From positions 1 to 29,806 of IMG/VR virus record IMGVR_UViG_3300042876_000881: a stretch of DNA of 29,806 nt; one strand, given 5' to 3'. How positions within the stretch are numbered: position 1 is the first letter of the stretch; each line of letters opens with the position of its first letter. This DNA comes from a virus. Both the position numbers and the translations under genes were made by a program. A model generated the notes under the pieces. It had not been told where the DNA came from. It was given only the letters and a program-made list of their open reading frames with translations, and did no database searches. Shown here piece by piece: positions 1 through 29,806 of the stretch.

Positions 1-434
1 ACTCCGTCAAGCTCAACATCCCTGATGGATATGGTGTTGATGCGATTGCCGATCCAGCGGTGCACCCGGATCGGCATAACAAACGGCAGCGGAAAAGTGA
101 TCTCAGCACGGTAGCTTACAAAGGTTAGCGCGTCGGAATGCGTGGGCTGACAGTCTCTTGTAGATCCAAATTCTAGGGCTGGCACTTCAAGCCGAGTCTC
201 GCCATCCACCTCCAGCCGTGCGATGAGTCGAGCTTGTGTCGTTGTCAGCGGTACGGACTCACGGACATCGCCGCGCACTATTGGATCGGTAGTGTGAAAA
301 ATCTGAGGCGATCGCAGTCTAATGATCGTCCATCGCTGCACACCGCCCCGCTCTGCATCTGTTACCCGATCGGAAATCTCCTGTGCTTGTAAGTGGTAAT
401 TTCTCAACCGCTCGGTCAATCCGTCGAAGTCCAT
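1..434 (-). CDS. Unknown phage protein, 3' end outside window
   Basis: An open frame of 144 codons runs from ATG at 434 off the left edge, so the C-terminus is missing. The start overlaps the stop of the upstream gene by one base (TGATG), the coupling seen throughout this operon. The visible part begins MDFDGLTERLRNYH, is rich in charged residues and beta-type sequence, and has no signal peptide or membrane segment. I do not recognise the family. Its place at the downstream end of a run of head-tail or tail genes suggests a structural or tail-assembly role, which is inference only. HIP1 octamers occur inside it, as in its neighbours. Confidence 0.75.
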   Translation of the reverse strand, partial: MDFDGLTERLRNYHLQAQEISDRVTDAERGGVQRWTIIRLRSPQIFHTTDPIVRGDVRESVPLTTTQARLIARLEVDGETRLEVPALEFGSTRDCQPTHSDALTFVSYRAEITFPLPFVMPIRVHRWIGNRINTISIRDVELDG

Positions 435-745
435 CACTCCCCCTTTGTTGATTGCAGCTCTTGAGGTAGCTGGCTCATGTCCGTGCCGTGGTCAAATCCG
501 ATTGCGTGACCACTGATATCCAGGCGATCGCAGACCAGGGTAAATTCATACTTGGCAAACCCTTCCGACTCTTCCTCTATGTAGAACTTTCCTTGCTCAT
601 TGATTTTGAGTATCTCGATATTGATCAGCGTTGCTTGACCACCTTCAATTATTATCTTTGTCACTCCGATCAGTTTTTTGCCGTCGATTGTGATGGAGGA
701 TGAGTTATTGGTGTTTAGCTTCGAGCTGGCGATCGCAATATTCAT
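434..745 (-). CDS. Unknown small phage protein (103 aa)
   Basis: This 103-residue protein starts at ATG 745, which overlaps the stop of the preceding gene (TGATG), and its own stop overlaps the next start in the same way. The sequence is mainly alternating hydrophobic and polar residues (for example TKIIIEGGQATLINIEI), suggesting a small beta-rich domain. There are no cysteines that would suggest metal binding, no membrane segment and no signal peptide. I do not recognise the family. The setting, a translationally coupled run of small genes downstream of putative connector genes, fits a tail or virion accessory protein. The coding call is firm; the function is unknown. Confidence 0.75.
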   Translation of the reverse strand: MNIAIASSKLNTNNSSSITIDGKKLIGVTKIIIEGGQATLINIEILKINEQGKFYIEEESEGFAKYEFTLVCDRLDISGHAIGFDHGTDMSQLPQELQSTKGE

Positions 746-951
746 CAGTCAAAAGTCCTTATCGAGTGGCTTGGTTCGGGGGGTGCCTGATCTAGTTCAA
801 GCTCCGCGATCGCCAGTTCCAGATCCCTCAGTCCCTGGATTGCATAGGAGAGGGTTAGCGCCGCGTCTGTGTGTGGGCAGTGAATCAGCTTCATTTGCAA
901 AGAAGCTACTATCTCTCTCTGGCGATCGCGCAATTCTGGCAAGTCGTTCAC
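745..951 (-). CDS. Unknown small helical phage protein (68 aa), GTG start
   Basis: A 68-residue protein starts at GTG 951-949. The GTG shares four bases (GTGA) with the stop of the upstream gene, which decides the start. The protein is predicted by eye to be largely helical (PELRDRQREIVASLQMKL; LRDLELAIAELEL), with a proline-rich tail. Its tail residues APPEPS are encoded by the complement of the dispersed GGTTCGGGGGGTG motif at 773-785. No family is recognised. Coupling to neighbours on both sides argues that it is a real gene in the head-tail/tail operon. It might be a tail chaperone or adaptor, but nothing in the sequence proves this. Confidence 0.65.
   Translation of the reverse strand: MNDLPELRDRQREIVASLQMKLIHCPHTDAALTLSYAIQGLRDLELAIAELELDQAPPEPSHSIRTFD
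773..785 (+). repeat. Dispersed G-rich motif, exact copy
   Basis: Exact copy of GGTTCGGGGGGTG, followed by CC. It lies antisense inside the small gene at 745-951, where it encodes part of PPEP. See the finding on the dispersed 13-mer. Confidence 0.8.
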
Positions 952-1232
952 AGCAATACCCCATCATAGGAAATTAGATCAATTGACACTTCTTTTTCTG
1001 GCAAGCAAGAGTGTACTTGCCGCTCAGCGATCGCGATGACATATGCACTGAACGAGCGATCGCCATCAGCAAACTCCAGCTTGTGCATACCGAAAAATGC
1101 GGCGCGTAGAACATCGTAGGCAGGCTGATTGAATTCAAGCAAAAGCTTGGCGGCGATCGCTGGAGGATCGGCGACTGTTTGGACATAGGATGACCGATCT
1201 TTTACGTTGACCTCAAACCCTTCAATCTGCAT
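948..1232 (-). CDS. Unknown phage protein (94 aa), tail-assembly candidate
   Basis: The 94-residue product starts at ATG 1232, overlapping the upstream stop by one base (TAATG). It begins MQIEGFEVNVKDRSSYVQTV and has an acidic, mixed alpha/beta composition with no membrane segment or signal peptide. The middle part (NQPAYDVLRAAFFGMHKLEF) looks like a compact domain. Position in the operon, following genes that resemble head-tail completion proteins, makes a tail assembly or chaperone role plausible, but I do not recognise the family. Start and stop coupling on both sides makes the gene call reliable. Confidence 0.72.
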   Translation of the reverse strand: MQIEGFEVNVKDRSSYVQTVADPPAIAAKLLLEFNQPAYDVLRAAFFGMHKLEFADGDRSFSAYVIAIAERQVHSCLPEKEVSIDLISYDGVLL

Positions 1233-1645
1233 TACGACGCCTCAGCAAAAGTCGTGATGTCTGGAATTCTAACTGATACCTGCTCTCGGATTTGCTTGTT
1301 TTTTGCCAGTGCGACGCCGACGAAACGCGCATTGATAAACGCCAGTTCGATCGTCTCCTGAGCCGAGTTGACTTGCTCAGATTCACCCTCAGCGGGTGCG
1401 TACTGCGTGAGGTAAATCTGCCAGGTCAGACGCCGATTGACACCGTCAAGCAATGCCGTTGGTTCGCGGGATGGTGCCTTGAGGATCGTCACTTCCAACC
1501 CCGTAACAGTCCGGTCGGTGGGGAGTGGCTCCCCCGTTGAGCGAATGGCGATCGCTGGCGTCAGGTTATCGCCCTTAAGAGTGTAGGTGCCGAGCTGATC
1601 ACTTAGCAAGTCGAGTAGCTTGTCACGCAATTCGGTCACGTTCAT
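1232..1645 (-). CDS. Putative head-tail or tail completion protein (137 aa)
   Basis: This 137-residue protein starts at ATG 1645, sharing ATGA with the stop of the upstream gene. An amphipathic N-terminal helix (MNVTELRDKLLDLLSDQLGT) is followed by a beta-rich body containing a statement of the type xxYxxxLTWQIYLTQY. The length, the N-terminal helix and the position directly after an HK97 gp10-like gene are typical of minor tail or tail-completion proteins, which sit at the connector and bind the tail tube. That assignment rests on context and general form, not on a decisive motif. No membrane or secretion signals are visible. Confidence 0.6.
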   Translation of the reverse strand: MNVTELRDKLLDLLSDQLGTYTLKGDNLTPAIAIRSTGEPLPTDRTVTGLEVTILKAPSREPTALLDGVNRRLTWQIYLTQYAPAEGESEQVNSAQETIELAFINARFVGVALAKNKQIREQVSVRIPDITTFAEAS

Positions 1646-2040
1646 CTGATTTGTTTCCTCAACTGCGATCGCCAGTACTCTCCTAATGGTAGTTCCGCGA
1701 TCGCTGTTTCGTTTGCAGGACGACCGGGGTAAACGTCTTGGGCATCAACCAAGCCAGTGAAGACGACTGAGGCATGATCCGACGACCATTCGATTACAGC
1801 TTTATTGCCCTCAATCACGACAGGCTGACGACTCTTAACCATTGTCCCCAGGTCAACTGCATCTCTCGGTGAGCCGACCACTTGACCGCTCCGCCGCTTG
1901 GTAATTCGGTCTGACCAGTCCCATTTTGGCGATCGCAGTTCCTTATCGATCTGATCAGAGTAGCCCTGTGCCGTAGATTTGAAGGCTCGATTGATCTGAT
2001 TGTCCAAGGCTTTGAGTTTTGCCGGATAAAACTTAATCAT
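1642..2040 (-). CDS. Putative HK97 gp10-like head-tail/neck protein (132 aa)
   Basis: The 132-residue protein starts at ATG 2040 and overlaps the next upstream gene by eight bases. It is basic, with an N-terminal helix (LKALDNQINRAFKS), then a central stretch SPRDAVDLGTMVKSRQ followed by EWSSDHASVVFTG. In HK97 gp10-type neck proteins a similar order is seen: helix, then RDxVDTGxLxxS, then a strand with a conserved tyrosine or hydrophobic patch. The match is to the pattern only. The gene lies just before a putative tail-completion gene, the usual order. It would act at the head-tail junction of the particle. Confidence 0.6.
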   Translation of the reverse strand: MIKFYPAKLKALDNQINRAFKSTAQGYSDQIDKELRSPKWDWSDRITKRRSGQVVGSPRDAVDLGTMVKSRQPVVIEGNKAVIEWSSDHASVVFTGLVDAQDVYPGRPANETAIAELPLGEYWRSQLRKQIR

Positions 2041-2230
2041 TGCATGGCTCCGAGTCGGATGAATCAGGGCAAATCAGGTGTAGGTAGCCAGCGATCGCAC
2101 CTGAGCGCAGGGCGAAGCAAACGTTTTTGAATCGGGACTTAATAGGGCGATCGCAAGCCATGCAACGATTGACGGGCGCTTGATTGCGTCCGTTTAGAAT
2201 CCAGTCGCCGTGTGATCCAAAATCACTCAC
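2033..2230 (-). CDS. Small CxxC protein (65 aa), GTG start inside preceding gene
   Basis: I place the start at GTG 2230-2228, eight bases inside the end of the preceding gene; a longer in-frame extension to 2344 would lie wholly inside that gene. The 65-residue product contains RCMACDRPIKS, a CxxC pair, and two further cysteines (NVCFAL and LICPD), so it may bind a metal ion as a small zinc-ribbon-like protein. No clear Shine-Dalgarno sequence precedes the GTG, so translation probably depends on coupling. Function is unknown. It sits among head-tail genes and overlaps the next gene by eight bases. Confidence 0.55.
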   Translation of the reverse strand: MSDFGSHGDWILNGRNQAPVNRCMACDRPIKSRFKNVCFALRSGAIAGYLHLICPDSSDSEPCND

Positions 2231-2876
2231 CTGTTGCGTACGCCCTCGCGCCTCTCGTTTCTCTCCTGTGCTGACTGAGCAAGCCCCTGATGAAGCTATT
2301 GTTCTCGGTGCCGTGCCGAATGCGATCGCACGGTATTCCCGCACGATCCAGTACTACTTGTTTCGACAGTCTTGCACCCTCGCTCACCAACTCATTGAAT
2401 GCAGTGGCGATCGCGTCTTTGACCTCTTGAGATTGACTATAGTAGCCACGTCTGAACAGGCAGGGAAACTGGCTATTAAATTCCTCCAGCATCGCCCTGG
2501 CTTGCTTGGGATAGCCAGCATCAGAGAACAAATAGCCAGAGGATAATCCTGCCTTTTGCAGTACTGTCATTGCAGGAAGATAGCGATCGCCCCTCTCCAT
2601 TTTGAGCGCTTCAAATGCTGCAACGAAATTCTCAAAGCATTGCCGCCAGTATGCCGAACGGTCAGGAGTTTTACGGGCGATCGCCTCATTCTTGACCCTT
2701 GGCTTAGCCTGTTTGATCGGTGCCACTTCGGTCTGCTGAAGTGCCTGAATAGTTTTTGGTGAGTGCCCGTAACTGGGCAAGCGTTGCTTTGACCACTGCG
2801 ATCGCCGTTCTTGCACTTGTTGTAGATGACGGCGATCGCTCTCTGCCTTTGACTCTAAAAACGGAATATTGCCCAT
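2223..2876 (-). CDS. Unknown basic, helical phage protein (217 aa)
   Basis: The 217-residue protein starts at ATG 2876; a GAGAA tract lies about nine bases upstream. It is strongly basic and helical. Residues 10-40 are rich in Arg, Gln and Glu and look like a coiled coil. The body has two repeated-looking helical segments (YLPAMTVLQKAGLSSGYLFSDAGY and a later LSKQVVLDRAGIPCDRIR), each like a helix-turn-helix with a -LxKAGL- turn, so DNA or RNA binding is possible. I do not recognise a named family. It is the first gene after a 175-bp non-coding stretch and may be transcribed from a promoter there. Confidence 0.65.
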   Translation of the reverse strand: MGNIPFLESKAESDRRHLQQVQERRSQWSKQRLPSYGHSPKTIQALQQTEVAPIKQAKPRVKNEAIARKTPDRSAYWRQCFENFVAAFEALKMERGDRYLPAMTVLQKAGLSSGYLFSDAGYPKQARAMLEEFNSQFPCLFRRGYYSQSQEVKDAIATAFNELVSEGARLSKQVVLDRAGIPCDRIRHGTENNSFIRGLLSQHRRETRGARAYATGE

Positions 2877-3029
2877 GCTGCTGTTCTCGCATTTTGCAAA
2901 TCTGTCCTTATTGTCTACGATGTCTGAACTGACGCAAATACCCTATGATATTTATCAGGTGCTAGAGATCGCCTCGGTGCTGTTCTCTCTAGTGCCCACC
3001 CCTGATATGCAGAATATCGACCTTCCTTA

Positions 3030-3060
3030 CCCTCCGAGATGTGACGGAGGGTTATTTTTT
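3030..3060 (+). terminator. Intrinsic terminator reading on the plus strand
   Basis: CCCTCCG (3030-3036), an 8-base loop and CGGAGGG (3045-3051) form a 7-bp stem, extended by an A-T pair, followed by TTATTTTTT. The T-tract is on the plus strand only, so it would stop transcription moving rightward, against the flanking minus-strand genes. It abuts the stop codon of the gene ending at 3052. Confidence 0.7.
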
Positions 3061-3453
3061 GGCTTGAAACCAACCCTCGATCGCCGTTCCAGTTTCGGGC
3101 ACTAATATCTCCCCAATGCCACCTGAGCCAAATTTCGGGTTAATCGAATCCAGATAGAAAAACCCTTTGTCACCACTCAGATCCATCTCTGCCCAGTCGC
3201 CTCTCTTAACCCCAAGGGGCAGGATCATTGGGCTGACGCAATAGCCCTCGTAGTAGGTCGCAGACTCGTCAATCGAATCGTTGCGAACAATCGTCTTTTG
3301 CTTGCCTAAATTACGCTTGAGAAATGCCCTGACTCGCCTGGGGCTAGTTGCTGAAATTACGTTGCCCAGGTCATCTTCTGTCGTGTCGGAGCTGGGCACG
3401 TCGAAGATCAAAGTTGCATTATCAGCGATGCCTAAGAATGGACTACTAACCAC
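3052..3453 (-). CDS. Putative head-tail connector-region protein (133 aa), GTG start
   Basis: I choose GTG 3453-3451 because GGGAGG lies six bases upstream and the start overlaps the previous stop by eight bases; the frame is open further upstream but only inside the preceding gene. The 133-residue protein starts MVSSPFLGIADNATLIFDVP and is beta-rich, with RRVRAFLKRNLGKQK in the middle and a C-terminal glycine-rich segment (NPKFGSGGIGEILVP). No membrane or secretion signal. The family is not recognised; small beta-rich proteins at this place in phage operons are often connector or capsid-decoration components, which is inference. An intrinsic terminator reading the other way abuts the stop. 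Confidence 0.65.
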   Translation of the reverse strand: MVSSPFLGIADNATLIFDVPSSDTTEDDLGNVISATSPRRVRAFLKRNLGKQKTIVRNDSIDESATYYEGYCVSPMILPLGVKRGDWAEMDLSGDKGFFYLDSINPKFGSGGIGEILVPETGTAIEGWFQAKK

Positions 3454-3697
3454 TGATATCCTCCCTGATCTGTGCGATCGCCAGTTGAAACCATGCCTGC
3501 AACTCCGGCGTAAAAAACTGCTGAGAGACGGCAAAGATCCAGCGTGAGTCTTCCTCCGAACTGTCGCCACGAGCGATCGCCCGGATCACATCAGTCAACA
3601 GGTCAATGCTTTTTCGATGGACTGCGATCGCCATCAACAGGGCTAACGACCCTGCATTAATTCCAATATCCAAATCAGCTTCGAGCAAGGTAGGCAC
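3446..3697 (-). CDS. Unknown phage protein (83 aa), probable GTG start
   Basis: The frame is open from 3820, but the part above 3697 overlaps the upstream gene. GTG 3697-3695 has GGGGGG eight bases upstream and gives an 83-residue protein beginning with the residues PTLLEADLDIGINAG after the initiator. ATG 3733 is an alternative that lacks a ribosome site and would overlap 59 bases. The protein is helical and acidic, ending WFQLAIAQIREDISG. The G-run comes from a minus-strand copy of the dispersed motif GGTTCGGGGGGTG. No family recognised; position suggests a connector-region protein. Confidence 0.55.
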   Translation of the reverse strand: MPTLLEADLDIGINAGSLALLMAIAVHRKSIDLLTDVIRAIARGDSSEEDSRWIFAVSQQFFTPELQAWFQLAIAQIREDISG

Positions 3698-4052
3698 TGC
3701 CAACACCCCCCGAACCGGATGGAATTTGAACATGAAGAATTGCGGACAGTTCAGCAATATATTCCTGCTTGAGTTCATCAATGCCGATGCCCCTCTGGGA
3801 TGATTCCCACTCCAAGACATCCGCCTTGACTAATGCTCGATTGTCGGAGCGGTTGAATGTTTCGCGATCGCTCCGGTTGGTGTCCAGCCTGTCTAGGATG
3901 TCCTGAGCAGTGGCGATCGCTTCTGGCAGGTCAACCTCTACCCTCGCCATTGATGATCGGAGGATATCCAGATAGGCTTTTTCGGCTGGCACTTGAAGCG
4001 CTCTCCGAATTCGTTCCAGGTCACTTGGGACAGATGTTGTGTTCCAGGGCAT
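3675..4052 (-). CDS. Putative head-tail connector protein (125 aa)
   Basis: The 125-residue protein starts at ATG 4052; no clear Shine-Dalgarno sequence precedes it. It is helical and acidic, opening SVPSDLERIRRALQVPAEKAYLDILRSS and continuing with an ATAQDILDRLD helix and a serine/arginine-rich patch that repeats NRSDRE and NRSDNR. The C-terminal part (IDELKQEYIAELSAILHV) is another helix. Small, helical proteins of this size often form the first connector ring below the portal (the gp6/gp15-like group), and this is the first gene of the run, so that role is plausible. It is inferred from size, helices and position. Confidence 0.6.
   Translation of the reverse strand: MPWNTTSVPSDLERIRRALQVPAEKAYLDILRSSMARVEVDLPEAIATAQDILDRLDTNRSDRETFNRSDNRALVKADVLEWESSQRGIGIDELKQEYIAELSAILHVQIPSGSGGVGSAYLARS
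3704..3716 (-). repeat. Dispersed G-rich motif, exact copy (minus strand)
   Basis: Exact minus-strand copy of GGTTCGGGGGGTG. Its G-run lies eight bases before the GTG chosen as start of the gene 3446-3697 and may act as its ribosome-binding site. Confidence 0.8.
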
Positions 4053-4116
4053 ATAAGTAGGCGATCGCTTTCCTTAAATATGGCATTTATTTTTGATTGG
4101 CGATCGCCTTTATGTC

Positions 4117-4770
4117 TTATACAGATCCTCGCCAGGTTGCACCTACTCTTGCCGTCGCCCCTTCCTCTCCACCCCTCGGAGGGTAGCTAAATGTAGTTGC
4201 CTCGCCTGCTTCCAGGCTTGTGTCATCGACATAAAATGATCCGGAATCAATTAGACTGCCAGAAGCATCCATGATTTCATACTGGATTTGTACGTCTGTC
4301 ACGGATTCTCCCGTGTTATTTACCACTCGCCCGGTGAGCCAGCCATCCGAATCGAAGCGCCAGTCATAGACCGTAACTTCGGCGATCGGTGCAGGTGGAG
4401 TATCTTGGGCTGTGCTGACACTGCCAACACTTCTAATCGCCCCTTCCCAATTCAAGCTAGATTCTTGAGCCGCTGCTTCTCCTGTCGAAATCGGCATCCC
4501 TGCAACACATCCAGGAAATTGAGCAACCCCTTGCTGATAAGCAAGGATAGGATTGCGAATAGCTAAGTAGTAAGCTCTCTCACTAGTGCTAATGCTTTCC
4601 GATCCTGCCAGTGCCAGCGCTAAGCTTTGGGCTTCATTCCACTGCTCAGAACATATTGATTGAAATAGCTGCGATCGCATTTGCTCAATAGGCTCATTTG
4701 CCGATGCAGCATTGCACATTAAAGGCGTGGCAGTAGCAGCGGCAAGAATACCCAAAATTAAATTCTTCAT
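4117..4770 (-). CDS. Secreted FxLYD-like protein (217 aa)
   Basis: The 217-residue product starts at ATG 4770 with AGGTGA a few bases upstream. Residues 1-25 form a signal peptide (MKNLILGILAAATATPL, ending AASA before NEP), so it is probably exported. The middle (about 25-110) is helical with two cysteines. The C-terminal 85 residues (DWRFDSDGWLTGRVVNNTGE, then VTDVQIQYEI, then LEAGEATTFSYP) match the layout of FxLYD domains, which are extracytoplasmic beta-sandwich modules. It stands alone, with 64 bp to the tail genes and a bidirectional terminator beyond its 5' side. A secreted protein here could be a lysogenic-conversion (host-benefit) gene, but this is inference. Confidence 0.78.
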   Translation of the reverse strand: MKNLILGILAAATATPLMCNAASANEPIEQMRSQLFQSICSEQWNEAQSLALALAGSESISTSERAYYLAIRNPILAYQQGVAQFPGCVAGMPISTGEAAAQESSLNWEGAIRSVGSVSTAQDTPPAPIAEVTVYDWRFDSDGWLTGRVVNNTGESVTDVQIQYEIMDASGSLIDSGSFYVDDTSLEAGEATTFSYPPRGGEEGATARVGATWRGSV

Positions 4771-4877
4771 GATTTCACCTGCGTGGGCTGAATGAATAGC
4801 GACTGTTTTCTAGGTTCGCTCAACAGGGGACGGGCACGACTTTTTCTTCCTTATCATATTGCCCAGAAAACAAATTT

Positions 4878-4907
4878 GACCCCCAGAACAAATCTGTTCT
4901 GGGGGTC
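4878..4907. terminator. Perfect 13-bp hairpin, likely bidirectional terminator
   Basis: GACCCCCAGAACA (4878-4890) and TGTTCTGGGGGTC (4895-4907) pair perfectly around the 4-base loop AATC. The plus side is followed by TTTAAAC and the minus side by AAATTTGTTTTC, so it can act in both directions. It closes the operon 6532-4938 on the minus strand. Confidence 0.85.
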
Positions 4908-4937
4908 TTTAAACAAGCGATCGCCTTTGGTCAAAGA

Positions 4938-5213
4938 TCAGACTTCCTGGCAGACCTCCTTTAGGTATTTGCCGCTGACGGTAGACAGCGGATCTTCATC
5001 AACCGTCAGAGCAGCTTTGATGCTTTTGCCGTAGCAATCATCAATCACATACTCCCATCCATAATCTGACCAGCCGCTACGAAGGGCAGTGAGAGGGGAG
5101 GTGTACTGAAGTCCCACAATCGTGACAACGCGATCGCCGTACATTGCTTGCTGGAACAACCCAAATCTTGGCTGGGGAACATCGGCGGGGATTGAACCAA
5201 TTAAGTTTGTCAT
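4938..5213 (-). CDS. Unknown small protein in regulatory operon (91 aa)
   Basis: The 91-residue protein starts at ATG 5213, overlapping the upstream stop by one base (TAATG), and ends just before a strong terminator. It begins MTNLIGSIPADVPQPRFGLF and contains aromatic and tyrosine-rich segments (GWSDYGWEYVIDDCYG). There is no membrane or secretion signal. I do not recognise the family. Coupling to the Bro/Rha-like regulator upstream suggests it works with it, perhaps as a small partner or an early phage protein. Gene call is good, function unknown. Confidence 0.7.
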   Translation of the reverse strand: MTNLIGSIPADVPQPRFGLFQQAMYGDRVVTIVGLQYTSPLTALRSGWSDYGWEYVIDDCYGKSIKAALTVDEDPLSTVSGKYLKEVCQEV

Positions 5214-6235
5214 TAGTTCAAACTCTCCATTACGCTTTGGATTGCATTGTCGAGAAGGACGATTTCAGATTGGTGATAAACGTTAACCATGCATTCCGTT
5301 CCGCCGATCATCACCCGCTCTTTAAGCGGAGGAATGCCGTAGCGCTCTTTATACAGCTTTGCAGCGCGTTGACCAATCACAATCAGCTCTCGGTTATTTG
5401 GGCGATAACCCATGGCTGACGCACGGTTTGAAATGGTCAGGCGAGGTGTGTGATAAGCAGGCATCCGCACCGCTGGCAGAGGGACACCACCCGAAGGGGG
5501 CAGTTGTTGTTGTACAGGTTTTGTCACCCCTTCGATCAATTCGCTCAGCAGCTTTGCTTTCAAAATCTCACGCTGATCTTGGTCAAAACCACCCAGGTAT
5601 TCGCCAAGGGCGATCGCTTCTCTCAAAAACGCCAACCGAGGATCTCCAGAAATCAAACCAGGAATGGCGATCGGTTCTAGGGGTTTGGGTTGCTCTGGTT
5701 CGGGGGGTGGTGCGGTCGGGGCGATCGGTTCTTCTGCTTTGTCGAGTAAACTGGTTCGGACTTGTTCAGCAACCAGGGAATCTTGCAGTAGCATCCCCAG
5801 TCGAAGCGAGGCGCGGGGAGTCCAGATGCTTAGATTAGTGACGTTGTTGGCAATTACTAGTCTTGCGATCGCCTTACTGTCCTCTTCCTGCAAGGTTTTC
5901 AGGTCATCTGGGCAAGAGGCGTTTGACAGCATGTCAGACGCCTCTTGCCCCCATTTCCGCAAGGCTCTCAGCTCATCTCCCTTGATTGTCCGCAAACCAT
6001 CAGACTCAAGCTCTGCGCGGTGGCGACGAGCCACCTGATGAACAACATTTTCCGTAACTTCGTAGAACTCCGCTATCTGCTCTGTCGTGGCTATACCTTG
6101 TTTTTTCCAGGCAAAGAAACACAGAGCTTTGGCTTTGTTCAGTGCTGCGATCGCACTCTCGTCTGGCATTGCCGACAATTGTAAATCACGGGCTGTTTTC
6201 GACTCCACGAGAACGGAGTCAGCGATAATAGACAT
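5213..6235 (-). CDS. Bro/Rha-like phage regulatory protein (340 aa)
   Basis: A clear AAGAGGAG site precedes ATG 6235. Residues about 27-85 (from PDESAIAALNKAKALCFFAW through TTEQIAEFYEVTENVV) form a helix-turn-helix-like segment, and residues about 138-170 (WTPRASLRLGMLLQDSLVAE, then VRTSLLD) resemble the Bro/KilA-N type of DNA-binding domain found in phage antirepressors. A proline-rich linker (about 175-195) leads to a helical middle and a C-terminal domain (about 270-340) with conserved-looking YRPNNRELIVIGQRAA and VNVYHQS. This layout fits phage regulatory proteins common in filamentous cyanobacteria. It would bind DNA and alter expression or repression. The substrate sites and exact role (antirepressor or other) are inferred. 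The linker residues PPPEPEQP come from another dispersed G-rich motif. Confidence 0.7.
   Translation of the reverse strand: MSIIADSVLVESKTARDLQLSAMPDESAIAALNKAKALCFFAWKKQGIATTEQIAEFYEVTENVVHQVARRHRAELESDGLRTIKGDELRALRKWGQEASDMLSNASCPDDLKTLQEEDSKAIARLVIANNVTNLSIWTPRASLRLGMLLQDSLVAEQVRTSLLDKAEEPIAPTAPPPEPEQPKPLEPIAIPGLISGDPRLAFLREAIALGEYLGGFDQDQREILKAKLLSELIEGVTKPVQQQLPPSGGVPLPAVRMPAYHTPRLTISNRASAMGYRPNNRELIVIGQRAAKLYKERYGIPPLKERVMIGGTECMVNVYHQSEIVLLDNAIQSVMESLN
5697..5709 (+). repeat. Dispersed G-rich motif, exact copy
   Basis: Exact copy of GGTTCGGGGGGTG, antisense inside the Bro/Rha-like gene, where it encodes PPPEP of the linker. Confidence 0.8.
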
Positions 6236-6325
6236 AAGTTGCTCCTCTTAATGGGTGGGCAGTGTGCGGGGCGATCGCTATCTCTGGCTGGAGGGGCGAT
6301 CGCTTTTGCTTTGAAAAGTCGAAAC

Positions 6326-6532
6326 TTACTGACCCCTGGCATCTAGCCAAGATTCAATAATTTCCCTAGCTAGCTCAGTAGGACGCTTCCCTGCTTCGTT
6401 AGCAGCCTCAATAAAAACCTGATAGTGGGACTTGTGTAATCGCAGCCCAACAGTTTTTGGGTGCAAAGAGTCAGGGGACTCTACAAACTTACCTTCCTTG
6501 TTCCGTTCGATCACTTCAGTTGTTACATACAT
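6326..6532 (-). CDS. Ribbon-helix-helix-like DNA-binding protein (68 aa)
   Basis: The 68-residue protein starts at ATG 6532 with GAGGAAG upstream. Residues about 26-65 follow the ribbon-helix-helix pattern: a short strand (TVGLRLH), a first helix (YQVFIEAANEAGK), a turn (RPTE) and a second helix (LAREIIESWLDAR). Such proteins are dimeric operator binders or antitoxins. Three TGGAT repeats spaced 20-21 bp lie over its own promoter, which fits autoregulation by a dimeric RHH protein. It is the first gene of a three-gene operon with the Bro/Rha-like regulator. No toxin partner is evident, so transcription regulator is the better guess. Confidence 0.75.
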   Translation of the reverse strand: MYVTTEVIERNKEGKFVESPDSLHPKTVGLRLHKSHYQVFIEAANEAGKRPTELAREIIESWLDARGQ

Positions 6533-6558
6533 GTGCTTCCTCAGAATGTTATCTTGTC

Positions 6559-6604
6559 ATCCACTGTAACCCATTGATTATCCACCGTCAACTATTGACA
6601 TCCA
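6559..6604 (-). promoter_or_regulatory. Promoter with three operator-like repeats
   Basis: On the minus strand TTGACG (6591-6586) and TACAGT (6568-6563) are 17 bp apart, a good -35/-10 pair ahead of the RHH gene. TGGAT occurs on the minus strand at 6604-6600, 6584-6580 and 6563-6559, that is every 20-21 bp (two helical turns), flanking and overlapping the promoter elements. This looks like an operator array, probably for the RHH protein. Confidence 0.65.
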
Positions 6605-6732
6605 TCGCTAGCAACGGTAGTCTTATAGAAGGTCAAGCAACGACCAGAGCCAACGATCGCAGAAGACTCCAGTTAAGACACTTCACTCCCGGTCGGATCA
6701 CCTGGCGCTCTGCTTGACCCACCCAACACAAA

Positions 6733-6768
6733 AGCCGCTCCCCCCGACTGGAAATCTAAGGAACGGCT
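6733..6768 (+). promoter_or_regulatory. Hairpin in leader of the early-type genes
   Basis: AGCCGCTCC (6733-6741) and GGAACGGCT (6760-6768) can form a 9-bp stem with one mismatch and an 18-base loop, 36 bases before the next start codon. Apart from this and the minus-strand promoter, I see nothing else in the 272-bp gap 6533-6804. Confidence 0.4.
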
Positions 6769-6804
6769 CTTGCAATCCAACCCTTAATTAAAAGGATTTC
6801 TCCC

Positions 6805-6993
6805 ATGGTAACTCAAGAGCAGATCACAGAAGCGATCGCCCGTTACAACCTAAAGCCAACGACACAATTCACAGCAGAGCAATTAGCGATTAAGCACCTC
6901 ACCTATCAGGGGAACCGCAAGTTTGAGAGATCGGCGTCCAGTTATAAGCCTGGGCGATCGCACTCACACTCAGACGGCAATTCACCCTGGTAG
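6805..6993 (+). CDS. Unknown small protein (62 aa)
   Basis: ATG 6805 has AAAAGGA nine bases upstream. The first 40 residues (TQEQITEAIARYNLKPTTQF, then TAEQLAIKHL) look like an ordinary helical protein; the tail (about 41-62) is serine-, histidine- and arginine-rich and overlaps a HIP1 octamer, so it may have been altered by a frameshift. I do not recognise the family. A perfect hairpin follows seven bases after the stop. It opens a run of small plus-strand genes leading to the Rad52-like gene. Confidence 0.5.
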   Translation: MVTQEQITEAIARYNLKPTTQFTAEQLAIKHLTYQGNRKFERSASSYKPGRSHSHSDGNSPW

Positions 6994-6999
6994 ATGCGT

Positions 7000-7018
7000 G
7001 TGGGGGCTAAGCCCCCAC
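7000..7018 (+). promoter_or_regulatory. Intergenic hairpin, 8-bp GC-rich stem
   Basis: GTGGGGGC and GCCCCCAC pair perfectly around the 3-base loop TAA. No T-tract follows, so it is not a classical terminator; it sits 13 bases before the next start codon. Confidence 0.6.
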
Positions 7019-7031
7019 TTGAGGCAAATAG

Positions 7032-7241
7032 ATGATTGAAGAGCTTTTATCGCAATGCTCTGTGTTTCGGTTTGTTCTTGATGGTGAGACAGCAGCGGTG
7101 ATTGATTGTCCATCAATGGCGATCGCTAAGAAGTTAGCGATTAACTACAAAACACTGCTTTCACATCTGCACGCATTCAGAACAATCCGCATCCTCTTGC
7201 TGGGCAGAGACTTGTATCCAATACTCAGTAACCCATCATGA
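7032..7241 (+). CDS. Unknown small protein (69 aa)
   Basis: The 69-residue protein starts at ATG 7032, with GAGG upstream and a strong hairpin just before that. It has an alternating hydrophobic pattern (VFRFVLDGETAAVIDCPSMA, then IAKKLAINYKTLL), so it is probably a small alpha/beta domain. Its stop overlaps the next start as ATGA. No family is recognised. The context is a run of small genes upstream of a recombination gene, typical of an early phage region. Confidence 0.6.
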   Translation: MIEELLSQCSVFRFVLDGETAAVIDCPSMAIAKKLAINYKTLLSHLHAFRTIRILLLGRDLYPILSNPS

Positions 7242-7459
7242 AACCTGCTTACATCAGTGACTATAGCGACACCAAGGTAAAACCCGTTCGGTGGATAGTG
7301 CAGCTACGATCCACCGTTGATCCTGGATTGTTTCGGTTGGTCGATCTAGTGACAACCAAACCAAGCTTTCAGGATGCGACTGATTTGATTTTCGATCGCC
7401 TTGGCTATGAATGGGCGATCGCAGGGTGCCGAAAGCCGGAAGACAACTGCGATTTTTAA
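7238..7459 (+). CDS. Unknown small protein (73 aa)
   Basis: ATG 7238 shares ATGA with the stop of the previous gene. The 73 residues contain aromatic and basic segments (KPVRWIVQLRSTVDPGLF; DLIFDRLGYEWAIAGCRK). No membrane segment, secretion signal or known motif is visible. A hairpin follows the stop codon. The gene is supported by coupling; the function is unknown. Confidence 0.6.
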   Translation: MKPAYISDYSDTKVKPVRWIVQLRSTVDPGLFRLVDLVTTKPSFQDATDLIFDRLGYEWAIAGCRKPEDNCDF

Positions 7460-7465
7460 TCCCCT

Positions 7466-7489
7466 TGGCAGTCGGGTTGAGGACTGCCA
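7466..7489 (+). promoter_or_regulatory. Intergenic hairpin, 8-bp stem
   Basis: TGGCAGTC (7466-7473) and GACTGCCA (7482-7489) pair perfectly around an 8-base loop holding GGTTGAG. It is followed by a C-run and the next ATG at 7497, so the hairpin covers the usual ribosome-binding region. Confidence 0.6.
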
Positions 7490-7496
7490 CCCCCCC

Positions 7497-7694
7497 ATGA
7501 AGCACTCCATCTCGAAATCGAATGACCAAGTGATTCTCAGGATTTGGGAACCCGCACTAAAGATAGGCGATCGCACAATGCCAGTATTGTACAAAGCTCG
7601 GTACGTACTGCGAAGTGAAGGAGAAGCGATCGCGCAGCTGGCACTACACAAACGATTGAATCAACTGAATCAACATGAAGTTATCAGAAATTAG
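7497..7694 (+). CDS. Unknown small protein (65 aa)
   Basis: ATG 7497 gives a 65-residue protein (KHSISKSNDQVILRIWEP, then TMPVLYKARYVLRSE). The frame is open further upstream but that part overlaps the previous gene and the hairpin. There is no ribosome-binding site in the usual place; GAGGA is partly inside the hairpin, so start-site access may depend on its folding. It overlaps the Rad52-like gene by 20 bases. Family unknown. The basic C-terminus (LHKRLNQLNQHEVIRN) is the part overlapping the next gene. Confidence 0.55.
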   Translation: MKHSISKSNDQVILRIWEPALKIGDRTMPVLYKARYVLRSEGEAIAQLALHKRLNQLNQHEVIRN

Positions 7695-8511
7695 CCATCA
7701 ACTAAAAGATTGGTTTCCCGCGTCAGACCACAAAAAAAGAAAAGTTCCAGGGGGGAAAGAATGGTGGTATGTCCCTTGGCAACTTATCAGACAGAGACTG
7801 GATCGGGTCTGCCCCGATGAGTGGACGGTCGAATACGGACAGCCATACTATCTTGGTGACTTGTGCCACATCAGTTGCCGTCTGACAATCTGCGGCATAG
7901 CAAGAGAGGGTGTTGGCAGCGCAAAGCTGGAACTGATCAGCAATGAGGGCAACGACATGGCACGGGGAAACCCAATCGAAAGAGCCGTTGCAGATGCGTT
8001 CAAGAATGCTGCCGAGCAGTTTGGCATTGCTGGCTATTTGGACGAACAAACCGACGACAAGACCAAAAAAGCGTTTATCAAATATATGCTTCAGGCGGGC
8101 GACGCCCGCCCAGCGGTGCAGCTACAAAACAAGATGCGGGCAGAGGCAGGTTTACCCGTTCGACCGAAGGCAGTTGACCCATTGCCCGAAAGCTTTCCTG
8201 GCAATCTGGAACGATTCAGGGCGTTAACCAACCTGCTCCAGGTTCCGAAGATGAAGCGGGATGAGTTGATCAAGAGCGCGATCGCATCTCGGTTTCCCGG
8301 TCTAAAATCAACCCAGCTTGCACCGCTGCAAGCACAGAAAGTAATCAGTCAGATATTGATCAACTACGGTGCTCTATCCGTTGGGGAAACGGAAGCAGAA
8401 TTGCTGTACCACACAGCGATCGCTTCTGATCCAAAATTTGAATCGGCTGATGATGAAAGTCTGGCGATCGCATGGTTGGGCTGTTTATCAAAGTTAAAAA
8501 GAGAGGCGTAA
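7675..8511 (+). CDS. Rad52/Rad22-like single-strand annealing protein (278 aa)
   Basis: Residues about 1-125 carry the Rad52/Rad22 signature. A WWYVPWQLIRQRLDRVCPDE segment is followed by strands (WTVEYGQPYY, CHISCRLTICGI), a variable loop, and then NPIERAVADAFKNAAEQFGI leading to YLD. Proteins of this family bind single-stranded DNA and anneal complementary strands; phages use them to repair or concatenate genomes and to recombine. The remaining 150 residues (about 126-278) are helical and lysine-rich and have no motif I recognise. It overlaps the small upstream gene by 20 bases and is followed at five bases by a zinc-ribbon gene. No paired exonuclease or single-strand-binding protein is seen nearby. 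Confidence 0.85.
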   Translation: MKLSEISHQLKDWFPASDHKKRKVPGGKEWWYVPWQLIRQRLDRVCPDEWTVEYGQPYYLGDLCHISCRLTICGIAREGVGSAKLELISNEGNDMARGNPIERAVADAFKNAAEQFGIAGYLDEQTDDKTKKAFIKYMLQAGDARPAVQLQNKMRAEAGLPVRPKAVDPLPESFPGNLERFRALTNLLQVPKMKRDELIKSAIASRFPGLKSTQLAPLQAQKVISQILINYGALSVGETEAELLYHTAIASDPKFESADDESLAIAWLGCLSKLKREA

Positions 8512-8515
8512 AACG

Positions 8516-8701
8516 ATGAAAACCTTCATCAATCAAGATACTGACGAGGCAATGACGAACTTTGAGAGGAGACAGAAATACCCATCGGGCAAGTGTCCTC
8601 TATGCAACGCTCAGGACTGGAGGGCGGGATATGACCCCGAGGAAGGTGTTTATTTTGTTGAATGCGGCGACTGCGAAACCCAATTCCCGGAGGATGAATA
8701 A
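8516..8701 (+). CDS. Small zinc-ribbon protein (61 aa)
   Basis: ATG 8516 has AGAGG about nine bases upstream. The 61 residues hold two CxxC pairs, KCPLCNAQ (about 26-33) and ECGDCETQF (about 49-57), separated by 19 residues, the classical zinc-ribbon spacing. It most likely binds one zinc ion and acts as a small nucleic-acid-binding or adaptor protein. It lies between the Rad52-like gene and a DUF7694 gene with only a few bases on each side, so the three are one transcription unit. The metal-binding call is firm, the biological role is not. Confidence 0.75.
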   Translation: MKTFINQDTDEAMTNFERRQKYPSGKCPLCNAQDWRAGYDPEEGVYFVECGDCETQFPEDE

Positions 8702-8703
8702 CC

Positions 8704-9129
8704 GTGAAGCTTGACTACCGGAAGACCGCAAAAAACTACTTGAAGCAAACTAACAGTGTCCATAGCGCGGCGTTTGTCGAAGTCTCCAAAAGCGACTATC
8801 CAGGCTATGATTCGAGCCACTTAAACACCTGGCGAAACAATCGCTTTTTGGTGCAGGCATTTTTAGAGCCAACTGGCTATATCCGGCTTTCGGTAAACCG
8901 CACAGACGTGAAGGGCTTCGGAAAAAACAACTCTCCGGTCTGGAAGGATGGAATCACTTGGGACGAACTTCAGGAGATTAAAAACCAGCTAGGGTTTGAG
9001 GATAAATGGGCTGTTGAGTGCTATCCACCGCCCAATCACGTTCAGAACGTCTCGAACATGAGACACCTGTGGATACTGCCAGAACCCCCTACGTTTGGCT
9101 GGAGGAACCACAGCGATCGCCAGCCCTGA
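8704..9129 (+). CDS. DUF7694-type phage protein (141 aa), GTG start
   Basis: GTG 8704 has GGAGG 11 bases upstream; no ATG alternative fits as well. The C-terminal half matches the DUF7694 pattern known from phages and mobile elements: ITWDELQEIKNQLGFEDKWA, then VECYPPPNHVQNVSNMRHLW and ILPE. This domain is of unknown function. The N-terminal half (about 1-60) is basic and may bind nucleic acid. The end of the gene and the bases after it carry a 17-bp-spaced duplication of a HIP1-containing 14-mer. A strong terminator follows 12 bases downstream, ending the early-type operon. Confidence 0.8.
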   Translation: MKLDYRKTAKNYLKQTNSVHSAAFVEVSKSDYPGYDSSHLNTWRNNRFLVQAFLEPTGYIRLSVNRTDVKGFGKNNSPVWKDGITWDELQEIKNQLGFEDKWAVECYPPPNHVQNVSNMRHLWILPEPPTFGWRNHSDRQP

Positions 9130-9140
9130 GCGATCGCCAG

Positions 9141-9162
9141 CCGCCAACCATGGCGGTTTTTT
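9141..9162 (+). terminator. Intrinsic terminator after DUF7694 gene
   Basis: CCGCCA (9141-9146), loop ACCA, TGGCGG (9151-9156) and then six Ts. It separates the early-type operon from the portal gene, whose start codon is 18 bases further on. Confidence 0.85.
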
Positions 9163-9180
9163 CATGGGGAACTCTGGGGC

Positions 9181-10692
9181 ATGAAACAAGCCAAGCCCCC
9201 CAGCGCTGACAAGAGCCTCCCCTGTTTTCTGCATCCCCTCTACCTGCGGGTGTGGAACGACTTGCAACTAGTTCAGGATGTCTGGGATGAGCTTAAAGGT
9301 TGCAAGGCAAAATATTTGCCTCAAGAGGAAGCGGAGCCGCCCAAGGCTTATGAGAATCGGTTGGGGCGATCGCAGTTCGATTCCAGGTTTGCACCAGCGA
9401 TCAAGGCTCACGCAGGATTGCTCTCAGACTTCACTCTGTCCGACGATGTCGCCGAATCGATCAAGCTAAATCAGAGCAATATTGACCAGCAGGGAAACGA
9501 CCTAGAAACATTCCTAGCCGAACTGGATGAGATGGTTCTTAGGGATGGAGCCGCCGCGATCCATGTCGAATTTCCACCATTGCCAACCGACGTAGACGGC
9601 AATGAGATTCTGATCACCGCAGCCGATGAAGCGGCTTTAGAGTTGCGCCCCTATTTCGTGGCGATCGATCGCCGGAATATCCTCAACTGGGACGTTGAAT
9701 TTGTCAGAGGCAAGCCCCGGATCAATCAGGTCACGATCCAAGAGACGCACCTGATCAAGGATGGAGACTTTGGGGTGGAAAGCAAAACCTATTATCGAGT
9801 GTTGCGCCCTGGCAGTTTTGATGTTTTCGAGATTGTTGAATACGAGGGCAAGTGGCTTAGAAAATCGGTGCCCGAATTGTCTGGCACAACCAATCTGGAT
9901 GCAGTGCCCTTGGTTTGGTATTCGATCTCTGAGAGCAAAGTCTTCCAAGCGAACCCGCCGTTTCTGAATCTGGCACGGCTCAACATTGAACATCTCCAAA
10001 AACGCAGCTCCCTTAATGAGGTGCTTCACAAATGCAATTTGCCTGTCCCGGTCAGGAAAGGATTGATCCGCACAATCGCCGATCTGCTCAAACCGATCGC
10101 GAAACTTGTCATAGGTCCCAACTCAGTTGTCGATGTGCCCGTCGATGGAGATTTCTATTTTGCTGAACCTACCGGGAATGCGATCGCCGCCACACAAGCG
10201 GACATCGAAAAACTCGAAGGCTCCATGGATCGGGTCAGCTTGAGTTTTCTCAATGGCGGTGAAGCACAGAAAACGGCGACGGAAGTAGTCTTAGACTCTG
10301 CCCAAACCCAAGCCACTCTCAAAGGCATGGCACGCCGCAAAGAAAACGCCATAGAGCAAGCCTTCGGATTTTGGGCAGACTACACCGGGGAAGAGTCGAG
10401 CGGCTCGATCGAGGTAAATGAATCATTGCTACAGATTGCGCCATCGGCTCAGGACATTCAGCTCATCCTGGATGCGATGGGGGTCAAGATCCCTAATCGG
10501 TTGGCTTTAGAGATGCTGCTTCAACGCCGCTGGCTACCGCCCGAAACAGATCTAGACGAGATTATTGCCATGCTTGAGGGAGTGCCCGAACCTGCTCAGG
10601 CGATCGCCCCTATCACCCCACCCCCCGAACCAAATCAACCGCTGGCAACCGAGGCTGATATCCAGGCTGAGGAGATGGCGATCGCAGCTTAA
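9181..10692 (+). CDS. Phage portal protein, DUF4055 type (503 aa)
   Basis: The 503-residue protein fits DUF4055 portals in length and layout: an N-terminal helix with YLPQEE and YENRLGRSQF (about 40-70), then GLLSDFTLSD (about 80-90), a segment LDEMVLRDGAAAIHVEFPP (about 118-136), the RPYFVAIDRRNILNW core and a C-terminal proline-rich tail. Portals form the dodecameric ring through which DNA enters and leaves the head. ATG 9181 is preceded by CTGGGG, a weak site. The tail PPPEPNQP is encoded by a minus-strand copy of the dispersed G-rich motif. It is read opposite to the terminase genes 15 kb away, so the morphogenesis genes are split into blocks. Confidence 0.8.
   Translation: MKQAKPPSADKSLPCFLHPLYLRVWNDLQLVQDVWDELKGCKAKYLPQEEAEPPKAYENRLGRSQFDSRFAPAIKAHAGLLSDFTLSDDVAESIKLNQSNIDQQGNDLETFLAELDEMVLRDGAAAIHVEFPPLPTDVDGNEILITAADEAALELRPYFVAIDRRNILNWDVEFVRGKPRINQVTIQETHLIKDGDFGVESKTYYRVLRPGSFDVFEIVEYEGKWLRKSVPELSGTTNLDAVPLVWYSISESKVFQANPPFLNLARLNIEHLQKRSSLNEVLHKCNLPVPVRKGLIRTIADLLKPIAKLVIGPNSVVDVPVDGDFYFAEPTGNAIAATQADIEKLEGSMDRVSLSFLNGGEAQKTATEVVLDSAQTQATLKGMARRKENAIEQAFGFWADYTGEESSGSIEVNESLLQIAPSAQDIQLILDAMGVKIPNRLALEMLLQRRWLPPETDLDEIIAMLEGVPEPAQAIAPITPPPEPNQPLATEADIQAEEMAIAA
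10619..10631 (-). repeat. Dispersed G-rich motif, exact copy (minus strand)
   Basis: Exact minus-strand copy of GGTTCGGGGGGTG in the portal C-terminal coding region, antisense to the gene, where the plus strand encodes PPPEP. Confidence 0.8.
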
Positions 10693-10763
10693 ACAATGGT
10701 CGAAAACTTCAGGAGCTTGTCAATGGCAATCCATAGAATCACCTAAGTCTACTTGGCTTGACG

Positions 10764-10792
10764 TTGTCACAAATAAGCAAAAAGGACAAAAT
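10764..10792 (+). promoter_or_regulatory. Likely promoter for the small membrane protein gene
   Basis: TTGTCA (10764-10769) and CAAAAT (10787-10792) are 17 bp apart, 36 bases before ATG 10829. The surroundings are AT-rich compared with flanking genes. Confidence 0.45.
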
Positions 10793-10828
10793 GTTTACAC
10801 ACTATGCGCGTGTCAACAGGAGAAAGTA

Positions 10829-11041
10829 ATGCCTGACAAAAATTTTTTAGAAGCAATAAAAATTCTATCCTTGCTCTCTGCATCAACAGTGGGATGTTGT
10901 CTCATGTTGTTTGCCTCACTGCGTCTGCTGATAGCCAGCTTTGAAGCATTGATAAAACTCATAAAAATCAAAGAATTGCTTATTGAATGGATTGAAAACA
11001 AAGATGATTTCAACGAGTACATGAGGCGCGATCGCACGTAA
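10829..11041 (+). CDS. Small membrane protein (70 aa)
   Basis: ATG 10829 has AGGAG seven bases upstream; an in-frame extension back into the portal gene is not used. The 70-residue product has one clear membrane segment (about 14-37, ILSLLSASTVGCCLMLFASL and onwards) followed by a lysine- and glutamate-rich helix (LIKIKELLIEWIENK) and a charged tail. A single-spanning protein of this kind next to head genes could be a holin-like, superinfection-exclusion or other membrane accessory protein; the sequence does not decide. Its AT-rich codons differ from the portal and head genes and suggest separate acquisition. Confidence 0.65.
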   Translation: MPDKNFLEAIKILSLLSASTVGCCLMLFASLRLLIASFEALIKLIKIKELLIEWIENKDDFNEYMRRDRT

Positions 11042-11106
11042 TCTATGGAAGGATTTACCAGGCAAGAGCTTACATAGTATTTATGCGTCAGCAGGGGAAA
11101 TCAGTT

Positions 11107-11358
11107 ATGAGTTTAAAAGCATTGCCGTACAAGTGGGTTTTAACTATCAACTCAACATTGGCTCACGGTTCCGTTGTTCAATTATGCTCTACGACGAACG
11201 AAGAAGATTACAGCGATTGCCTGAATGGATTGGTCTTGAGGCATCGAGCACACATGTCAGCGATAACTATCCCAGCCAAGGAATCTTGGGTATTGCTCAT
11301 GGATTCTGAAGGGCGGATGGAACGCATAGAAGTGCCTTTGTACGCCGATCGCCATTAG
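11107..11358 (+). CDS. Unknown small protein (83 aa)
   Basis: ATG 11107 follows AGGGGAAA at a normal distance, which is why I prefer it to ATG 11083. The 83 residues (begins SLKALPYKWVLTINSTLAHG) include a beta-rich N-terminus, two cysteines (VVQLCSTTNEEDYSDCLNG) and the segment SWVLLMDSEGRMERIEVPLY. There is no membrane segment. I do not recognise a family. A 31-nt palindrome lies 40 bases downstream. It is one of two small genes between the portal and the minor head gene. Confidence 0.55.
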   Translation: MSLKALPYKWVLTINSTLAHGSVVQLCSTTNEEDYSDCLNGLVLRHRAHMSAITIPAKESWVLLMDSEGRMERIEVPLYADRH

Positions 11359-11398
11359 AATGCGATTGAAAAGTGAACTATTGAAGCAAGGCAACGTT

Positions 11399-11429
11399 TC
11401 ACCACAAGTTACGGCGTAACTTGTGGTGA
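11399..11429. repeat. 31-nt perfect odd palindrome
   Basis: TCACCACAAGTTACG (11399-11413) and its exact complement CGTAACTTGTGGTGA (11415-11429) flank a single G. As RNA it gives a stem of at least 13 bp. There is no T-tract right after it, so operator, processing or protein-binding site are as likely as terminator. It is the main structured part of the 334-bp gene-free stretch 11359-11692. Confidence 0.85.
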
Positions 11430-11537
11430 CGAACTGTTTTAGAAAGCTTAAATTGCGCTTTGGGTGTATATCTGCTTAATATAGACGTGTGATGGTTATG
11501 CCTAACCGTCTAGCCTCCTAATAATTTGTTAGGGGTG

Positions 11538-11607
11538 TGGAGCGCAGGGGAATCGAACCCCTAACCGTTGGGTCTCAAGTCCAAGGCGGTTATTAAACAA
11601 ACGCCCC
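11538..11607 (-). tRNA. tRNA-like sequence with a reduced D-arm, anticodon UGA if functional
   Basis: Read on the minus strand, GGGGCGT and GCGCTCC form a 7-bp acceptor stem (two G-U pairs), AGGGG-TTCGATT-CCCCT is a perfect T-arm, and TTGGA-CTTGAGA-CCCAA is an anticodon arm with one A-C mismatch. A 7-base loop would give anticodon TGA (serine). The D-arm region is only about 16 bases with a 3-bp GTT/AAC stem, and the long variable arm expected of a serine tRNA is missing. It could be a degraded tRNA, a phage tRNA-like element or an attachment-site relic. The CCA end is not encoded. Confidence 0.4.
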
Positions 11608-11629
11608 ACTTTTGCGAAACTGAACAAAG

Positions 11630-11672
11630 CTAAAAAAGGGGGGTGGTCTTGTCAGGGCTTGCCCTTTTTTAG
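11630..11672. terminator. Bidirectional A/T-flanked hairpin
   Basis: CTAAAAAAGGG (11630-11640) and CCCTTTTTTAG (11662-11672) are perfect complements, each giving a run of T in one direction. It separates the tRNA-like sequence on the minus strand from the plus-strand head genes. Confidence 0.6.
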
Positions 11673-11692
11673 TTTTTGCCTGTTAGGAAGCC

Positions 11693-11848
11693 ATGACCAC
11701 AGCAGACCAACCATTCAAGCCACGCGGAGCACCATTGACAGCAGAGCAGTTAAAGGCGCTTGCTTTGATCACTCAATCGGACGTGGATAAGGCGATCGCC
11801 ATGGCTCACCCATCAATCAAGCCATACCTGGAGGCTCCACAGCGATGA
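11693..11848 (+). CDS. Small unknown protein coupled to the head gene (51 aa)
   Basis: ATG 11693 has AGGAAG five bases upstream and the frame runs to TGA 11846-11848, which shares ATGA with the start of the minor head gene. The product is 51 residues: a proline-rich N-terminus (ADQPFKPRGAPL), then a helix (TAEQLKALALITQSDVDKAI) and AMAHPSIKPYL. It is probably a real gene on the strength of the ribosome site and coupling. It could be a scaffold or adaptor piece acting with the portal or minor head protein; I do not recognise the family. Confidence 0.7.
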   Translation: MTTADQPFKPRGAPLTAEQLKALALITQSDVDKAIAMAHPSIKPYLEAPQR

Positions 11849-12486
11849 CTGTTGGCATAGGGCAAAGAGAGCAAATAGCCTACGTGCCCAGCGCTGGACA
11901 GTTTCGCAATGCGGCAACGGGACGATTTATTCGACGGACTGAAGTACTCAAGTTCGTTGAGGCTGAGATCTACCGCACCAAGATCCAGCTACAGGGACAC
12001 ACTCGGTTGTTGATCTCAGACACGATCAACATGGCTGAGTGGCAAGTCCGCATGGCAACGTCATTGAGAGAGTCCCATATTCGGATGGCTGCGCTTGGTT
12101 CGGGGGGTGCCCAGAATTTAACCTCTCGCACCTATGGCGCTGTTGGGTATCGGTTGCGTGAGCAGTACGACTACCTCAGCAAGTTTTCTCTGGAACTGGC
12201 AGAGGGGACACTCACCCCAAATCAGGCACTCACCAGAGCGGGACTGTATGCCAACTCTGTAAAGCCGACGTTTCACCGTGCTGAGCAAATCCAGAAGGAG
12301 ACGGAAGGTTTTCGCAGTGCTAAACGCAGTTTGGACGCCGCCGCTCAACATTGCCCTAGCTGTCTGAACTACAGCACTCAGGGGCAGTACAGGGCGATCG
12401 CCAGTGTTGTTCTTCCCGGTGTTGCTTGCGTCTGCCGCCAGTTTTGCCGCTGCACGATTGAGTACAGCAAACTTCCTCCCAGATAG
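11845..12486 (+). CDS. Phage minor head protein, Mu gpF/SPP1 gp7-like (213 aa)
   Basis: The start ATG 11845 overlaps the preceding stop. The first half is helical, with VGYRLREQYDYLSKFSLELA leading into a glycine turn and TLTPNQALTRAGLYANSVK. The C-terminal part (about 165-208) has AAQHCPSCLNYS, then VLPGVACVCRQFCRC, the cysteine-rich signature of phage Mu F-like minor head proteins. These bind the portal inside the procapsid and may travel with the DNA at ejection. It is the expected partner of the portal 1.2 kb upstream. It is shorter than many family members (which exceed 250 residues). The residues GSGGA come from a sense copy of the dispersed motif. Confidence 0.72.
   Translation: MTVGIGQREQIAYVPSAGQFRNAATGRFIRRTEVLKFVEAEIYRTKIQLQGHTRLLISDTINMAEWQVRMATSLRESHIRMAALGSGGAQNLTSRTYGAVGYRLREQYDYLSKFSLELAEGTLTPNQALTRAGLYANSVKPTFHRAEQIQKETEGFRSAKRSLDAAAQHCPSCLNYSTQGQYRAIASVVLPGVACVCRQFCRCTIEYSKLPPR
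12097..12109 (+). repeat. Dispersed G-rich motif, exact copy
   Basis: Exact copy of GGTTCGGGGGGTG, followed by CC, in the sense direction of the minor head gene. Confidence 0.8.
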
Positions 12487-12523
12487 CAAACACCCCTGGA
12501 TCAGTCCGATCTAGGGGTGTTTG
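12487..12523 (+). terminator. Strong hairpin directly after the minor head gene
   Basis: CAAACACCCCT (12487-12497) and AGGGGTGTTTG (12513-12523) pair perfectly and enclose an inner GATC/GATC stem. It starts one base after the stop codon. A short TCATTGCTTC follows instead of a T-tract, so termination is probable but not certain. I see no gene between it and 12689. Confidence 0.65.
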
Positions 12524-12688
12524 TCATTGCTTCAAATCGTCCGACCGACACGGCGCAGCGCACAGGCTTTGAGGTGCCCTAATCACTGTGCCGTGGCTGG
12601 CAAAGGTCGTCTCACATGATGTACCACAGCGTTTACGATCGCCCCTCGGCTCTCATCCCTACTTGCGATCGCTCTACCATTGTACAAA

Positions 12689-12961
12689 TTATTCAACGGG
12701 CGATCGCTCTTGTGTTCCGCGAATCATCGGGGTTGAAAGCATGGTTCTGCAAACATCCGCCTGATGCTCTTTTATTTTCCAGATCTCCGAAACTGTTATC
12801 AGATCGTCAACCTCACGCTCTAGCCGATCAAGCTCTTTTTCTAAGAAGATCCGATATTTGTCAGCATATATTCTGGTAATTTCGCCCACAAGGAAAACAT
12901 ACTCTCCCTCTGTAATCCTCCCTGCTTTTAGCTCACGATCCAGTTGCTCATATTCTTTCAT
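12689..12961 (-). CDS. Coiled-coil protein with SHOCT-like N-terminus (90 aa)
   Basis: ATG 12961 has AGGAGA seven bases upstream, so the longer reading to 13039 is not used. The 90-residue product begins KEYEQLDRELKAGRITEGEY, similar to short SHOCT-type helices that help proteins oligomerise, and continues as a charged coiled coil (about 30-65, YRIFLEKELDRLEREVDDL). It has no membrane segment. It is the last gene of the minus-strand operon led by the HTH protein at 17888 and may act as a cytoplasmic partner of the membrane ATPase. The role is inferred from position. Confidence 0.6.
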   Translation of the reverse strand: MKEYEQLDRELKAGRITEGEYVFLVGEITRIYADKYRIFLEKELDRLEREVDDLITVSEIWKIKEHQADVCRTMLSTPMIRGTQERSPVE

Positions 12962-12993
12962 GCAATTCTCCTGACGCTTCTTTTGACCTATGC

Positions 12994-13512
12994 TCAACGG
13001 GCGATCGCCACTGCCACCAAACCCAAGCCGATCGCCCACCAGAGCCGGAGTGCTATGAACGCGATCGCCATGCTCAACCTTAATCTCCAGAGAAAACTAT
13101 CACGGTTGCGATTGAGCCAATTAGAGCGACGGCTGACCAGATACTCACTGAAGTTATGGGCACAGTTTTTAGAGTTGGAGTGACACCTCAAGCAGAGGGG
13201 GAATATCTGTAAGAACGGCATTTCAAAGCCTGGGATAGGTAGCTTAAGGCGGATCAAGCAACTGGCGACAACTACCACACCTGCCAATACTGCACAACTC
13301 ACCAAGGGCAACCTGTGAGCGATCGCCATCATCACCAGCGCCCCTAGAACGGAAGCTAATAGCCAGGGCACTAAGTCAAGCCCATAGTAAGCATGATGAA
13401 CTTGGGCGGCTTTTCTCAGGCATAGACAACAGCGGTCATTGGTGAGCGCCCTTGTGAAGTTAGCAGTGTGCCGCCATTTAGTTGGGTGATATCTAGGGTC
13501 TCTACTTTCCAT
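12994..13512 (-). CDS. HNH-like protein with membrane helices inside the finger (172 aa)
   Basis: ATG 13512 has GAGG seven bases upstream and overlaps the ATPase gene by 11 bases. The sequence holds the parts of an HNH nuclease finger: CCLC (C28 and C31 as a CxxC), HH (39-40), GFE (95-97) and LCLRCH (C107, C110, H111). In HNH proteins the HH and GxE parts are normally about 10 residues apart; here about 55 residues containing two membrane helices (about 48-65 and 69-88) are inserted. A third membrane segment lies at about 143-165. It could be a membrane nuclease that cuts DNA as the neighbouring ATPase moves it, or a zinc structural protein. The pattern is clear, the activity is inference. 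Confidence 0.65.
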   Translation of the reverse strand: MESRDPRYHPTKWRHTANFTRALTNDRCCLCLRKAAQVHHAYYGLDLVPWLLASVLGALVMMAIAHRLPLVSCAVLAGVVVVASCLIRLKLPIPGFEMPFLQIFPLCLRCHSNSKNCAHNFSEYLVSRRSNWLNRNRDSFLWRLRLSMAIAFIALRLWWAIGLGLVAVAIAR

Positions 13513-15148
13513 TGGGTTGCCTCGAAAATCTCCAAATTGATTTGCCGTTGGGCTGTTGTTCAATCTGTCCCCAACCTGCCTGGGCAAGGTAGCTCAGGAA
13601 TTGGTTGAAGCCGTCTGCTCCGTTGGTGCCGTTGTCCTGCCACCAATTCTTCCTGATCCTCGCCACATGAAACGCGCCATCCTCCAGAAACTTACCGCCG
13701 CGCTCTGGGTCGGAAATATACGTCATGAAGCTGTTGATCAGTTCGGGGGGATATTGGGGACTTAGGCAACTTTTTAGATAGGCGATCGCATCTTCTCTCG
13801 GAGGAAGTTTGACCTCGTCAAAATCTGCATAGTCAGGCTGCACCGTTTCCGGCTCGACGACTGCCACGGGTGCGGATAGCTCCGCGCATTCAGCCTGATC
13901 AGAGATTGAGGTCAGCGCTCCGTATCTTGCCTTGCTCAGGTCTGGCAGCTTATAAAGATCGGTTCCTCCTAGCGTCGTGAAGGCAAGTGGGATTGATAGG
14001 TTTTGAGTTTTGTCGTTGCGATAGAACGCTAACAGCTTTTCTAAGCGTCTTCGTTCGGATGTACTACTAACTACATAGATATTAGATACTGCATCTTCAA
14101 CGCTCTGATAGTCTCCATTCCGCGCCAGTGCGACGTAGGACATATTGTCTTGAACGCTGGTATCCAGGCACAGCAGCTTAACGCGAGTTGTTTGAGCCAT
14201 CAACCAAATGTAGACCCGATCCTCTGCCCCCTGGAAGATGAACCGCTCGATTAACGAACAGAGCTTTGCCGCTGTGCGTGGGTTGCCTTCTGGGTTTTCC
14301 TTGGTCGGACGGCTGGGGAATTGGTCGTCGTAAGATCGCGCCAGTGACAGGAGTGTGTTGAACTCATCAACGCAGATAAATATCGGCATTGGTGGATTCT
14401 CTCCCCAGTGCCCACCGATTGCAACCCGCTGGTGTTGGCGGCGCTCTAGAACTCCCTCAAGGATCGAGAGTCGTTCAATTAGTTGAGGTATCCGGTTTTT
14501 GTTATTGCAAAACAGATAGTGATCCGAGTCCTTTTCCAGCCCACACCAGGCGGCTCCTTTCGGGTCGAAGATATGGAAATCAGCCAACCCCTTATGGCAC
14601 TCAGAGGCAGCGGCGATCGCCCCCTGAATCAGCGTTGTCTTACCAGACCGAGTTCGACTGGCAACAAGAAAATGACCTTCGTATGTGCCCATCTCTGATG
14701 GGATGTAGCGCTCAACAATCTGAGCGGCAACCCGTTGGATTTCCTCTTGGGATGCGTTGCCAACGTCAGAAGAAATAGATGGGGCGCTATCGCTACTTCC
14801 TCCAGCCGATTCAAGCAGTGCTTCATACTGCCGTTCTTCAAGCAGGTCTTCAAATGTCAATGATGCGCTTAGTTTTTGGCGATCGCGCATCTTCACTAGC
14901 TTCTTCATCCGTTCGTTCTCTGCCCATTCGCCATTAGGTTGAGCTGCAACTGCCACCGACACAGAACACACAAGACTTGCCAACAAACCCGCATACCGCA
15001 GCGATCGCGGCATTGACCGGGGAGATAGAGAGGTTATCCATAAAAAAGCTGCCAAAACCAACAACCCGATAGGTGAGACTTTTGGCAGCAGTTGAGCGAG
15101 GCTGAGGAGGATTTGACCGCTCAGCCGAGAGAGCCTAACAGAGTCCAT
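13502..15148 (-). CDS. Membrane-anchored FtsK/VirD4-like ATPase (548 aa)
   Basis: I start at ATG 15148, with GGAG eight bases upstream; a longer frame to 15193 overlaps the preceding gene more. Two membrane segments (about 24-41 and 52-69) precede a cytosolic part. It has a P-loop ASRTRSGKT (163-171), in which the usual first glycine is replaced, FHIFDPKG (191-198), and a Walker B PIFICVDEF (255-263). The DPKG motif is typical of FtsK/TraD/VirD4 DNA pumps. The C-terminal 150 residues look like a winged-helix region ending GWGQIEQQ and SIWRF. It probably moves DNA at the membrane, for segregation, transfer or entry. The family is not the FtsK of cell division; no gamma-domain repeat is evident. 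Confidence 0.75.
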   Translation of the reverse strand: MDSVRLSRLSGQILLSLAQLLPKVSPIGLLVLAAFLWITSLSPRSMPRSLRYAGLLASLVCSVSVAVAAQPNGEWAENERMKKLVKMRDRQKLSASLTFEDLLEERQYEALLESAGGSSDSAPSISSDVGNASQEEIQRVAAQIVERYIPSEMGTYEGHFLVASRTRSGKTTLIQGAIAAASECHKGLADFHIFDPKGAAWCGLEKDSDHYLFCNNKNRIPQLIERLSILEGVLERRQHQRVAIGGHWGENPPMPIFICVDEFNTLLSLARSYDDQFPSRPTKENPEGNPRTAAKLCSLIERFIFQGAEDRVYIWLMAQTTRVKLLCLDTSVQDNMSYVALARNGDYQSVEDAVSNIYVVSSTSERRRLEKLLAFYRNDKTQNLSIPLAFTTLGGTDLYKLPDLSKARYGALTSISDQAECAELSAPVAVVEPETVQPDYADFDEVKLPPREDAIAYLKSCLSPQYPPELINSFMTYISDPERGGKFLEDGAFHVARIRKNWWQDNGTNGADGFNQFLSYLAQAGWGQIEQQPNGKSIWRFSRQPNGK

Positions 15149-15399
15149 ATCACTGCTCCAATTCCAGTTATCACGCAGGCGATCGCCATCCAAAACCCGC
15201 CATAGTATTCAATCAATTCCAGGTCTAACCAGTTGGCGATCGCATCATCCAGATTCCATCCGATATAGGCGATCGCGAGAATTATTAGAGATGCGATCGC
15301 CCAGGTTTGCCAGGGCTGAGAGAGTATCCACAAGCTCAGCAGAGAGGAAGTAATGCAGCCCGTTAAAAAACAGGCTGCGAGAAAATAAAGCCGTCTCAT
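15121..15399 (-). CDS. Small integral membrane protein (92 aa)
   Basis: ATG 15399 shares ATGA with the stop of the upstream gene. The 92 residues contain three hydrophobic segments (about 5-25, 33-49 and 69-90), so it is mostly embedded in the membrane. Between the second and third is a short acidic stretch (NLDDAIANWLDLELIEYY). No family recognised. It is coupled to the ATPase gene, which starts inside its end, and may form a membrane platform or channel for it. The membrane prediction is by eye from hydrophobic runs. Confidence 0.65.
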   Translation of the reverse strand: MRRLYFLAACFLTGCITSSLLSLWILSQPWQTWAIASLIILAIAYIGWNLDDAIANWLDLELIEYYGGFWMAIACVITGIGAVIWTLLGSLG

Positions 15400-15923
15400 C
15401 GGTTCAACTGATCCTCATAACGTCGGCGCATCTCAGCGAACCGATCCTGCACAGCCTTAACCTTCTTGTCTGCCATGTCTGCACCCAGCGAAAGCTTTTG
15501 CCGCAATGCCTCGTACTGGGGAACTTGCCGCAGCAGCCCACCTGCTAGGTTGGCATCTGCTTGCTTGCGCTCCAGCTCTCCAGCAGCTCGAATCGCCTGA
15601 AACTTGCGGTGTTGAACGTGAAGCTCTGTCTCTTTTTCTTCGAGTGTGATGAGCTTGCCAAGTGCGCGAATACTGCGGCTGATTGCCTTCATGAGATCAG
15701 GTTGCCGAGTTTCGATATCCTCACAGGTCACATCGTCGAGGGTTCCGGAGCTAGGGATGCTCCCAAAGCTTCTGCTAGTCCCCCAGGTTAAAGAAGAGAA
15801 CGGAGTGATAGCACTGGGCGCGGTTGGCTCCAGCACCTGATCGGTTGTGAAGCTTTGCTTCCGTCCCTGAACAGCCTTGGATAAATTGCCGCCGCCTGAA
15901 TTCTTTGCTAATTTTCCAGCCAT
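15396..15923 (-). CDS. Coiled-coil protein of the membrane-ATPase operon (175 aa)
   Basis: ATG 15923 has AGGAGA about ten bases upstream. The 175-residue protein has a low-complexity, serine/proline-rich N-terminal half (about 1-70) and a long charged helix in the second half (about 80-175, from KAISRSIRALGKLITLEEKE to the end). This is the profile of an extended coiled coil. No membrane segment. Its family is not recognised. In the operon it sits between an acidic protein and a membrane protein and could be a scaffold linking the ATPase with other parts. Confidence 0.6.
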   Translation of the reverse strand: MAGKLAKNSGGGNLSKAVQGRKQSFTTDQVLEPTAPSAITPFSSLTWGTSRSFGSIPSSGTLDDVTCEDIETRQPDLMKAISRSIRALGKLITLEEKETELHVQHRKFQAIRAAGELERKQADANLAGGLLRQVPQYEALRQKLSLGADMADKKVKAVQDRFAEMRRRYEDQLNR

Positions 15924-15936
15924 TGATTAGGTTCTC

Positions 15937-16179
15937 CTAAAAGTCAAAGTTCAATAGTTCGTTTAGGTCGTCTTCGAGTTGAGAGAAGAGGTCGTCCTCT
16001 GGTGTGCTTTGCTTGCCTCCGAATGCCTGGTGAACGGCTGCAAAGCTTGGAAGCTGTTGGTAATTATCTTCGTCATCGTCCGAGGCTTCGGAGTCCAACA
16101 GGTTTAAGTCTTCGTCTGTTTGTTGCAGCCAGTCGGGCAGACTGGAGGGCGATCGCATTGGTTGATTTGGTTTTGGCAT
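15937..16179 (-). CDS. Small acidic protein (80 aa)
   Basis: ATG 16179 overlaps the previous stop as TGATG; a GTG directly before it (16182) is an alternative start. The 80 residues are very acidic, with EASDDDEDN and a C-terminal LFSQLEDDLNELLNF helix. Such proteins often bind basic partners or imitate DNA. I do not recognise the family. It belongs to the membrane-ATPase operon and lies just upstream of the coiled-coil gene. The gene is supported by coupling and length; the role is unknown. Confidence 0.6.
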   Translation of the reverse strand: MPKPNQPMRSPSSLPDWLQQTDEDLNLLDSEASDDDEDNYQQLPSFAAVHQAFGGKQSTPEDDLFSQLEDDLNELLNFDF

Positions 16180-16628
16180 CACTCATCACCAGTCAGTGTG
16201 ATCATGCCGAACACTGCAACGATGCCGACACAGCCAGCGATCGCCGCTCGATTGGCGAACAAGTCTTTTTGCTCAGCCGACCCAGAGGCAAAGGCACAGA
16301 CAGTCATTAGCAACGCAGCTAAAGAACTAACTCCAAGGGAGCAAACGAAAAACCGCTCAGTCAAGCCTCTCAGTGATGGCGATCGCTTGACCTTAATCAG
16401 TTCAAATGGAGGCAGTTCGGGGCAAGAGGAAACAGAGGCATCAAATTCAATCTGCTCGATCCGGTTCTCTGCGTCACGAAGGCGATCGAATGCTATGTCT
16501 TGAGCGGATTGAGACAGCTCAAGTTTGAATTCAAGCACCTCAATTCTGTCCATCAGCTCCTCAAATCTTTCATCAATAGAAGGGCTTTCAGTCTCGGAAT
16601 TGTGACCATTAAGCAATTGGGTTTCCAT
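16179..16628 (-). CDS. Coiled-coil protein with C-terminal membrane hairpin (149 aa)
   Basis: ATG 16628 has AGGAGA three bases before ATT, a good ribosome site. Residues about 16-62 are a regular heptad-like coiled coil (IDERFEELMDRIEVLEFKLE and on). After a cysteine/proline linker come two membrane segments (about 92-112 and 126-145) with a charged loop, so both ends probably face the same side. No family is recognised. It lies downstream of a set of AGCGG repeats that probably control it. It may be a membrane scaffold or anchor for the ATPase complex. Confidence 0.65.
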   Translation of the reverse strand: METQLLNGHNSETESPSIDERFEELMDRIEVLEFKLELSQSAQDIAFDRLRDAENRIEQIEFDASVSSCPELPPFELIKVKRSPSLRGLTERFFVCSLGVSSLAALLMTVCAFASGSAEQKDLFANRAAIAGCVGIVAVFGMITLTGDE

Positions 16629-16636
16629 AATTCTCC

Positions 16637-16681
16637 TAGCGGGTGGGTTAGCGGATAGCGGGTCTATTGGCGGACAGCGGA
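16637..16681 (-). promoter_or_regulatory. Operator-like array of AGCGG units
   Basis: Seven-base units of the type TAGCGGR lie at 16637, 16649, 16656, 16668 and 16675 on the plus strand, spaced 12, 7, 12 and 7 bp. They form two 14-bp tandem pairs (16649-16662 and 16668-16681) 19 bp apart, plus a half site. The array is directly upstream of the gene starting at 16628. A further pair lies inside the HTH gene at 17474-17487. Confidence 0.6.
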
Positions 16682-16721
16682 ATTAAGACAGGTCAATACT
16701 TCCGCTCGATTTTGTCAGGTT

Positions 16722-17009
16722 TTACTTAGCGCAAAAGTCGGCTTTTTCGGCTTCCATTTGGGCGTTTTCAGCTTGTAGTTGCTGCACCTCTTGGATCAGC
16801 TGTTGATGCTTCTGTTCAAAAAATCCCTTGGAAATTTTGAATGCAAACCAGCCTGAACCAACAGCGGCGATCGCCACCACTAGGAGCAATGGCAGCAAGC
16901 CAGCGTCCGACGACTGAGCGGGTGCTTGCCTGGGGAAATCCACATCGACATGGACTTTGGGTAACGGTAGTTCATAAACGTTTCTGGTCTTGACTTTGGC
17001 TTGAACCAT
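16722..17009 (-). CDS. Single-pass membrane protein with coiled-coil tail (95 aa)
   Basis: ATG 17009 has GGAG seven bases upstream; the longer frame to 17057 starts with TTG and has no ribosome site. The 95 residues begin with a basic tail, then proline-rich strands (VYELPLPKVHVDVDFPRQ), then one membrane segment (about 38-57, GLLPLLLVVAIAAVGSGWFA), and then a coiled coil with QQLQAENAQMEAEKAD. This layout, one helix in the membrane and a rod beyond it, resembles small phage or plasmid accessory proteins of unknown function. It is the second gene of the operon led by the HTH protein. Confidence 0.6.
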   Translation of the reverse strand: MVQAKVKTRNVYELPLPKVHVDVDFPRQAPAQSSDAGLLPLLLVVAIAAVGSGWFAFKISKGFFEQKHQQLIQEVQQLQAENAQMEAEKADFCAK

Positions 17010-17090
17010 TAGGGACTCCGAATGTTGAAACGTATGCCAGTGCTGTACTTGCGGCAATACTGAGCGCGATCGCCAGCACCGCCAGAATTA

Positions 17091-17888
17091 TTACTTTTTT
17101 GTCGTAGAGCGCTTGCTAACCTGTACGCCTTGCTGTGCCTGGGTTGCCATCGAATTGACCAGATCACCCATGGCGCTATTGACCTGAGTAGATGCCGCGT
17201 GAACCATTTGTTGAGCAATTCGATTGCCCAAATTAGTGCCGAGCAGACCGCCTAATTGAGTCGCTGCTTCAAAGTGGGTTCCAAGATTTAGCCCAAAGGT
17301 ATTCAGTCCAGTGTTGATATCTTCTTCGAGGGTTGCGATCGCCCCGTCGTCAAATTCCTGATAGATCACCAGGTCAGAGCCTAATTCTTCAGACTCGATA
17401 ACTTCCACCTCGATCGGGGTTGGACTGCTGAATTGCCGAGTCTGACTGAATCCCGCTACTTCCTCTGATCCGGGCGCGGATAGCGGATTAGGCGAAATGC
17501 CTTCGCGATTCCAAACGTGTTCTGCAAACAATTTCAGGGTGAATTGCGGGGTCTGTTTCACCGTTGCGGCAATCCCCTGTTTGTTGGTTTTCCCGGTCGG
17601 ATCGGGGATGCGGGTAAGGGTCGCTGCTTGCAATTCTTGGATGCGCTCTCTTAGCCACTGGGTGGGTCTGCCAGACTCGTAAGCCAGACTGGCAAAGCGA
17701 TCGTGCCAGATCCAAGCAACTTCTTTTGCTCTGGTCTGCACCGATCGCTCGGAGCTGTAGCCACACATCTTTGCGATCCGCAGCATGGTCAGCGGCTCCC
17801 AAGTCGTCACTTTGGCGGGTGAAATTGAGGGTGCAGTTTCGGGTGAAACTTCGGGCGCGATCGCTTCTGCTGCAATAGATTTAGCCAT
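17091..17888 (-). CDS. Helix-turn-helix protein beside iterons (265 aa)
   Basis: ATG 17888 has GGAAGG six bases upstream, and TTG two codons earlier is not needed. Residues about 36-55 (LTMLRIAKMCGYSSERSVQT) form a clear helix-turn-helix with a KMCGYSSE turn. The N-terminus has four-residue repeats of the form SP-x-x or AP-x-x, coded by 12-bp repeats like the upstream iterons. The C-terminal 100 residues are acidic then glycine- and alanine-rich with many polar residues (about 185-265). It may bind the GGGTGAAT or GGTTACCAA repeats between it and the divergent gene and act as a replication, segregation or operon regulator. None of these is proved; no known Rep fold is evident. Confidence 0.55.
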   Translation of the reverse strand: MAKSIAAEAIAPEVSPETAPSISPAKVTTWEPLTMLRIAKMCGYSSERSVQTRAKEVAWIWHDRFASLAYESGRPTQWLRERIQELQAATLTRIPDPTGKTNKQGIAATVKQTPQFTLKLFAEHVWNREGISPNPLSAPGSEEVAGFSQTRQFSSPTPIEVEVIESEELGSDLVIYQEFDDGAIATLEEDINTGLNTFGLNLGTHFEAATQLGGLLGTNLGNRIAQQMVHAASTQVNSAMGDLVNSMATQAQQGVQVSKRSTTKK

Positions 17889-17909
17889 GTTCAACCTTCC
17901 TGTTTTAGT

Positions 17910-17949
17910 GGGTGAATTGCCGGGTGAATCACGGGGTGAATTTCACCCC
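17910..17949. repeat. GGGTGAAT iterons, 12-bp period
   Basis: GGGTGAAT occurs at 17910, 17922 and 17934, exactly 12 bp apart. The last copy merges into the 17-bp palindrome GGGGTGAA-T-TTCACCCC (17933-17949). The same core is found inside the adjacent gene at 17817, 17829 (variant) and 17841. Confidence 0.8.
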
Positions 17950-17971
17950 TCTGAATCAGAGGATAGCACAT

Positions 17972-18058
17972 GGTTACCAATTGGTTACCAATATGGTTAT
18001 CAATTGGTAACAAATAATATGATTGAAGAGATCACTTTAAGATGGTTACCAACTGGTA
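17972..18058. repeat. GGTTACCAA iterons ahead of 18062 gene
   Basis: GGTTACCAATT (17972), GGTTACCAATAT (17983) and GGTTATCAATT (17995) are 11-12 bp apart; an inverted copy of the form TTGGTAACA follows at 18004, and a fifth site TTACCAACTGGTAA lies at 18046-18059, just before ATG 18062. The set lies in the 173-bp gap between divergent genes. Confidence 0.8.
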
Positions 18059-18061
18059 AAA

Positions 18062-18418
18062 ATGGCTAACACTGTGAGTCCAAAATCCCTAGACCCAAGA
18101 GATAGACCCATTCCAATGCGGCTTCCGATCGAGGTTGAGATTTTCTATGCCGCACAGGGTGAGTTTGTCCGTGATGCTTCAACCACTCGCACCATGGAGC
18201 AGTTCTTGATTGATAGAGCAGGGGTTGCAGAAAATGTTCAAGACCTGGCAGCTTCGATCCTGGTGCGATCGCGGCTCTTAGGCAAGACACCAAAACAGTT
18301 GATTCGAGAGTTTCTGGAGGAAAAGGATTACGGCAAATTCCTAGATCTAGACAATGCCTCCGAGGCGTTCTGCGCTGCCTGGAAACTTGAACCGGACAGC
18401 AACCAACCGAAGACCTGA
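18062..18418 (+). CDS. Unknown protein encoded next to parA (118 aa)
   Basis: ATG 18062 is the only plausible start, right after the last GGTAA site. No strong ribosome site is visible because that space is filled by the repeats. The 118-residue protein begins with a basic, proline-rich segment (PKSLDPRDRPIPMRLPIEVE) and continues as helices (FVRDASTTRTMEQFLIDRAG; RSRLLGKTPKQLIREFLEE). The middle may be a small DNA-binding fold, which would fit an operator- or centromere-binding partner for the ParA encoded 65 bp downstream. I do not recognise the family. A 14-bp hairpin separates the two genes. Confidence 0.6.
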   Translation: MANTVSPKSLDPRDRPIPMRLPIEVEIFYAAQGEFVRDASTTRTMEQFLIDRAGVAENVQDLAASILVRSRLLGKTPKQLIREFLEEKDYGKFLDLDNASEAFCAAWKLEPDSNQPKT

Positions 18419-18423
18419 TCACT

Positions 18424-18466
18424 GCTAAGGTGGGCGATCGCTAGTCAGTCAGTCGCCCACCTTAGC
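18424..18466 (+). terminator. Long hairpin between 18062 gene and parA
   Basis: GCTAAGGTGGGCGA (18424-18437) and TCGCCCACCTTAGC (18453-18466) form a perfect 14-bp stem with a 15-base loop containing AGTCAGTCAG. It lacks a T-tract, so it may attenuate or protect the transcript instead of ending it. Confidence 0.6.
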
Positions 18467-18483
18467 CAACCTGGAGACTCAGA

Positions 18484-19098
18484 ATGATAATCACGATCGC
18501 CAGCCTTAAGGGTGGGGTTGGCAAAACGACAACAGCATTTCACTTCGCGGCGATCGCCAACGAGATCGCCCCCACGGTCTTAGTAGATGGAGATCCAAAT
18601 AGAAGCGCGATCGCCTGGTCACAGCAAAACGATCAGGCGACTTTTACTGTGATCTCAGAGAAGCAGTTGCCTAAGTACGGCGGCAAATTTGAGAACATCG
18701 TCATCGATACCCAAGCGCGTCCAACGCCGGACGATTTCAGAGACCTGGTAGAAGCGTCTGATCTGATCGTTCTGCCGACCCCGCCGACTTTTCTAGACCT
18801 GTCTTCGACGCTGGAAACGGTGCAGGTCTTAAGCGATGTTGGCTCAACAATCCATAGAGTTTTGTTGACCAAGGTTCCGACCAACACCCGCTCGACCGAC
18901 GAAGCGGACGCACGGGCTTTTCTGTGTGATCATTCGATCGCTGTCTTTGCTGGCAGAATTCGGTTTTACAAGGCGTTTGAGAGAGCGGCTCTGGGTGGCG
19001 TCGAGGTTGGCAAGGTGAAGGGCGATCGCAATTCGAAGCTAGCCTGGAACGACTATCAGGCAGTGGTGAGAGAAGCTATTGAGGTGATCAATGGGTAA
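18484..19098 (+). CDS. parA: ParA-type partition ATPase (204 aa)
   Basis: ATG 18484 has GGAG eight bases upstream. The protein has the deviant Walker A motif KGGVGKTT (residues 9-16), followed by VDGDPNRSA (34-42) and a Walker B NIVIDTQA (about 71-78). It is only 204 residues and has no N-terminal DNA-binding domain, which matches the small type Ib-like ParA group used by plasmids and some phages. It would bind DNA non-specifically in the ATP form and move plasmid copies apart with a centromere-binding partner. A ParB is encoded 0.9 kb downstream and an unknown protein upstream; the true partner could be either. Confidence 0.88.
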   Translation: MIITIASLKGGVGKTTTAFHFAAIANEIAPTVLVDGDPNRSAIAWSQQNDQATFTVISEKQLPKYGGKFENIVIDTQARPTPDDFRDLVEASDLIVLPTPPTFLDLSSTLETVQVLSDVGSTIHRVLLTKVPTNTRSTDEADARAFLCDHSIAVFAGRIRFYKAFERAALGGVEVGKVKGDRNSKLAWNDYQAVVREAIEVING

Positions 19099-19115
19099 GT
19101 TTGACTGAATCACTC

Positions 19116-19145
19116 TTGACATCCCACACAGTAAAGTGACACAAT
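19116..19145 (+). promoter_or_regulatory. Good sigma-70-type promoter
   Basis: TTGACA (19116-19121) and CACAAT (19140-19145) are 18 bp apart, about 40 bp upstream of ATG 19182, which has GGAG eight bases before it. It gives the following AT-rich gene its own transcript. Confidence 0.65.
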
Positions 19146-19181
19146 AAAGGAATCAAGAGCAAACACGCCGGAGCTAATCAA

Positions 19182-19490
19182 ATGACCACTCAAATCTCTC
19201 AAATGTCTCCCAAATTTCAATCATCTTATCTACAAACTTTAATTCCTCAACTTGAAGAGGACATTTCAAAGGCTAAATCACATATCGATTTCGTTCGTAC
19301 CATTGGCGAACCCAACGCCATTCGTTACTACAAGCCTAGTGACGAACCAATTCAACATCCTGCTTATGGGAAAATCTCTCCCACATATTCAACTTATATT
19401 TACTACAAAAAATATTTGCCCGAATGGGAATCCAAACTTCAAACCTATCAACAACAACTCTCAGATCTTTACCTATCTCTTAAAAAATAA
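19182..19490 (+). CDS. Unknown tyrosine-rich protein (102 aa)
   Basis: The 102-residue product begins TTQISQMSPKFQSSYLQTLI, has several tyrosines (YYKPSD; YSTYIYYKKYLPEWE) and ends as a helix (LQTYQQQLSDLYLSLKK). It is more AT-rich than the flanking par genes and lies between its own promoter and a hairpin terminator, so it is a single-gene unit. It may be a late addition to the element. No family is recognised. Confidence 0.65.
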   Translation: MTTQISQMSPKFQSSYLQTLIPQLEEDISKAKSHIDFVRTIGEPNAIRYYKPSDEPIQHPAYGKISPTYSTYIYYKKYLPEWESKLQTYQQQLSDLYLSLKK

Positions 19491-19492
19491 GC

Positions 19493-19513
19493 GAAGGGGC
19501 TTTATGCCCCTTC
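19493..19513 (+). terminator. Hairpin terminator
   Basis: GAAGGGGC (19493-19500), loop TTTAT and GCCCCTTC (19506-19513), followed by TTAATTATG. The T-tract is weak, and the next start codon overlaps its end, so read-through may allow the next gene to be expressed. Confidence 0.6.
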
Positions 19514-19519
19514 TTAATT

Positions 19520-19792
19520 ATGGGGATCAAAGCAGAAATCAGATATCAAAAACTGAATAGGCGACAGATTGACGAGCAGTCAAAAAAGAATTCTGTTCAT
19601 CCCTGGACGGAAATCATTCGATCTCAGCAAAAAGAGATCAGGCAGTTAAGACTTGAAATCGAAAAGCTAACTCAAGAGCTTAGTGACTCACGCAGGGAAA
19701 AAGAAAAAGCGATAAAGGCTTACAACAGAAGGAACGCAGAGGTCAATCACCTAAAGGTTCTTTTGAACGAAATGAATAAAACCTATGAATAA
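19520..19792 (+). CDS. Coiled-coil protein (90 aa)
   Basis: ATG 19520 follows directly after the hairpin; no ribosome site is visible, so expression may rely on read-through and local structure. The 90 residues are basic in the first third (RYQKLNRRQIDEQSKKN) and then form a regular coiled coil (from about 32, SQQKEIRQLRLEIEKLTQEL and onwards to the end). It overlaps the next gene by eight bases. It could be a structural or nucleic-acid-associated protein; the family is not recognised. Confidence 0.55.
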   Translation: MGIKAEIRYQKLNRRQIDEQSKKNSVHPWTEIIRSQQKEIRQLRLEIEKLTQELSDSRREKEKAIKAYNRRNAEVNHLKVLLNEMNKTYE

Positions 19793-19994
19793 GCCATGCA
19801 CGTGCGATCGCACTCCACATAAACACGGTCAAGACCGTGACGGATACCAGCGCTGGAAATGCCCAAAGTGTAATCTAACATGGTCGGACAATCCAGATCC
19901 TAAACCATTCAGAAAACCCTGCTTGAGCGATCGCGCCATGACCCCAGCCGAAAGGAAACGCGCCCAACGTGCAAGGCGTAAAGCCGATGGGTAA
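19785..19994 (+). CDS. Small zinc-finger protein resembling transposase N-termini (69 aa)
   Basis: ATG 19785 overlaps the upstream stop by eight bases. It has CTCDRTPHKHGQDRD (C5 and C7 with His 12 and 14) and then QRWKCPKCNLTW (a CxxC), the general pattern of the InsA-like zinc fingers found at the start of IS1-type and some plasmid proteins. A basic C-terminus (TPAERKRAQRARRK) would bind nucleic acid. It is encoded within the par region and its end overlaps parB by eight bases. No transposase body follows, so it is probably a small DNA-binding protein and not an IS remnant. Confidence 0.6.
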   Translation: MNKPCTCDRTPHKHGQDRDGYQRWKCPKCNLTWSDNPDPKPFRKPCLSDRAMTPAERKRAQRARRKADG

Positions 19995-20856
19995 ATTTTC
20001 CCGAATCAAAACCCTTCAGAATTCTGGCGACTCCGATCCGGTTGAGTCCGGTGCAGAAATGGCGATCGCCCTCATCCATCCATCAACCAACCAACCCAGA
20101 AAACATTTTGACCAGAGCAGGCTAGATGCTCTGGTTTTGTCTGTCCGAGAGCAGGGGATTTTAGAGCCGCTGTTAGTTCGTCCGATTGCTGACGGGTTCG
20201 AGATCGTTGCAGGTGAGCGGAGATATAGAGCCGCTCAGATCGTCGGACTCAAAACTGTGCCAGTCGTGGTTAAGGATGTGGGCGATCGCGAAGCATTTGA
20301 AATAGCTCTGATCGAAAACCTCCAACGGGAAGACCTAAATCCGATTGAAGAAACCGAGGGAGTTTTAGGGCTGCTATCGTTAAGACTGGGGATAGAGTTG
20401 GGGCAGGTTCAAGCGCTACTGCACACCCTGGTAAAAGACTCTAGTAACGTTACTAGACGAGCTGAGACGGAAGAGGTTTTAGAGCAGCTAGGAATCAACC
20501 TGGTGAGTTTCGCAACCAACCGACTACCGATCCTCAGACTGCCAGACGATGTTCAGGACGCAATCAGGAAGGGATTGGAATACACCAAGGCACGGGCGAT
20601 CGCCAGAGTCAAAAATGACGAGCAACGCCAGATCCTGATCGAGAAGGCGCTGACTGAAAACTTGTCATTAACCCAGATCAAAGAACTGATCAAGGGGTTT
20701 AGTTCGGGGGGTGCCGTTGCTAGGGATGCGATTGGCGATCGCGTTCAGTCTGTGCTGAAAAAAATTAATAAGGCAAAATTAGAGCAGATGCCGGGAGCGA
20801 AGCGACGGCAGCTAGAAGGCTACCTAGAAAAGATTGAGCAGATGTTAGGAGATTAG
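19987..20856 (+). CDS. parB: ParB-type partition protein (289 aa)
   Basis: I start at ATG 19987, which shares eight bases with the previous stop. The N-terminal ParB domain has the CTP-binding box GERRYRAA (76-83) and the second box ENLQREDLNPIEE (110-122). A helix-turn-helix region follows (about 125-205), then a long charged C-terminus likely to mediate dimerisation. Such proteins load on centromeres and slide along DNA when bound to CTP. With the ParA 0.9 kb upstream this forms a partition module, probably with a parS site nearby. An 18-bp perfect palindrome inside this gene is one candidate site. The C-terminal GFSSGGA is coded by a near copy of the dispersed motif. Confidence 0.85.
   Translation: MGKFSRIKTLQNSGDSDPVESGAEMAIALIHPSTNQPRKHFDQSRLDALVLSVREQGILEPLLVRPIADGFEIVAGERRYRAAQIVGLKTVPVVVKDVGDREAFEIALIENLQREDLNPIEETEGVLGLLSLRLGIELGQVQALLHTLVKDSSNVTRRAETEEVLEQLGINLVSFATNRLPILRLPDDVQDAIRKGLEYTKARAIARVKNDEQRQILIEKALTENLSLTQIKELIKGFSSGGAVARDAIGDRVQSVLKKINKAKLEQMPGAKRRQLEGYLEKIEQMLGD
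20440..20457. repeat. 18-bp perfect palindrome inside parB
   Basis: TCTAGTAACGTTACTAGA is self-complementary over 18 bp, centred on AACGTT. Its location inside the parB coding region makes it a candidate centromere (parS-like) site; it does not match the classical TGTTTCACGTGAAACA. Confidence 0.7.
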
Positions 20857-20858
20857 AA

Positions 20859-21353
20859 ATGGAAAAGCGAGTGAACATTGAGGACTGGTCTTTAGCTCTT
20901 CAGGGATTGCTGGAAGACTCTCAAATCGAACTGACGAAAATCTTAAGCACTGAGGACTTAGATCGGGAGGAACTAAGAAGCTATGACAGTTCGCTGTCCT
21001 TGCTAATGGAAGAAATCGCAGCCGTACTAAAAAGCGATCGCAAGATTCGGATCAAGGCAGCGCCGGACAGGGGATGGACTGAGTATGAGGTCAAGACATC
21101 CATAGGTATCACCAACTATGACATGTGGAGATTTGACGCAGGGGGCGTGACGCTTAGATCAATTCAGTCGATTGAGGTTGTCCCTAGTGAAAGCGATCGC
21201 GTGATTGCGGATGGGTGGAAAGCCGTCGATAAAGTCGTCAAGGATCGGTGTCAAGCGCTCAAGGCTTCGCTCGGCATCGAAGATGTCGAAGAGATCGGGG
21301 TCGTTGACGACTACTGGCAGATCATCGCACGAATGCTAAACCCCCAACTTTGA
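20859..21353 (+). CDS. Unknown protein downstream of parB (164 aa)
   Basis: ATG 20859 follows the parB stop by two bases and has AGGAG eight bases upstream. The 164 residues begin with a helical region (VNIEDWSLALQGLLEDSQIE), pass through a glutamate-rich stretch and a beta-type middle (WTEYEVKTSIGITNYDMWRF), and end with helices. It has no membrane segment and I do not recognise the family. The tight spacing after parB suggests a role in maintenance or segregation. Its 3' end overlaps the EAL gene on the other strand by 18 bases (convergent). Confidence 0.65.
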   Translation: MEKRVNIEDWSLALQGLLEDSQIELTKILSTEDLDREELRSYDSSLSLLMEEIAAVLKSDRKIRIKAAPDRGWTEYEVKTSIGITNYDMWRFDAGGVTLRSIQSIEVVPSESDRVIADGWKAVDKVVKDRCQALKASLGIEDVEEIGVVDDYWQIIARMLNPQL

Positions 21354-22097
21354 ACATTCCCCAGGCATCCCGATCGCCCAACCTTGCACAAACACTTGAG
21401 GGCGATCGCTCTCCTCAGCCAAGCCCTTAGCCCAATCCCAGGTACCTTGATCCTCGACTCCTTCGAGAGTGCAGGTTGCCTCTAGCTCTGAGCAGAGAGC
21501 AGCGATCGCCCTGACAATTGCCCGTGCTCTGGAGTTGTAGATCAACTGAATCGTGAGAACGTAATCGACCTTGACCGCTGCAAAGATTGGCTGAGAGAGG
21601 CAAACGAAAGGCGAATGTCTTGACCCCTTGCCGCCTAAGTCATCCAGTACAACCGTGTGCGACTCCGCCAAGTGGGTTAGAGTTTTCCCCGCACTACTGT
21701 CAAGATCTAGATAATCCCGCTCAGTGATTTCCAGGTGCAGCAGTCGAGAGCGAGCGTTAAGCGTCGCCATTTGCTTACCCAAGTCCTGGGCAAAATACGA
21801 GGTGCCCAAAATTGCCAGACCCAGATTAACGGCGTGGGGGGTCTCTGTTCTGGCGATCGCCTCTATGCCATGCCTCAACATCCACCAGTCCAAATCAATC
21901 ATCAGAGCGTCATTGTCTGCGATCGCATCAATAAACCAACTCGCAGGAATGACCCCCATAGTCGGATGATTCAATCGGACGAGCATCTCATGTTGAGCGA
22001 TCGCCCCTTCGACTGTGGCGATCGGCTGGCAATGGACAGCGAGGCTGAACCCGTCTCGCTCGGCTAGCGCTTTTCGGATCATCAATTCCCAACCCAT
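21336..22097 (-). CDS. Stand-alone EAL-domain c-di-GMP phosphodiesterase (253 aa)
   Basis: The 253 residues are a single EAL domain with no sensor or GGDEF part. The signature series is present in order: EML (37-39, as EAL), N91, the LEITE motif (E123), DDLGG (152-156, in place of DDFG), K176, EGVE (212-215) and Q238 in VQGW. These are the metal- and c-di-GMP-binding positions in active EAL enzymes, so it may hydrolyse c-di-GMP to pGpG. It is the last gene of a three-gene operon with a membrane protein and an unknown protein. EAL proteins are unusual cargo on a phage. Alternative: a c-di-GMP receptor without catalysis. Confidence 0.82.
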   Translation of the reverse strand: MGWELMIRKALAERDGFSLAVHCQPIATVEGAIAQHEMLVRLNHPTMGVIPASWFIDAIADNDALMIDLDWWMLRHGIEAIARTETPHAVNLGLAILGTSYFAQDLGKQMATLNARSRLLHLEITERDYLDLDSSAGKTLTHLAESHTVVLDDLGGKGSRHSPFVCLSQPIFAAVKVDYVLTIQLIYNSRARAIVRAIAALCSELEATCTLEGVEDQGTWDWAKGLAEESDRPQVFVQGWAIGMPGECSKLGV

Positions 22098-22100
22098 GAC

Positions 22101-22790
22101 CTAACCCCCTGATGACTGCGGTTTTTTCGGCTGCAAGACATGGTGTTCCCCGATTGTTTTCTGGGCGTAGAAACCCAACCATTCGATCCAGTCCACAGCA
22201 TTGACCAAGCTCTCCCATGAGTTCAAATTGCTGCCTTGCATTCGGATCAGACGTCTGGCGATGACCTCGGCGATCCGGGTGGCATAGCGATCGCCACTGG
22301 CATAAGCATTAGTCACCCCCTGAAGATCGCAGGGGAACGCGCCCAACGGTTTGATTGTGTAAGCACGGCGATCGCCTTTGCCTTTGAGTTTGCGAGGGAT
22401 GCGCGATCGCCAAGAGACGATAAAGACATGGGAGATATGAATCGGGTTCAGTCCGCCCTGTGACTCCAGATATGCGGATAGTTGGGCATGGAACGATTGC
22501 CCATTGTTGGCGCGGATAAAATCTGTGTTGCGTTTTAGTCCACGCTCCAACGCCAAATCCTCACGCAGTTGAGCGAGTGACGTGAGGGTAATGATCAAGT
22601 CCGCGCTGGCATCCTGGTGAACTAGCCACCAGCAAGAAACGCAACCTGGTTCGGTGCTGTCAATCTTCCAAAGTGTTGCGCGATCGCTAACGGCTGCGAG
22701 AGTTCCGGGGGGCTTTGAATCTCTCAACGTCAATCGCCGGAGCGCTAGGGCAATCCGGCGAAACAATTCCATCAGGGGGTTGGCTGGCAC
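22101..22790 (-). CDS. Unknown protein of the EAL operon (229 aa)
   Basis: The frame starts at GTG 22790, and the next in-frame ATG is at 22772; neither has a clear ribosome site. The 229-residue product has a basic, arginine-rich start (LMELFRRIALALRRLTLR), a mid region with three cysteines or tryptophans (GCVSCWWLVHQDA), and helices towards the C-terminus (SWESLVNAVDWIEWLGFY). It has no membrane segment. The family is not recognised. It sits between the membrane protein and the EAL protein and may be their soluble partner. Confidence 0.6.
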   Translation of the reverse strand: MPANPLMELFRRIALALRRLTLRDSKPPGTLAAVSDRATLWKIDSTEPGCVSCWWLVHQDASADLIITLTSLAQLREDLALERGLKRNTDFIRANNGQSFHAQLSAYLESQGGLNPIHISHVFIVSWRSRIPRKLKGKGDRRAYTIKPLGAFPCDLQGVTNAYASGDRYATRIAEVIARRLIRMQGSNLNSWESLVNAVDWIEWLGFYAQKTIGEHHVLQPKKPQSSGG

Positions 22791-22799
22791 AATGCCCGT

Positions 22800-23099
22800 T
22801 TAGGTTTTTTTGTCGCTTGAAACTATCAACTCGTAGAGTCCCTGTGTGTTGAGTTTTCGGATTCCGACCAATGCCCCAGCGATCGCACCTGTCCGCCCGA
22901 TCGCCTGTTCAAACGTGTAACTAGGTGCAAATGCTTCTTTGATGGCAACGCCAGCCGGGAGCATTAGCAGCATATAGAGCAGGATCTCTAGCGGGTCTAA
23001 GTGCATTGTTTTGCCGCTGCCAAAATCCAGCGTGACACCGTCCGTCCTGCGGTTGGGGCAATCGCTAGGGCATGGTGAACTTTGGTCAGGAGTCTGCAT
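22800..23099 (-). CDS. Membrane protein at the head of the EAL operon (99 aa)
   Basis: ATG 23099 lies downstream of the 23100-23228 control region and gives 99 residues. A hydrophilic start with two cysteines (SSPCPSDCPNRRTDG) is followed by one membrane segment (about 36-54, LEILLYMLLMLPAGVAIKEA) and a second weak one (about 64-82). No family is recognised. Its position suggests it may anchor or localise the following two proteins at the membrane. Confidence 0.6.
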   Translation of the reverse strand: MQTPDQSSPCPSDCPNRRTDGVTLDFGSGKTMHLDPLEILLYMLLMLPAGVAIKEAFAPSYTFEQAIGRTGAIAGALVGIRKLNTQGLYELIVSSDKKT

Positions 23100-23138
23100 A
23101 GGTAGGGGATTGGCGATCGCCCTATAGTTCCCTTCGTC

Positions 23139-23205
23139 TATGTAAACTTTATGTAAAGAATGGGATTTCTAGTTTACTATTAATGATTTCTAGTTTACTA
23201 TAAAT
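23139..23205. promoter_or_regulatory. Divergent control region with tandem repeats
   Basis: Two 21-bp units starting GATTTCTAGTTTACTAT (23164-23184 and 23185-23205) differ in one base and lie in direct tandem, i.e. two helical turns apart. The palindromic-looking TAGTTTACTA is in each. Upstream, TATGTAAA occurs at 23139 and 23150, 11 bp apart. It separates the EAL operon and the small-gene array. Confidence 0.65.
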
Positions 23206-23228
23206 ATATAGACATACAGGACACCCCA

Positions 23229-23561
23229 ATGAACAGCACCACAGCGATCACGGTTAAGTACATGAATCGTCATCTCTACACCGATATTCAACCTTTTGAA
23301 GTTGTGTCCGTTGCTCCTTCAGGAAAAACGGCATCTGTCAGGCAGATGGATGCCGTTGTCGTTAAGCATCCTGATTTGATGGGGGTTGGCGGGTTTTCTG
23401 CCGCTTGGGACAACGGCACAGCAAAACATGAGATCACGTCCAATCAGTCCAACCCGTCAATCAAAGTAAGGCTTCACAAAGATGGATGGTGGCGTGATTC
23501 TGCCGGGAACAGATACAGCCCTAGCGCTGAGCCAATCAAGTACTATGACCGCAATTTTTAA
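23229..23561 (+). CDS. Unknown small protein (110 aa), first of an array
   Basis: ATG 23229 follows CAGGACACCCCA. The 110 residues start NSTTAITVKYMNRHLYTDIQ and contain beta-type strands with glycine- and tryptophan-rich turns (MGVGGFSAAWDNGTAKHEIT; KVRLHKDGWWRDSAGNRYSP). No membrane or secretion signals. The composition suggests a small beta-rich domain. It is the first gene of an array of six small unknown genes with the same orientation; it is preceded by the tandem repeat operator. Function unknown. Confidence 0.65.
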   Translation: MNSTTAITVKYMNRHLYTDIQPFEVVSVAPSGKTASVRQMDAVVVKHPDLMGVGGFSAAWDNGTAKHEITSNQSNPSIKVRLHKDGWWRDSAGNRYSPSAEPIKYYDRNF

Positions 23562-23571
23562 CAGGTAAAAC

Positions 23572-23605
23572 GCGATCGCCCATCTCGCCACCGATGGGCA
23601 ATAAA
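23572..23605 (+). repeat. Intergenic hairpin element, copy 1
   Basis: Starts with GCGATCGCC; stem GCCCATC (23578-23584) with GATGGGC (23593-23599), loop TCGCCACC, followed by AATAAAC. It is the first of four related copies, each ahead of a small gene. Confidence 0.75.
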
Positions 23606-23625
23606 CCACTACCAAGGCAAAACAA

Positions 23626-23973
23626 ATGAGCGCAACGACCAAAGACGAGCAAGTATTGTCAATCCAGATCGACGACCCTAGTCTATTCGATCAGTACAAC
23701 CCAGGCGATCGCGTATATCTAATTTCTTGGTTTGACGACTCCAGACGCAATCGTGAATACTACAAAATTCAGACCGAAGTTCCGGTAACAAACATGGGAG
23801 GAGTAGAGCGCCCAGAAGGCTGGCTTGGGTCAACCAACAATATAAATGAAACTGCTCACGGACTTCACGAGATCGAAAACCTTTTGCTAGTCGAGCGATT
23901 GAGTAAAGAGGTGATCGCTGGACGCAGGAGAACTGAGTCCGTAGCAACAATATTCAAGCTCTCGAAAGTTTGA
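23626..23973 (+). CDS. Unknown small protein (115 aa), second of the array
   Basis: ATG 23626 lies after the hairpin element and an AAGG tract. The 115-residue product starts SATTKDEQVLSIQIDDPSLF, has a charged, aromatic middle (DQYNPGDRVYLISWFDDSRR; YYKIQTEVPVTNMGG) and a basic C-terminus (SKEVIAGRRRTESVATIFK). There is no membrane or secretion signal. Not recognised. It ends eight bases before the next hairpin element. Confidence 0.65.
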   Translation: MSATTKDEQVLSIQIDDPSLFDQYNPGDRVYLISWFDDSRRNREYYKIQTEVPVTNMGGVERPEGWLGSTNNINETAHGLHEIENLLLVERLSKEVIAGRRRTESVATIFKLSKV

Positions 23974-23980
23974 TTGAGAT

Positions 23981-24017
23981 GCGATCGCCCATCTCGCTGC
24001 TGATGGGCACTGCAAAC
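23981..24017 (+). repeat. Intergenic hairpin element, copy 2
   Basis: Same design as copy 1: GCGATCGC, stem GCCCATC (23987-23993) with GATGGGC (24002-24008), loop TCGCTGCT, then TGCAAAC. Confidence 0.75.
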
Positions 24018-24038
24018 ACCAAACACAGGATCTGGAAA

Positions 24039-24275
24039 ATGATTGACGCGAGAGAGTTGGTTAGGAAGCACCCAAAGAGAATCGGAAGGTTCGTCAGGGA
24101 AAGATTCACCAGCAAGCTGAAAAATTTGGTTTCAGTGAACTGGGTCGGATACAGATCCGGAAATCGAATGGGTGCGTCTATTGGTGACGGCAAAATTTAC
24201 GCGCTTCGGCTTGAATCATGCGACCCACACGGAAAGGTACTTGTCCCAAACCTGGACATTGTTTTAGCCGAGTAG
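24039..24275 (+). CDS. Unknown basic protein (78 aa), third of the array
   Basis: I start at ATG 24039, after GGAAA, leaving the hairpin element in the leader; the in-frame ATG at 23970 would put the element inside the gene. The 78 residues begin IDARELVRKHPKRIGRFVRE, followed by KLKNLVSVNWVGYRSGNRMG and a C-terminal beta-like segment (HGKVLVPNLDIVLAE). It is basic and could bind nucleic acid. The family is not recognised. Confidence 0.6.
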   Translation: MIDARELVRKHPKRIGRFVRERFTSKLKNLVSVNWVGYRSGNRMGASIGDGKIYALRLESCDPHGKVLVPNLDIVLAE

Positions 24276-24283
24276 TCCACACT

Positions 24284-24318
24284 GCGATCGCCCCCTCTCG
24301 CTAAGCAGGGGCAGCAAA
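24284..24318 (+). repeat. Intergenic hairpin element, copy 3
   Basis: GCGATCGC is followed by CCCCT (24292-24296) pairing with AGGGG (24307-24311), loop CTCGCTAAGC, then CAGCAAAC. It shares 28 identical bases with copy 4. Confidence 0.75.
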
Positions 24319-24343
24319 CAAATACACCCTGGAAGATAAAGCA

Positions 24344-24568
24344 ATGTACGCAGCAAATCAAAACGATCCTTCAACTCTCAGAATCATGGGCAATACCGTG
24401 TGGGCTTACAACGACCCATCCGCGTACGGCTGCACAGTCCAGTGGTTGTCTCTTCATCAATATCCTGGCACGGCTCCGGCGTCACCTGTCGATTTGTCTC
24501 CTAACTGGTTTAGCCAGATTGATCATGCCTTGAGATACCGTCCAGATTGCGAACTCAAATTTAATTAA
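24344..24568 (+). CDS. Unknown small protein (74 aa), fourth of the array
   Basis: ATG 24344 follows GGAAGATAAAGCA. The 74 residues are rich in aromatic residues (NTVWAYNDPSAYGCTVQWLS; NWFSQIDHALRYRP) and proline, without a membrane or secretion signal. It may be a small beta protein. I do not recognise it. It is preceded and followed by nearly identical hairpin elements. Confidence 0.6.
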   Translation: MYAANQNDPSTLRIMGNTVWAYNDPSAYGCTVQWLSLHQYPGTAPASPVDLSPNWFSQIDHALRYRPDCELKFN

Positions 24569-24574
24569 TCTTCA

Positions 24575-24608
24575 GCGATCGCCCCTCTCGCTAAGCAGGG
24601 GCAGCAAA
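24575..24608 (+). repeat. Intergenic hairpin element, copy 4
   Basis: GCGATCGC with a 6-bp stem GCCCCT (24581-24586) and AGGGGC (24597-24602), the same ten-base loop as copy 3, and CAGCAAAC. Confidence 0.75.
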
Positions 24609-24630
24609 CCGATACTTTGAGGATAGAGCA

Positions 24631-24972
24631 ATGGCAGTAGATATGACGATCAAGGAAGCTCCTAAGTACACAGAGCCTGACGTTCAATATGCAATCCCCA
24701 CTTTTGACATGGGCATGGGGAGCTGTAGAAATTCAAAGATTTTCTGGAATTGCGTGTTCCCTCCCGACAGCGCACCGCCAGGATTTTACGTGAGGCATCA
24801 CGACAAAAGCACCCACCAGACCCATGTAATTGGCGTGTTTCAATCCTTTTCTGCGGCATGGGCGGCTAATGCATCTTCGGATAGCTTCACGAAAGCCGTT
24901 ATAGAAAAGCTGTCAAACGGCAACTTTGTGCAGGCAAAATCTAGCAAACTTGCGGATCAATCCAATGCCTAA
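24631..24972 (+). CDS. Unknown small protein (113 aa), fifth of the array
   Basis: ATG 24631 follows GAGGATAGAGCA, a good ribosome site. The 113 residues include a mixed region with two cysteines (GMGSCRNSKIFWNCVFPPDS), a histidine-rich stretch (FYVRHHDKSTHQTHVIGVFQ) and a helical C-terminus (FTKAVIEKLSNGNFVQ). No membrane segment. Not recognised. It overlaps the next gene by eight bases. Confidence 0.65.
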   Translation: MAVDMTIKEAPKYTEPDVQYAIPTFDMGMGSCRNSKIFWNCVFPPDSAPPGFYVRHHDKSTHQTHVIGVFQSFSAAWAANASSDSFTKAVIEKLSNGNFVQAKSSKLADQSNA

Positions 24973-25255
24973 GATTCATTACCAACATCCCAAAATGCCC
25001 AAGGGGCACAATGCCTGTGGGTTAGGCGATCGCAATAAAATCTTAATCTCAACAAACCTGGATGAAGTGACGTGCGATCGCTGTCTCAGAACTGCGACCG
25101 CTGGCAAAAACGGCGGCAGACCGGAAAGCGGCATGAGGCAGATTATGGTCAATGTCATGCTGCCAGTCGAAGTGATTGACTGGCTCAGCACCAAGAACAA
25201 GTCGGAAACGATCCGCACCCTCCTAATAGAGGAGATGGCAAGGGCGACTCAGTAG
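24965..25255 (+). CDS. Small protein with CxxC and RHH-like part (96 aa), sixth of the array
   Basis: ATG 24965 shares eight bases with the upstream stop, which selects it over the longer frame. The first half has a possible metal site (HNACGLGDRN; VTCDRCLRTA, a CxxC), and residues about 57-95 (MRQIMVNVMLPVEVIDWLST, then KNKSETIRTLLIEEMA) follow the ribbon-helix-helix pattern: strand, helix, turn KSE, helix. It could be a repressor or accessory DNA-binding protein of this array. Its 3' end overlaps the sigma gene on the other strand by seven bases. Confidence 0.7.
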   Translation: MPKIHYQHPKMPKGHNACGLGDRNKILISTNLDEVTCDRCLRTATAGKNGGRPESGMRQIMVNVMLPVEVIDWLSTKNKSETIRTLLIEEMARATQ

Positions 25256-25959
25256 ACGGCGCTCAACAGCTCGATAACTTCCACCAAGCGATCGCCCCCC
25301 ATCCCTCTCCGCTCAAAGAACACCCCCCGAACCAGATCCCGATCTGACGAGGGCAAGCGATCGCACCTCTCCTTAAGCAGCCTCAACTCTGATGCGATCG
25401 CCCTGATTGGTTCGGGGGGTAGCCAGTAGATTGAATCCAACTGCTCGTGAATCTCCTCATTTAACTCCACTGCTTTTTGATTGGCGATCGCACCTCTGGC
25501 AGTCCGCAACTCAACAACCGAAACAGACAACAGCTCAGCCAATTGAATATCACTCGGATAGACGCCGCAGGAATCGAACCACTGTTTTTCTGCGGCTTTC
25601 GCTTTGGCGCTCAACTCTCGCCAGCGGCGCGGCACCTTGACGATGGAGCCATGATCTCTGAGGTGGTGAAGAATGTGCCCCTTGATGAACGGCACGGCAA
25701 ACGATGACAGACTAGCGCCCATCGTCGGATCAAAGCGCTCGATTGCTCGGTTAAGCCCCAGGTATCCAATCTGCTCCAAGTCTTCATAGGGCACTGCACA
25801 TCTGGCAACAAACGAATGAGCCTGTTTTCTGACAAGTAGGAAATTTGATTGGGCGATCGCATTTCTCAGCCTGATCTGTTCGGCGGGTGCATCGTCGAAG
25901 ATTCTGAGTTTAAAGTATTGCCAAATTAGGCGCGATCGCCCTGTCTTTAGTGGCTCCAT
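25249..25959 (-). CDS. Sigma-70-family factor with shortened region 4 (236 aa)
   Basis: I start at ATG 25959, eight bases after GGGGGTGAG; a GTG 21 bases earlier is an alternative. Residues about 30-115 are a clear sigma region 2 (LRNAIAQSNFLLVRKQAHSF, then YEDLEQIGYLGLNRAIERFD, then SFAVPFIKGHILHHLRDHGS), and 116-180 looks like region 3. The remaining 55 residues correspond to region 4 but lack the second helix of the helix-turn-helix that contacts the -35 element. It resembles group 3 (alternative) sigma factors and may direct polymerase to phage late promoters with an unusual or extended -10. It overlaps the terminase gene by 13 bases and follows it. Two copies of the dispersed motif lie inside the gene. 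Confidence 0.82.
   Translation of the reverse strand: MEPLKTGRSRLIWQYFKLRIFDDAPAEQIRLRNAIAQSNFLLVRKQAHSFVARCAVPYEDLEQIGYLGLNRAIERFDPTMGASLSSFAVPFIKGHILHHLRDHGSIVKVPRRWRELSAKAKAAEKQWFDSCGVYPSDIQLAELLSVSVVELRTARGAIANQKAVELNEEIHEQLDSIYWLPPEPIRAIASELRLLKERCDRLPSSDRDLVRGVFFERRGMGGDRLVEVIELLSAVY
25321..25333 (-). repeat. Dispersed G-rich motif, exact copy (minus strand)
   Basis: Exact minus-strand copy of GGTTCGGGGGGTG in the sigma gene, sense orientation (encodes LVRGV). A second near copy on the plus strand ends in TA at 25409-25421. Confidence 0.8.
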
Positions 25960-27521
25960 CCGGCAGAACTCACCCCCCACGCTCCGGGTCTACGAGATTC
26001 GATCAACTCTACCGCAGTGTCGAGCCATGCCCAACCCGCAGCCCATGACATGATGCAGTCGTCTGTCTCGTTCATGCCCTCACGCCTGGTCGCAGAAAAT
26101 CTTTGCATCTCTCGAATGCCGTGCCAATCGTCAGGATAAATTACTTCATCCTGCTCCAACGCCAGCGCGATCCGGTCGGTGTTCACTTTCTTGCTCGATG
26201 CCGTTGTCTTAACTAGCTCGATGCGCCAATCAGGGCGATCGCTCATCAAGTTCTCAGCTATTGTCGTACCGCCGCTATTGGATTCGATCGCAACCAAGAC
26301 AGGTGCGTATCTATCTCCCAATTCCCTCACTCGCCCCCGACTGTAGGCAGTAGAGCGATCGCTTTCCCGGTACTGGGCAACGAGTGAGTAGGGGATAGAG
26401 GTGATGTCCCAGACCTGAGCAACGAACGGGTCAGACCCTCCGAAGTTCGGATCAATGCAGAGCAGATAGAAGTGATTTGCTCTCGGTTCTTGCCAGCTCC
26501 CAACTTTGTTACGGGCGATCGCTTCCAAGTTAAACAACGAGCCACCGTCTTTGGGTAGCCCCAAGTTATGCTCCCGCTCTGCCTCTGCCTGGGTGATCTT
26601 CTTTTTGATCCGTTTCTCTTCGACGTAGTTGGGATTGCTCCCATATATCGGATGTGCCTTGTGTCCGATGATGACTTTGACCCAGCCGCCATCATCCTCC
26701 CAGGCACAGAAGCCGGGGATAGGTGCGATGTCTACTCTGGTGCGGTTGAAAAATTCGCCTGATCGGGCAACTTGCAGCATCTGCTCAATATCGATATCGG
26801 ACGGGTTGCCGTCTTCGCCTCGCTCCCAGTACCAACAGTTCCTCCCCTCTGGTGGGATTGTCGAGACGATGAATGTCCTGGCATCCTCTCCGACCATCTC
26901 TTGAGAGGGTGTTGACGCGGCGTACATCTCATCAATGATCGGAATGAATCCGCTCTCGTCAAAGAACAAATCCCAGACAGACTCAAGACCGCGAGTAGCG
27001 TTAGAGGTCGAAGGTCTAAAGTTCAGTTCGCCACCCCCGATCGCTTTCCTCACCCCAATGTTGTCAATCTCCCACGCGAAATCTGGGATCTGCGACGGCA
27101 TCCGCTCGATCCGCTTGCTGACCTTATGGGCGTCTTTTTCGGTGATTGAAAACACTGCCCCGGCATAGGCAGGGTTGCCCGTTGAGCGGTAGAGCATCCA
27201 GCAGATTAGCAACTCGGTTAGTCCTAGCTGCCTGTCCTTGCAGACCCACATCCCCGGATACTCGAAGGCAAGACGAGCGATCGCCAACTGATAGGCGAAC
27301 AGCGGATCGAACCGGATCAACCTGGTTCCGGATCTGACAACGCACTGCGAGGCAAACTCGACAAATCCCTCGATCGTGAACGTAGGGGCGATCGCAACAG
27401 TGCTAAGATTTTCGGCTCTAATTTCGAGCAGCCGCTTCTCTGCGATCCTCGACAGTTGCGATCGCGTGGAGGACGGTAATGAAAAGCTCTTCCGGTAGGA
27501 TGCTTTCAAGCTGTCTAACAA
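25947..27521 (-). CDS. terL: Terminase large subunit (524 aa, start uncertain)
   Basis: The packaging motor. The ATPase half has the adenine-binding Q-like segment FDPLFAYQ (71-78), a classic phage-type Walker A variant CKDRQLGLT (94-102), Walker B WDLFFDES (183-190) and the coupling motif IVSTIPPEG (218-226). The nuclease half has the acidic residues D357 (CIDPNFGGSD), E413 (VAIESNS) and D487/D488 (NETDDC). Numbering is from TTG 27521. This start has no good ribosome site and overlaps the small terminase by 104 bases, but no ATG or GTG lies between it and the first conserved residues. It would cut and pump DNA into the head through the portal. Confidence 0.9.
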   Translation of the reverse strand: MLDSLKASYRKSFSLPSSTRSQLSRIAEKRLLEIRAENLSTVAIAPTFTIEGFVEFASQCVVRSGTRLIRFDPLFAYQLAIARLAFEYPGMWVCKDRQLGLTELLICWMLYRSTGNPAYAGAVFSITEKDAHKVSKRIERMPSQIPDFAWEIDNIGVRKAIGGGELNFRPSTSNATRGLESVWDLFFDESGFIPIIDEMYAASTPSQEMVGEDARTFIVSTIPPEGRNCWYWERGEDGNPSDIDIEQMLQVARSGEFFNRTRVDIAPIPGFCAWEDDGGWVKVIIGHKAHPIYGSNPNYVEEKRIKKKITQAEAEREHNLGLPKDGGSLFNLEAIARNKVGSWQEPRANHFYLLCIDPNFGGSDPFVAQVWDITSIPYSLVAQYRESDRSTAYSRGRVRELGDRYAPVLVAIESNSGGTTIAENLMSDRPDWRIELVKTTASSKKVNTDRIALALEQDEVIYPDDWHGIREMQRFSATRREGMNETDDCIMSWAAGWAWLDTAVELIESRRPGAWGVSSAGWSH

Positions 27522-27942
27522 ACCCTTCCAGCTCCGACTCGACTTGTTGTTTTACCTGGATTTGCACCGGGGCATCCAAGCCCAGCAACTTACACCGACG
27601 ATCAATAATGCCCAGTGCTGCATGAATTGCTTTAACGTCGCCTGACTGCACCTGACGGGCGATCGCCATCTGTAAGCTATCTAACCTCTCCAGCTCCAGC
27701 GCTCGATACTCCTCAGCATCCAGACGGGTCGATTCGTTCAGCTCTTTCAGGCAGGCTTTGATATCTGTGTGCGCCTGAGACTGAGTGTAGCTAGGGAAAA
27801 GAGGATTGCCGTCTTTGTCTTTTTTGTTCGAGATGGCAGAAGCGATCGCCCTGTATGACGCCCCCGACTTTCTTAATGCTAAAGCTTCTTGCCTCCGCTC
27901 TCGAACGATCAACTGCTTGGCGCTAGCCTTGCCGCCTGCCAT
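27418..27942 (-). CDS. terS: Terminase small subunit (174 aa)
   Basis: ATG 27942 has GAGGACGT upstream. The N-terminus is a helix-turn-helix-like segment (RRQEALALRKSGASYRAIAS), the middle is helical, and residues about 100-125 (SGDVKAIHAALGIIDRRCKL) match the motif seen in many small terminases (GDxxAIxxxLxIxxRRxxLLGLD). The C-terminus is a coiled coil that forms the ring and binds the large subunit. It recognises the packaging site on the genome, perhaps near its own gene. It is transcribed from the 27943-28085 region and overlaps the large subunit gene. Confidence 0.82.
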   Translation of the reverse strand: MAGGKASAKQLIVRERRQEALALRKSGASYRAIASAISNKKDKDGNPLFPSYTQSQAHTDIKACLKELNESTRLDAEEYRALELERLDSLQMAIARQVQSGDVKAIHAALGIIDRRCKLLGLDAPVQIQVKQQVESELEGFVRQLESILPEELFITVLHAIATVEDRREAAARN

Positions 27943-27964
27943 ACGTCCTCAAAGGTAAAAGTTA

Positions 27965-28060
27965 GTGTGCCAATAAATACCAAGTATAGCTGTGTGCCGC
28001 TTTTGTGTGCCGCTTATTTCGCTGAAACCCTTGTGGGGAGAGGCTTTGAGCGAATATAAT
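27965..28060. promoter_or_regulatory. Divergent promoter region between terS and second ParB gene
   Basis: On the plus strand TATAAT (28055-28060) with TTGTGG (28031-28036), 18 bp apart, precedes the ParB-like gene; it overlaps the possible ATG 28059, which is therefore rejected as the start. On the minus strand TATACT (27988-27983) is a -10 for terS. TGTGTGCCGCTT is repeated at 27991-28002 and 28004-28015 (13-bp period) and GTGTGCC again at 27965-27971. Confidence 0.6.
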
Positions 28061-28085
28061 GGTAACAACCACACAGGAGAGCGCA

Positions 28086-28937
28086 ATGACCGCAACCCTA
28101 ATTCAAGACATTCCTCTTAATAGAATCTTCCCAAATCCAGATCAGCCACGCAAGGCTTTTGACTCAGAGCATATCAGCAACCTGGCTGAGTCAATCAAAA
28201 CCAACGGTTTACTTCAGCCGATCGTGGTTGTCCCCCGGTTCGGCAAGTACATGATCGTATCTGGCGAATGCAGATATAGAGCGCACTGCAAGATCGGCGC
28301 GGCGTCCATCCAGGCAATCATCAGAGCAGATATCAACTCAGCAGGAAAGCAGGCTATTCAGATCAGCGCAATCATTGAGAACGTGATCCGAAAAGATATG
28401 ACCCCGATGGAAGAGGCTAGAGCATACAGCAGCCTGCTTGCGTCGATACCCATTGAGGAGCTAGCTCGATCCATCGGCGTCGCCAAGTTTCGGATCGCTT
28501 GGAGGGTCAAGCTTCTCGACATGATTCCAGCCGCTCAAAACGCATTCGATAATGGTGAGCTGAGCATGACTCAGGCGAGGACATTGGGCGAGATGCCGGA
28601 AGGCTTGCAAGAGAAACTGTTTGCCATGATCCAGGCTGGCAGATGCAATACGGACGCAAAGCTTAAGGCAGCTAAAGCCGTCCTCATGTCTCCAGTGATG
28701 TCCCAGTCATCGCTGGACATTCAGACGGTTGATGACAGCAAGGCGATCGCAATGAAGCGGAAGTTAGAAGCGATCGCCGCAGAGTTGGCAGATCTGACCG
28801 TGAACTACAAAGATGATCCATCGACAATGTCCGGGCATCTGATGAGCCAAAACCAGGCAACGCTGGACAACATGATCAGAACGGCTCAGATGCTGCAAAA
28901 AGAGCTTTACTCGCAGCAGTTCAAAGCCTGCGTATAG
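28086..28937 (+). CDS. Second ParB-like DNA-binding protein (283 aa)
   Basis: ATG 28086 has AGGAG six bases upstream; the in-frame ATG at 28059 lies in the -10 element. It has the ParB-domain layout: LNRIFPNPDQPRKAFDSEHI, a box GECRYRAH (GERR becomes GECR), and ENVIRKDMTPMEEA, then a helix-turn-helix (LARSIGVAKFRIAWRVK) and an alanine-rich C-terminus. The arginine of the CTP-binding box is replaced by cysteine. Many phages encode such proteins as replication, transcription or nuclease-like factors and not for partition. It is distinct from the other ParB of this window and has no ParA next to it. Confidence 0.82.
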   Translation: MTATLIQDIPLNRIFPNPDQPRKAFDSEHISNLAESIKTNGLLQPIVVVPRFGKYMIVSGECRYRAHCKIGAASIQAIIRADINSAGKQAIQISAIIENVIRKDMTPMEEARAYSSLLASIPIEELARSIGVAKFRIAWRVKLLDMIPAAQNAFDNGELSMTQARTLGEMPEGLQEKLFAMIQAGRCNTDAKLKAAKAVLMSPVMSQSSLDIQTVDDSKAIAMKRKLEAIAAELADLTVNYKDDPSTMSGHLMSQNQATLDNMIRTAQMLQKELYSQQFKACV

Positions 28938-28942
28938 AAGGC

Positions 28943-28983
28943 GTCCCGACTAACTCTAGTTACCACACAGGAGAAGTCGGGAC
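28943..28983 (+). promoter_or_regulatory. Hairpin with embedded ribosome-site motif
   Basis: GTCCCGACT (28943-28951) and AGTCGGGAC (28975-28983) form a 9-bp stem. The loop carries ACCACACAGGAGA (28962-28974), the same 13-mer that precedes both flanking start codons (28068-28080 and 28998-29010), but no start codon follows this middle copy. Confidence 0.7.
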
Positions 28984-29018
28984 AGTAAACATTTTAAACC
29001 ACACAGGAGAATCAAGTC

Positions 29019-29806
29019 ATGAACGAAACAGGAATCATCTGGACTGAGGCAACGTGGAACCCCTGGTCAGGCTGTAAGAAGATCAGCCCAGGATGCAAAC
29101 ATTGCTACGCTTACACGCTGGCAGAGAACAAGCGCGGAACCGCTGCATTCCCTAACGGCTTCGATATTACCTTCCGTCCACACAAGTACAAAGAGCCTAC
29201 CAAGCTAAAGCAGGGCGCTCTGATCTTCGTCAATTCGATGTCAGACTTTGCCCTCAAGGATGAGGAGTTTGGCTTGGAACCAGGAACGATGGACAGCTAT
29301 CGCGATCGCATGTTGGACGTCATCGAATCAACTCCTCAGCACGAATACCAAGTGCTGACCAAACGACCAGAGGAGATGCTTCGATATTCCAAACGCCGCA
29401 AATTGCCGCCCAACTTCTGGGCAGGGGTGAGCCTAGATGTTCAGGCAAAGTCCGATCGCCTGGATATCCTCAGAGAGATTGACGCAGAAATCCGGTTCGT
29501 GTCTGCGGAGCCGATCTTGTCTCATCTGCATGACCTCGACCTGTCCGGCATTCATTGGTTGATCGGCGGCGGCGAATCGGGTCAGCACCTAATGAAGCCA
29601 GAGGTCAGAGCTAAGCGCTCAATGGCTGACTACGATCCGAAGGCTCGCAAATGGACACCGAGAGGCGATCGCTATCATTGGGCGCAAGACTTGCGCGATC
29701 AGTGCGTCGAGCAGGATGTCAAATTCTTCTGGAAACAGTGGGGAGGCTTTAAACCAACATCCGCAGGCAGAGAGATCGACGGGCGCACCTGGGACGAATT
29801 CCCAAG
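29019..29806 (+). CDS. DUF5131 (phage Gp37/Gp68) family protein, 3' end outside window
   Basis: ATG 29019 is preceded by the third ACCACACAGGAGA copy. The 262 complete codons carry the DUF5131 signature: WNPWSGCKKISPGCKHCYA (cysteines 19, 26 and 29), then RPHKYKEP, VNSMSDFALKDE and further on IGGGESG and FFWKQWGG. The three cysteines at CxxxxxxCxxC are like those of radical-SAM-type proteins, so an iron-sulphur cofactor and a role in nucleotide or nucleic-acid modification are possible. The function of this family in phages is not established, and the call is based on the motif pattern. It follows the second ParB-like gene by about 80 bases. The C-terminus is cut by the window edge. Confidence 0.85.
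   Translation, partial: MNETGIIWTEATWNPWSGCKKISPGCKHCYAYTLAENKRGTAAFPNGFDITFRPHKYKEPTKLKQGALIFVNSMSDFALKDEEFGLEPGTMDSYRDRMLDVIESTPQHEYQVLTKRPEEMLRYSKRRKLPPNFWAGVSLDVQAKSDRLDILREIDAEIRFVSAEPILSHLHDLDLSGIHWLIGGGESGQHLMKPEVRAKRSMADYDPKARKWTPRGDRYHWAQDLRDQCVEQDVKFFWKQWGGFKPTSAGREIDGRTWDEFP

Follow-up and report, generated by a model that had tools for sequence, protein, structure and literature searches.

What would a cyanobacterial virus do with nine tandem genes that code for an ATPase, an HNH-like protein and a set of small membrane and coiled-coil proteins? The original prediction, made from the letters of this DNA, was that they form an undescribed operon for handling DNA at the membrane, perhaps a translocation system serving segregation, transfer or entry. 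Here, we examine which of these genes have relatives elsewhere, what company those relatives keep and which function fits them best.

Results

The phage and its nine-gene cluster

The window, by which we mean the whole stretch of 29,806 bases analysed here, is an IMG/VR virus record in which the cyanobacterial HIP1 octamer GCGATCGC is abundant. It codes for a portal protein (PHROG 145, E = 1.5e-83), a terminase 41% identical to the terminases of Cylindrospermopsis phages, a Rad52-like annealing protein, ParA and two ParB proteins, and is thus clearly a cyanophage contig (about 29.8 kb), from a phage with plasmid-type partition genes. Searches for nucleotide-level matches of the window to phages and plasmids found none, and the closest terminase relatives of this phage lack the module described below, which therefore does not belong to the core gene set of its phage group. 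The two ParB proteins differ from one another, and only one is encoded near ParA (Table 1), the other lying at 28059-28937 (+). The contig also encodes an EAL domain protein of the cyclic di-GMP-degrading type at 21336-22097 (-) (PF00563, 5.4e-28) and, adjoining the terminase genes, a sigma-70 region 2 protein at 25249-25980 (-) (PF04542, 4.3e-12).

All nine tandem ORFs of the cluster are present on the minus strand between 12689 and 17894, and hydropathy, charge and motif checks agree with the topology, charge and motifs that had been predicted for their products (Table 1); hydropathy assigns two TM segments to the HNH-like protein as well. The small overlaps said to link the genes stand in part: several genes do abut or overlap, but the likelier ATG starts of the ATPase, HNH-like and last genes shrink some of the annotated overlaps. 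A codon model trained on the other genes of the window favoured the true frame in six of the nine ORFs; 12689-13039 was ambiguous, and the two membrane-protein ORFs 15121-15399 and 12994-13587 were unsupported, the latter being supported by homology instead. Promoter and terminator scans gave results at or below chance. It had also been claimed that this is not a standard phage morphogenesis or conjugation cluster, and the claim is supported: it is neither a morphogenesis cluster nor a standard T4SS. Neither of the two relaxase families tested occurs in the window, and no tail parts lie inside the cluster, though the window is clearly phage. A lysis function of the small TM proteins was considered and rejected, their spanin matches reaching only E = 0.18-0.57.

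The HTH gene was described as lying beside iterons, and two repeat arrays are indeed found upstream of it at 17910-18052. Both are contained in the 168 bp that lie between the cluster and the divergent ParAB operon on the plus strand, a region common to the two. The window holds six copies of GGGTGAAT, a number reached by none of 100 shuffles; the GGTTACCAA-type 9-mers, counted across the window as a whole, exceed shuffles only mildly (5 of 100 reach the count), and their clustering is the notable part.

Table 1. Features of the cluster and of the adjoining divergent operon, in window coordinates.
Feature	Position	Strand	Basis or remark
116-aa coiled-coil protein, last ORF	12689..13039	-	likely start ~12961; no relatives found
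HNH-like nuclease-type protein	12994..13587 (likely 12994-13512)	-	family HMM, phmmer, alignment
Predicted membrane-anchored FtsK-HerA-type ATPase, two N-terminal TMs	13502..15193	-	likely start ~15148
92-aa three-TM protein, place of protein D	15121..15399	-	three TMs by hydropathy
175-aa coiled-coil protein, place of protein C	15396..15923	-	SD-like TAGGAGAA upstream
Acidic 81-aa protein, net charge -16	15937..16182	-	4-bp overlap with 16179..16628
Acidic coiled-coil protein, two C-terminal TM segments	16179..16628	-	hydropathy
Single-TM protein, C-terminal coiled coil	16722..17057	-	TM aa 54-72; likely start 17009
HTH protein, 265-267 aa, helical C-terminal part	17091..17888	-	AGGAAGG upstream; first cluster gene
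Three GGGTGAAT repeats, 12-bp spacing	17910..17941		just upstream of HTH gene
GGTTACCAA-type iterons, partly palindromic (TTGGTTACCAA)	17972..18052		9-mers: three exact, three with one mismatch
ParA	18484..19098	+	PF01656, 1.3e-11; divergent operon, iteron region common with cluster
ParB	19969..20856	+	PF02195, 1.7e-31; 3' of ParA

An ATPase of the FtsK-HerA superfamily

The ATPase carries a Walker A motif (SRTRSGKTT), a DPKG motif and a Walker B motif (IFICVDEFN). First pattern scans with the window protein alone found no relatives. By tblastn it matched a Kovacikia plasmid (1e-17) and Leptolyngbya phage Lbo402-yong5 (1e-15; hereafter yong5), whose homologue is annotated as a 'DNA translocase coupling protein', and yong5 together with the plasmids related to it then led to further relatives. 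The window protein is recovered at E = 1.4e-22, far above reversed-sequence decoys, by an HMM of the family made from other sequences only.

No PADLOC, PHROGs, NCBIfam or Pfam family matches the window ATPase above its curated cut-off. It scores 14.6 bits against the 24 needed for FtsK/SpoIIIE (PF01580), and for the T4SS coupling proteins (VirD4, TraD) the SXT_TraD model gives 13.1 bits for the window and 23.1 for yong5 against a cut-off of 366, with no coupling-protein Pfam match of the VirD4/TraD type at E<=1. A profile of the window protein and its distant relatives matched, among PDB entries, EccC (1.2e-14), TcpA (3e-5) and FtsK (7.6e-5). The AlphaFold model of the window ATPase is too poor to use (pLDDT 42); that of a relative, L015, has a mean pLDDT of 69, with most of the motor core at 70-89. 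The fold search with the L015 model, which covered essentially residues 171-459, found TcpA as the best match (Z 15.9 over 231 residues, 3.5 A), followed by EssC, FtsK and HerA at Z 12-15. Since TcpA leads EssC by only 1.0 Z, the safe statement is that the family belongs to the FtsK-HerA superfamily, among the DNA pumps, judging by the predicted fold of this relative; the pumping of DNA would be the corresponding activity.

A recurrent module with two demonstrable homologues in the window

The ATPase family extends through yong5 to the Aphanizomenon phage CL131 and then to Nostoc and Halotia plasmids, with further relatives at 14 IMG/VR loci and at 36 loci in Nostoc and close relatives. Its members share a gene order in which A, B, C and D come before the ATPase; B has one TM, C is helical, D has about three TM and the ATPase has two. 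This order is kept in CL131, yong5, Nostoc and Halotia plasmids, viral contigs, genome G565 and prophage G574; in yong5 and G574 an HTH gene precedes A. Nearly all of these genes are recorded as 'hypothetical protein'. In the searchable part of the literature we found no description of the module, and the CL131 genome paper mentions neither gp108 nor gp113.

Because the first family HMMs had been seeded with window proteins, they were rebuilt without the window. The rebuilt models of A, B and C detected no window protein, including the product of 15396..15923 at the place of C, and that of D reached its top window ORF, 15121..15399, at E = 0.28-0.33, which is not significant. The early strong scores of the window's C and D proteins came from the seeding, and these two were dropped as proven homologues. 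It follows from the window-free models that two of the nine window proteins, the ATPase and the HNH-like protein, are demonstrably homologous to conserved module genes, judged by sequence, and that the others resemble the module in order, size and topology alone. Thus, the HTH gene occupies the place of the HTH gene and protein A of the relatives with no sequence homology detected, the product of 16722..17057 resembles protein B in position and topology and is not homologous to it by sequence, and a coiled-coil/TM gene of locus L097 (4260-4718) is similar to 16179..16628 in position and class.

The prediction was to fall if the genes did not co-occur in other genomes, but the ATPase/HNH pair is found again in yong5, viral contigs, a prophage and many Nostoc plasmids; the seven other proteins are without demonstrated homologues. 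The proposed membrane DNA-translocation operon is partly supported, in that the fold and profile of the ATPase place it among DNA pumps, the nine genes together being a putative unit.

The nuclease-like partner

With the window likewise left out of its family HMM, the HNH-like protein is recovered at E = 2.1e-16, again far above reversed-sequence decoys, and its closest relatives are three copies in G196 (phmmer, 5.5e-39, 4e-33 and 1.2e-30). An alignment of 14 sequences has C53, C56, H64, H65, C132 and H144 invariant, so that the family has the His pair and the zinc-binding Cys residues by which HNH proteins are recognised. In the window protein a hydrophobic TM hairpin is inserted in the finger, between VHH and FPLCxxCH, and a further TM segment lies at the C-terminus; the insert is also present in the G196 copies at L128 and L129. 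As for curated HNH families, neither the window protein nor that of L129 has a match in Pfam, and PHROG 144 (HNH) matches only at E = 0.25. G196 holds three divergent ATPase/HNH clusters altogether (L104, L128 and L129), one of them with M23 peptidase and lysozyme genes.

At about 28 loci with a near-complete ATPase, in Nostoc plasmids and contigs, viral contigs, genome G565 and prophage G574, the HNH gene lies directly downstream of the ATPase gene on the same strand, with a stop-to-stop distance of 236-410 bp; some of these loci are near-duplicates and should not be counted as independent events. In yong5 and the three G196 copies the HNH gene is found 1.5-3.1 kb downstream of the ATPase. 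No HNH copy was detected in L015, L026, L030 and L038, and in L005 (10539-13200) a LAGLIDADG homing endonuclease gene and an IS630 transposase interrupt the module 3' of the ATPase gene, with an HNH remnant 2.6 kb from the ATPase. For the Nostoc plasmid loci examined, the HNH gene is missing from the gene tables, which are known to be incomplete; at L007 (10308-10754) and L006 (10371-10820), for instance, its open frame begins inside the ATPase gene.

A second subtype, made up of CL131 and five viral contigs, has no HNH gene; its ATPase is about 640 aa long and ends in a C-terminal PD-(D/E)XK domain (PF08011, best 1.5e-4), so that CL131 gp108 (L004, 7989-9914) is an ATPase fused to a putative nuclease domain. 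Phage yong5 carries both the HNH protein and a separate homologue of the PD-(D/E)XK domain. This apparent exchange of one nuclease fold for another suggests that nuclease activity matters to the module.

Relaxases, wall hydrolases and hosts

Relaxases were searched for with two families, PF03432 and PF08751. Neither is present in the window (a possibly incomplete contig), yong5, CL131 or five module-bearing viral contigs, and in 11 genomes neither was ever on the contig of the ATPase, G196 with its three clusters having neither at all. Several plasmids have a relaxase elsewhere, and some module-bearing Nostoc plasmids carry a MOBF relaxase and MPF_T.

In other cyanobacterial genomes, more divergent ATPases are surrounded by HTH genes, by genes for small TM proteins and by those for peptidoglycan hydrolases, the last being M23 and GH108 in L098, M23 in L099, M23 and lysozyme (GH24) in L104, which also has an HNH gene, and NlpC/P60 and GH108 in L126; P4-type phage/plasmid primases occur in L125 and L126. 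In the ATPase tree, whose deep nodes are weakly supported, the hydrolase clusters fall in two places. These hydrolases point to a crossing of the cell wall, which for the window is indirect evidence.

In a phylum-wide sample of 386 genomes the close family turned up in two, Nostoc sp. KVJ20 being one, and an order-wide search of 293 genomes gave eight with close or divergent members; the first-look filter of these surveys may miss diverged copies. All named hosts (Nostoc, Desmonostoc, Komarekiella, Halotia, Leptolyngbya, Kovacikia and Aphanizomenon) are, as we take it, filamentous; this may be a sampling effect, as the search seeds came from filamentous hosts.

Discussion

Going by sequence comparison, this is a real, recurrent and undescribed mobile-element module of a putative pump-plus-nuclease type. 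The module combines a putative membrane pump and its nuclease-like partner with small membrane proteins and with a DNA-binding protein that has repeats beside it, a combination that fits the transport of DNA at the membrane, and by analogy with TraB, TcpA and TdtA we tentatively favour, at a probability of about 0.4, a membrane pump that with its nuclease partner moves the element's dsDNA between cells. The HTH protein would bind the iterons and so mark the DNA of the element, and the small membrane and coiled-coil proteins would form or position a pore or scaffold in the membrane. On this scaffold the ATPase, anchored by its two TM helices, would assemble and pump DNA, as the fold of its relative suggests, while the HNH-like protein, or the PD-(D/E)XK domain in the other subtype, could open or trim that DNA, in keeping with its motifs. 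The phage or plasmid genome would then pass to a neighbour cell with neither relaxase nor VirB channel, and filaments, whose cells have continuous peptidoglycan and septal pores, would be the natural setting.

Export between cells is the best fit to the wall hydrolases and the plasmid distribution. Several observations speak against it: phages that make virions have no obvious need for cell-to-cell transfer, the hydrolases accompany distant relatives only and not the window module, some module-bearing Nostoc plasmids possess the MOBF relaxase and MPF_T, seven of the nine window genes lack demonstrated homologues, and the closest terminase relatives of the phage are without the module. A serious alternative, if a rather unlikely one, is superinfection exclusion or defence, in which the membrane ATPase would seize incoming DNA and the HNH or PD-(D/E)XK nuclease would destroy it, so protecting the resident element. 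HerA-type ATPase-nuclease pairs are known defence systems, HerA complexes are near in fold (Z 12-14), and presence in temperate phages and plasmids together with absence from related phages would suit an accessory weapon. The PADLOC model mad8, of MADS defence, also matches weakly (E 3e-4 to 6e-7, with one value of 8.8e-6), but this likeness covers no more than about 50-110 residues near the P-loop; among the module proteins scanned no others have a PADLOC match, and no full PADLOC system is present. Moreover, peptidoglycan hydrolases beside several distant relatives would be unexpected of a defence system, and the HTH, iteron and ParA setting suggests that the DNA handled is that of the element itself.

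That same setting could instead reflect segregation, with an FtsK-like pump at the membrane or septum, a DNA-binding protein and iterons clearing or partitioning phage-plasmid copies together with ParA/ParB. The iteron region common to the cluster and the divergent ParA-ParB operon, the ParA found downstream of the module in G565 (L102) and the many plasmids that carry the module would agree with this. Segregation would, however, have no need of a conserved nuclease partner, and the annotations of yong5, CL131 and the Nostoc loci show no ParA next to the module; we consider this reading improbable. A role in the infection cycle, the membrane complex helping phage DNA to enter or to reach replication sites and plasmids having captured the module secondarily, would account for its presence in the isolated phages yong5 and CL131, but with many copies on plasmids and host contigs, and sister phages that lack the module, it is very improbable.

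Among known systems, TcpA of the Clostridium perfringens plasmid pCW3, a membrane-anchored protein with a coupling role in conjugation, is closest in its FtsK-HerA motor domain, a likeness that concerns the ATPase alone; it differs in that here the constant neighbour is a nuclease-like gene with no relaxase of the tested families nearby. The HerA-DUF4297 and SIR2-HerA defence complexes share the superfamily fold and the pairing of a pump with an effector or nuclease, but their HerA is soluble, whereas the module ATPase is predicted to be membrane-anchored and stands in an operon with membrane proteins. TdtA of ICETh1, which serves transjugation in Thermus, is a membrane-associated FtsK-HerA donor ATPase whose adjoining nuclease, NurA, is needed for efficient transfer (PMC5365140). 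It resembles the module as a mobile-element FtsK-HerA ATPase with a nuclease encoded alongside. In the module, however, that nuclease is HNH-like or PD-(D/E)XK (Pfam scans gave no NurA match for it), the ATPase has TM helices of its own, and several small membrane proteins and an HTH protein accompany it.

In Streptomyces, which is filamentous, TraB recognises 8-bp clt repeats and is accompanied by the small accessory Spd proteins. TraB of Streptomyces plasmids is an FtsK-like dsDNA pump (PMC5365140). By analogy, and as far as a likeness based on description goes, the module shares with it a putative dsDNA pump, small accessory proteins, short repeats as a candidate recognition site and filamentous hosts; in contrast to the module ATPase, TraB has its own HTH and no nuclease partner. 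We regard as unlikely the broader proposal that, in phages and plasmids of filamentous cyanobacteria alike, a relaxase-free, membrane-anchored FtsK-type pump with an HNH-type nuclease, itself membrane-embedded in some elements, spreads the element's dsDNA from cell to cell along the filament as a Gram-negative counterpart of TraB.

The pair of a pump-like motor and a nuclease-like protein that recurs in cyanobacterial viruses and plasmids may thus make up a so far undescribed machine that moves or destroys DNA at the membrane. If it transfers DNA, it would provide a dsDNA route free of relaxase and VirB in cells of the Gram-negative type, common to viruses and plasmids, and could explain the spread of phage-plasmids in multicellular cyanobacteria; if it excludes DNA, it would be a membrane defence system not described before. 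In both cases, the ATPase and the nuclease-like protein give a testable core to a recurrent set of genes annotated almost throughout as 'hypothetical protein'. At two loci (L102, 3862-5352; L103, 9253-10623) the N- and C-terminal parts of the ATPase match the family and the central motor (GARGSGKST) is very divergent, which suggests replacement or fast change of the motor.

Follow-up and report, generated by a model that had tools for sequence, protein, structure and literature searches.

A putative membrane hairpin inside a predicted HNH nuclease fold, encoded beside an FtsK/HerA-type ATPase in a cyanobacterial virus

Results

Layout of the HNH finger gene

The window, by which we mean the whole stretch of DNA analysed here, is 29,806 bases long and forms an IMG/VR virus record from a cyanobacterial virus. 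Read on its minus strand from 13512 to 12994, one open reading frame (ORF) encodes a 172-amino-acid HNH finger protein with a putative membrane hairpin insert (N-terminus MESRDPRYHP...). Its ATG matches the start of a relative, L039, and the ORF overlaps by 11 bases the ATPase gene upstream, which stops at 13502. The protein reads MESRDPRYHPTKWRHTANFTRALTNDRCCLCLRKAAQVHHAYYGLD-[LVPWLLASVLGALVMMAIAHRLPLVSCAVLAGVVVVASCLIRLK]-LPIPGFEMPFLQIFPLCLRCHSNSKNCAHNF..., the bracketed LVPWLLASVLGALVMMAIAHRLPLVSCAVLAGVVVVASCLIRLK being the insert, and has the layout of a zinc-type HNH domain, CxxC-HH-CxxCH-H. Alignment and conservation place the first half of the structural zinc site at CxxC (residues 28–31; 13420–13431, minus strand, as are all features of this gene), and the second half, together with the metal-ligand His, at CLRCH (residues 107–111; 13180–13194). 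On the basis of the AF2 model and conservation, HH (residues 39–40; 13393–13398) is predicted to belong to the first strand of a beta-beta-alpha-metal core, with His40 at the place of the general base.

The motif parts CxxC, HH, GFE and CLRCH stand in the ORF translation in the places and order claimed by a preliminary description, and its estimate of about 55 residues with two membrane segments between HH and GFE agrees with the 54 residues counted. GFE itself (residues 95–97; 13222–13230) is present as described but is no metal ligand; by alignment it is the GxE of the ordinary HNH loop (compare yong5, ...GREVLGLHIFPVC). The insert (about residues 47–90; 13243–13374) holds two hydrophobic segments of TM length, TM1 (residues 47–65; 13318–13374) and TM2 (residues 69–87; 13252–13308), with a short turn between them and 19-residue Kyte-Doolittle hydropathy peaks of 2.28 and 2.52. 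A third hydrophobic segment (residues 152–170; 13003–13059; hydropathy 2.11), overlooked earlier, lies at the C-terminus. Basic residues fall mostly in the finger halves, with few in the hairpin turn, and by the positive-inside rule the sequence therefore suggests that both halves are cytoplasmic.

Conservation of ligands and catalytic residues

Across 24 diverged fingers, C28, H39, C107, H111 and H119 (13156–13158) are kept in 24/24, H40 in 23/24 and C31 in 21/24, and position 110 is Cys in 21/24 and His in the other three. The Cys and His residues, whose loss from homologues had been set beforehand as the refuting test, are thus retained. Within the hairpin subfamily, L014, L063 and L064 carry a Cys-to-His ligand swap in the second zinc pair, CxxC becoming CxxH (CDLHH). 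The HNH feature of an HH (or DH) strand followed by a metal-ligand His or Asn on a helix is present in the window (H39, H40 and H111). The middle Asn of H-N-H is absent, its position being occupied by Q102 in the window, N in phage relatives, S in Nostoc plasmids, H in yong5 and D in others; this position varies within the HNH nuclease superfamily. HR replaces HH in an ATPase–finger fusion from Moorena (below), so the nuclease of the fusion may be inactive.

Predicted fold

Among solved structures, a profile of 12 fingers matched Cas5-HNH (E 3.5e-5) and IscB (E 1e-3), in both cases at the HNH domain, and several PHROG HNH endonuclease families matched members of the finger family; Pfam gave no significant match for the window finger. 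The AF2 model of the window protein, of moderate confidence and with shallow alignments (pLDDT 66, pTM 0.45), has an HH strand at 37–40, helices at 44–65 and 70–88, corresponding to TM1 and TM2, and a strand at 103–106. Almost all Foldseek matches of this model were HNH nucleases, with weak E-values. With all Z values below 8, a level that supports an HNH fold and is no proof of it, VIA-align matched the window model to Cas5-HNH (Z 6.7 over 67 residues at 3.3 Å, model residues 4–122 on chain residues 274–354), to GVE2 HNH (5h0m, Z 6.7) and to T4 endonuclease VII (Z 4.3), and all 29 rows for the L014 model were HNH nucleases, including Cap5 (Z up to 6.2 over 82–87 residues). A viral structure library yielded mainly ordinary HNH proteins, whose overlap was partial or poor. 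Alignments spanning both halves would be impossible were the halves apart, so the models (mean pLDDT 66 and 60) bring them together, as had been proposed, with the hairpin skipped; halves kept far apart had been named as the other refuting outcome. An HNH nuclease fold with the hairpin looped out and the two halves meeting is what these models predict.

Recurrence and rarity of the hairpin

When the inserted helices were sought in homologues, a hairpin was found at exactly the window's insert site in a second viral contig, IMGVR_UViG_3300037420_002493 (L014; HHAYYGLPIVYPITILSSIVALITPLSLFGLSLIPILWGYSLPLPGFEIPLWQVFPLCDLHH), whose finger is 46% identical to the window protein, and in a cyanobacterial genome, G190, with two intact prophage-like copies (L063, L064) and two truncated ones (L059, L060). 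Their hydrophobic stretch is shorter, about 33 residues with a central Pro versus about 44 in the window, so the L014-type hairpin may be shorter or re-entrant; the L014 model has helices at 61–77 and 83–88. Insert dN/dS among L014, L063 and L064 is 0.15–0.27, indicating purifying selection. G190 also encodes a hairpin-less member of the same subfamily, L039 (LPIAGFEIPGWQLFPLCDRCHSN), with 53% identity to the window protein in the aligned columns outside the insert. A tree built without the insert columns joined the hairpin forms, the window with the L014 clade, apart from L039 (support 88), which is consistent with a single gain of the hairpin at a support that is not decisive. The same ordered motif set in 24 diverged fingers and the same-site hairpin in independent loci show that chance is not the cause, and the observation in the window is real. 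Its first reading is supported as largely right.

Hairpin fingers were also sought in evenly drawn, overlapping samples of the phylum (386 genomes), one order (388), the order of G190 (42) and the class of G190 (388), and none was found outside G190. The hairpin form is therefore rare: across all samples searched it is confined to the window, the L014 contig and the G190 genome. Direct searches of viral contigs with the window finger or the window ATPase gave no match. A literature search, conducted mostly without subscription papers, found no description of a TM hairpin inside an HNH fold. The HNH family itself is known; for the membrane hairpin in its core and for the pump-linked module, the libraries searched appear to contain no earlier description.

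Relatives without the hairpin

Searched against plasmids with tblastn, the window finger gave weak matches in Nostoc plasmids (E about 0.1), in which 85–88% of the query was spanned by only ~95–100 codons; against a phage collection, tblastn with the window protein gave no match. The Nostoc finger ORFs, mostly unannotated or mis-annotated, lie directly after a 513-aa ATPase gene, and the Nostoc sequence CVVCLTKKSEEIHHAYYGNDIIGQSTFPTCYRCHNEICHS represents the same finger with a short loop. Used as a query, the Nostoc finger retrieved cyanophage relatives annotated as HNH endonuclease (A-1(L), WNO23434), NinG (yong5, WYD66263) or hypothetical protein. In the insert-less family, R, Y, CxxC, HH, Y, CxxCH and a His further on are invariant. 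One alignment, A2, was too diverse for pattern scans. From HHxxY to the second Cys pair, Nostoc plasmid and cyanophage relatives have roughly 15–30 residues and no TM segments. The C-terminal hydrophobic segment recurs in L039, L041, L101 and L105, and the fingers of pNLP3 and G305, which lack the TM hairpin, show a basic-hydrophobic loop in its position (RRILGMFLFH and RRLFGCFLLH); contact with the membrane thus seems to recur in the family.

In three plasmid relatives (L002, 7845–8291; L008, 4848–5237; L068, 9476–9964), the finger ORF enters the ATPase gene by ~130 bases in a different frame. The basic tail is conserved and there is no ATG further on, and either a long overlap or a programmed frameshift may be involved. 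At the last of these loci, in G305, one ATPase gene is flanked by two different fingers (6877–7407 and 9476–9964).

The neighbouring ATPase and gene order

The adjoining upstream gene (13502–15193, minus strand) encodes a 563-aa FtsK/HerA-type ATPase with N-terminal hydrophobic segments, in line with the DNA-pump-like neighbour first described. The assignment is distant; the Walker A and B motifs of the FtsK/HerA class are present, judged by the family profile, which matches EccC (FtsK/SpoIIIE-type; E 5e-11), HerA (2e-5) and TcpA (1e-4); the single window ATPase falls below the cut-off for Pfam FtsK_SpoIIIE (E 0.023). In Leptolyngbya phage yong5, the homologue carries the annotation DNA translocase coupling protein. 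Two further minus-strand genes encode a 92-aa small membrane protein (15121–15399), which occupies the same operon place as in Nostoc plasmids and yong5, and a 175-aa coiled-coil-like protein (15396–15923), which occupies that of 146–151-aa proteins elsewhere; no sequence similarity was detected in either case. The window, Nostoc/Halotia plasmids and yong5 share one gene order: coiled-coil, small TM, ATPase, finger. Pairwise BLAST of the window ATPase and the two small genes against their Nostoc counterparts gave nothing significant, and the window is linked to Nostoc through the yong5 homologue and profiles for the ATPases and through gene order alone for the small genes. Searching viral contigs with an ATPase alignment (A3) found nothing.

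The linkage between ATPase and finger is near-obligate. In ten genomes, picked for having fingers, a choice that does not bias linkage, 22/26 fingers lay on the same strand and no more than 5 kb from an ATPase-profile match, where uniform placement expects 0.2, and 17 of those 22 lay within 600 bases. No such ATPase was found near the fingers of the Anabaena phage group (A-1(L)) or the chromosomal finger in G071. On Moorena plasmid NZ_CP017600, ATPase and finger are fused in a single 676-aa protein (WP_149031492.1; L102, 3442–5472). A thermonuclease-family gene follows this fusion. In yong5, a phage isolate, the module lies directly upstream of the portal and capsid genes.

Other genes of the element

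The window also encodes a portal (9181–10692), on the opposite strand to the finger, TerL (25947–27521), and one ParA-like and two ParB-like proteins (18484–19098, 19969–20856 and 28059–28937, plus strand); this combination of partition-like genes with terminase and portal makes the element look like a phage-plasmid. EAL-domain proteins (PF00563) are encoded on both viral contigs with hairpin fingers (window 21336–22097, minus strand, E 5e-28; L066 10806–11543, E 6e-45), and may be virus-encoded c-di-GMP phosphodiesterases or scaffolds. A sigma-70 region 2 protein is encoded at 25249–25980 (minus strand), with homologues near fingers in L066, L067 and L068.

Discussion

We somewhat favour the reading that the window protein is an HNH nuclease anchored in the membrane, which acts together with a mobile-element DNA translocase, the FtsK/HerA-type ATPase, in DNA transfer or processing. 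A zinc-stabilised HNH domain would be anchored at the inner face of the cytoplasmic membrane by a hairpin that would replace the loop, short in ordinary members, between the HH strand and the next strand. With the hairpin in this loop, the chain would enter and leave the membrane between the halves, so that both are predicted to lie on the cytoplasmic side, and the C-terminal hydrophobic helix may form a second anchor. At the membrane, the ATPase encoded just upstream would pump double-stranded DNA, which the HNH domain would cut at the pore, whereby a phage-plasmid-like element might gain a DNA transfer or processing machine, as with TdtA and a NurA-like nuclease in Thermus, a nuclease-plus-pump pair with a DNA-transfer role on ICETh1 (PMC5365140). 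Cleavage, cooperation at the pore and purpose are parts of this reading that we infer. We hold more tentatively, and with some doubt, the further proposal that cyanobacteria have a mobile-element DNA machine of a new kind, in which an FtsK/HerA-class membrane pump has its own hairpin-anchored HNH nuclease and the hairpin, being built into the catalytic fold, would confine cutting to DNA at the pore.

Several findings weigh against the favoured reading. Gln stands for the HNH Asn in the window; HR in place of HH in the Moorena fusion means that one or more members may have lost activity; the fingers of Anabaena phages and one chromosomal finger lack the ATPase nearby; model confidence is moderate, with Z values below 8; the L014-type hairpin of ~33 residues is short for two full passes; and conjugative plasmid carriers already own other transfer systems. 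The carriers, which are phages, prophages and plasmids, fit either transfer or exclusion. Superinfection exclusion or defence, in which the membrane ATPase and membrane-held HNH nuclease would cut entering foreign DNA and so shield the resident prophage or plasmid, is an alternative that we consider unlikely. It would account for a cutter held in the membrane at the entry face and for the mobile carriers, HerA/FtsK capture defence systems with linked nucleases have been described (PMC10853773), and 10/13 ATPases give a weak PADLOC mad8 match over the Walker A region. However, the mad8 match is confined to the P-loop region (residues 28–94 of 314), no self/non-self component was seen, and the module also occurs in a phage isolate, yong5, immediately before its structural genes.

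Replacement of the HNH Asn by Q in the window, S in Nostoc plasmids and H in yong5, with HR in the Moorena fusion, would also suit a structural zinc finger without nuclease activity, acting as an adaptor for holding DNA or the ATPase at the membrane. We regard such an adaptor as improbable, since the HH histidines and the CxxCH His are kept in 23/24 fingers, including residues that zinc does not need. A phage packaging helper, that is, a small HNH protein aiding terminase like HK97 gp74, GVE2 HNH or HrdP, is very unlikely. The window model does resemble GVE2 HNH, and in yong5 a few genes separate the finger from the portal downstream of it. Most relatives, however, are plasmid-borne, with no terminase in the stretches covered, and a membrane anchor makes no sense for filling a capsid. 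We rejected this candidate on gene position, the finger at 12994–13512 being neither between nor beside TerL and portal. Scarcely credible, finally, is an artefact in which the frame or insert is no real protein feature or the gene has decayed, as the truncated G190 copies might hint; homologues refute it, since independent relatives are intact and share the insert site, dN/dS is low and the ligands are conserved.

Membrane segments inside a small nuclease core, together with a same-subfamily relative that lacks them, would offer a clean test case for the passage from soluble enzyme to membrane protein. If the ATPase link is functional, cyanophages, prophages and Nostoc plasmids would have in common a largely unannotated pump-plus-nuclease module that serves DNA transfer or exclusion.

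Among known systems, the zinc-site HNH nucleases Cas5-HNH, IscB HNH, GVE2 HNH, McrA, T4 endonuclease VII and Cap5 have the same CxxC-HH-CxxCH layout, and the predicted fold aligns with them over both halves; unlike the window protein, the matched structures have no membrane hairpin in the core loop. Cyanophage and Nostoc plasmid fingers belong to the same sequence family, and the ATPase neighbourhood is the same in the plasmids and yong5. With the membrane translocases TcpA, FtsK and EccC, the window ATPase shares profile matches and N-terminal hydrophobic segments; we know of no HNH partner or fusion in those systems. HerA/FtsK capture defence likewise combines a pump-class ATPase with a nuclease in mobile neighbourhoods, whereas its nucleases differ (REase, exonuclease) and have no membrane hairpin (PMC10853773). 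TdtA with its NurA-like nuclease, for which no membrane-inserted nuclease has been described (PMC5365140), has an unrelated nuclease fold, whereas the window nuclease matches HNH, and it likewise pairs an FtsK/HerA-class membrane ATPase with a nuclease on a mobile element.

Follow-up and report, generated by a model that had tools for sequence, protein, structure and literature searches.

Two repeat arrays in a divergent gap of a virus record and their probable role as a double operator

Between positions 17889 and 18061 of a 29.8-kb virus record (IMGVR_UViG_3300042876_000881; 29,806 nt, analysed over its full length and referred to here as the window) is a 173-bp gap that separates a leftward gene for a 265-aa protein (start at 17888) from a rightward gene for a 118-aa protein (start at 18062). 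The gap contains two different arrays of short repeats and is probably a double operator, with the 118-aa protein regulating its own gene. Array B, on the side of the 118-aa gene, is most likely, judging from sequence, the DNA switch by which this protein controls its own gene. Array A, on the opposite side, would be the operator of a leftward promoter serving a divergent cassette.

The window encodes a portal protein, a terminase, a sigma factor, one ParA and two ParB-type proteins. Its commonest repeated 8-mers belong to the GCGATCGC family, which we take to be a cyanobacterial hallmark. Upstream of the terminase gene, the product of 27418–27942 has a match to phrog_645, which carries an RNase E annotation; its position suggests that it may be a small terminase subunit.

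Array A (17910–17949) is composed of three exact copies of GGGTGAAT at 17910, 17922 and 17934, with a period of 12 bp, and ends in a perfect 17-bp palindrome, GGGGTGAATTTCACCCC (17933–17949), which reads GGGGTGAA-T-TTCACCCC and so supplies the inverted unit TTCACCCC. Both the triplet and the palindrome, already recorded in the preliminary description, were read directly and are exact. Allowing up to three mismatches, the tandem pattern GGGTGAAT-N4-GGGTGAAT has 6 matches in the window, versus 0.22 expected. Degenerate GGGTGAA units, again with a 12-bp period (17817, 17829 and 17841; 17817–17848), lie within the coding sequence of the 265-aa protein and specify a recurring four-residue motif containing Ser-Pro.

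Array B (17972–18012) comprises GGTTACCAAWTGG-type sites at 17972(+), 17977(−), 17983(+), 17995(+) and 18000(−). GGTTACCAA is found at 17972 and 17983 and a one-mismatch copy, GGTTATCAATT, at 17995, giving spacings of 11 and 12 bp; an inverted copy, CAATTGGTAAC, occupies 18001–18011. An outlying site, GGTTACCAACTGG (18044–18056), lies just before the start codon of the 118-aa gene, and the related locus L003, also a virus record, has a site at the equivalent place. All occurrences of GTTACCAA in the window fall within the Array B region. The preliminary description had listed three copies of GGTTACCAATT at 11–12 bp, an inverted copy and a fifth site; this layout is present, but the three copies are not identical, the first alone being the exact 11-mer.

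Both sets of repeats are real, and by the shuffles neither would be expected by chance. An 8-mer present at least three times in the 173-bp gap arose in 20 of 3,000 dinucleotide shuffles, and in the real gap two independent families reach that count. The best lag identity was equalled in 1 of 1,000 shuffles on the side of the 265-aa gene and in none of 1,000 on the 118-aa side. Elsewhere in the window, the 8-mer density of the gap is unmatched, leaving aside a single stretch at 2.4–2.6 kb and the motifs of the GCGATCGC family. The coordinates bear out the earlier statement that two different arrays occupy one divergent region next to the gene that precedes parA. The gap is AT-richer (39% GC versus 51%), and no clear sigma-70 promoter was found in it, which speaks against the operator reading.

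The 118-aa gene (18062–18418, plus strand) belongs to an unnamed family which, within the searches made, was found only in cyanobacteria and virus-like contigs; all relatives from named genomes are cyanobacterial. Identity to the window protein ranges from 68% to 23%. The relative in L003 is 67% identical and that in L017, a 109-kb virus record, 45%; further relatives occur in Stenomitos (L007 and L008) and in a more distant Nostocales group that includes plasmids. L007 and L008 are identical in both gene and leader and lie on a single Stenomitos contig, separated by about 100 kb. The unit is found in varied settings, beside an FtsK/HerA-like cassette in L003, L007 and L017 and on a Nostoc plasmid without parA.

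No curated family in Pfam, PHROGs or NCBIfam matches the 118-aa protein, and no ribbon-helix-helix (RHH) model matches it significantly; FitA-like_RHH weakly matches two relatives (E = 0.035, below the cut-off), in the second half of the protein. The AlphaFold model (single chain, pLDDT 74) has a non-helical segment at residues 15–21, helices at 23–35 and 46–52, and then three more helices. Over these segments pLDDT is about 55–79; no strand is assigned, and fold searches with the model gave no significant PDB match and no RHH protein. The predicted topology is compatible with an N-terminal ribbon-helix-helix, a plausible fold that the fold searches neither favour nor exclude. In a further locus, L041, the divergent slot is occupied by a CopG-type RHH protein (RHH_1, E = 9.6 × 10^−8), which supports an RHH-like reading of the 118-aa protein by position, not homology; an HH comparison of the 118-aa family with this protein was not significant.

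Array B follows the 118-aa family. In L003, L007 and L017, the 118-aa relative again faces away from the leftward cassette, and its leader contains GGTTACC-type boxes. A motif built from the window sites only, with up to three mismatches, finds 32 sites in the 120-bp leaders of 11 of 12 relatives, counts within which the Nostocales leaders are mutually related and not independent; column-permuted motifs found a mean of 0.7 sites in the same leaders and never reached 32 in 1,000 trials. The exception is L018, the leader of which lacks the motif. A refined motif gives 22 leader sites, where 0.07 would be expected on the basis of the remainder of these loci, a figure that is optimistic because the pattern was adjusted after the leaders had been seen. 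In L017, the motif forms a perfect inverted repeat of 14 bp. When viral contigs were scanned for the exact pattern of each array, each scan gave a single, unrelated contig (L043, with a coding repeat, and L042, with a single site). The boxes are kept between proteins about 30% identical, in leaders that otherwise align poorly, as would be expected if the protein binds its own leader. As the array recurs before 118-aa relatives, mostly without parA, it is best read as the family's own operator.

The sequence of Array A is not conserved among relatives, and the array differs where the gene on its side differs. That gene encodes the 265-aa protein in the window, an 86-aa HTH-like protein (weak matches) in L003 and a weakly actin-like protein in L007. 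The A-side of L003 has a mirror-symmetric GTTTCAAAACC array of 3 + 3 inverted units at 11-bp spacing (0 of 1,000 shuffles), and that of L007 a weak GTGG-type array with a 10-bp period (22 of 1,000 shuffles); no clear array was seen on the A-side of L017 or L041. In L003, three 11-bp GTTTCAAA units stand on each side of a short centre (7816–7893), before the gene for the 86-aa protein. From this joint variation of array and neighbouring gene, we infer that Array A is a separate operator of the leftward promoter.

First in the leftward cassette is the 265-aa gene (17094–17888, minus strand), with an ATG at 17888 and AGGAAGG ahead of the start. The preliminary description had called it an HTH gene; the protein has no match in Pfam, PHROGs or NCBIfam, and its AlphaFold model (mean pLDDT 39) is too poor for use. 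It may be a DNA-binding protein. Searches of viral contigs, plasmids and 42 genomes from a single order turned up no relative, so position is what would link it to Array A.

The rest of the cassette (12994–17057, minus strand) encodes small hydrophobic proteins, an FtsK/HerA-like NTPase (13502–15193) and a membrane-anchored HNH-like protein (12994–13587). The window, L003, L007, L017 and L041 have this layout in common: small hydrophobic proteins are encoded together with a P-loop NTPase and a nuclease-like protein. The nuclease-like protein contains a hydrophobic segment and is HNH-like by eye in four loci and GIY-YIG by Pfam in L003. Between the window and L041, the HNH-like protein is 42% and the NTPase 24% identical, and L007 and L017 have a common HNH-like protein (51%); for most other pairs, similarity is below detection. 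With sequence similarity so patchy, it is the layout that suggests one recurring cassette across these five loci. The L041 cassette also includes an M23 peptidase gene.

On the double-operator reading, the gap would be a divergent control region in which the GGTTACCAAWTGG-type boxes of Array B form the binding site of an RHH-like regulator, the 118-aa protein. Neighbouring boxes would be occupied by adjacent dimers of this protein, covering its own promoter or the DNA just upstream, and the promoter would thereby be repressed. Array A would be a separate operator controlling the leftward promoter of the 265-aa gene and the membrane, NTPase and nuclease-like cassette; its binder would be the 265-aa protein or a different regulator. 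What the sequences show is the repeats themselves and the recurrence of Array B with the 118-aa family; binding, repression, the owner of Array A and cooperativity, the last from the helical phasing of the repeats, are what we infer here. The preliminary description had considered an origin, a centromere and a double operator; the last has the best support of the three, since Array B follows the 118-aa family and the other array changes with its gene.

Downstream of the 118-aa gene by 65 bp, on the same strand, is parA (18484–19098), which encodes a small Walker-type protein of 204 aa. This is within the 192–308 aa of type Ib ParAs (PMC3235114), and the ParA domain begins at the first residues, leaving no N-terminal DNA-binding domain, as in type Ib. 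The protein is 45–48% identical to ParAs of cyanobacterial plasmids and has no near relative in genome contigs or viral contigs. Between the two genes is a hairpin (18424–18466, plus strand) with a perfect 14-bp stem (z = −4.7), terminator-like and without a T run, so that it was not accepted as proof of termination; it carries a GCGATCGC site. Two ParB-type proteins (19969–20856 and 28059–28937) are encoded in this one 29.8-kb record, of which one alone, with ParB_N and HTH_ParB domains (19969–20856, plus strand), is near parA.

Given this neighbourhood, Array B could instead be the centromere of a type Ib-like locus, with the 118-aa protein as the centromere-binding protein, partner of the 204-aa ParA and repressor of the operon, a reading we regard as rather unlikely. 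In type Ib systems, the centromere consists of direct and inverted repeats ahead of the operon, and the proteins that bind it are small RHH repressors (PMC5016525); Array B likewise precedes the 118-aa gene and parA; the small ParA, with its plasmid kin, fits, and the divergent gene of L007 is weakly ParM-like (NCBIfam E = 7 × 10^−4, below the cut-off). It is the adjacency of parA, the next gene, that keeps a centromere in consideration in the window. Against it, most relatives have the same gene and array without parA beside them, as seen in L003, L007, L017 and the Nostoc and Halotia plasmids, so the small gene does not stay with parA. In the L003 and L017 records, which may be fragments, no parA-like gene was found, and in the L007 and L009 genomes the ParA matches are on contigs other than those of the 118-aa relatives. 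The strong hairpin before parA also counts against the reading, as do the ParB_N/HTH_ParB proteins of the window, which could partner ParA instead, and the 114-aa protein downstream of an Aulosira parA, which is not detectably related to the 118-aa protein.

Known partition loci resemble the arrangement in part. ParG of TP228, omega of pSM19035 and ParR of R1 are small proteins encoded, like the 118-aa protein, beside direct and inverted leader repeats, and combine repression with a centromere role (PMC5016525). Unlike these, the 118-aa family is without a significant RHH match and occurs mostly away from parA, and its gene here precedes parA, whereas theirs follow it; a further difference is that omega sites are heptad repeats (PMC5016525). 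The order of iterons, small gene and type Ib parA recurs in parCAB of the Myxococcus plasmid pMF1, where, however, the iteron binder is the downstream ParB and the first-gene product alone does not bind the iterons (PMC3235114). From this gene order, and because type Ib binders are also repressors, the operator and centromere readings are compatible. The segregation locus of the Bacillus phage-plasmid B83 likewise belongs to a phage genome and has iterons and an adaptor of RHH type next to the gene for a partition NTPase, but the NTPase is of the ParM type and the available part of that account describes no second, different array on the other side (PMC6669507).

A transfer role, with the region as an oriT-like site or the recognition site of an FtsK/HerA-like NTPase and the 118-aa protein as a MobC-like accessory DNA-binding protein, is improbable. 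Several relatives do have an FtsK/HerA-like NTPase, membrane proteins and a nuclease-like protein in the leftward cassette, and RHH proteins such as MobC of the conjugative plasmid RA3, which adjoins transfer genes and is an autoregulator as the 118-aa protein is proposed to be, also aid transfer; the RA3 operator, however, is one imperfect palindrome and the operon includes a nic gene, neither of which is seen in the window (PMC4175270). The neighbouring NTPase keeps this reading in view through its matches to transfer proteins, but these are weak, no relaxase was recognised among the proteins in the family scans, and Array A is not conserved between relatives. Least probable is a replication origin with the two arrays as its iterons, in favour of which are direct repeats at about one helical turn in the AT-richer gap. 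Scans of the neighbouring proteins recognised no initiator gene, none of 19 loose DnaA-box matches falls in 17889–18061, Array A is not conserved, and the family that Array B accompanies is no recognised Rep family; we rejected the origin for want of both a recognised initiator gene and DnaA boxes.

The double operator is a device of known kind; none of the libraries searched contains the 118-aa family, its motif or the changing second array. More speculatively, and with little weight placed on it, the family might be a new DNA-binding adaptor in cyanobacterial mobile elements, retaining its own iteron operator as the divergent partner gene and array are exchanged between elements. It would then control a membrane-bound NTPase-plus-nuclease cassette and, in some elements, also serve ParA- or ParM-type segregation. 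The analysis gives an unannotated family of cyanobacterial mobile elements a predicted, testable DNA target and highlights a recurring cassette of an FtsK/HerA-like NTPase, membrane proteins and a membrane-anchored nuclease-like protein. The region would show two unrelated operators sharing one short gap.

Follow-up and report, generated by a model that had tools for sequence, protein, structure and literature searches.

What does a closely similar hairpin do in four successive gaps between small cyanophage genes, and does it act on the transcript or on the DNA? The locus lies in a whole IMG/VR record of 29,806 bases, called the window here. Five consecutive small genes run along its + strand (23229-24972), and the gaps between them are filled by four copies of one element. 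A first-pass annotation had placed these copies at 23572, 23981, 24284 and 24575, and all four can be read directly on the + strand and are recovered as repeat families D1/D2.

The large terminase of the window finds its closest matches in Cylindrospermopsis phages (41%). The other gene products include a portal protein, ParA, two ParB proteins, a Rad52/Erf-like protein and an antirepressor-like protein, and the record is therefore a cyanophage or part of one. The phage record also encodes an EAL domain protein at 21339-22097 on the - strand (Pfam, E 5e-28), possibly a cyclic-di-GMP phosphodiesterase, and gives a weak tRNA match at 11538-11607 on the - strand (Rfam, 31.2 bits) that ARAGORN did not find.

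Four elements in a string of small genes

The features of the locus are as follows.

23164..23205, +: tandem direct repeat of 21 bp ahead of the operon-first gene; candidate operator/promoter region
23229..23561, +: first small gene of the operon, 110 aa, with a weak match to phrog_33370; not preceded by a hairpin element
23572..23606, +: junction element 1; HIP1, stem GCCCATC/GATGGGC, loop TCGCCACC, tail AATAAAC; gap of 64 nt, flanked by 23229-23561 and 23626-23973
23626..23973, +: 115-aa gene without family assignment, following element 1
23981..24017, +: junction element 2; HIP1, stem GCCCATC/GATGGGC, loop TCGCTGCT, tail ACTGCAAAC; gap of 65 nt, next ATG at 24039
24039..24275, +: 78-aa gene without family assignment, following element 2
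24284..24319, +: junction element 3; HIP1, one extra C, stem CCCCT/AGGGG, loop CTCGCTAAGC, tail AGCAAAC; gap of 68 nt, next ATG at 24344
24344..24568, +: 74-aa gene without family assignment, following element 3
24575..24609, +: junction element 4; HIP1, stem GCCCCT/AGGGGC, loop CTCGCTAAGC, tail AGCAAAC; gap of 62 nt, next ATG at 24631
24631..24972, +: 113-aa gene without family assignment, following element 4; not followed by a hairpin element

HIP1 reads GCGATCGC in all four elements, the stems are 6-7 bp long, and a TCTCGC stretch runs into the loop. The shared features described in the first-pass annotation (HIP1, a TCGC-containing loop and an AAAC tail) are confirmed from the sequence, and so is the exchange of an A-T for a C-G pair: copies 1 and 2 pair CCCAT with ATGGG, copies 3 and 4 CCCCT with AGGGG. 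The first-pass annotation had placed a small gene of unknown function after each copy; the four ORFs that follow the elements (115, 78, 74 and 113 aa) have no Pfam or PHROG match, and the small proteins of the window show no homology worth counting among themselves. We assume from the short co-directional gaps that the five genes are co-transcribed.

Repetition and recurrence argue against chance

With 122 sites (about 4 per kb), HIP1 is very dense in the window, and random stems beside it could in principle produce such structures. As a class, stems adjoining HIP1 are not enriched (8 of 244 oriented sites, where shuffling predicts 5.6). Folding z scores are -4.0 and -3.3 for copies 1 and 2 and -0.9 and -1.3 for copies 3 and 4, which fold barely better than shuffles. 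Since HIP1 is background here, the evidence lies in the repetition of the whole element and in its recurrence elsewhere. The four window cores, 28-29 nt each, are closely similar; they score 45-50 bits with a covariance model that had three of the four in its training set, and the next-best match in the window (42-84), antisense to a gene and taken as chance, scores 21 bits. With closely similar cores, three further lineages and the same spacing, a chance origin is so improbable that we regard it as already refuted by recurrence.

In total, ten junction copies were found across four lineages of viral or mobile DNA (the window, L170/L047, L241 and L015/L164). A pattern scan of viral contigs revealed two full copies and one half-deleted copy upstream of the sliding-clamp gene in L047/L170; relaxed stem patterns on these contigs revealed three junction copies and one terminal copy in L233/L241; and the copy of L015/L164 lies on a 117-kb contig of Oculatella sp. 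LEGE 06141. Among the matches listed for the pattern GATCGCCCNTCTCGC on viral contigs, most were chance and two were real, while CGATCGCCCCTCTCGCT gave 40 matches on genomes, of which the Oculatella one was real. Further relaxed stem patterns on viral contigs, after those that gave L233/L241, added no more lineages. When ORFs near the elements were compared between lineages, no homology emerged except for two unrelated pairs at other places on the contigs. Separately, the ORF 28998-29804, open at the record end, is 43% identical over 262 aa to an L015 ORF, which shows gene sharing between two lineages bearing the hairpin element.

The covariance-model search of cyanobacterial genomes that the first-pass annotation had suggested (n=386) showed the element on the Oculatella contig and not in the other hits viewed. 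Combined with the pattern search over the same 386 genomes, it gave no viewed match at a cistron junction beyond Oculatella, the covariance-model matches being viewed as stretches of about 100 bases and the pattern matches as the matched letters alone, with 17 candidates scored per genome by a model that leans on HIP1. We judge the remaining matches, from these short stretches, to be chance, and the element is likely rare in cyanobacterial chromosomes. A hairpin in one cyanobacterial genome (L184) was rejected because no gene lies directly behind it. BLAST of element 4 against phages and plasmids gave no convincing match, no covariance-model match was obtained in the Cylindrospermopsis and Nodularia phages that have related terminases, and none of 4227 Rfam families matched the element region at the gathering score of its covariance model.

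Pairing is conserved while the stem changes

Over the ten junction copies, 98.3% of the stem cells are paired. Two of the six stem pairs vary on both sides: pair 4 is C-G, U-A or U-G, and pair 5 is A-U or C-G. Both-sided changes occupy seven cells against 3.2 in column shuffles (0 of 500 shuffles reach seven); since alignment A5 was fitted to a model of the same stem and the copies within a lineage are related, these changes represent few independent events, perhaps two or three. About three stem variants occur across the four lineages, and the stems are homogeneous inside each. Sliding the partner by one to three columns abolishes the covariation signal. Only two departures are one-sided; read on the strand presumed to be transcribed as sense, both are G-U wobbles, which suits RNA. 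The first-pass annotation had reckoned with elements that occur only here and lack covariation; three other lineages and two stem pairs changing on both sides speak otherwise.

The element marks the junction between two genes

Each of the ten copies lies between co-directional genes in a gap of 62-68 nt; HIP1 starts 3-10 nt past the stop codon, and 26-32 nt separate the stem end from the ATG. This spacing is kept though the flanking genes are non-homologous and the spacer sequence has diverged; in some copies an A-rich spacer and the Shine-Dalgarno sequence belong to the repeated unit. Judged by ribosome footprints, a ribosome ending translation and another starting it would both fit, one on either side of the element. 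When the HIP1 sites of the window were checked for this geometry, the four elements and one - strand site were found. The latter (HIP1 at 4100-4107) belongs to a co-directional gap of 64 nt, flanked by 4117-4770 and 3675-4052, and has no hairpin.

A + strand gene does lie downstream of each window copy, as first annotated, but "precedes a small gene" is only half the picture: the site is a two-gene junction, operon-first genes carry no intact copy, and one L241 copy ends its operon. The operon-first genes without an intact element are 23229 in the window and 1983 and 2739 in L241, and in L170 the copy ahead of the first small gene is missing half of its hairpin. In the operon-last copy of L241, TTTTT directly follows the stem, a terminator-like arrangement, and this copy resembles an intrinsic terminator.

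None of the four window gaps contains a run of four T, and a terminator scan lists none of these junctions. A scan of the junctions for promoters of the sigma-70 type gave no match; a -10-like TANNNT occurs in one of the four gaps only. The element gives no gain in predicted Shine-Dalgarno accessibility.

Other hairpins were seen at gene junctions. A 15-bp hairpin enclosing HIP1 (18426-18468), longer than the junction elements and of different sequence, lies between a small gene and the ParA gene (ATG 18484), and strong hairpins also occur in short co-directional gaps at 19493-19513 and 6995-7020, so that junction hairpins of other sequences may be common in this phage. In L015, the junction behind a 99-aa gene (865-1164, -) carries a hairpin with HIP1 in both arms, GCGATCGCCCTC...AAAGGGCGATCGC.

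Comparison with known repeated elements

Integron attC sites form hairpins directly past the stop codon of each cassette, all in one orientation. The window element shares the hairpin just after the stop and the single orientation, but the attC cores RYYYAAC (R'') and GTTRRRY (R') are absent from all four window gaps, as the first-pass annotation had noted. The PeSL cassettes of T4-like phages, as outlined in PMC4503421, are likewise repeated intergenic stem-loop modules linked to gene shuffling; they combine an early promoter with a stem-loop terminator, whereas neither a sigma-70-type promoter nor a T-tract was found in the window junctions. The SAS/ESAS repeats of cluster K mycobacteriophages lie in one orientation upstream of non-structural genes of different families, as here (PMC3203893). 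The 13-bp SAS GGGATAGGAGCCC has no match in the window gaps at up to 3 mismatches, and the window element sits at junctions and not at operon-first genes, unlike SAS/ESAS. Its pairing is conserved, whereas the authors of the ESAS study found little support for RNA pairing (PMC3203893). Each of these three systems fails at least one defining test.

HIP1 itself (GCGATCGC; PMC4390886) is inside every full copy, but it is a genome-wide background, while the hairpin and the spacing are specific to the element. Intercistronic stem-loops, as a kind, are already known: protective examples occur in the bacterial operons puf, malEFG and menBCE (PMC5927463). Like the window element in its presumed operon, these are U-less hairpins between cistrons of the same operon, sometimes several of them; they are tied to particular operons, in contrast to the window element, whose copies are sequence-related and reused at successive junctions and in several viral lineages. 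In open-licence papers we found no sequence-related intercistronic hairpin reused along operons and viral lineages. The position and pairing of the window element fit a hairpin between cistrons, presumed here to be co-transcribed, and a protective function is predicted by analogy.

Discussion

Based on its spacing, placement and covariation, we favour a role of the element as RNA rather than as a recombination site. The element probably serves as a connector that can be used repeatedly, keeping the messages of an operon apart or protecting each of them. The module separating neighbouring small genes in cyanophage operons would read, in order, stop codon, about 8 nt, HIP1 and hairpin, A-rich single strand, Shine-Dalgarno sequence and ATG. 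In the polycistronic transcript, the hairpin would shield the upstream cistron at its 3' end, and a host ribonuclease, most likely RNase E, could cut the A-rich strand that follows, splitting the operon into separately stable messages, each keeping its own ribosome-binding site. Synechocystis RNase E prefers A at -4/-3 and U at +2. This enzyme is capable of recognising a stem-loop and cleaving the single-stranded stretch that follows (PMC10989914), and U-less protective hairpins lie behind stabilised genes in E. coli operons (PMC5927463). We hold protection of the upstream 3' end combined with cutting in the A-rich strand to be the most likely reading, though a tentative one, at somewhat less than an even chance. 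The short stem (6-7 bp) and the weak folding of copies 3 and 4 count against a protective hairpin, and the null result for Shine-Dalgarno accessibility counts against an intercistronic-hairpin module. Simple 3'-end protection also does not explain the invariance of the TCGC loop in nine of ten copies.

The first-pass annotation had left the choice between a cassette-associated RNA and a recombination element, and here the repetition, the conserved base pairing and the tie to strings of small genes stand, with RNA as the favoured choice of the two. As a cassette boundary, the element would offer short shared DNA or a hairpin-forming single strand for cassette swaps, and any role at the RNA level would be secondary. 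The downstream genes are unrelated both within and between lineages, stems are homogeneous inside each lineage, and a relative of the L170 phage (sliding clamp shared at 50%) has neither the element nor the small-gene string, all of which suits such exchange. Homologous exchange, however, needs neither compensatory stem changes nor fixed distances to stop and start, and integron cores are absent, so that we consider a primary role in recombination somewhat unlikely. Exchange at junctions is compatible with a role in mRNA, and both may occur: the module would have spread by duplication, and probably also by recombination together with its gene cassette, and the element may mark exchangeable cassettes too.

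The hairpin followed by T5 at the end of the L241 operon suggests instead an attenuator derived from a terminator, at which partial termination or pausing would grade expression along the operon. RNA polymerase peaks are enriched at HIP1 in S. elongatus, where predicted terminators between ORFs of the same operon lower downstream transcription (PMC3219970). The lack of four-T runs and of predicted terminators at the window junctions weighs against attenuation, which we regard as unlikely. A start-associated signal of the SAS/ESAS kind, promoting or regulating initiation of the downstream gene, would account for the fixed 26-32 nt to the ATG and for the copies in which the A-rich spacer and Shine-Dalgarno sequence are repeated; such a signal is improbable given that operon-first genes go without it, that the distance to the upstream stop is fixed too and that site accessibility does not gain.

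The invariant loop allows a further model, in which the first half of HIP1, GCGA, would pair with the loop UCGC in an H-type pseudoknot. At cistron junctions this fold would be bound by some factor of the host or the phage, and the copies would constitute a compact, mobile viral RNA family. This pairing is allowed in nine of the ten junction copies, and neither side varies in those nine. Copy 3 of L241, with the loop CCAACCC, cannot form it, which speaks against the pseudoknot being essential, and we give the model little weight.

Our findings address the question of how phages acquire and express small orphan genes that lack promoters of their own. A standard junction element, set at fixed distances from stop and start codons, would explain how a new gene can be inserted in an operon and expressed as its own unit, and if the pseudoknot family were real, cyanophages would link exchangeable small genes by a standard RNA connector. 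The element would offer a marker for finding strings of small genes in cyanophages, and it points to a possible context-specific use for HIP1.
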